Source: Thermodesulfobacteriota bacterium
Lineage (GTDB): Bacteria; Desulfobacterota_D; UBA1144; Nemesobacterales; CSP1-2
DNA: 34,304 nucleotides
NCBI GenBank assembly: GCA_036397855.1
Contig: DASWID010000114.1
Coordinates: 1-34,304 of the forward strand
Reading direction: 5' to 3'
The position numbers were made by a program, and so were the translations under genes. The notes beneath the pieces were generated by a model. That model made no database searches. It was not told the origin of the DNA and saw nothing but the letters and a program-made list of their open reading frames with translations. This document shows, piece by piece, positions 1-34,304 of this stretch. The first letter of the stretch is position 1. Each line of letters begins with the position of its first letter.

Positions 1-258
1 ATATCAAACGAGTGCTATACACCAACCGAAAAGCAGATAGAGGAGGCTAAATATCAACTCGACTTCTATCATGAAATGGGAGGCGGCTCTATGTTTGATC
101 CAAAGACAGGGCAGATGATAGACGAGGCAACTGCAAAGATAGCGCTTATGAGGGTTTCTAAGGCTTACATGGCAGGGCTTGTGGATAAGGAATATGTAGA
201 TTCCATGGCCGACAAAAGTAAATCCATTACAGGCTACGACATCAGAAAGGGAAAATGA
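1..258 (+). CDS. CitE/HpcH-family CoA-ester lyase, C-terminal fragment (malyl-CoA lyase-like)
   Basis: The reading frame is open from the first base and stops at TGA 256-258, giving the last 85 residues of a gene that begins upstream. The segment 'NECYTPTEKQIEEA' followed by a Gly-rich turn and 'DPKTGQMIDEA' matches the C-terminal pattern of the citrate-lyase-beta/malyl-CoA-lyase family (HpcH/HpaI fold), where an 'ANEVFTPSE...A' helix precedes a 'G.MID...' segment. Members cleave or form malyl-CoA or beta-methylmalyl-CoA. The next gene is ethylmalonyl-CoA mutase, which favours a malyl-CoA/methylmalyl-CoA lyase role, but the catalytic part lies outside the window. A charged tail of about 30 residues after the family core looks longer than in the lyases I know. 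Family call moderate, substrate inferred. Confidence 0.6.
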   Translation: MSNECYTPTEKQIEEAKYQLDFYHEMGGGSMFDPKTGQMIDEATAKIALMRVSKAYMAGLVDKEYVDSMADKSKSITGYDIRKGK

Positions 259-408
259 TCAAAATTAGCTGCATGTCAATAGGGCAATCAAATGAGTGGA
301 TACTGTAATCACTACCATCTAGATGAAAAGCGAGCTCAAAATTTAGATTTATCTTTTATCGTCTTTTAGGATAGAATTATTGTTATTGTAGACAATTACT
401 AAAGATTC

Positions 409-2409
409 ATGCATACAGAAGCAAAAGTAATTCGCAAAAAAAAACAAGTAAAAGACAAACCATGGATTATGAGGACATACGCCGGACACACAACGGCAAG
501 ATCCTCGAACGAGTTATTTAGAAAGAACCTCTCAAAGGGCCAGACTGGCCTCAGCGTTGCATTCGACCTTCCCACCCAGACTGGATATGACTCCGACCAT
601 CCACTAGCTGAAGGAGAAGTCGGAAAAGTAGGGGTTCCAATCTGCCATATAGAAGATATGGAAACCCTATTTGAACAGATCCCGATAGAAACTATGAATA
701 CCTCTATGACGATTAATGCGACCGCGGCTTGGCTCCTCTCTCTATATATTGCCATTGCCGAAAAACGTGGGCTGGACATATCATCGCTTCAGGGAACTAC
801 TCAGAATGATATATTAAAAGAATATCTCTCTCGTGGCACATATGTGTTTCCACCAACCCCCTCTATGCGGCTAATCTCTGACACGATTACCTTTACATAC
901 GAGAAAGTGCCCAAATGGAATCCCATAAACATTTGTAGCTACCACCTACAGGAGGCCGGAGCGACCCCAGTGCAGGAGATAGCCTTTACCCTTATCGACG
1001 CAATTGCGGTGCTGGATAAAACCCGCGAAAGTGGACAGATCCCCGAAGAAAGATTCCCAGATGTTGTAGGGCGCATTTCTTTCTTTGTAAATGCCGGGAT
1101 CAGATTCGTCGAAGAGATCTGCAAAATGTTGGCTTTCACCGAGTTGTGGGACGATATCACGCTTAATCGCTACGGTGTCAAAAACGAGAAACTCAGACGA
1201 TTTAGATATGGTGTTCAGGTAAATTCATTGGGCCTTCCCGCTACTCAACCGGAGAATAATGTAGCAAGGATAATACTCGAGATGCTTGGCGTAACATTGA
1301 GCAAGGATGCTCGAGCCAGGGCTATACAGCTTCCTGCGTGGAACGAGGCACTTGGACTTCCACGCCCATGGGATCAGCAATGGTCACTTAGATTTCAACA
1401 GATTTTAGCCTTTGAAACTGACTTGCTCGAATATCCTGACATTTTTGAAGGCTCAGAGGTCATGAAAAACAAGGTCAATTCACTGAAAGAACAATCCCAA
1501 AAAGAGATAGAAAGGGTAGAGAAAATGGGGGGCGCACTCGAAGCTATTGATTATATGAAAAGGGCCCTGGTTTATTCACATGCTGAACGCGTTCGCGCAA
1601 TTGAGTCTGGAGAAATAAGAATAGCCGGCGTTAATTGCTTTACAGAAACGGAGCCATCACCTCTCGTGGAGTCAATCGATAAATCGATACAGAAAGTAGA
1701 CCATGTCATTGTGAAAGAACAGATAGAAAGGCTCCGTGCCTTCAGAGAAAAAAGAAACAAGAAGGATGTCGAACTAGCACTTAAAGCCCTCAAGAATGCA
1801 GCCACAAGCAATAATAACATAATGCCCGCATCGATCAATTGCGCCCACGTCGGAGTCACAACCGGAGAGTGGACAGACACTCTCAGGTCTGTATTCGGTG
1901 AATACAGGGCACCGACAGGAACATCCATCAGGATTCGAGAAGATTCTGAAGAAATCAGAGATATTAGAAATGATGCAAACGAAGTACGGCAGAAATTAGG
2001 AAGGCCAATTAAACTCTTTATCGGTAAACCAGGCTTAGACGGTCATTCAAACGGTGCCGAACAGATTGCCGTCCGAGCTCGGGACGTCGGGATGGAAGTT
2101 CTCTACCAGGGCATAAGGCTAACGCCCGAACAGATTGTAAGCACTGTTGAGCAAGAAAATTTCGATGTTATCGGACTGAGCATACTTTCAGGTTCGCATG
2201 ACACATTGATTCCAAAAATCCTAACTAGACTGAAAGAAAAGGATCTCGGAGACATCCCAATTGTCGTGGGAGGCATCATTCCTGAAGATGACGCTAGATA
2301 CCTGCTAAAAGCAGGTATAAGAAAGGTTTATACTCCAAAAGACTTTTCACTTAATGGAATAATGAGGGATATAATTGAAATCGTAAAAGGATCAAGACAG
2401 CTCTATTAG
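409..2409 (+). CDS. ecm: Ethylmalonyl-CoA mutase (adenosylcobalamin-dependent)
   Basis: The 666-residue protein carries the mutase barrel and the cobalamin domain in one chain. It isomerises (2R)-ethylmalonyl-CoA to methylsuccinyl-CoA in the ethylmalonyl-CoA pathway. It starts with 'PWIMRTYAGHTTARSSN', then 'GQTGLSVAFDLPTQTGYDSD' and 'MNTSMTINATAAWLL'. The B12 base-off motif DxHxxG is D544-G-H546-S-N-G549, inside 'GKPGLDGHSNGAEQIA', followed by 'GLSILSGSH' and 'VVGGIIPEDDA'. The 'DGHSNGAEQ' and 'SGSH' variants and the short length agree with the Rhodobacter-type Ecm as I remember it, rather than methylmalonyl-CoA mutase, which usually reads 'DGHDRG' and has about 710 residues. I see no good ribosome-binding site before ATG 409, but the start fits the family N-terminus. 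It lies 150 bp after the lyase-like gene on the same strand. Confidence 0.88.
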   Translation: MHTEAKVIRKKKQVKDKPWIMRTYAGHTTARSSNELFRKNLSKGQTGLSVAFDLPTQTGYDSDHPLAEGEVGKVGVPICHIEDMETLFEQIPIETMNTSMTINATAAWLLSLYIAIAEKRGLDISSLQGTTQNDILKEYLSRGTYVFPPTPSMRLISDTITFTYEKVPKWNPINICSYHLQEAGATPVQEIAFTLIDAIAVLDKTRESGQIPEERFPDVVGRISFFVNAGIRFVEEICKMLAFTELWDDITLNRYGVKNEKLRRFRYGVQVNSLGLPATQPENNVARIILEMLGVTLSKDARARAIQLPAWNEALGLPRPWDQQWSLRFQQILAFETDLLEYPDIFEGSEVMKNKVNSLKEQSQKEIERVEKMGGALEAIDYMKRALVYSHAERVRAIESGEIRIAGVNCFTETEPSPLVESIDKSIQKVDHVIVKEQIERLRAFREKRNKKDVELALKALKNAATSNNNIMPASINCAHVGVTTGEWTDTLRSVFGEYRAPTGTSIRIREDSEEIRDIRNDANEVRQKLGRPIKLFIGKPGLDGHSNGAEQIAVRARDVGMEVLYQGIRLTPEQIVSTVEQENFDVIGLSILSGSHDTLIPKILTRLKEKDLGDIPIVVGGIIPEDDARYLLKAGIRKVYTPKDFSLNGIMRDIIEIVKGSRQLY

Positions 2410-2512
2410 ACCACCCTTCTTACATTCTCATTATTCTGGAAGCCTTTCAAGAAGATCTAATAGCCAGTTTTTATATTTGAAATTAAAATAACATAATTTG
2501 GAAGAGTCGTTT

Positions 2513-3148
2513 TTATTCCTTAAGGTGGGTTGGTTTACTGTAGTTACCTTCAAGGAACATCTGGGTCGCGGGATCCTCCGCCTTGCCCTCCCGTTTTTCT
2601 TCAAACTCTTTCTCCATTTTAGTCCGACTCAGCGGTTCATAGGTGTATGCTATCTTAAAAATGTCACTATTTTGGTCGGCAGTCAAAACTACCTTAACTT
2701 TTGGTTGCCGCCAAGTCCAGGTCATAAAATTCAGGACTTTTTCCATACTGGCAGTCTCCCCATAACTATCACTTAAAAATTTATACAACTTATTTGCCAT
2801 TTCATTCCGACTGGAATAGTCAGCAGATTCAACGATAAGAGTGGAAGTCATCAGTTCGTCATCATAAAACTCAAGCTGGGTCAGAGCCTGAGACTCAGGG
2901 ATATTTAACGGAATTTCCTCAACTGTACCTTGAATTAATATCATCCTTATGTCTTTTGAATCAACGCTATTCTCTAAGACCTTCTTACCCTTTTCCTCTA
3001 TAACTTGTATTGCCTGCTTCTTAGAGATCCTAAAATTAAACCCTAGCGCGGAGCCACCATCAACATCGTTTTGTGCTTTCAAAGAAAAAGAAGGCGTAAA
3101 GAAAATCAGTACTAAGATTACAAAAGAAGATATTCTATTAAAACTCAT
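2513..3148 (-). CDS. Secreted protein of unknown function
   Basis: The 211-residue protein begins with a clear Sec signal peptide: charged 'MSFNR', a hydrophobic stretch to about residue 20, and a likely cut after 'SLKA' near residue 25. The mature part is hydrophilic, mixed alpha/beta by composition, with no repeats and no membrane segment. An aromatic patch 'FMTWTWRQPKVKVVLT' lies near residues 142-157, and the last 40 residues are highly charged (Lys/Glu). I recognise no family or catalytic motif. It is likely periplasmic or outer-membrane-associated. It stands alone, divergent from the TIGR00725 gene. The ATG has only a weak purine-rich sequence upstream, but the signal peptide supports this start. 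Confidence 0.72.
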   Translation of the reverse strand: MSFNRISSFVILVLIFFTPSFSLKAQNDVDGGSALGFNFRISKKQAIQVIEEKGKKVLENSVDSKDIRMILIQGTVEEIPLNIPESQALTQLEFYDDELMTSTLIVESADYSSRNEMANKLYKFLSDSYGETASMEKVLNFMTWTWRQPKVKVVLTADQNSDIFKIAYTYEPLSRTKMEKEFEEKREGKAEDPATQMFLEGNYSKPTHLKE

Positions 3149-3423
3149 TCTTACTCTTATTAACTAGCTTGATTTTGCATGGTTGTCGATAAAAGCTACT
3201 ATCATAAAACATTATCAAAGTCTGCAGGAAAATCAAGTAAGGGGCACTTTCACTAATAAGGGCGTTTAATTCCCGACATGATATAATTGGACAAAGCAAC
3301 TTCACGCTATGCTTGGAAATTGGATAAAACGCTATACAAGTCAACTAACGAATGTAAAATAGTAAACGAATACCGAAACATAATCAGAAAACGGGCTTCA
3401 AGGAATTGGAGTCTGTTTAAAAT

Positions 3424-3885
3424 ATGAAAACTATAATAGGTATCATTGGAGTATCTCAAGCATCAGATGAAGAGTGCAGCGCCGCTCAGGAAGTAGGAGT
3501 AGAAATAGCAAAAAGAGACGGAATACTCGTGTGTGGTGGCGTAGGTGGAGTCATGGAAGCCGCTTGCAGAGGCGCAAAATCAGAGCATGGGCTGACCGTA
3601 GGGATCATTCCCGGGTTTAGTAGACACGAAGCTAATCCATACATTGATATACCAATTGTCACGGGGATGAGTCATGCAAGAAACATTATTGTTGTTCGCA
3701 CAAGTAATGCTATAATAGCAATAGGTGGAAGTTACGGAACACTTTCGGAAATAGCTTTTGCATTGAAGATAGGAATTCCTATAATAGGAATTAAAACCTG
3801 GGATGTATCATCAGAGATCAAAAAAGTCTCAAATCCCAAAGAAGCCGTGGATATGGCTTTTGATCTTGCTCGCACTTGGGAGTAA
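3424..3885 (+). CDS. TIGR00725-type Rossmann-fold nucleotide-binding protein (LOG/DprA-like superfamily)
   Basis: The 153-residue single-domain protein opens with 'IGIIGVSQAS', then 'GGVGGVMEAACRGAK' and 'GGSYGTLSEIAFALK', the Gly-rich phosphate-binding loops of the TIGR00725/LOG superfamily. LOG enzymes release cytokinin bases from nucleotide 5'-monophosphates and carry PGGxGTxxE. Here the motif is 'GGSYGTLSE' (about residues 101-109), so the loop and Glu are kept but the Pro is not. TIGR00725 members have no settled function; a nucleotide or nucleoside-phosphate ligand is inferred. The last 83 bases overlap the start of the M23 peptidase gene in another frame. The next gene but one is apt, which loosely fits a base/nucleotide theme. 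Confidence 0.8.
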   Translation: MKTIIGIIGVSQASDEECSAAQEVGVEIAKRDGILVCGGVGGVMEAACRGAKSEHGLTVGIIPGFSRHEANPYIDIPIVTGMSHARNIIVVRTSNAIIAIGGSYGTLSEIAFALKIGIPIIGIKTWDVSSEIKKVSNPKEAVDMAFDLARTWE

Positions 3886-4510
3886 CGAAGCTTGTACCGG
3901 ACATCCTAAAGCCTCAGTTCCTGCTCCGATCAGCATTCAGCAATGTGTCAAGGGAAACCACCTGTTTGCAGAAGCGAAAAAAATTCACTACGTTAGAAAG
4001 CAAGAAACCCTTTTTCAGATATCAAACATATACGGAATACCTGTTGAAATAATAGCAATCGCAAATGGTATTAAAGACCCGTCCCAGATATCTGTAGGTC
4101 AGGCAATTGTTATTCCCGGAAATGTTTATTCAAATATAATATGGCCAGTCACAGGCAATATTTCCTCTTATTATGGTAAAAGGGAAAGTCGCGGGTTTCA
4201 TACAGGAATCGACATTCTCGCGTCCAAAGGAACACCCATAAGGGCGGTAGCAGATGGATTGGTAATTGCAAGCGGAAAAGGACTTGACGGATTCTCTAAA
4301 TATGGAAGGATTGTAATCCTCGATCATGGAAACGGCGTAAGAACAATATACGCCCACAATAAAAGGAATGATGTAAGGTCTGGCTCGTGCATAAGAAAAG
4401 GTGATGTAATTGGTGAAGTGGGGAACAGTGGAAACGCAACGGGTCCTCATTTACACTTCGAGATACGACAATACGGAAACCCACTTAACCCAATAATCTA
4501 TCTGCCATAA
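3803..4510 (+). CDS. LysM-M23 family murein metallopeptidase (EnvC/NlpD-like)
   Basis: The 235-residue protein has a Lys-rich N-terminus, a hydrophobic signal or anchor segment around residues 16-26 ('PWIWLLILLALG'), a LysM domain (about 62-105) and a C-terminal M23 domain (about 113-235). The M23 zinc ligands are visible: H133 and D137 in 'HTGID', and H218 in 'GPHLHFE'. H185 ('YAH') and H216 are the usual catalytic partners. If intact it would cut peptidoglycan cross-links in the periplasm. The ATG at 3803 puts the whole signal segment inside the 3' end of the preceding gene, and no standard start downstream would keep that segment whole. 'NEAC' near residue 31 is a poor lipobox, so lipidation is doubtful. 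The stop is followed by the apt ribosome-binding site. Confidence 0.87.
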   Translation: MYHQRSKKSQIPKKPWIWLLILLALGSNEACTGHPKASVPAPISIQQCVKGNHLFAEAKKIHYVRKQETLFQISNIYGIPVEIIAIANGIKDPSQISVGQAIVIPGNVYSNIIWPVTGNISSYYGKRESRGFHTGIDILASKGTPIRAVADGLVIASGKGLDGFSKYGRIVILDHGNGVRTIYAHNKRNDVRSGSCIRKGDVIGEVGNSGNATGPHLHFEIRQYGNPLNPIIYLP

Positions 4511-4514
4511 GGAG
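4508..4514 (+). promoter_or_regulatory. Ribosome-binding site deciding the apt TTG start
   Basis: TAAGGAGA overlaps the stop codon of the M23 gene. Its AAGGAGA core lies 8 nt before TTG 4523. No ATG or GTG lies at a suitable distance, so this site fixes a TTG start for apt and suggests translational coupling to the upstream gene. Confidence 0.7.
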
Positions 4515-4522
4515 ACAAAAAT

Positions 4523-5044
4523 TTGGAAGATCTAAAACAATATATCAGAAATGTCCAGGATTATCCGAAGGAGGGCATTATATTTCACGATATAACTCCG
4601 CTCCTCCAGAATCCAAAAGCCTTTGGTCAGGCAATAGACACCATGGCTGAAGCACTAATTGATAAAAAAGTTGAATACCTAATCGGTGTCGAAGCGAGGG
4701 GTTTTATATTCGCTTCCGCTCTTGCGTATAAACTCGGAATCGGTCTGGTTATTGTCAGGAAGCTCGGCAAACTCCCATTTCAGACCATTAATGCTTCCTA
4801 CGATCTCGAATACGGAAAGGACATTCTGGAAGTACATAGGGATGCAATATCTGGTGGCAGTAGGGTAGTGCTGGTTGATGATCTCCTGGCTACTGGGGGC
4901 ACCTCAGCCGCCGTGGGAGAACTAGTAAAAAAGCTCGGCGGTGAAATAGTGGGATATTCATTTCTGGTGGAACTTACAGATCTCAATGGCAGACGAAAAC
5001 TAAAGCCACAACCCGTATGGTCCGTTCTGCAATTCCAGGCATGA
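4523..5044 (+). CDS. apt: Adenine phosphoribosyltransferase
   Basis: The 173-residue enzyme joins adenine and PRPP to give AMP in purine salvage. The length is normal for bacterial Apt. The N-terminus 'YPKEGIIFHDITPLL' is diagnostic of the family. The flexible-loop motif 'RKLGKLP' is at 79-85, and the PRPP-binding motif 'VLVDDLLATGGTS' at about 116-128. 'ARGFIF' (58-63) is the purine-side segment. It starts at TTG, supported by a strong ribosome-binding site 8 nt upstream. The C-terminus 'QPVWSVLQFQA' aligns in position with the usual terminal strand but is diverged, and its last codons overlap the start of the next gene (ATGA). Confidence 0.93.
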   Translation: MEDLKQYIRNVQDYPKEGIIFHDITPLLQNPKAFGQAIDTMAEALIDKKVEYLIGVEARGFIFASALAYKLGIGLVIVRKLGKLPFQTINASYDLEYGKDILEVHRDAISGGSRVVLVDDLLATGGTSAAVGELVKKLGGEIVGYSFLVELTDLNGRRKLKPQPVWSVLQFQA

Positions 5045-6003
5045 AACCCATAGGATGTTTATTCAATCCATTTGCTAACTTAAACAAGAAGCAAACGAAG
5101 AAGCAAATAAGAGACATAGAAACAATCATAGGCAAATATGGATTGATTCGTTCGACCAAGAACAGGGATGAAATACCAGATGTTGTAAGAGAATTTCACA
5201 AAAAAGGGATAAAGATCCTTTGTATTAGTGGTGGCGATGGTACAATAAGCTCTGTAATTAGTCAGTACATCAATTACTGTGGAGAGGAAAACACTCCTCT
5301 AATAGTGCCGCTTAAAGGTGGGACAATGAATTTTATTTCAGCAGATGCTGGACTATCATTCGATCAAAGGACAGTTTGTCGTAATTTGATTCGACTCATA
5401 AGGAACAATGAGCCGCTAACGAGTATAGAACGTGGAGTAATCAAGGTTACCGATCCAAGACTAAATAAACCCTATTACACGTTCACCTGGGCCGATGGCT
5501 TCATTTACAGGTTCATGAAGTGGTACTACAGAGAAGGAGGTGGTACCTCGGTTGCAATAAAACTTATGTTGAAGTCATGTATCATCTACCTTAGGAATGA
5601 GAACCGTGATCTCTTTAGACAGGAAGATTCCTGCGTTCATATCGATGATAAAACGGTCCCTTTTGCTGACCACCTATTTATGATAGCGGCGACTGTGAAC
5701 AGGCTAGTGTTTGGGTTCAGAGGATTTTCAGAACAACCAAAAGCAGGGGAAAGATTTAATATATTATATTTAAGGCTCCCCTACCTCAAAAAGGTTTTTT
5801 ATAAACTACCGATAGGATTTTATTGGGGACTAGATTCCGATAAATCGGGGAATTTCCTAAACCTGTCAGCTCATTCTATTAAAATAGAAGGTAACAGAGG
5901 TTATATAATTGATGGGGAAGTTATAGATGCAGAGAAACCAATTGATATAAAACTTGAAATGGGACCAAAAATAAAAATACTCTCATTAAAAGGAAATACC
6001 TGA
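5041..6003 (+). CDS. Diacylglycerol/lipid kinase family protein (DAGK catalytic domain), divergent
   Basis: I prefer ATG 5041 (320 residues), which forms an ATGA overlap with the apt stop, over an in-frame ATG 24 bases earlier. The chain begins 'MKPIGCLFNPFANLNKK', the usual first strand and NP of this family. The nucleotide-binding GGDGT is at 64-68. The second glycine motif, normally GTxND, reads 'GGTMN' at 93-97 with Phe where Asp is expected. Relatives phosphorylate diacylglycerol, sphingoid bases or other lipids (DgkB, YegS, LCB5-like). The changed second motif and the long middle section rich in Arg, Tyr and Trp set it apart from the more typical kinase at 33192-34073. The substrate cannot be told from sequence. 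Confidence 0.78.
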   Translation: MKPIGCLFNPFANLNKKQTKKQIRDIETIIGKYGLIRSTKNRDEIPDVVREFHKKGIKILCISGGDGTISSVISQYINYCGEENTPLIVPLKGGTMNFISADAGLSFDQRTVCRNLIRLIRNNEPLTSIERGVIKVTDPRLNKPYYTFTWADGFIYRFMKWYYREGGGTSVAIKLMLKSCIIYLRNENRDLFRQEDSCVHIDDKTVPFADHLFMIAATVNRLVFGFRGFSEQPKAGERFNILYLRLPYLKKVFYKLPIGFYWGLDSDKSGNFLNLSAHSIKIEGNRGYIIDGEVIDAEKPIDIKLEMGPKIKILSLKGNT

Positions 6004-6054
6004 CAAGTCTTAAAACCAGAAATTAAGTGACTTACAATAAATTTCCAAACTGTG

Positions 6055-7158
6055 ATGGAAAAGGTTATAGTGAAACTGAAGAAAACAGAGGATAAGTCAT
6101 ACGAAATATTAATTGGTGGGAATATTCTAAAAAATATACCAACAGAATTAAAGAAGATTGGACTGGCGCATTCATATGCAATAATATCAGATTCAAATGT
6201 AGCAAATCTACATGGGAAGAAGCTTCTTGATCAATTCGTAAAATCAGGACTCAAAACACATCTCATCTATTTCCCGGCGGGAGAGATCAACAAAAACAGG
6301 GGAACCAAAGTTATTTTAGAAAACAAAATGCTAAAACTGGGACTCGCAAGAGATTCAGCAATAATAGCATTAGGGGGAGGCGTAGTTGGCGATGTAGCTG
6401 GATTTGTGGCTGCAACCTACAATAGAGGGATCCCTTACATTCAAGTCCCTACTACACTTGTTGCTTGCGTCGATAGCTCCATTGGTGGGAAAACTGGCAT
6501 CGATACGCCTTATGGTAAAAACTTAATTGGAGCCTTCCATCAGCCCTACGGTGTGTACATCGACGTTGAGACATTGGCCACGCTAGAGAAGAAGGAAATA
6601 CGTGAAGGCCTTGCAGAGATCATAAAATACGGTGTGATAATTGATGAAAGACTCTTTCGATTAATTGAAAATCAAATTGATCAAATATTTTCTTACAATC
6701 CAGAATTACTCATATCAATAATTAAAAGATGCTGTGAAATAAAGGGAAGTATTGTAGAAAGAGACGAAAGAGAATCAAACCTCAGAAAAATACTCAACTT
6801 CGGCCACACCGTTGGGCACGCGATTGAGAAAATATACAATTATAAAATGACTCATGGAGAAGCAATATCAATTGGGATGATCATTGAAGGAAAGATAGCA
6901 CTAAACTTAGGGGTCCTGGACAGGGGCGATTTTGAAAGACTGGTCATTCTCTTAAGGAAAGCCGGACTCCCGACAAGATTATCGAAAAGGCCTGATTTAA
7001 GAATGATGATTGATACCATGAAACTCGACAAAAAGGCACGCGATGGAAATATAGAAATGGTCCTACCAAGTAAGATCGGTGAAATGTCGGACTCCGAGGG
7101 AAAATTCGGCATTAAAATTGAAGAAGATTTGATATATAATTCGCTTGAGCAAATCTAG
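6055..7158 (+). CDS. aroB: 3-dehydroquinate synthase
   Basis: This is the second enzyme of the shikimate pathway, converting DAHP to 3-dehydroquinate with NAD+ and a divalent metal. The NAD-binding 'GGGVVGDVAGFVAATYNRG' lies at about 107-125, followed by 'VPTTLVACVDSSIGGKTGID'. The three metal ligands are E188 ('REGLAEIIKYG'), H251 ('NFGHTVGHAIE') and H268 ('THGEA'). At 367 residues it is full length. A GTG directly precedes the chosen ATG and would add one residue; neither has an obvious ribosome-binding site. It is the fifth gene of a run on this strand. The first pathway enzyme, DAHP synthase, is at 9185-10204 rather than next door. Confidence 0.96.
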   Translation: MEKVIVKLKKTEDKSYEILIGGNILKNIPTELKKIGLAHSYAIISDSNVANLHGKKLLDQFVKSGLKTHLIYFPAGEINKNRGTKVILENKMLKLGLARDSAIIALGGGVVGDVAGFVAATYNRGIPYIQVPTTLVACVDSSIGGKTGIDTPYGKNLIGAFHQPYGVYIDVETLATLEKKEIREGLAEIIKYGVIIDERLFRLIENQIDQIFSYNPELLISIIKRCCEIKGSIVERDERESNLRKILNFGHTVGHAIEKIYNYKMTHGEAISIGMIIEGKIALNLGVLDRGDFERLVILLRKAGLPTRLSKRPDLRMMIDTMKLDKKARDGNIEMVLPSKIGEMSDSEGKFGIKIEEDLIYNSLEQI

Positions 7159-7274
7159 CAACAAATTATCTCTCACGTACTGAATCATTCTTCTTAAGAT
7201 AATGATGAGAATTATTCTTGAAAAATTAGAGAGTGAAAATCTCTGCGGTAAGGTACGGGGAATTTGCTAGTTAA

Positions 7275-7898
7275 ATGTCACTGAAGACGATAATAAACCC
7301 CGTACTGGATATATCCGAGTACTGCATTCCCCTAGAAATGCAAGACGTACTCAATAACACTAATGAATTAGCCTTAGAGATTGGGTTTGGATACGGTGAT
7401 TTTCTGATACAGATGGCAAAAGAAAGACCAGATTTGAATTATGTTGGCATAGAAATTAAACGTAACAGATTCAAAAGGGCAGTTAATGCTTTTCTGAAAC
7501 AAAAGATCAATAATGTAAAGCTTCTCCATATGGATGCAACAATCGCGCTGCATGAAGTATTTAAGCCAAGTACGTTTATTGATGTTTATATCAATTTCCC
7601 GGATCCCTGGCCAAAGGATCGACACAAAAAACACAGGATCATTAATAACTCGTTCCTAGATAAGCTATCAAAAATCATGAAACCGAGAGGATTGTTAGAG
7701 ATAACCAGTGATCACAGAGATTATATAGAGCATATGCTAACGGTCTTCGATCAAAATAGTGGATTTAAAAACTCGTTCGAATCCCCTGGTTACACAAACA
7801 CACTCACGAACAGACCTTTAACAAAATACGAAATCGAATATCGAATGGAGGGGCGAGAAATTTTTTACCTGAGCTATGCGAACCAAAACAATTCTTAG
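7275..7898 (+). CDS. trmB: tRNA (guanine-N7-)-methyltransferase
   Basis: The 207-residue SAM-dependent enzyme makes m7G46 in the variable loop of tRNA. The SAM-binding 'LEIGFGYGD' is at 34-42, then the acidic strand end 'YVGIEIKRNR' (57-66). The signature 'NFPDPWPKDRHKKHR' at 107-121 is specific to TrmB. 'GLLEITSDHRDY' follows at 139-150. The length is normal. It is separated from aroB by 116 bp that may hold a promoter, though I could not define one. No good ribosome-binding site precedes ATG 7275, and the start is chosen because it is the first in-frame ATG. Confidence 0.95.
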   Translation: MSLKTIINPVLDISEYCIPLEMQDVLNNTNELALEIGFGYGDFLIQMAKERPDLNYVGIEIKRNRFKRAVNAFLKQKINNVKLLHMDATIALHEVFKPSTFIDVYINFPDPWPKDRHKKHRIINNSFLDKLSKIMKPRGLLEITSDHRDYIEHMLTVFDQNSGFKNSFESPGYTNTLTNRPLTKYEIEYRMEGREIFYLSYANQNNS

Positions 7899-8138
7899 GA
7901 GAATTACCGATAAATGCGTAAACCAGACCTTTAAGGATAATTTTTCTAAGACAGATATTTTTATTCCCCATTTTGCCAGTAATATAAGAATCACATCATA
8001 ATGACCATGACTTTCGCCGCATCGCGTTCCAGATAATTTTTCAGTTATTCAAATTCAAATATAAATAATGTAATATTAAATACGGAAAGCTGATTTAATT
8101 CGATAGTAATTAACGGACCGGCATATGCCAATAAATCG

Positions 8139-8146
8139 AAAGGAGG
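8139..8146 (+). promoter_or_regulatory. Strong ribosome-binding site for the 87-residue membrane protein
   Basis: AAAGGAGG lies 12 nt before ATG 8159. This near-perfect anti-16S match supports translation of a small reading frame with no recognisable family. Confidence 0.65.
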
Positions 8147-8158
8147 ACTTGACAGACG

Positions 8159-8422
8159 ATGCGTTTTACAAACGCTCTTAAACTCTCATCTGTGGTGTTT
8201 ATTTTAGGCGGTTGCTCTGGTAACCCCCAGGGTGCTGGATACTGGTTTCACATCATCTTTATATTGTTACCATTGATCATTATCGGTGTCCTGCTCCTTA
8301 GAAGAATAGAAGGCCTGCATGACTCAGTGTTTACGATGGAAGGTCAACTCAAACGACTCTCAGGTAAGTTAGACAACATAGATGAAAAAATAAAACAGCC
8401 TACGGGAAAGAAAGAAGGGTAA
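8159..8422 (+). CDS. Small membrane or lipoprotein with C-terminal coiled coil, unknown function
   Basis: The 87-residue protein begins 'MRFTNALKLSSVVFILGGC', where L-G-G-C19 is a plausible lipobox. A second hydrophobic stretch follows at about 30-48 ('FHIIFILLPLIIIGVLLL'), then a charged amphipathic region at about 49-80 ('GQLKRLSGKLDNIDEKI') that looks like a short coiled coil. A lipidated Cys followed so closely by a transmembrane helix is unusual, so the first segment may be a simple signal or a second helix instead. The strong ribosome-binding site argues it is real. I know no family. It ends 10 bp before the end of the convergent DUF4124 gene. Confidence 0.6.
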   Translation: MRFTNALKLSSVVFILGGCSGNPQGAGYWFHIIFILLPLIIIGVLLLRRIEGLHDSVFTMEGQLKRLSGKLDNIDEKIKQPTGKKEG

Positions 8423-8432
8423 TTAAACCTGT

Positions 8433-8993
8433 TTACCAATCAGCACCTTGTGCCGTAGACGATTGTTTTACCGCCTGCTCTTGATATTTTGGAGGCACGG
8501 ATCCTAGGTCATTTGTGACATGCAATACGCCTTCTTCATCAGTCCACCTGTAGATATTCTCATGTTTACGCGAAGTTGATGGAGGGGGTCGATTGACAAT
8601 ATCCGCTTCAATGAAACTATCTTCTGAGCCTTGATTACTTTTATCAGCATCTTCCTCCGAAATTTGCTCTTTGGGACGATTAACTTCAAGATTACTGGGT
8701 CGTTTGGTGGTTGTTCCAAGAGTACCAGCACTATCTCTGTAATCAACATCAGTACTTCCACTCATACTGGAAAGGCCAAATGGATTTAGGCTGTCACGGG
8801 GAGCTACGATATAGTCGGGGAAATCGGGTTGACCCTGGAGAACGTCCGGCGTTTGAGATCCGCCACTTGGTGGCTGTGCATTTGGCGATACTATACCTGT
8901 TCCACCACTCGTAGATTGAGAAAAGGAATTATTTGGCGTGCAGATAGCAGCAACTATAATAAGCAATGATAAGAATAAGCTTTGTTTAATCAT
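8433..8993 (-). CDS. Secreted DUF4124-domain protein
   Basis: The 186-residue protein has a signal peptide (to about residue 25, 'NNSFSQ'), a long low-complexity Ser/Gly/Pro/Asp-rich linker (about 26-140), and a C-terminal 'IYRWTDEEGVLHVTNDLGSVP' (about residues 146-166). That last stretch is the DUF4124 core, whose usual form is 'YRWVDEDGVVHYSD.P'. DUF4124 proteins are periplasmic or envelope proteins of unknown role, common in Gram-negative genomes. The start is well supported: AGGAGGT lies 5 nt before the ATG. The disordered middle may span part of the periplasm or be a flexible tether; that is inference. Confidence 0.78.
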   Translation of the reverse strand: MIKQSLFLSLLIIVAAICTPNNSFSQSTSGGTGIVSPNAQPPSGGSQTPDVLQGQPDFPDYIVAPRDSLNPFGLSSMSGSTDVDYRDSAGTLGTTTKRPSNLEVNRPKEQISEEDADKSNQGSEDSFIEADIVNRPPPSTSRKHENIYRWTDEEGVLHVTNDLGSVPPKYQEQAVKQSSTAQGADW

Positions 8994-9104
8994 TATCTAC
9001 CTCCTCGAACTACCGTCACACTTAATTATACACTTTCATATTCCATTCTCAACACCTAGATCTATTACCATTCAAGCTGTAACTCTATTAACACCCTTTA
9101 AATA

Positions 9105-9133
9105 TTGACAATAAAGTACGTTCTATGTATTAT
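9105..9133 (+). promoter_or_regulatory. Sigma-70 promoter for DAHP synthase
   Basis: TTGACA at 9105-9110 and TATTAT at 9128-9133 are separated by exactly 17 nt. The -35 box is a perfect match and the -10 box matches at five of six positions. Transcription would start near 9140, leaving a leader of about 45 nt before ATG 9185. Confidence 0.7.
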
Positions 9134-9184
9134 CAGAATCTATCAAAATTCTTATAACCGATATAATGGCGAGGCAAAAAGGCT

Positions 9185-10204
9185 ATGATTGTGGTAATGA
9201 GAAGTGATGCCACCGAGGAGCAAATTGAAAAAGCAATCTCGACGATACACGAACTAGGTTACAGTTCTCATGTCATCCGAGGTATGTTAAGAACTGTTAT
9301 AGGAGTCATAGGAGATGAAAGAGGGAAGCCGCATCATCTTGAAACCTTGGGTGTTCTAGAAGGGGTAGAAAATGTTGTACCCATACTTCAACCCTATAAA
9401 CTTGCTAGCAGGGAGTTTAATCCTGAAAACACAGTCGTTACAGTTGGCGATGTTAAGATTGGAAACCAAAAATTACAAGTAATGGCAGGGCCATGCTCGG
9501 TAGAGAACGAAGAACAGATTCTTGAAACCGCAAAAGAGGTAAAGAATGCTGGAGCAACAATTCTAAGAGGCGGTGCTTTTAAACCAAGAACATCACCATA
9601 TACATTTCAGGGTCTTGGAGAAGAGGGATTAAAACTGCTTGCAAAAGCCAGGGAATTGACAGGATTACCAATCGTAACGGAGATTCTTGACTCTGAAGAT
9701 TTAGAAATTGTAGCAGAGTACAGCGACATGCTCCAAATTGGTGCAAGGAACTCACAAAATTACGCTCTACTCAAACGCGTTGGCAGATCGAACAAACCCA
9801 TCCTGCTAAAAAGAGGAATGTCTACAACCATAAACGAATTTCTCATGTCCGCAGAATATATCCTTTCCGAAGGTAATCTGAATGTTGTTCTCTGCGAAAG
9901 AGGCATACGAACCTTTGAAACAGCCACGAGAAATACTTTCGACCTAAATGCAATACCGGTATTGAAAGAAAAGACTCATCTTCCTGTAATCGCAGATCCA
10001 AGCCATGGTACAGGATACTGGCAATATGTAATACCAATGTCACTAGCGGCGATAGCAGCGGGAGCAGACGGTTTATTGATTGAAGTGCATATTAGACCAG
10101 AGATTGCCGTCAGCGATGGGGGCCAGTCTTTGAAGCCTGCGAAATTTGCCGTGCTTATGGAAAAAGCGCGTCCTGTGGCGAGGGCTGTCGGTAGAGACTT
10201 ATAA
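9185..10204 (+). CDS. aroF: 3-deoxy-7-phosphoheptulonate synthase (DAHP synthase, type I-beta with N-terminal regulatory domain)
   Basis: The 339-residue enzyme condenses phosphoenolpyruvate and erythrose 4-phosphate, the entry step of aromatic amino acid synthesis. Residues 1-70 are the small ferredoxin-like domain that gives feedback control in the Thermotoga-type enzyme. The barrel follows: 'GPCSVE' at 102-107 (metal ligand C104), '[16 protein letters not shown]' at 128-143, 'IGARNSQN' at 185-192, 'LLKRG' at 207-211 and 'DPSHGTG' at 271-277 (H274 metal). The N-terminal domain suggests allosteric inhibition by an aromatic product; which one cannot be read. It stands as a single gene with its own promoter. 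The spacing of GAGG (9171-9174) to the ATG is acceptable. Confidence 0.95.
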
Positions 10205-10285
10205 TCTGTTTATATTGATCTCGATAAGGTACCCATTCGGAAATGACATTGATTTAACTTACCACAATATATCATTTCACGAATT

Positions 10286-10891
10286 TCAGGATTCAATCGA
10301 TACCTTCCGGCCCTTAATCTTTAACTTTCCCTCTGAAAATAATCTAATTGCTTCAGCATAAATCCTGTGCTCTTCCTCATGGATCCTCTCCAACAGACTA
10401 TCTTCAGTGTCATTTTCGAATATTGGAACGACGGATTGTGATATAATTGGGCCGGCATCGACTCCTTCATCCACGAAGTGAACCGTGCATCCGGTGTATT
10501 TTACACCATATTCGAGTGCCTGCTTAACGCTATTGACTCCGGCGAACGCAGGTAGAAGTGCTGGATGAAGATTCATTATTCTGTTTTTGAACCTACTGAC
10601 AAAATATGGAGATAGAATTCTCATAAAACCTGCAAGGGCAATGAGGTCAATATTATAAGGCCCAATTGATCTGAGTATTTCCTTTTCATAATCCTCTCTG
10701 GAAGAGTACCCCCTATGATCAATCACTAAAGAAGATATCCCATATTTTTTTGCTCTCTCGATTGCGTAAGCATTGGGATTATTACTGAATACCAACGCGA
10801 TTTCCACCGTTGGAATCTTTGCATCGATGATTGCCTGGAGGTTGGAACCACTTCCTGACACAAAAACTGCAAGGCGGGTCTTAATATTCAT
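10286..10891 (-). CDS. purN: Phosphoribosylglycinamide formyltransferase
   Basis: It transfers a formyl group from 10-formyl-THF to GAR in purine synthesis. I take the ATG at 10891 (201 residues), since the open frame continues 63 bases upstream but homologues begin at 'LAVFVSGSGSNLQAII'. Catalytic residues are visible: N107 and H109 in 'MNLHPALLP', and D145 in 'DEGVDAGPII'. 'GSGSNLQA' at 13-20 binds the phosphate. Length is normal. No purM lies beside it, unlike many bacteria. It begins about 60 bp after the T-tract of the 5S gene on the same strand, so read-through could contribute to its expression. Confidence 0.94.
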   Translation of the reverse strand: MNIKTRLAVFVSGSGSNLQAIIDAKIPTVEIALVFSNNPNAYAIERAKKYGISSLVIDHRGYSSREDYEKEILRSIGPYNIDLIALAGFMRILSPYFVSRFKNRIMNLHPALLPAFAGVNSVKQALEYGVKYTGCTVHFVDEGVDAGPIISQSVVPIFENDTEDSLLERIHEEEHRIYAEAIRLFSEGKLKIKGRKVSIES

Positions 10892-10952
10892 AAGTTTTTT
10901 CCCTGAATTAAAACTGAGTGAGGTAAAAAAACGAGTAAGCGATCGAGACAAC

Positions 10953-10960
10953 AAAAAAAA
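10953..10960 (-). terminator. T-tract directly after the 5S rRNA
   Basis: Eight consecutive T residues (on the minus strand) directly follow the closing helix of the 5S rRNA. The 5S terminal stem, with the T-run, forms a plausible intrinsic terminator. Confidence 0.6.
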
Positions 10961-11084
10961 GAATCAGGGCAGCTACCTACTTTCCCACACCCGTAAGGAA
11001 GCAGTATCATCGGCCTTGAAGAGCTTAGCTTCCGGGTTCGGAATGGGACCGGGCGTTTCCTCTTCAGCATAGCCACCCAGATTC
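10961..11084 (-). rRNA. rrf: 5S ribosomal RNA
   Basis: The minus strand reads as a complete 5S rRNA of about 124 nt. Hallmarks include 'GGTCCCATTCCGAACCCGGA' in the loop B/C region, 'GCCGATGATACTGC' and 'GTGTGGGAAAGTAGGTAGCTGCC' split across helices IV, V and I. The ends pair as helix I: 5' GAATCTGGG with 3' CCCTGATTC. No 23S or 16S sequence adjoins it, so this copy is unlinked from a ribosomal RNA operon. The ends are set from the pairing and could shift by a few bases. Confidence 0.93.
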
Positions 11085-11092
11085 AGCAATAA

Positions 11093-11120
11093 AATTTAAC
11101 AAAGAAATCCATAATGTCAA
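11093..11120 (-). promoter_or_regulatory. Promoter of the 5S rRNA gene
   Basis: On the minus strand TTGACA (11120-11115) is followed after 16 nt by TAAATT (11098-11093), a four-of-six -10 box. Start of transcription would fall near 11086, within a couple of bases of the 5S 5' end deduced from helix I. That coincidence supports a dedicated promoter. Confidence 0.5.
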
Positions 11121-11276
11121 TATGGGCCTACAACTGTATTTTGGTCTTCAGGAAGTAGATGAATCACAGACTCTCGCCCGCGTACATAATATCAACCTAA
11201 TGTAAGCATTCCGTGATACAGGAATTGAGAATAAGAATTAAAGTAGTGAATTTTATAGGGGGGATATACCAGAACT

Positions 11277-12860
11277 TTAAGACTTTTCCAAATAACTCCT
11301 TATTGGAAAAACTCGACCGGCTCGTTTCAATTTCTTGATTGCTTTAACTTCTATCTGTCTGATTCTTTCTCTCGTCACTTTAAACTCCTGACCCACTTCC
11401 TCGAGCGTGTGTTCCCTCTCGCCATCTATGCCAAAGCGAAGCCTTACTATGCTTTCCTCCCTTTTACTTAACACGGATGTCAGAGCATTATTCATGATCT
11501 GCTTTAATTCCTTCATTTCAAGCACCTGAAGTGGAGAGGCCAAATCTTTGTTTTCGATTAAATCCATAAGTCTACTATCTTCTTCGTCTCCTATCGGAGA
11601 TTCAAGGGATATTGGATCCTTGGAAATCTTAAGAACCCTCAGTACCTTCTCTAACGGCAGTCCCACCTTCTTCGATATCTCTTCCGCCATCGGCTCTCGC
11701 CCGAGCTCCTGAACAAGAGTTCTTGAAATCCTGATGAGCCTATTGATCGTTTCGGTCATATGTACGGGTATTCTTATTATTCTAGATTGATCTGCAAGAG
11801 ATCTGGTAATCGCTTGCCTTATCCACCATGTTGCATACGTAGAGAATTTGTATCCTCTTTGATATTCAAATTTTTCAACTGCCCTCATGAGCCCAACGTT
11901 ACCCTCTTGAACTAAATCTAGGAAGGGAAGACCACGATTTATATATCTTCTCGCTATGCTAACAACTAATCTCAAATTTGATTCAATGAGCTTCCTCCTA
12001 AATTTATGAGTCCTTCTATCTCCCCGCTCTATGCCACATAAGGCTATTCTAAGATTCTGATTTTGTTCCTGTGCTCCCCTAACCAGATCTTCCATCTTCT
12101 TTTTTACCCTCTTTTTCGATTTAGGCCCTTCGGGGATGCCACCTTTGTGAACCTCAATATATCCCTTTTGTACTAGCTCATTTCGGTTGATATACTCCTT
12201 TGCGATCGCTAGTATTCTATCCATTTGATTTCGACTGAGATTTATATCCTCTAAATATGAGATTATTTTTTCGTTATTTTTCTTGATCTTATGTTTTCGA
12301 GCCCTGTTATGGTTTTTTGGAGATAAATTGATTTCCTTTTTTATCCTTTCGTTCTCTTGACACAAACGTTTTATAGCGTTAATTGACCTCCTTATACCAA
12401 AAAGTATCTCTTCCTCTCCTAGATCATCAGTGTAGTCATCAATTGAGCTCGTAACATCTCTTATATTTAGGGTACCTTTCTTGAGTTTATCTCCAAGTTT
12501 AATTACTTCATTCAACATTACAGGAGAAACAAGAATAAATTTTGCAATCATTCTTTTTCCTTTTTTTATTTCCTTTGCAATATTGATTTCCTGTTCTCTT
12601 GAAAGGAGAGAGTGACCCGCTATTTCATGGAGGTAAAACCTAATCAGATCGTATTCGTTTAAATTTTCACCACCCGTCCTCAGATCAAATCCATTTGTTC
12701 GAGAAGCCAATTCTACATCGTATTTTTCTTCATCTTCACATCCGTGCTCGTCTAGATCATCCTCATCAATTTCGTCTTCAGCACACAAATTTAAGAGAGA
12801 ACTAGTAAGATTCTCTTCTTCATCCTTTATAGGGTATGCAACCCTATTCTTAATCCTCAT
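11277..12860 (-). CDS. rpoD: RNA polymerase primary sigma factor (sigma-70)
   Basis: The 527-residue primary sigma factor contains region 1.2 (about 66-100, '[22 protein letters not shown]'), a non-conserved insert rich in Lys (about 170-260), regions 2.1-2.4 (about 287-368, with '[22 protein letters not shown]' split at 337-358), region 3 (about 369-450) and region 4 (about 455-515, recognition helix '[14 protein letters not shown]'). The first 65 residues are short and very acidic ('[18 protein letters not shown]') and do not look like an ordinary region 1.1. The start codon lies 11 bases inside the 3' end of dnaG, the typical macromolecular-synthesis operon order. Core regions are fully conserved, so this is the housekeeping factor. 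Confidence 0.95.
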
Positions 12861-14628
12861 ACATTTCTCCCCTTATTGATTTCTCATGTTCTACTAATTC
12901 TCTGCATTCTTTATATTCTTTTATGAGTTGTTTCTCCAGCACATCGTCTTTTGTGTTAGTAGCTTGCTCAATTTCTACCCTGAGATATCTCATCCTGTCT
13001 TCGAGCTTCCGTAGCCTAATCTTTCTGATGCAGTCTTCAATCATTTTTCTCGCAGTGTGTTCATCTGTAACATCATCGGACGAGAATATCGCTTCGGATA
13101 CGATCTCTTGAGTATACGTATTATTGAAATGCAGGAGAACGGATGATACTTCTATAAGATCTCTTTCTAACATTACTCTTAAGACAGACTCAATCTCACT
13201 ATCACCTAAGAACTGGATAATACTCGTATCCCTCAGGACCTGTAATAGCTGTGGGAACTTTAAAACAATCTTAAGAAGCATTTTTTCATGCGAATTGGGT
13301 CTTTCTACCAGGCTAGAGCTTTCCAAAATCTGGGAATGCGTCACATTTTTCATGAATGAAAATAATTCATGTTCCCTGAGCCCAAAAATTTCGGCGGTTT
13401 TTTTTATATAATGCGTCTTTTCAATTGAATCTTGCATAATTCCTATCATCTCGATTATTCTCTGAATTGCTTTATTCCTAGTTACATTACCTTCTTTAAA
13501 TGACCATAGACTTTTTTCAATAAAAAAGTCCATCAAGGAAGTCGCATTATCAACCAAACTTAAGAACTCATCCCCACCACTCTTCGTAGTGAACGAATCA
13601 GGATCGTGTTCTTGTGGTAATACTACGATGGAGGGCGTTATTCCTACCTTCAGAAAAACCTCAAGGCCCCTAATAGAAGCATCTTCCCCAGATTTATCCC
13701 CGTCAAATACAATCGCTACCTTGTCCGTATACCTCCTAAGCAATAAGGAATGTTCCTGCGTTAATGAAGTTCCCAGGGTAGCAACAACATTTTTTATTCC
13801 AGCGGCATAAAGTGAAAGATAATCCATATACCCTTCAACTATAATTGCTTTCTCTGTTCTTCGAATGAAATCTTTAGATTTATCTAGCCCGAAGAAGATA
13901 CTTCTTTTGTGATAAATTTCAGACTCGGGTGAGTTAATATACTTAGGACTGTCTTCACCATCGATGACACGTCCACCAAAACCAACCACCTTCGAATCTA
14001 CATCAGCAATAGGGAATATTATTCTATTCCTAAACCTGTCATAGTACCCTTCTCTATTATTTCTCTTAATGACAAGACCATTCTTTTCCGCGATTTCTAA
14101 AGGAAATTTCTTCCTTCTTAAGAAATTTTCTAATTTATCCCAACCCCGAGGTGCATAACCCAATTGAAACTCTCTTATGATTTCATCTGAAAATCCTCTC
14201 CTCTCCAAATAACTTTTGGCGCCTTTACCCTCTGCGCTTTGAGTCAACATTTCGTGATAGTATTCGCATGCTAATGCATTGACCTTAAGAGATAACCCCC
14301 TTCCCGAATTCCTACTGACGGGAAGAGGCCTATTCTCAATTTTAATTTCAGCCTTACTCGCAAGTTCGTCAACTGCTTCCTTAAAAGAGAGATTCTTATA
14401 CTTCATTACGAAGCCGATTATGTCTCCACCTGCACCACAACCAAAGCAGTGAAATACACCAATATCATCATTTACATGGAAAGATGGGTTCTTATCATCA
14501 TGGAAAGGACAGAGTCCTACAAAGCCCCTTCCAGCCCTTTTCAGAGAAACATAGGTTTCAACTAGACCTGTAATACTCAGCCTCCCCTTTATCTCTCTTA
14601 CAAGCGATTCATAGGAATGTTTCGCCAT
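12850..14628 (-). CDS. dnaG: DNA primase
   Basis: It makes RNA primers for replication. From ATG 14628 the protein has 592 residues; an in-frame TTG three codons upstream is less likely. The N-terminal zinc ribbon has C40, H43, C61 and C64 ('[12 protein letters not shown]...[10 protein letters not shown]'). The catalytic TOPRIM domain shows E264 in 'VEGYMD' and the acidic 'FDGDKSGED' at 307-315. The C-terminal part (about 430-592) is the variable helicase-binding region and is Glu/Arg rich. Length is normal. It sits between rpsU and rpoD, overlapping rpoD by 11 bases, which couples initiation of translation of the two. Confidence 0.96.
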
Positions 14629-14775
14629 AAAACTCAATAAAAAAATCTCGATTAAAAATCAGCTGATTTGTATGAAGAATGGATGCGAAAAAAAATATTA
14701 GGTAAATAATGCGTCAAAGGTAAGTGTTCCCTCCCGGACCTTATCCGTGTACAAAAAAGATTGATACTGACTTGG

Positions 14776-14967
14776 TTAACCCCTTCTGACCTTTTTCAAC
14801 AGGCGTTTCTTTGCAGCGTAAGATCTCTTTTTCTTTCTCTCACTGGGCTTCTCATAATATTCGCGTTTTCTAGCCTCAGACAACACACCCCCCTTCTCCA
14901 CCTGCTTTTTGAACCTTCTTAGCGCACTATCTATGCTCTCGTTATTTCCAACTGCAATCCCGGGCAT
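14776..14967 (-). CDS. rpsU: 30S ribosomal protein S21
   Basis: The 63-residue, strongly basic protein begins '[20 protein letters not shown]', with the conserved '[17 protein letters not shown]' and a Lys/Arg-rich tail that contacts 16S rRNA near the anti-Shine-Dalgarno end. A strong GGAGGGG lies 6 nt before the ATG. It is the first gene of the rpsU-dnaG-rpoD operon; a 147-bp spacer to dnaG may allow separate control, as in other bacteria. The usual length is about 60-70 residues. Confidence 0.96.
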
Positions 14968-15095
14968 AAAAACCCCTCCTCGAACCTACCAGAGTTTATT
15001 CTACAAGCTAAAACATTAAAATCAGATTGTCAAGTGTAATGAGATATCATATTGCCAAATAAACCGATATCAATTGATTGATGACAAAGTTTGCT

Positions 15096-15275
15096 TTACA
15101 ATTCTTCCTTCTTCGGGTAATTCCCAACCTTACTGCGATTTTTCAGAATCAAATCATCAATGTTTTCTGTGCCATCGGAATTACGAACATCATCTTCCTC
15201 AGGATCCTTACGATGCTCTTCTAACCTGGCTGTCCATGAGTCCCGTTTTTTCCTAATGTCGTCTATAAGTCCCAT
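15096..15275 (-). CDS. Small acidic protein of unknown function
   Basis: The 59-residue protein starts 'MGLIDDIRKKRDSWTARLEEH'. I place the start at ATG 15275 because ACGGAG lies 5-8 nt upstream. The frame extends five codons further to a TTG, but that would use the ribosome-binding site as coding sequence. It is soluble, Asp/Glu/Lys-rich, predicted largely helical at the N-terminus and disordered after residue 25. No family is recognised. It lies 66 bp after the deacetylase gene and before rpsU on the same strand, so it may share a transcript with one or both. Confidence 0.5.
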   Translation of the reverse strand: MGLIDDIRKKRDSWTARLEEHRKDPEEDDVRNSDGTENIDDLILKNRSKVGNYPKKEEL

Positions 15276-15341
15276 AATAAACTCCGTCAAAAGGAATTAA
15301 TTTGAATTAGGTCATTCTACACAAGAACTTCCATCTTACAC

Positions 15342-16640
15342 TCAATTTAGTAAAGACGATACTTTAGTGACCTCAACATCGCCTTTTATTTTCGGGAGCA
15401 TATAAGTTAGAGCCTTCACAGTCTCCGGATAGGGATGACAGATACCAACCGCATATCCCTTTTTTTTTGAGATATCCACGAGCCTTAGAATCTGCGAATT
15501 CACATAACTCTCATCCCGAGAAACCTGGTCTAAAAAGACATCTCTCATTGCAGTTTTCATTCCCAAGGTCTTTGCAATTTCGAAACCCTTGGAATCTGCG
15601 CTTGTTTTGCTGTCGATAAAAAAAAGACCCTTCGTATTCAACTCCCTAAGGACTATCTCCATTAGTTCCGGATTCTCAGTAAATTTTGAACCCATATGAT
15701 TATTTACACCCGTTACATAGGGAACTGCCGAAATAGTATCGTCAAGCTTTTTTATAATCTCCTTCTCCGGCAAATTCTCCAATAATACTCCGTCACCTGC
15801 ATCATTCCCGACATACCCGGAAACGCTTTTCGGTTCCATTGGTAAATGAAGCATTACATCCCATCCCCTTTGCTTTGCCTTCTCGGCAGCATATCGGGAA
15901 TATGGCAGGTATGGAAGAATCGCAAGATTAATTGGAAACTCCATTTCCAAAAGTCTATCAACAGAGTCCTTATTAAATCCTATGTCATCAACTATAATCA
16001 CTACCTTTGGCTTCTCTTGATCCGCCGCGGGCAAATTTAATCTTTCTTCTTTACCAATTGAGGCATGCTTCGATTCTTCCTTTTTGATATCATGTGTATC
16101 CTGATCCCCTATAATTTGATGCGATGCTCCCCCAGTATCTCCCCTATGCAGATCGAAACGAATCCTATACAAGAGAGAATTGTTGAACTCAATTTCAGAA
16201 ATAACATAATCCTTGCCCCTTTTAAACTTCTGCTTGAAGTTCTTATCGGAAATAGAATCTCCAAAAATCGATTCGACATCTTTATCGGACACTCCTTCGG
16301 GAAGGTTAACCCTCATCTCACTGAGGTTCCATTCGATGCCGCCCTTGCCCTTCTTAGGTATCTTTTTCGAGGAGACCAAATCCCTAGAGACCCCTAATCT
16401 GAAAAAACCCACAGAGAGATCTCTAGCTAGCTCTTTTTTAATATTCGAATAATCAGAAGACGATAATTTTTCTTGCGGGAGCTGAATAGAAAGTCTATTC
16501 CCAATCAGGCGCACACCATAAATACCAAATAAAAGGAATACTATTATCGCAAAGATTGAAATTACTGACCTACGTGCATTCGAGAACTTGCTTCGACGTT
16601 TACCGCTTTTTCTCCTTGATCCCTTTTGTTTTCTCGTCAA
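15342..16640 (-). CDS. Divergent polysaccharide deacetylase family protein (YibQ-like, DUF610)
   Basis: The 432-residue protein has a very basic cytoplasmic start, one membrane anchor (about 25-46), a periplasmic stalk and coiled region (about 50-210) and a C-terminal NodB-like barrel (about 211-432). Motifs are 'VVIIVDDIGFN' (213-223), 'MLHLPMEP' (263-270) and 'GVNNHMGSKFT' (311-321). These match the divergent polysaccharide deacetylase family, for which the substrate is unknown. In many Gram-negative bacteria the gene follows ctpA and an EnvC-type peptidase. Here it is 13 bp after ctpA, so the pair is probably co-transcribed and the protein acts at the envelope. Confidence 0.88.
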   Translation of the reverse strand: MTRKQKGSRRKSGKRRSKFSNARRSVISIFAIIVFLLFGIYGVRLIGNRLSIQLPQEKLSSSDYSNIKKELARDLSVGFFRLGVSRDLVSSKKIPKKGKGGIEWNLSEMRVNLPEGVSDKDVESIFGDSISDKNFKQKFKRGKDYVISEIEFNNSLLYRIRFDLHRGDTGGASHQIIGDQDTHDIKKEESKHASIGKEERLNLPAADQEKPKVVIIVDDIGFNKDSVDRLLEMEFPINLAILPYLPYSRYAAEKAKQRGWDVMLHLPMEPKSVSGYVGNDAGDGVLLENLPEKEIIKKLDDTISAVPYVTGVNNHMGSKFTENPELMEIVLRELNTKGLFFIDSKTSADSKGFEIAKTLGMKTAMRDVFLDQVSRDESYVNSQILRLVDISKKKGYAVGICHPYPETVKALTYMLPKIKGDVEVTKVSSLLN

Positions 16641-16653
16641 AAAGGAAAGTCTC

Positions 16654-17799
16654 CTAACCCCTAGGAACAGTATTACTTACATCCGATAATTTTAAAATCT
16701 CAACTGCCCTTTTAATTTGTACGTCAGCATGTTCATCATCTTCAACAATGATATCAGGCGTTACACCAACATCGCTGATTGATCGTCCACTTGGGGCATA
16801 AAATTTCGCAGTTGTGAGCTTGAGCCCTGAACCATCATCGAGTTGAATGATTGTTTGTACAGAACCCTTTCCGAATGTTTTAGACCCGACAATTGTCGCT
16901 CTATTGCTATCCTGTAGTGCCTCTGCAACTACCTCAGATGCACTTGCACTACCCTTATTTACTAGAACAACCAGTGAAAGATCCCGTTTTGATTCTCCTT
17001 TTGTCGCATAGTATTCCTTAGACTGATCCGATGTTCTTCCCCTCACACTAACAATCAGTCCCTTATCAATGAACTCATCCGTTATCTTTATGGCCTCATC
17101 AAGCAAACCGCCTGGATTGTTTCTCAAATCCAACACGAGCCCACGAAGACTCCCTCCATTGTCGAGTTCTAATTTTGACAATGCATCCGTTAATTCATCG
17201 GACACATTTTCCTGAAACTGAGAAACCTTGATATATCCGATTCCGTCATCCAATAATTTATACCTAACACTCTTAATATGAATAACATCTCTAGTTAAGG
17301 TAATATCTCTAGACCCCTCGCCCTCTCTCGTAAGAGTAATCGTCACATTGCTACCCTTTGGCCCCCTAAGCAATTTCACAGCATCATAAACTACCATGCC
17401 CCGGGTTGATTTACCATCTATTTCAGTTATTAAGTCTCCAGGTTTAACTCCAGCGATGTCGGCAGGCGAACCTTCTATGGGCGATATAACCTTTAGCACT
17501 CCATTTTCTACGGCTACCTCCATCCCTACTCCTCCAAACTCGCCTGAGGTACCTATCTCTAGCTCTTTGTAACGCTCAGGGGAAAGATATGCAGAGTATG
17601 GATCAAGGGTCTTTAGCATTCCCTCGATTGCATTGTTAGTAAGTTCCTCTGAGTCGACTTTATCAACATAATTTCTCTCTATCAGATCTAGAACCTTTGT
17701 GAAGTTAGACAGTCCCTTATAAACACCTTCATCTTCCGGCGACGCACTTACGGGTGAAATAAGGACGAATAGCAAAATGATCGATAATAATCTCTTCAT
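16654..17799 (-). CDS. ctpA: C-terminal processing protease, S41 family
   Basis: The 381-residue periplasmic serine protease has a signal peptide (1-19, 'LLFVLISPVSA'), an N-terminal helical cap, a PDZ domain (about 83-165, 'GVGMEVAVENGVLKVISPIEG') and the S41 catalytic domain. The Ser-Lys dyad is S286 in 'GSASASEV' and K311 in 'TFGKGSVQ', 25 residues apart as in B. subtilis CtpB. It trims C-termini of envelope proteins; in several Gram-negatives CtpA degrades M23-type peptidoglycan hydrolases. It lies 13 bp before the YibQ-like gene and 33 bp after the transketolase pair. Confidence 0.94.
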   Translation of the reverse strand: MKRLLSIILLFVLISPVSASPEDEGVYKGLSNFTKVLDLIERNYVDKVDSEELTNNAIEGMLKTLDPYSAYLSPERYKELEIGTSGEFGGVGMEVAVENGVLKVISPIEGSPADIAGVKPGDLITEIDGKSTRGMVVYDAVKLLRGPKGSNVTITLTREGEGSRDITLTRDVIHIKSVRYKLLDDGIGYIKVSQFQENVSDELTDALSKLELDNGGSLRGLVLDLRNNPGGLLDEAIKITDEFIDKGLIVSVRGRTSDQSKEYYATKGESKRDLSLVVLVNKGSASASEVVAEALQDSNRATIVGSKTFGKGSVQTIIQLDDGSGLKLTTAKFYAPSGRSISDVGVTPDIIVEDDEHADVQIKRAVEILKLSDVSNTVPRG

Positions 17800-17832
17800 G
17801 ATATTAATTTATCAACTTAATTTTATAAGCCA

Positions 17833-18831
17833 TCAACCCACCGACTTCCTTTTAGAATTATACGCCAAAAGTTCATGAACAGCCAGGACTATATTCTTAG
17901 AATCGAGTCCAAAATACTCGAGGAGCTCGAGACCGTTACCGGAAGTACCAAATCTGTCTCTCATTCCAATTCTTTTCATAGGCGTTGGCGCGTGCTCACC
18001 GAGAACTTCTGCTACCGCTCCTCCCAACCCTCCGATTATATTGTGATCCTCAGCCGTCACAACAGCGCCAGTCTCGCCTGCAAGTTCCATTATAGTTTCG
18101 ATGTCGATAGGTTTTATTGACGAAACATTCACCACAAAAGCGTTTATCCCTTCTTTCTTTAAGAATTCCGCAGCCTCAAGTGCTTTCGACACCATTATCC
18201 CGGTTGCAAAAATAGCAACATGTTTTCCCTCCCTAAGAATCGGGGCCTTCCCAATCTCAAACTCGTATGTATCTTTAAAGATTGTTGGAAACTTGGCCCT
18301 GGCAAGTCTAACATAGGTTGGACCTTTTTTATCGATAATGGTTCTGATTACCTTCACTGTTTCAACGGCATCTGCAGGCACAATAACAGTCATATTCGGT
18401 AACACCCTCATTAGGGCAATATCCTCGAGTGCTTGATGCGTAGCCCCATCTTCACCAACCGTCAAACCAGCATGTGTTGCGACGATCTTCACATTCAAGT
18501 TTGGGAATGCGATTGATTGTCTAATATGTTCCCAAGCACGTCCTGTGGCAAAAACGGCAAAAGTACTAGCAAAGGGTATCTTGCCCGCAAGTGCAAAACC
18601 GGCTGCCGTTGCCATCATATCTTGCTCGGATACCCCCATCGTAAAAAACCTGCCGGGGAATTCATTACCAAATAAATTAGTCTTGGTCGAAACGGTTAGA
18701 TCAGCATCAAGAACAACTAGATCCCGGTAGCTCTTCCCAAGATCAACCAGTGTTCTACCATATGCCTCCCTGATATAGGCATTATCCTTAATTTCATTAA
18801 GCACAAAATCACTTAGTTCCGATCGGCTCAT
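17833..18831 (-). CDS. Transketolase, C-terminal subunit
   Basis: The 332-residue chain holds the pyrimidine-binding and C-terminal domains of a two-subunit transketolase. Visible are 'VVLDADLTVSTKTNLF', 'FPGRFFTMGVSEQDMMATAAG' (the catalytic Glu of the 'G.sEq.m...AaG' motif), 'THAGLTVGEDGATHQALEDIALMR' in pieces, and the terminal 'RIGMRDRFGTSG'. The start ATG overlaps the stop of the N-terminal subunit by four bases (ATGA), so the two are translated together. It transfers two-carbon ketol units in the pentose phosphate pathway and supplies erythrose 4-phosphate for the DAHP synthase. A DXS role is less likely, since DXS is a single long chain. Confidence 0.93.
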   Translation of the reverse strand: MSRSELSDFVLNEIKDNAYIREAYGRTLVDLGKSYRDLVVLDADLTVSTKTNLFGNEFPGRFFTMGVSEQDMMATAAGFALAGKIPFASTFAVFATGRAWEHIRQSIAFPNLNVKIVATHAGLTVGEDGATHQALEDIALMRVLPNMTVIVPADAVETVKVIRTIIDKKGPTYVRLARAKFPTIFKDTYEFEIGKAPILREGKHVAIFATGIMVSKALEAAEFLKKEGINAFVVNVSSIKPIDIETIMELAGETGAVVTAEDHNIIGGLGGAVAEVLGEHAPTPMKRIGMRDRFGTSGNGLELLEYFGLDSKNIVLAVHELLAYNSKRKSVG

Positions 18832-19664
18832 GCAGCCTCCCCTAATTCTTTTAGGGCTATATTGAGTTCTTCATCGCTTGGGGCAACGCCATGATATTGC
18901 CCCTTGTTTTCGAATATTGAAATACCTTTACCTTTAACAGTGTTAGCAATTATCACAAATGGTTTGCCCTTTACACTTTTCGACCTATCAAGCGCATTGA
19001 GGATACTCTTGATGTCATGCCCATCTTTGAGCTCCTCAACCTCCCAACCAAAAGCCCTCCATTTGTCCGGTACGGGCTCTATATCTTTAATTTTATCCAT
19101 AGCACCATCATTCTGAAACCTGTTTCTATCTACCAGTGCACATAAATTGTCGAGCCTTCGATAAGATGAACTGGTAATCGCTTCCCAAGTCGCCCCCTCC
19201 TGCAGCTCCCCATCACTTAGAAGTACGTACACTCTTATATCTCTATCGTCAATTTTTGCTGCTAAGGCTATACCGTTCGCCGCCGATAGACCATGTCCAA
19301 GAGAGCCCGTTGTTGCCTCGATCCCAATACTAAGGTCGTATTCGGGATGACCCTGCAGACGACTTCCAGGCTTTCTTAGGGTCATCAGCTCTTCTCGGGG
19401 GAAATAACCCGCATTAGCAAGGACTGCATAAAGTGCGGGTACCCCATGTCCTTTAGAAAGAATAAACCTGTCTCTATTACTCCACCTAGGATTATTTGGA
19501 TCGTGCCTCATGTGGGCGAAATAAAGAGAAACTAGAATCTCTACGGAAGATAGTGAACCGCCTGTGTGTCCAGACTTTGCTTTATGAAGTGCTCTCAGGA
19601 TATCAATTCTTACCCTTCTGGCAATTTCCTTAAGTGCAACAGGATCACTTGTTTTTTCCAACAT
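18828..19664 (-). CDS. Transketolase, N-terminal (thiamine diphosphate-binding) subunit
   Basis: The 278-residue chain has 'RIDILRALHKAKSGHTGGSLSSVE' (the phosphate-binding His region), 'DRFILSKGHGVPALYAVLA', 'TGSLGHGLSAANGIALAAK' and the thiamine diphosphate motif 'SDGELQEGATWEA' ending in 'DRNRFQNDG'. The usual GDG reads SDG and the closing NN reads RN. Together with the C-terminal subunit it equals one full transketolase, an arrangement seen in archaea and many bacteria. Ribosome-binding site AAAGGGGA precedes the ATG by 8 nt. A sigma-70-like promoter lies about 80 bp upstream. Confidence 0.94.
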   Translation of the reverse strand: MLEKTSDPVALKEIARRVRIDILRALHKAKSGHTGGSLSSVEILVSLYFAHMRHDPNNPRWSNRDRFILSKGHGVPALYAVLANAGYFPREELMTLRKPGSRLQGHPEYDLSIGIEATTGSLGHGLSAANGIALAAKIDDRDIRVYVLLSDGELQEGATWEAITSSSYRRLDNLCALVDRNRFQNDGAMDKIKDIEPVPDKWRAFGWEVEELKDGHDIKSILNALDRSKSVKGKPFVIIANTVKGKGISIFENKGQYHGVAPSDEELNIALKELGEAA

Positions 19665-19741
19665 TATATCAGTCCCCTTTAACCCTTCTCAGACCCGTTT
19701 TAAATTTTTGTCAAATTAAGAGTTGCGATTAAAATTTAAGT

Positions 19742-19771
19742 ATAATATAAACTTACATCTAAAGTTGTCAA
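19742..19771 (-). promoter_or_regulatory. Likely sigma-70 promoter of the transketolase genes
   Basis: On the minus strand TTGACA (19771-19766) is followed by an AT-rich block that offers TATATT at 16 nt or TATTAT at 18 nt, each five of six. The leader would be about 70 nt to ATG 19664. Which -10 hexamer is used cannot be decided by eye. Confidence 0.55.
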
Positions 19772-19879
19772 ACACACCAAGATTAGAGGTCGATTACTAT
19801 ACGATTCCTGACCTTACTTTCTTGAACTAACAATCAGAATAAGCTATTTTTATTCTCCGCTGGCACAGGTATTACCAAA

Positions 19880-20110
19880 ATGAGAAGGCTGATCTTAGCA
19901 ATTATAGATAAATTAATTGAAACTTATAATTACAGTGTGTTACAAATCTCAAAAGACTGGTTCATTCCGCTCAGGTTACTATATATTGGTGCGGCGATCA
20001 TAGTTTATATTTTTTCTATCCTCGTAATCATAGCTGTCGTGTTGATAGTTGTTTTAATCGTAATTCCATTATCGCTGTTTACAGAGAGAGAACCCAGAAC
20101 AAACCGATAG
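19880..20110 (+). CDS. Small membrane protein of unknown function
   Basis: The 76-residue protein has an amphipathic N-terminal helix (about 1-25) and one long, very hydrophobic segment at about 33-66 ('IGAAIIVYIFSILVIIAVVL' and beyond). That is enough for one long or two tight transmembrane helices, followed by a short charged tail 'TEREPRTNR'. Isoleucine and valine dominate. No family is recognised, and the ribosome-binding site is weak. It lies 73 bp before uppS on the same strand and could be the first gene of that operon. Confidence 0.45.
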   Translation: MRRLILAIIDKLIETYNYSVLQISKDWFIPLRLLYIGAAIIVYIFSILVIIAVVLIVVLIVIPLSLFTEREPRTNR

Positions 20111-20183
20111 GAACTTCTTTGAATTTAGTAATCCCAGGCGTTCTTTATTAGACTAATAATTAGACGTTAATATAAATTTAATT

Positions 20184-20936
20184 ATGAGAAAAAAACTCGA
20201 GTCCCATATAGATAAGGCAAATATCCCAGCACATATAGCGATAATAATGGACGGGAACGGTAGATGGGCTAACAGAAAGGGAATTGATCGAATTAGCGGC
20301 CACAGGGAAGGTATGAAATCTGTCCGATCGGTAGTCAAAGCTGCAAATGAATTAGGAATAAGATTGGTGACTCTATATGCGTTTTCAGAACAGAATTGGA
20401 AAAGACCTAAAGTTGAAGTCGACGCACTGATGGAACTTTTAAAACGATACCTTCTCAGAGAACGAAAGACGCTTGTTAAGAACGGAATTAGGTTAAATGC
20501 GATTGGACGATTATGGGAACTCCCCAAAGATGTATTTCTGGTTTTAATGGAAACAATAGAGATGACAAAAGAATGCAATTCTCTAATCTTAACACTTGCC
20601 TTAAGTTATGGAGGCAGAGAGGAAATCGTTGACGCGGTTAAAGAAATTATTTCCAGACGGAATATACTACCAGAGGATATAAATGAACAAAGCTTTTCCA
20701 CCTATCTATACACAGTTGATCTTCCTGAGCCCGATCTTCTCATTAGAACAAGCGGCGAGTTTAGGCTTTCTAACTTTCTTCTGTGGCAGCTTGCATATAC
20801 CGAAATATATTTTACTAAGACTCTGTGGCCTGATTTTAGAAAAAAACACCTGATAAAAGCCCTATTAAACTATCAAAGTCGAGAAAGAAGATTCGGACTC
20901 ACTAGCAACCAAACTGGAAAAAGGAAAGTCCCGTGA
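20184..20936 (+). CDS. uppS: Isoprenyl transferase (undecaprenyl diphosphate synthase)
   Basis: The 250-residue cis-prenyltransferase makes the C55 carrier lipid for cell-wall synthesis. 'HIAIIMDGNGRWANRKG' at 17-33 carries the catalytic D23, 'GHREGMKSVR' follows, then 'YAFSEQNWKRP' at 65-75. The C-terminal pyrophosphate-binding 'LLIRTSGEFRLSNFLLWQ' is at 185-202. The length is typical. The stop overlaps the GTG start of dxr by three bases. The usual neighbour cdsA is not present between them. Confidence 0.95.
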   Translation: MRKKLESHIDKANIPAHIAIIMDGNGRWANRKGIDRISGHREGMKSVRSVVKAANELGIRLVTLYAFSEQNWKRPKVEVDALMELLKRYLLRERKTLVKNGIRLNAIGRLWELPKDVFLVLMETIEMTKECNSLILTLALSYGGREEIVDAVKEIISRRNILPEDINEQSFSTYLYTVDLPEPDLLIRTSGEFRLSNFLLWQLAYTEIYFTKTLWPDFRKKHLIKALLNYQSRERRFGLTSNQTGKRKVP

Positions 20937-22102
20937 AAAACATATCAATCCTCGGTTCCACAGGCTCCATAGGCCGCCAAACACTAGAAGTCATATCAAG
21001 GTTTCCTGACAAATTTCGCGTCTTGGGACTAGCAGCGGGTAAGAATACATCCCTGCTTACGGAACAAATCCGCATTTTTAAACCCAAAGTAGTATCTGTC
21101 AAGGACAAGAATGAAGCAATTCGACTATCTAGAAAATTTCGTAATGAGTCGGTTGAATTTTATTACAGCGATTCTGGTGCTGAAACTATCGCAACACATC
21201 CACAAGTCGATCTAGTAGTCTCAGCCATGGTGGGGTCGTCCGGTCTTAAACCTACTCTAGCAGCGGTAGAATCATCAAAGAACATCGCACTTGCCAATAA
21301 AGAAGTGCTCGTAATGGCAGGAGGCTTATTAACAAAAAAGGCTGAGAGCAAAGGCGTCAAAATATTGCCTGTAGATAGTGAACACAGTGCGATATTCCAG
21401 GTATTAGACAGAACAAATAAGGAGCACGTGAAGAGAATCATTCTGACAGCATCAGGAGGACCATTACGTAAAACTCCCAAAAAATATTTCAAAGATGTAA
21501 CTCTTGAAAAGGCGCTGAATCACCCTACATGGAGAATGGGAAAGAAAATAACAATTGACTCGGCAACACTCATGAATAAGGGGTTTGAAGTAATTGAGGC
21601 TAAATGGCTCTTCGAAATCGAGCCTTCTAAGATCTCAGTATGGATTCATCCCCAGAGCATAGTTCACTCCATGGTAGAATACATCGATGGCTCGATAATA
21701 GCTCAATTGAGCTCGCCAGATATGAAGATTCCAATTTCATATGCCCTGTCCTACCCTGAAAGAATGCATATAAATGGCGAAGAAATATCACCAACCAACT
21801 TTAAGAAACTGACATTCGAGGATGTGAAATCCGACAAGTTTCCGGCACTCCAATTAGCCTATGAAGCCATAGAGGAGGGCGGCACGATGCCAGCTGTATT
21901 AAATGCGGCAAATGAAGTCGCGGTTGAATCTTTTCTCAATAATGAGTTAAAATTTATTGATATACTAAACATCGTAAAGCGTGTAATGTCTCTCCATACA
22001 AAACTTCCCGGCGATGACATCGATCAGATTCTTGAAGCTGACAACTGGGCAAGGATGACGGCATTATCACAAATTAGAAGAAAGGGAGAAAACAATAAAT
22101 GA
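20933..22102 (+). CDS. dxr: 1-deoxy-D-xylulose 5-phosphate reductoisomerase
   Basis: The 389-residue enzyme makes MEP from DXP, the committed step of the non-mevalonate isoprenoid pathway, so this organism builds its UppS substrates by that route. NADPH-binding 'ILGSTGSIGRQTLEVI' is at 5-20. Then come 'ALANKEVLVMAGG', the metal-site 'VDSEHSAIFQVL', 'TASGGPLR' and 'NHPTWRMGKKITIDSATLMN'. It starts at GTG 20933, overlapping uppS (GTGA), with AAAGGAAAG about 5 nt upstream. Its end overlaps the rseP start by four bases (ATGA), so uppS-dxr-rseP is one tightly coupled operon. Confidence 0.96.
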   Translation: MKNISILGSTGSIGRQTLEVISRFPDKFRVLGLAAGKNTSLLTEQIRIFKPKVVSVKDKNEAIRLSRKFRNESVEFYYSDSGAETIATHPQVDLVVSAMVGSSGLKPTLAAVESSKNIALANKEVLVMAGGLLTKKAESKGVKILPVDSEHSAIFQVLDRTNKEHVKRIILTASGGPLRKTPKKYFKDVTLEKALNHPTWRMGKKITIDSATLMNKGFEVIEAKWLFEIEPSKISVWIHPQSIVHSMVEYIDGSIIAQLSSPDMKIPISYALSYPERMHINGEEISPTNFKKLTFEDVKSDKFPALQLAYEAIEEGGTMPAVLNAANEVAVESFLNNELKFIDILNIVKRVMSLHTKLPGDDIDQILEADNWARMTALSQIRRKGENNK

Positions 22103-23697
22103 CATTATTAGCGTTCATCTTTGTAATAGGAATTTTGGTATTCATACATGAACTCGGGCATTTTCTTGTAGCAAAATGGAAGGGAGTCAGGGTAGAAAAA
22201 TTCTCGTTGGGTTTTGGCAAAAAACTACTGGGTTTCAGGGCTGGTGAAACTGAGTACCTTATTTCACTGCTACCACTCGGAGGTTATGTAAAGCTGTATG
22301 GAGAAGGAGGAGAGGGAAATCACATCATTGAAGATGTGATACCGAACTCGAAAGCCGATAAAATAGGGTTCAAACCGGGCGATAAAATACTAAAAATTGA
22401 TGATATCGATTTGGCCTCTTTTCCCACTTGGAAAGAACTGGAAAACACTTTGAGGACTAATAATGAAAAGGAATATATAGTCGAAATTGAGAGGCAGGAC
22501 GAGAAAATAAAGATAAATTCCAAGGCCGAGAGCTTGGATGGTCTAAGAGTGTTTTCAGAAAAAGAGTATCCTAGGAGCTTTTCCAATAAATCGATAATCA
22601 GCAGATTAATGATTGTTGTTGCCGGTCCGTTCATGAACTTCCTTCTACCTTTTCTGTTTCTGCCAATTGTTTTTTTAATCGGTATCAGTGTTCCTGCCTA
22701 CCTCGAGAGCTCACCAGTCGTTGGATATGTTGAGCCTAATTCTGCTGCGAGTAAAGCGGGTTTCGAGAAGGGCGATGTTGTAAAAGAGGTAAATGGGAAG
22801 GCAATAGAAACATGGAGAGATCTGAACATAACATTCCAATCAAACCCTGATATCCCACTAAATGTCGCCGTCAATAGAAACGGGACTACGAAATCGATTG
22901 AATTCAAATCCTCACCGTCATCTCAGGGGGTAGTCGAAGTTGGTATTTCAGAACCACTTGAAGCCAAAATCGGAGAAGTACTAGAGGGCAGCCCAGCTTC
23001 ACAAAGTGGAGCATTACAAAAAGGAGACCAAATACTGGCTGTAAACGGTAACAAAATCACAGATTGGTATCAGATGTCTTCTATAATCAGAGATAGCGGA
23101 GACAAAGAGGTTACGCTTCTTGTTAAAAGGGGTGATAAACAGTTCAACGTGAGTCTCATCCCTAAAATCATAGAGGGGGGCACTTATCCCGCAATCGGAA
23201 TCACTCCCGAACGCGAGCAGATCCTTAAGAAGTACGGGTTTATTGATGCGATCATCGAAGGGATAAAAGAAGCGGCAAAACTTATATTTGAGGTTACTGT
23301 CCTTTTATTTTCCTTTCTTTACAAGCTTATCACCGGAAAAATATCCTTGGGAACCGCAGGCAAGAGTCTAGCAGGACCACTTCTCATAGCTAAGGTCTCG
23401 GGATCTGCTGCAGAAAGTGGCCTAGCATCACTCATGCAATTCACCGCATTTATAAGTATTAACCTTGCCATTATAAATCTGTTTCCTATACCAATGCTTG
23501 ACGGAGGGCATGTTCTATATCTAGCAATCGAGTCAATAAAGAGAAAACCCCTGAGTCAGAGGACCCTTGAAATAAGTCAACGTATTGGATTTACCCTTTT
23601 AATTTTCATAATGTTTGTAGCAATATTTAATGATATAACCAGGCTAAAGGGCTCAATTATTGAATCACTAAGCCGAGTACTTGAAGCGTTTCGTTAA
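22099..23697 (+). CDS. rseP: Site-2 intramembrane metalloprotease RseP, with three PDZ domains
   Basis: The 532-residue inner-membrane protease has the zinc motif HELGH at 17-21 in the first helix and the third ligand in 'PMLDGGHVLYLA' (465-476). A second helix spans about 167-198. PDZ-like domains lie at about 76-143 ('IIEDVIPNSKADKIGFKPGDKI'-type start), 205-270 ('VVGYVEPNSAASKAGFEKGD') and 288-355 ('AKIGEVLEGSPASQSGALQKGD'). E. coli RseP has two PDZ domains in about 450 residues, so this one carries an extra PDZ before the second helix. RseP cleaves anti-sigma factors and leftover signal peptides. No sigma-E or anti-sigma gene is in the window. Confidence 0.93.
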   Translation: MTLLAFIFVIGILVFIHELGHFLVAKWKGVRVEKFSLGFGKKLLGFRAGETEYLISLLPLGGYVKLYGEGGEGNHIIEDVIPNSKADKIGFKPGDKILKIDDIDLASFPTWKELENTLRTNNEKEYIVEIERQDEKIKINSKAESLDGLRVFSEKEYPRSFSNKSIISRLMIVVAGPFMNFLLPFLFLPIVFLIGISVPAYLESSPVVGYVEPNSAASKAGFEKGDVVKEVNGKAIETWRDLNITFQSNPDIPLNVAVNRNGTTKSIEFKSSPSSQGVVEVGISEPLEAKIGEVLEGSPASQSGALQKGDQILAVNGNKITDWYQMSSIIRDSGDKEVTLLVKRGDKQFNVSLIPKIIEGGTYPAIGITPEREQILKKYGFIDAIIEGIKEAAKLIFEVTVLLFSFLYKLITGKISLGTAGKSLAGPLLIAKVSGSAAESGLASLMQFTAFISINLAIINLFPIPMLDGGHVLYLAIESIKRKPLSQRTLEISQRIGFTLLIFIMFVAIFNDITRLKGSIIESLSRVLEAFR

Positions 23698-23746
23698 GCG
23701 TTAGCATTTTTGAGTATTGTCCAGATAACTGTATTGAAGCATAAAA

Positions 23747-24730
23747 ATGACTCATCATAGATTGGCCTCTGTTACAGAATTGCCTTACTCATATCTCTCT
23801 AATATATTCAAGGTCTTCAACATCAAAAGGACTGACCGAGTATCTACTCGTCCAACAAAAGAAGGGATATTGTTTCTTGCCCTCTCCATATTTGTAGGCG
23901 TTGCCGCCCTAAATACTGGCAACAACCTACTCTATTTAATTTTCGGCATGATGCTCAGCTTCATCGCCATATCCGGTTTTATGTCTATGATAAATCTATC
24001 CAGAATCGATGTTCAATCTGTAACCCCTCAGAACATTTTTGCCCTGACACCAATATCCTTTAAATTTTTTGTCACAAATAAGAAAACTTTATTGCCTTCT
24101 TATTCCATAACGGTTGAAGTCGAAAGAGAAAAGGGCTTCATACCCTATCTACCCGCTAAGCATACAAAAAAAGCGAACATGAGGTGTTTCTTCAAGCACA
24201 GAGGTTGGAACGAAATTCCCGACATATACATTTCAACAAGCTTCCCATTTGGATTCTTCAGGAAGAGAGTCTTAACAAAAACTGTCAAAGAAGAAGCTCT
24301 CGTATATCCTAAGATTGAAAAATTTGATATTGAAGAATCTATATTCGATCAATGGTATGATGAAAAACAATCCGTTAAAAGTGGATTAGGAAGTGACATA
24401 AGATCCATCAGAACATACCAATACGGGGATAACCCTAAATTAATTCACTGGAAATCCTCAGCGAAGATTGGCGAATTAATGATCAGAGAGCTGCATGATG
24501 ATGAATCGAAAAGCGCGCTAATTGAATTCAATCCGTCCGATGATAAAACAAAACTTGAAATTCAGATTACCAGAGCAGCCTCTTTATTACTAGAATTAGT
24601 TAAACACGAATATGAAGTCGAATTTATAGCTCCAAACATAAAATTCTCAAGCTCTGAGATTAGAATATCTCCAAGACCGGTTTTGAGATACCTCGCCCTT
24701 TACAATGTTGTACAACGTTCTCACGCCTGA
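23747..24730 (+). CDS. DUF58 domain membrane protein
   Basis: The 327-residue protein has two membrane helices near the N-terminus (about 41-58 and 61-84, around 'GNNLLYLIFGMML') and a C-terminal DUF58 domain with the signature 'SDIRSIRTYQYGDNPKLIHW' then 'KSSAKIGELMIRE' (about 220-252). DUF58 proteins usually sit beside a MoxR AAA+ ATPase and transglutaminase or vWA genes. None of these is here, so it is detached from its typical partners. The role is unknown; the fold is related to von Willebrand A domains. It lies 49 bp after rseP and may share its transcript. It ends 5 bp from a convergent gene. Confidence 0.85.
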   Translation: MTHHRLASVTELPYSYLSNIFKVFNIKRTDRVSTRPTKEGILFLALSIFVGVAALNTGNNLLYLIFGMMLSFIAISGFMSMINLSRIDVQSVTPQNIFALTPISFKFFVTNKKTLLPSYSITVEVEREKGFIPYLPAKHTKKANMRCFFKHRGWNEIPDIYISTSFPFGFFRKRVLTKTVKEEALVYPKIEKFDIEESIFDQWYDEKQSVKSGLGSDIRSIRTYQYGDNPKLIHWKSSAKIGELMIRELHDDESKSALIEFNPSDDKTKLEIQITRAASLLLELVKHEYEVEFIAPNIKFSSSEIRISPRPVLRYLALYNVVQRSHA

Positions 24731-24735
24731 CCCCG

Positions 24736-25455
24736 TTATGTCAGAGTCTCCCCTGGTTTAAGCTCGATAATCTCGATGTCTCTAATGTCCTTCGTTAGCT
24801 CCCTAAGCTCCGCAGGGGTCCCCGTTAAAATAGGGAATGTAGCGTAGTGAATAGGGATTACATACCTGGGCGAAAGGAAACGACAGGCATAGGATGCTTC
24901 GACCGGCGACATTGTGAACCAATCCCCAATTGGCAACATAACCAGTTCCGGGTTGTATATTTCAGCGATCAACTTCATGTCGCTGAAAATACAAGTGTCT
25001 CCAGCGTGATAAATCTTAAACCCATTCTCAAATTCAATTACGTATCCCGCAGGCTCCCCGGCATAGATGAGATTGCCATGTTCGTCCACTATTCCACTGC
25101 TGTGCTGGGCGTGGGTCATTGTAAATTTAATCCCGTCAACCGTTTGAGTGCCGCCCTTATTCATTCCAGAACAGTTTTCTACACCCTTGGACTCCATCCA
25201 GTGGCCGATTTCCCAGATTGCCACCACAGTTGGTTTATGCTCCTTTGCTATTCCCACTGCGTCGCTCATATGGTCAAAGTGACCGTGTGTGATTGCCATT
25301 ATGTCCAGCCTGTCAAATTTCTTAAGACCCTCCGGACAAGCAGGGTTCCCCTGTACCCACGGATCGATCAATATGATCTTCCCCTTTGAGGACCTTATTT
25401 TGAACGTAGAATGACCCAAGTAAGTAATTTCAACATCTCGGTTTAACTTTTTCAT
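24736..25455 (-). CDS. UPF0173-type metal-dependent hydrolase (metallo-beta-lactamase fold)
   Basis: From the ATG at 25455 the protein has 239 residues. I chose it over the ATG two codons upstream because GTGGAG lies only 2 nt before that one but 8 nt before this. 'ITYLGHSTFKI' opens the fold. The metal motif HxHxDH is H57-G-H59-F-D61-H62. 'THAQHSSG', 'YHAGDTCIFSDM' and 'YVIPIHYATFPIL' supply the remaining ligands. The pattern matches UPF0173 (YtkL-like) hydrolases, of unknown substrate. It stands alone on this strand. Confidence 0.9.
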   Translation of the reverse strand: MKKLNRDVEITYLGHSTFKIRSSKGKIILIDPWVQGNPACPEGLKKFDRLDIMAITHGHFDHMSDAVGIAKEHKPTVVAIWEIGHWMESKGVENCSGMNKGGTQTVDGIKFTMTHAQHSSGIVDEHGNLIYAGEPAGYVIEFENGFKIYHAGDTCIFSDMKLIAEIYNPELVMLPIGDWFTMSPVEASYACRFLSPRYVIPIHYATFPILTGTPAELRELTKDIRDIEIIELKPGETLT

Positions 25456-25556
25456 TTTCATATCTCCACGGATAAATTTGATATTAGAGTATTAAAATTA
25501 TCCACATTGAATGAGACAATGCAACTGTAGTCAAAAATATTTCAGATAGTAAATAA

Positions 25557-25577
25557 CCCCGTGGCAGATCCTCGGGG
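25557..25577. repeat. GC-rich palindrome, left copy
   Basis: CCCCGTGG, a 5-nt loop CAGAT, then CCTCGGGG: an 8-bp stem with one mismatch in AT-rich surroundings. It shares its first arm exactly with the palindrome at 25706-25726. Confidence 0.65.
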
Positions 25578-25693
25578 CATTAAAAGATTAAAAACTAGCT
25601 GCTTGTTGTAACGCTTATGATCATACACCACATTTTTAGTTTTTTTAACTTGGCTAATACTGAAATTCTAAAATCGCTATTGCCCGCAGGACA

Positions 25694-25738
25694 ACCTGTT
25701 TTCATCCCCGTGGTAAAACCACGGGGTATTCAACAGGT
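25694..25738. repeat. Nested palindrome upstream of archease, right copy
   Basis: The inner perfect 8-bp stem CCCCGTGG / CCACGGGG (loop TAAAA) occupies 25706-25726. It is flanked symmetrically by ACCTGTT (25694-25700) and AACAGGT (25732-25738), giving a 45-nt nested inverted repeat that ends one base before the first archease ATG. No T-run follows, so it is not a typical terminator. In RNA it could form a strong hairpin in the archease leader. Confidence 0.75.
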
Positions 25739-26185
25739 ATGTTAATAAAATTCATGTTAGACTTAACAACATTGAAATATAAAATTATAGATCATACAGC
25801 CGACATATGCGTTAGGGTCTTCGGGAACTCACTCGAGGAAATTTTCATTAGTTCCGCCAAAGCCATGATGGAAATAATCACCGATCTAGAAAAAGTGATT
25901 CCGTCCAAGGAAATTTCAATAAGGGCCCAGGGAGAAAATTATGAAGAACTCTTGGTTAAGTGGCTTCAAGAGATTCTTTATCTTCACGAGGTAAAGAAAA
26001 TGGTCTTCAAAGATTTCGAAATTAAGATAGAAAATGCGACCAGGGCAGTCGGAAAAGCATACGGTGAAAAGATAGCTCTTGATAGGCACGAATTCTTTTC
26101 TAATATTAAAGCAGTTACTTATCACAATTTGAAAATTATTTCTTCAAAGGATAAATATAGGGTAGACATTGTTTTTGATATATAG
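25739..26185 (+). CDS. Archease (RtcB-type RNA ligase cofactor)
   Basis: The protein is at most 148 residues. 'YKIIDHTADICVRVFG' is the archease N-terminus, and the acidic residues of 'DHTAD' plus the C-terminal 'YRVDIVFDI' are the conserved calcium-binding positions. 'LLVKWLQEILYL' is the typical central helix. Archease accelerates guanylylation of the RNA ligase RtcB. The start is uncertain: ATG 25739 directly abuts a palindrome with no clear ribosome-binding site, ATG 25754 is possible, and homologues begin near the TTG at 25772. No rtcB gene is in the window. Confidence 0.85.
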   Translation: MLIKFMLDLTTLKYKIIDHTADICVRVFGNSLEEIFISSAKAMMEIITDLEKVIPSKEISIRAQGENYEELLVKWLQEILYLHEVKKMVFKDFEIKIENATRAVGKAYGEKIALDRHEFFSNIKAVTYHNLKIISSKDKYRVDIVFDI

Positions 26186-26324
26186 TGAAAGAGATGGTCC
26201 GTTGAAATTAATTTATCAAAAACCACAGATTTAGTTCAGACATTGAATCAATATCTCCGAACCAAGACCATATCAGTAGAATAATATGACAGTCAACTAA
26301 ATTTTCCTAACGGGATGACAGCCT

Positions 26325-27611
26325 ATGATTGATCCTAAAATTTTGGAAGAAAATATAGAATTCGTTAAGACAAAATTGTCCGAAAGAGGCCAAGATATAG
26401 ACTTTGATATGATCGCCACGATTGATGAAGAGAGAAGAAGGGTTATCGGGGAAGTGGAAGAACTTGAGCATCAAAGAAATATCGGTTCAAAAAAGGTAGG
26501 AGAACTAAAGAGACAAGGTAGCAATGAAGAGGCAGCCGAAATTCAGAGTAGGTTAAAAGATATCTCTGAAAATATTAAAGAGCTAAACACAAAAAGAACC
26601 CAGATTGAAAATGATTTCAAACTGCTATTATTGAATATTCCCAACATTCCCCATAAATCCGTACCTATTGGTAATGACGAATCGGATAACCTGGAGATTA
26701 AACTTTGGGGGAAACCAAGAGAATTCGATTTTGTATTTAAAGATCATGTAACAATCGGTAAGAATCTGGATGTACTTGATTTAGAAAGGGCAGCAAAAAT
26801 TACAGGTTCGGGATTCGCCCTCTATAAGGGTCTCGGAGCGAGGATGGAGCGAGCACTCATAAACTTTATGATTGAGGAACATACTAACAAACATGGTTAC
26901 ACAGAAGTTCTTCCACCTTTCATGGCAAATCGTGATAGCTTTGTAGGAACTGGCAATCTGCCAAAGTTTGAATACGAACTTTTTAAAATCGATGATATGG
27001 ACATGTATCTGATTCCAACCGCAGAGGTCCCGGTTACAAATATCCACAGGGAAGAAATCCTTCTAGAGCAAGAGCTTCCAAAAAAATATGTTGCCTATAC
27101 ACCTTGTTTCAGAAAGGAAGCGGGCTCGTATGGAAAAGACGTGCATGGTATCATGAGACAACATCAGTTTAACAAGGTCGAACTCGTAAAATTTGTCCTT
27201 CCAGAAAGCTCCTATGATGAACTTGAAACCCTAACAAATGATGCAGCCCGTATCCTGGAGCTCCTTGAGCTACCGTACAGGGTAGTAGTCCTGTGCACAG
27301 GGGATATGGGATTCTCGTCTGCAAAAACATACGATCTAGAAGTGTGGGTTCCGAGCGAAAATAAATATAGAGAGATCTCCTCCTGTAGTAACTTTGAAGA
27401 CTTCCAAGCAAGGAGGGCAAATATTAGATACCGCACAAGCTCGGGTGGTAAACCTAAGTTTGTTCACACCCTAAACGGTTCAGGACTTGCAATAGGTAGA
27501 ACTGTTATTGCTATACTGGAAAACTATCAAAAAAGCGATGGATCCGTGCAAATACCAAAGCTACTGGTTCCCTATATGGGTGGCGTTAAGACAATTCCCC
27601 CCCCTAGTTGA
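26325..27611 (+). CDS. serS: Seryl-tRNA synthetase
   Basis: The 428-residue class II synthetase charges tRNA-Ser. Residues about 28-105 form the long antiparallel coiled-coil arm that holds the tRNA variable arm. Catalytic core: 'TAEVPVTN' (232-239), motif 2 'CFRKEAGSYGKDVHGIMRQH' (261-280) and motif 3 'GSGLAIGRTVIAILENYQ' near residue 390. Length is normal for the bacterial type. The ATG is preceded by a GGGATGA-like sequence. The gene stands 139 bp after archease. Its stop is followed after only a few bases by a 7-bp tandem repeat. Confidence 0.97.
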   Translation: MIDPKILEENIEFVKTKLSERGQDIDFDMIATIDEERRRVIGEVEELEHQRNIGSKKVGELKRQGSNEEAAEIQSRLKDISENIKELNTKRTQIENDFKLLLLNIPNIPHKSVPIGNDESDNLEIKLWGKPREFDFVFKDHVTIGKNLDVLDLERAAKITGSGFALYKGLGARMERALINFMIEEHTNKHGYTEVLPPFMANRDSFVGTGNLPKFEYELFKIDDMDMYLIPTAEVPVTNIHREEILLEQELPKKYVAYTPCFRKEAGSYGKDVHGIMRQHQFNKVELVKFVLPESSYDELETLTNDAARILELLELPYRVVVLCTGDMGFSSAKTYDLEVWVPSENKYREISSCSNFEDFQARRANIRYRTSSGGKPKFVHTLNGSGLAIGRTVIAILENYQKSDGSVQIPKLLVPYMGGVKTIPPPS

Positions 27612-27618
27612 TTTCCGG

Positions 27619-27688
27619 ATCTTGCATCGTGTATCCTGCATCGTGCATCATGTATCTTGCATCCTGCATTCTGTATCTTGTATTTTAT
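27619..27688. repeat. Heptanucleotide tandem repeat, about 10 units of ATCNTGY
   Basis: Ten consecutive 7-bp units run without gaps: ATCTTGC, ATCGTGT, ATCCTGC, ATCGTGC, ATCATGT, ATCTTGC, ATCCTGC, ATTCTGT, ATCTTGT and a decayed ATTTTAT. Position 4 is variable and position 7 is C or T. The array occupies nearly all of the space between serS and the flavoprotein gene. A unit of 7 cannot keep a reading frame below 21 bases, and no start or ribosome-binding site uses it. Confidence 0.93.
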
Positions 27689-27716
27689 ATAAGATAAATA
27701 TTCAATTTAGTTACCT

Positions 27717-28838
27717 ATGAAATCTTCACGCACAGATTTCGACGTCATAATAGTAGGTGCTGGACCGGCAGGGGGAATGTGTGCTTATGAACTGTCAAAA
27801 AATGACATCAGTGTGCTTATAATCGAAAACGAAAGGCTTCCCCGATATAAGACCTGCGCAGGCGGTCTGACAAAGAAGGCCTACGAGATCCTCCCGAAGG
27901 ATTTCCTGAACTTGGTTGAAAACGACACATACAGAGTAAATCTAACACTTAATCACAGATGGGGTTTTTCAAAAAATACATCATTCCCAATAGTAAAGAT
28001 GGTAATGAGAGATAAATTGGACTATTTCCTCATAAAAAAAGCAGAAGATTACGGAGCTCGTATATTTGATAAAACACGGATCGTGTCTTTGGCGGAGTTA
28101 CCAGACTGCGTTCATATAAGCACCGAAATGGGAAACTTTAAATCAAAGGTCATTGTAGGAGCAGATGGCATAACCGGATGTGTGGCACGTTTTCTTGGTT
28201 TGAGAAAAAACCCAGTGTGCGGAATCGCAATAGAAGGTGAAATAATTCCAAGATACGATTTATCGCAATTAAAAGGATTTAATGGTTCCCTCGACCTTGA
28301 TTTCAATGTGATCCCTAAGGGCTATGGCTGGATTTTCCCCAAGAAGGAACATTTATCAGTCGGAGTATTCACCACACTGCCAAAGATGAAAGATATCAAA
28401 CAGTATCTTTCGTCATATCTCAGCCAAAAGGGACTTGCTAATGGTTATCAAACTGCATCACTCAAGGGACATCAAATTCCCATTGGAGGCAAGAAACAAG
28501 AAATACTTAACTCGAAGAGAGGATTACTTATAGGGGATGCGGCAGGACTAGCCGACCCGATAACAGGCGAAGGCATATATTTTGCGCTCAGGAGCGGTCA
28601 AATAGCAGCAGACGTAATATGCAACTTCGCCCGTAATTGCAACCTAACCTTAGATGAATACACAAAAAAAGTAAACTCAGAAATCATTGACGATTTTAGA
28701 TACGCAGGTTACCTATCAATTTTACTCTATAATTTGAGCTTCTTTTCATACAACTTGGCAAGAATGATAGAAGGGATAAATGAGAGCTTCGTGAAAGTTA
28801 TAACCGGAGAAAAAACATATAAAGATCTATTCAAGTAA
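27717..28838 (+). CDS. Geranylgeranyl reductase-family FAD-dependent oxidoreductase
   Basis: The 373-residue flavoprotein starts with the FAD dinucleotide-binding 'DVIIVGAGPAGGMCAYELSK' (9-28, G14-A-G16-P-A-G19) and an acidic end of strand 2 at E37. Then come 'KTCAGGLTKKA' (45-55), the Cys-Gly-Gly segment of this family, and the FAD-ribityl motif 'LIGDAAGLADPITGEGIYFA' near residues 270-290. Relatives reduce geranylgeranyl chains of lipids, quinones or chlorophyll; in non-photosynthetic bacteria the substrate is usually unknown. No chlorophyll, carotenoid or menaquinone genes adjoin it, so the substrate stays open. Confidence 0.87.
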   Translation: MKSSRTDFDVIIVGAGPAGGMCAYELSKNDISVLIIENERLPRYKTCAGGLTKKAYEILPKDFLNLVENDTYRVNLTLNHRWGFSKNTSFPIVKMVMRDKLDYFLIKKAEDYGARIFDKTRIVSLAELPDCVHISTEMGNFKSKVIVGADGITGCVARFLGLRKNPVCGIAIEGEIIPRYDLSQLKGFNGSLDLDFNVIPKGYGWIFPKKEHLSVGVFTTLPKMKDIKQYLSSYLSQKGLANGYQTASLKGHQIPIGGKKQEILNSKRGLLIGDAAGLADPITGEGIYFALRSGQIAADVICNFARNCNLTLDEYTKKVNSEIIDDFRYAGYLSILLYNLSFFSYNLARMIEGINESFVKVITGEKTYKDLFK

Positions 28839-29108
28839 CCGATGAATAAGTAATTTAAGTATGTCAATAAGCAACATTTAATGCTAAGTGAATCTCACTA
28901 CAGCAAGCTGCAAAGTATAAGAGCATAAACAGACAATCTCTTCCGTCATTGCTGTAGATGTTAAATATTTCCTGGACAAGCTTTTTTGCATTTTTATTAA
29001 TATTTTCATTTTAATTGGCCTTCCAAAAATTGCGTTAAGAAAATCAGAAACGAAGACGTTAAGAAAAAATTGCGGGTTGTGCTTGAATTCAAATTTTTTA
29101 GTTGTTAT

Positions 29109-29182
29109 GTCATCCCCGAGGACTTTTGTCGGGGATCCAGAAACAAAGACATAGATTTCCGCTAACAATCCGCGGGAATGAC
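29109..29182. repeat. REP/MITE-like element with inverted ends
   Basis: The element starts GTCATCCCCG and ends CGGGAATGAC, near-perfect inverted ends over 10 bp with one mismatch. It contains a left hairpin (CCCCGAGGAC, TTTT, GTCGGGG at 29114-29134) and a right hairpin (TTTCCGC at about 29156-29162 with GCGGGAA at 29172-29178). 'GGGATCCAG' after the first hairpin is also typical. This architecture matches the widespread GTCATTCCCG-type palindromic repeats of proteobacterial genomes. It has no coding capacity. Confidence 0.75.
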
Positions 29183-29235
29183 CGGAGGGGGGTGGGTTTA
29201 GCAATGAAACAGGACGGCAGGATAGCGTGTAATCG

Positions 29236-29273
29236 CAGCAAAAGCCCTGTAGAAAGCCACAGGGAATCTGCTG
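29236..29273. repeat. Two-part perfect hairpin (possible structured RNA)
   Basis: CAGCA (29236-29240) pairs with TGCTG (29269-29273), and CCCTGT (245-250) pairs with ACAGGG (259-264). They are separated by a symmetric four-base internal loop (AAAG/AATC) and closed by an 8-nt loop. Eleven pairs form without mismatch. No T-run follows on either side, so it is not an obvious terminator. Function unknown. Confidence 0.55.
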
Positions 29274-29393
29274 ATAAAAGAAATCAATCAGACATTGTTT
29301 ATAAAATACAGGAAGTTCAAGAATGGTTTTAGAAAGTGCGGTTTGTTGAGTTAAGATTCGACGAGTAGCCGTTATTTTAGTCTCTATTTAAAA

Positions 29394-29627
29394 TCAAAAT
29401 TCGGCCCCTTTGGTCTTGTCCTTCTCAAGCTTCTGAGAAATACTTAGAAAAATTGGAGCCAATACTATACAAATAGCGAATACTATTAGACTGTTATAGG
29501 CGAGACGTACTTCCGTTTCACTTACGCTCGAGAAAAAATGACGGAGCAAGGCTAAAACCACGAAAAATGCCGAAACCGCAGATATAAAAATCGATATCGT
29601 AAAAAGGTAAGAAAATAGCCTAACCAA
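29394..29627 (-). CDS. Small membrane protein with two predicted helices, unknown function
   Basis: The 77-residue protein has two hydrophobic segments, about 5-27 ('SYLFTISIFISAVSAFFVVL') and about 46-64 ('LIVFAICIVLAPIFLSI'), joined by a short polar loop with 'SSVSETEVR'. The C-terminal tail is charged ('QKLEKDKTKG'). It starts at TTG 29627, supported by AAGGAG 7 nt upstream. No family is recognised. It stands alone, about 400 bp from frr, with repeat-bearing intergenic DNA downstream. Confidence 0.55.
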   Translation of the reverse strand: MVRLFSYLFTISIFISAVSAFFVVLALLRHFFSSVSETEVRLAYNSLIVFAICIVLAPIFLSISQKLEKDKTKGAEF

Positions 29628-30033
29628 ATTTGTTCTCCTTCAAGCTATATACCTATACTTAAATCAACTTCCTAACTATGTGTTAATAAAATCCCTGTGG
29701 CAAATCGATAAAGCTTTTAGCAAACGACACGAAATTAGCACAAGTCAAACCTTAACACAAGCATGTCTGTCTATTTTAACATTATACAATATGATATCTA
29801 AGATATGAATGATCAGTCAACAATAATATGAATCTATTAATAAAGTTGAAACTAACTTTATTCGGATAGTTTCTATCATAAAACATCAGAGCATTTAAGT
29901 AATAAAAGACCGGAATCGATTTATATGGGAAATACATCTAGAAATTCACAAACGTAAGTTTACTGAAATCATATAATTATTTGGAAAGGTGCACAAATAA
30001 GACAGAGAATGGTCAATGCTAAAAATACTTCAA
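29628..30033. other. Intergenic region, AT-rich, no supported gene
   Basis: These 406 bases lie between the small membrane-protein gene and the end of frr. I see one AT-rich inverted repeat (29839-29862) and otherwise no gene, promoter of good quality or RNA signature. Confidence 0.6.
29839..29862. repeat. AT-rich inverted repeat downstream of frr
   Basis: AATAAAGTT, loop GAAACT, then AACTTTATT: a perfect 9-bp stem. CTAT and ATAG flank it almost symmetrically. It lies about 170 bp past the frr stop, in the path of that operon, and may be a weak terminator or a protein-binding site. Confidence 0.45.
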
Positions 30034-31351
<1,318 letters not shown>

Positions 31352-31960
31352 CTAATCATCAATCGGTTCTCCCAACTGGTACCTGATAAATCTCCTTATC
31401 ACTATGTTTTCCCCAACCTTTGCAACCAAGGATTTTAAAAGATCAGAAATCTTAATCTTAGGATCCCTTATATACGTTTGATCTAGTAGGCAATTTTCCT
31501 CGAAGTATTTCACAATCTTACCCTCAACTATCTTTTCCGCTACATTCCCAGATTTCCCAGAATCTATGACCTGGGCCTTTATCAGTTCCTTTTCACGAAG
31601 TAATACCGCCTCGGGAACGTCTTCTCTACTTATGTAGCTAGGGTTGGATGCCGCAACCTGCATAGCAATCTCCTTAGCAAAATTTTGGAACTCCTCGTTT
31701 CTTGCAACAAAGTCTGTCTCACAGTTAATCTCGGCCATGACTCCGATTTTTCCTCCAGCATGAATGTAGGAAGCAACAATACCTTCGGGGGTTTCCCTGC
31801 CCATTTTTTTTGCAGCCTTCGCAAGACCTTTTATCCTTAGAATATCTATTGCCCTTTCATAATCGCCATTAACTTCTTCAAGAGCTTTCTTGCAATCGAT
31901 AAAAGGGGCGCCTGTCCTGTCTCTTATTTCCTTTACCATCTGCGCCGTGATATCACTCAT
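31352..31960 (-). CDS. tsf: Translation elongation factor Ts, short form
   Basis: I place the start at ATG 31960 (202 residues), because GAGGAGAC lies 6-7 nt upstream; an in-frame TTG five codons earlier would place that site inside the gene. The N-terminal UBA-like domain (3-40, '[21 protein letters not shown]') and the conserved '[16 protein letters not shown]' (76-91) that contacts EF-Tu are intact. At about 200 residues it is closer to the Thermus-type short protein than to the 283-residue E. coli one, which has an extra core subdomain and coiled coil. The start overlaps the rpsB stop by 8 bases. Confidence 0.95.
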
Positions 31961-32840
31961 TATCTGTCTCCTCAATATTTTCAGTCAGATCTGCAGAGTA
32001 AACTTCAGGACTTAAGCCCTTCCTCACTTCCTCAGCCTGACCGTATTCTTTGAACACAAAAACCTTCCTTTCCACGATAACCGGAGCTTTCGCTTCCTCA
32101 GGCTTTATGATCTCACCTGCCAGCACCCTCTGATCATAAATGTGTTTCCCCTCAAGACAAGCGTCTGCAACCTTGGAAGTGAAAAGCTTAATAGCCCTTA
32201 TTGCATCATCATTACTTGGAATAATAATATCAGCATTAGAAGGATCACAATTAGTATCTACAACAGCTACGATCGGTATGTTAAGCTTCTTTGCTTCACG
32301 AACCGCGATATGTTCCTTTTTTGTATCTATAATAAACAGCGCTTCCGGAATTTTTTTCATGTTAATAACACCATTTAAAAGATATTCTAGCTTTTGAATT
32401 TCCCTCTTTAATCCCTTTGCTTCCTTCTTTGGAAGACGCTCCATCTGCCCCTCTGATTCCAAGCTTTTAAGTTCTAGTAGATAGTCAATACGAGAACGGA
32501 TTGTGTGAAAATTAGTCAACGTCCCGCCTAACCACCGTGTATTTACGAATGGCATCCCGCATCTGATTGCCTCTTCAGCAATAATGCCCTGTGCTTGCTT
32601 TTTTGTACCAACTATTAGAATCTCACCGCCATCAGCCACTATCTCCTTTACAAAATTGAAGGCTTTTTTGAAAAGATTCACCGTTTGTTGCAAGTCGATT
32701 ATGTGAATCCCATTCCGGCTTCCAAAAATAAACGGTTTCATCCTCGGATTCCAATGGCTTACCTGATGTCCAAAGTGCACGCCAGCCTCCAGCAGCTGCT
32801 TCATGCCAATTAATTCACCAACCTGAGTCTCTTCGACCAT
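31953..32840 (-). CDS. rpsB: 30S ribosomal protein S2
   Basis: The 295-residue protein has '[27 protein letters not shown]' in pieces from residue 13, then '[11 protein letters not shown]', 'GTKKQAQ', '[12 protein letters not shown]' and '[24 protein letters not shown]', all standard for S2. About 12 extra residues precede the usual start, and a C-terminal tail of about 60 acidic residues extends past the core. The ATG has a perfect AGGAGGT 6 nt upstream, so the long N-terminus is real. It leads the rpsB-tsf-pyrH-frr operon. Confidence 0.96.
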
Positions 32841-33191
32841 AAATACCTCCTAATTCATTTAACATGCAGACAAAATCTGAATTTATTAACATAAATTCCC
32901 ATTTTTTTCAAGCTAATCTATAAGTCATGTATATTCTAATCGTACTATAAGAAATCTGATTTTATCTCAGAAGATCAATGTACCAAGGAATAAAAATTTA
33001 AGTAATATTTTAAATGCTATCAGTCGTAAGCACAACTGATAAAATATCGATTGATTCTATGAACTCAATGTCCCAATATTACAACATATTTGTCAAAATT
33101 AAGTTTGAGACCTTTTGTTTAACAAATCAAAAACTGCTATATTTACTAAAGATATAAAACTTAGGTATGACCAAGAGAGGGCTATCTACAC
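32841..33191. other. Divergent intergenic region between rpsB and the lipid kinase
   Basis: About 350 AT-rich bases lie between two diverging genes. The promoter of the rpsB operon must be here, but I could not pick a convincing -35/-10 pair; a TTGACA on the minus strand at 33096-33091 lacks a -10 box at proper spacing. No gene is supported. Confidence 0.55.
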
Positions 33192-34073
33192 ATTAAATAC
33201 CTGATAATAATAAATCCCAGCGCTGGTAATGGAAAAACACAAAATCTTATTCCATCAATTAAGTCCTTCTTAGATTCAAACAACATACGGTATGAACTTT
33301 GCTTCACATCCAAACCCGGTCAAGCAGCAGAATTATCGAAAGAAGGGGTCAACCAGGGCTTCACTCACATCGTTGCCGTTGGAGGAGATGGCACAGCTCA
33401 TGAAGTCGTGAATGGTTTAGCCGGCTCCTCTGTGATCTTTGGAATGATTCCCTCGGGTAGCGGAAATGACTTTCCAAAGGCTGTCGGTATACCACTTGAT
33501 ATCAAATCAGCGATAGAATTGCTAGTTCGTAATGCGACAAGGCAAATCGACCTCGGAATGCTGGGGAACCAATTTTTCATAAATGGTCTTGGCATTGGCT
33601 TTGACGGCGCTGTTGCAGCTCGTTTCAGTAAAATGAAAAAACTCAGAGGGGAGATCGGATATCTATTGGGAGCCGTTGTTGAGGCAATCAGGTTCAGTGG
33701 TTTCCAGCTCGAGCTTAAGACTCCCGGCTGGAGCTTTCGTGGATACGCCTTACTTACGGGTGCTTCAAACGGTCAATACCATGGGGGCAATTTCAAGTTA
33801 GTACCCCAGGCCAGAGCAGACGATGGTCTCTTGGACATATATGTATTCGAAGACATGTCTTTGATAAGAAGGATTGTTAATTTGCCCAGGGTTCTTTTAG
33901 GAAATCATACGAAAATAAAAGGAGTGCATTTTAAGCAGGTATCCAAAGCTGAGATAACATTGGATCGCGAAATCCAAGCCCACATGGATGGAGAGCCCCT
34001 TTTGCTCAATCCCGGAACACATGTAATAAATGTATTTCCAAAAGCTTTGAGGATACTGTCACCGGTAAGCTAG
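33192..34073 (+). CDS. Diacylglycerol kinase family lipid kinase (LCB5/YegS type), apparent ATT start
   Basis: The homologous frame runs from 33192, well upstream of the first GTG in frame (33408). Read from 33192, the 293-residue protein starts '(I)KYLIIINPSAGNGK', exactly the expected N-terminus, then 'AVGGDGTAHEVVNGL' with GGDGT at 64-68 and 'IPSGSGNDFPKAVGIP' with GNDF at 91-94. Starting at 33408 would remove the ATP site. No ATG, GTG or TTG lies between the in-frame stop (33168-33170) and 33408. AGAGAGG (33174-33180) precedes the ATT by 11 nt. The first codon is thus ATT, or CTG 33201, or an ATG altered by mutation or sequencing error. It phosphorylates diacylglycerol or a similar lipid (family knowledge). 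The stop is 21 bp from the convergent oxidase gene. Confidence 0.85.
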   Translation: MKYLIIINPSAGNGKTQNLIPSIKSFLDSNNIRYELCFTSKPGQAAELSKEGVNQGFTHIVAVGGDGTAHEVVNGLAGSSVIFGMIPSGSGNDFPKAVGIPLDIKSAIELLVRNATRQIDLGMLGNQFFINGLGIGFDGAVAARFSKMKKLRGEIGYLLGAVVEAIRFSGFQLELKTPGWSFRGYALLTGASNGQYHGGNFKLVPQARADDGLLDIYVFEDMSLIRRIVNLPRVLLGNHTKIKGVHFKQVSKAEITLDREIQAHMDGEPLLLNPGTHVINVFPKALRILSPVS

Positions 34074-34094
34074 AGAACCAAGGACTCCACAAGT

Positions 34095-34304
34095 TCAATC
34101 AGTCGGTGGTGGAAATGGTGGACACAAGGGGCCGTTTGCTCTAATTCTTGACATCATACCGTTATCCTCATGATTCATTATGTGGCAATGGTAAACAAAA
34201 TTACCGCATATAATAGGGTCTCTAAAGTCAATTGCGATCCTTACTTCGGTCGGTGGATCTTCCGGATCGTTCTTATAGGGGAGATTAACCGTATCCTGAT
34301 GGCC
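34095..34304 (-). CDS. Multicopper oxidase, C-terminal fragment
   Basis: The minus strand is open from the window edge to TGA at 34097-34095, giving the last 69 residues. 'FVYHCHIMNHEDNGMM' holds the classic C-terminal copper signature HCHxxxHxxxGM: two His to the type 3 site, the Cys-His bridge, and the type 1 ligands His and Met. 'GHQDTVNLPYK...' and 'RIAIDFRDPIICGNFVYHCH' in pieces fit the last cupredoxin domain of CotA/CueO-like enzymes. The tail is Pro-rich ('CPPFPPPTD'). The substrate (metal, phenol or nitrite-like) cannot be judged from this end. Confidence 0.88.
   Translation of the reverse strand, partial: GHQDTVNLPYKNDPEDPPTEVRIAIDFRDPIICGNFVYHCHIMNHEDNGMMSRIRANGPLCPPFPPPTD

Follow-up and report, generated by a model that had tools for sequence, protein, structure and literature searches.

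What does a run of 7-bp units do in the short gap between two genes? The window (the whole stretch of 34,304 nucleotides that was analysed) raises this question immediately behind serS, where consecutive units of the form ATCNTGY take up most of the space before the next gene (Table 1). The genome to which the window belongs comprises 3.1 Mb in 195 contigs and most likely falls within the class Dadabacteria.

From serS to the next ORF (start 27717) the gap measures 105 bp, and positions 27619-27688 are occupied by the array plus a decayed unit, the nine-unit array itself lying 7 nt 3' of the serS stop and 35 nt 5' of the geranylgeranyl reductase family gene. The units read, in order, ATCTTGC, ATCGTGT, ATCCTGC, ATCGTGC, ATCATGT, ATCTTGC, ATCCTGC, ATTCTGT and ATCTTGT. 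A preliminary description of the window had counted ten of them; the array is real, but the tenth unit, ATTTTAT, carries two mismatches, so that nine is the fairer count. The array was detected by TRF at periods 7, 14 and 21. All six exact two-unit matches in the window overlap and fall within it, and with up to two mismatches allowed the window contained 22 two-unit matches versus 8.5 expected, a number reached in 0 of 100 shuffles.

Table 1. Features at the 3' end of serS (positions in the window)
Feature	Position	Strand	Basis
serS, serine--tRNA ligase; co-directional, upstream of the array	26325..27611 (stop 27609-27611)	+	TIGR00414, E 7.8e-169
7-nt spacer from the serS stop codon to the array	27612..27618	+	sequence, ORF positions
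ATCNTGY heptad array, nine units (eight perfect, one with one mismatch)	27619..27681	+	sequence, TRF
Decayed tenth unit ATTTTAT, two mismatches	27682..27688	+	sequence
Geranylgeranyl reductase family protein gene; co-directional, downstream	27717..28838	+	TIGR02032, E 1.4e-63

An Rfam scan of the window returned a 5S rRNA, distant from the array, as the sole match. The array was present at the serS 3' end in none of the 29 relatives' loci inspected; at this position the genome G005 has a different hairpin, as judged by eye. We also noted a run of eight C at 27597-27604, directly 5' of the serS stop codon.

A dispersed family of degenerate heptads

Exact three-unit matches to ATCNTGY numbered 102 in the window's own genome, versus 0 for the same pattern read backwards. 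Twenty-six sequences from this genome (the window and 25 further stretches, 317 kb) contained 58 arrays with 380 units; because these stretches were picked, from the matches listed, for three perfect units, the shares of paired and solo arrays among them are not unbiased. Positions 1, 2, 3, 5 and 6 of the unit hold their letter at 92-98%. Position 4 is indeed free among all four bases (A27 C33 G26 T14 %), as had been described for the single array, and position 7, described as a pyrimidine, is mostly but not strictly one (C52 T25 A14 G8 %). ATCNTGY is hence a degenerate heptad, a 7-bp tandem unit with fixed and free positions and many copies per genome, and for the solo copy behind serS the safest statement is that it is a member of this dispersed family.

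The fourth letters of neighbouring own-genome units agreed in 88 of 322 cases (0.273), versus 0.267 for random draws from the pool. Recent slippage of single units was therefore not the main source of these letters in this genome, in keeping with the initial suggestion that the array did not arise by simple slippage of one unit. In the set of loci from mixed phyla, neighbouring units agreed far more often (355/612), so that slippage of one unit type, or a genome-specific use of letters, is visible there. The flanks of the own-genome arrays (n = 80) had almost no sequence in common, which rules out a conserved element body. Four long solo arrays of the same genome (L049:268, L051:2834, L053:10207 and L053:11919) are all followed by CATTTGTCAATTG.

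With both neighbouring genes called, 29 of 34 own-genome elements had co-directional genes on either side; of these 29, 22 overlapped the upstream stop or started no more than 43 nt from it. Among Dadabacteria more widely, 40 of 55 paired elements lay within 60 nt of the upstream stop, and the co-directional elements comprised 55 paired and 50 solo ones. The elements are thus intergenic, close to the upstream stop and preferentially located between co-directional genes. Nine of 40 own-genome elements fell mostly within a called ORF, several of these being short ORFs that run through the array. The array had been considered non-coding, and a coding role is ruled out for the family, given that the arrays are mostly intergenic and that a 7-bp unit does not keep the reading frame. 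Gene calling followed a simple longest-ORF rule, and ORFs consisting of more than 15% array were excluded from the context counts. The stretches of G003 and G006 (20 each) were chosen, among the matches listed, by three perfect units, and those of G005 from its own match list; stretches of G060, G061 and G064 were taken by contig number regardless of arrays, the later ones of G060 from long contigs.

Order, anti-pairing and polarity of the paired arms

Arrays on opposite strands and no more than 60 bp apart always consisted of (RCANGAT)n followed by (ATCNTGN)n. In four Dadabacteria genomes we found 62 pairs in this order ('-+') and 0 in the other ('+-'), besides four same-strand neighbours; the 62, in which at least two orthologous elements of G003 and G006 are counted separately, have spacers of 2-29 bp. 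Elsewhere, mostly in two Nitrospirae, there were 37 '-+' and 0 '+-' pairs and two same-strand neighbours (seven named Dadabacteria loci were dropped from this set, duplicate pairs removed and G064 left out). Arm lengths were uncorrelated (rho -0.19, p 0.13), which speaks against a simple need for a long stem.

Read outward from the centre, the two arms would pair perfectly if their free letters were equal. In Dadabacteria, the position-4 letters were equal in 31 of 272 comparisons, versus 0.263 when arms were swapped among elements, and 0 of 2000 such permutations gave a value as low; position 7 showed little deficit (84/272 versus a permuted 0.346, sd 0.026). Outside Dadabacteria, position 4 had a modest deficit (30/167 versus 0.261; 51 of 2000 permutations equally low) and position 7 a clearer one (35/167 versus 0.329; 1 of 2000).

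This avoidance of pairing has a direction. At position 4 (read as ATCNTGN), A/G prevails in one arm and C/T in the other, and it is the A/G arm that lies 3' in the mRNA in 44 of 51 co-directional Dadabacteria pairs (p 1e-7) and in 16 of 19 pairs elsewhere (p 0.004), ties in purine content being set aside (2 and 1, respectively). In the mRNA sense, both arms accordingly tend to carry a purine at the free position, so that purine stands opposite purine. This polarity relative to the genes, observed separately in Dadabacteria and in a set made up mainly of Nitrospirae, points to RNA and makes the question testable.

The data do not support a general loading of mRNA with purines as the source of this polarity, since solo 3' arms are less purine-rich than paired ones: position 4 was a purine at a frequency of 0.75 in paired and 0.59 in solo 3' arms of Dadabacteria (p 0.0014; flanks 0.57), and of 0.74 and 0.28, respectively, elsewhere (p 3e-13; flanks 0.53). 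The serS array is a solo arm, of the 3' type in the mRNA sense, and its position-4 letters (TGCGATCCT) lack the purine bias; its partner arm has been lost or was never present. With purines at position 4, the 3' arm would contain ATG/GTG and the 5' arm AGGA.

Sense-strand folding of the 62 pairs gave a mean MFE z of -4.05, with values below -2 in 53 of them, a low folding energy being expected for any inverted repeat. When only the position-4 letters were shuffled within each element, stability rose above that of the real hairpin in 50 of 62 cases (p 4e-7). On the antisense strand the real hairpin was weaker in 50 of 62 cases too, implying that the distinction between RNA and DNA cannot be made from anti-pairing alone, but only from the polarity.

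Hairpins were found in 15 of 88 co-directional gaps of 70-350 bp in the window's genome (G000), 21 of 104 in G003 and 16 of 85 in G006, versus 1, 2 and 1 after one shuffle each, and many had periodic arms with units of 7-10 bp. Other intergenic hairpin families with periodic arms had 7-bp units (GAAGTCA, ATTAGGA, TTTGGAA) or longer ones (CACAAAG-type, 8 bp; CACAGAG-type, 9 bp; CACGAAT-type, 10 bp); these were seen at loci L264, L266, L270, L272, L277, L279, L286, L300, L301, L063 and L306. By eye, many paired elements in L262-L301 (G003, G006) and L242-L261 (G005) also sit within outer inverted arms with a rhythm of about 10 bp, ACACGAATGA-like before the element and the complement after it, which makes them composite palindromes.

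Turnover and distribution

G003 and G006 are about 92% identical over shared stretches (range 82-97%) and could be compared at orthologous elements. For 25 of 53 elements the sampled stretches held no orthologous region, one gap was very short and 9 were too divergent to score; the remaining 18 rows represent 11 distinct elements. At these, differences affected 21 of 361 fixed letters, 19 of 145 free letters (positions 4 and 7) and 152 of 1165 flanking positions (fixed versus flank, p 9e-5; fixed versus free, p 0.01; free versus flank, p 1.0). The fixed letters evolve at about half the rate of the flanks and the free letters at the flank rate. The proposal that ATC and TG are kept by selection is consistent with this constraint. 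That of a hypervariable locus is not borne out for the free letters, and the flank-like rate rules out hypermutation of the free letter.

Unit number, in turn, changes. Gaps in the orthologous array regions measured 14, 7, 7, 7 and 28 bp, and also 18, 5 and 1 bp, so that multiples of seven make up most of the indels, the 7-bp differences being seen between species, and several unit changes affected one arm only. In a single case (L278:2513 versus L288:10398), the orthologs were one heptad apart in either arm and the arms seemingly changed length together. With many arrays, placement at gene ends and copy numbers that vary between related genomes, the family is far from being one array of stable length without positional pattern.

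At 6 of 27 elements with alignable orthologous gaps, the other genome had no ATCNTG array, and in at least three of these six, alignment and inspection by eye showed arrays or hairpins with different short units (AGAAGTC heptads, TTTGGAA-like heptads, an 8-mer type) in its place. Such replacement suggests that the hairpin build, and not the ATCNTGY sequence, is what is kept.

The distribution of the motif is broad yet patchy. Three-unit matches occurred in 13 of 60 relatives, with the highest counts within the genome's own family, and in 24 of 198 genomes of the phylum of G060. A scan of 84,980 species gave at least 118 stretches; among the 80 listed were Nitrospirae, Deltaproteobacteria, Omnitrophota, Bacteroidota, PVC, WOR-3, Methanophagales archaea and others. 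Twelve genomes chosen from the listed taxa had 4 to 663 three-unit matches each (32 in the Methanophagales genome), and the reversed control pattern gave 0 matches in the same twelve. In three genomes of the phylum of G060 (G155, G195 and G249) we saw up to 19 matches to the reversed control and none to ATCNTGN, which suggests a further heptad family in which the order of the letters is mirrored. Phage carriage as the main vehicle is ruled out by the count of just 19 stretches with the motif in 2.9 million viral contigs.

Possible explanations and known heptad systems

Because of the place, order and polarity of the elements, the reading we prefer, with a probability of about one half, is that the serS array is a solo arm from a dispersed family whose paired members form intercistronic hairpins with mismatches built in. 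The full form is (RCANGAT)n, a spacer of 2-29 nt and (ATCNTGN)n, situated between co-directional genes shortly 3' of the upstream stop. Such a paired element is probably part of the transcript, where it would form an imperfect hairpin between the cistrons, transcription and folding in the cell both being deduced from sequence. The five fixed letters would make the arms complementary in any register, and the fourth letter is set, with a direction relative to the genes, against pairing (mostly purine versus purine in the mRNA). With mismatches at position 4, no more than about six consecutive base pairs would be perfect at once. Copies gain and drop whole 7-bp units. The element may serve in intercistronic mRNA processing, stability or termination.

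A much bolder version, to which we give little credence, would have these hairpins represent a cross-domain class of intercistronic RNA: register-free heptad hairpins, oriented with the mRNA, in which every seventh base is a programmed purine-purine mismatch. Families such as ATCNTGY, GAAGTCA, TTTGGAA and 8- to 10-mers would interchange at orthologous gaps, and the object of selection would be the periodic mismatched helix, recognised by a conserved activity that binds or processes RNA.

The elements might also act as DNA, as arrays of tandem half-sites bound on both strands by a nucleoid protein or global regulator. A protein with contact gaps would constrain the fixed letters and not the free ones; moreover, 21 bp comes close to two helical turns, solo arrays exist, and IHF/HU have been proposed to bind the paired sites of Geobacter metallireducens (PMC2700814). 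We nonetheless find such arrays unlikely, in that a DNA site offers no obvious reason for a polarity tied to the genes or for a systematic difference between arms, and a single protein would need to recognise the motif across Dadabacteria, Nitrospirae, Bacteroidetes and an archaeon. The polarity and the excess of arm mismatches over chance, together with the exclusive '-+' order and the different rates of fixed and free letters, are not predicted if the arrays are a neutral or selfish satellite, made of the most slippage-prone unit length, spread by copying and horizontal transfer and best tolerated behind stop codons. Nor are neighbouring own-genome units more alike than random ones, and we regard this satellite reading as doubtful. 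Its attraction is that most prokaryote genomes hold more heptanucleotides than any other long simple repeat, an abundance for which polymerase slippage is the explanation offered (Mrazek 2007, as cited in PMC4679880 and PMC4692102); that, among intergenic arrays other than the bait in the mixed-phyla loci, period 7 outnumbers period 8 by 31 to 6; and that 7-bp indels and a patchy presence are what we observed.

Termination by an intrinsic hairpin plus U-tract would fit the outermost 3' unit: in 20 of 45 sense-oriented elements it reads ATCATTT, ATCGTTT or ATCTTTT, with T making up 44-49% of the next three positions. It is to this extent that the terminator substitute envisaged in the preliminary description draws some weak support. 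However, the position-4 letters weaken the stems instead of strengthening them, convergent gaps are not favoured, and the next start codon is within 60 nt in 32 of the 45, which leaves little room for a new promoter; we consider an intrinsic terminator rather improbable. Lower still do we rate mobile palindromes of the REP/BIME kind, moved by a Y1 (RAYT/IS200-type) transposase. The arrays are dispersed, extragenic, palindromic and species-specific in abundance, the window's genome has 17 Y1_Tnp (PF01797) matches, and array and Y1_Tnp counts correlate across the 60 relatives (rho 0.36, p 0.004, without correction for kinship). Dependence on a RAYT is unsupported, though: five of seven array-bearing relatives outside the family have no Y1_Tnp match, five inspected Y1_Tnp loci are not flanked by arrays, and the dissimilar flanks of the own-genome arrays leave no conserved element body. 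Two Y1_Tnp genes among the 17 matches (G000:C19 and G000:C86) lie about 1 kb or less from an ATCNTGY array.

REP/BIME elements are not known to be composed of short tandem units. They are extragenic palindromes in dispersed positions, for which roles in chromosome organisation and termination have been suggested, and they are obligately tied to a transposase (PMC2817692), a link not found here.

Degenerate paired heptads have already been described in Xanthomonas and Geobacter, and it is the anti-pairing and the polarity that look new. The ATCNTGY family, its spread, its anti-pairing and its gene-tied polarity were not found in the literature searched, which lay outside most subscription journals, and the accessible text on the stem-loop families of PMC2267715 contained no mention of tandem units or heptamers. 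The over-representation of heptads in prokaryotes has been known since at least 2007 without an accepted reason, with slippage and G-quadruplexes as the two explanations encountered in print.

The closest likeness is to the intergenic (GGGANTN)n heptads of Xanthomonas, which, like the GGGGA(C/T)T heptads of Nostoc, have no known function. They lie on average 28 nt from the upstream and 160 nt from the downstream ORF, mostly between co-directional genes, and form 70 and 75 close opposite-strand pairs (PMC4692102). Shared with ATCNTGY are the fixed and free positions, the nearness to the upstream ORF, the co-directional genes, the inverted pairs and the length variation between related species. 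In contrast, GGGANTN is G-rich, hence the G-quadruplex explanation, whereas ATCNTGN has no run of three G and can form no quadruplex; a quadruplex-incapable family with the Xanthomonas architecture argues that the architecture, and not the quadruplex, is the common factor. Arm asymmetry and polarity are not reported in the available text on GGGANTN, which describes it for xanthomonads and a cyanobacterium (PMC4692102).

The TAACTGA heptads of the Beggiatoaceae resemble ATCNTGY in being intergenic and patchily spread over distant phyla. Their unit, unlike ATCNTGY, is invariant, and they are almost only direct repeats, mostly located just upstream of start codons (PMC4679880). Classes 1-3 of the 'global regulator binding sites' of G. 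metallireducens are degenerate tandem 7- to 9-mers in opposite-strand pairs at variable distance (PMC2700814), and opposite-strand pairing at variable distance is what our 62 pairs share with them. The motifs themselves differ from ATCNTGY, are putative IHF/HU sites and were described as unique to that genome (PMC2700814). The class 3 consensus, MTYCTGA, is a heptad that resembles the CTTCTGA arrays of L264.
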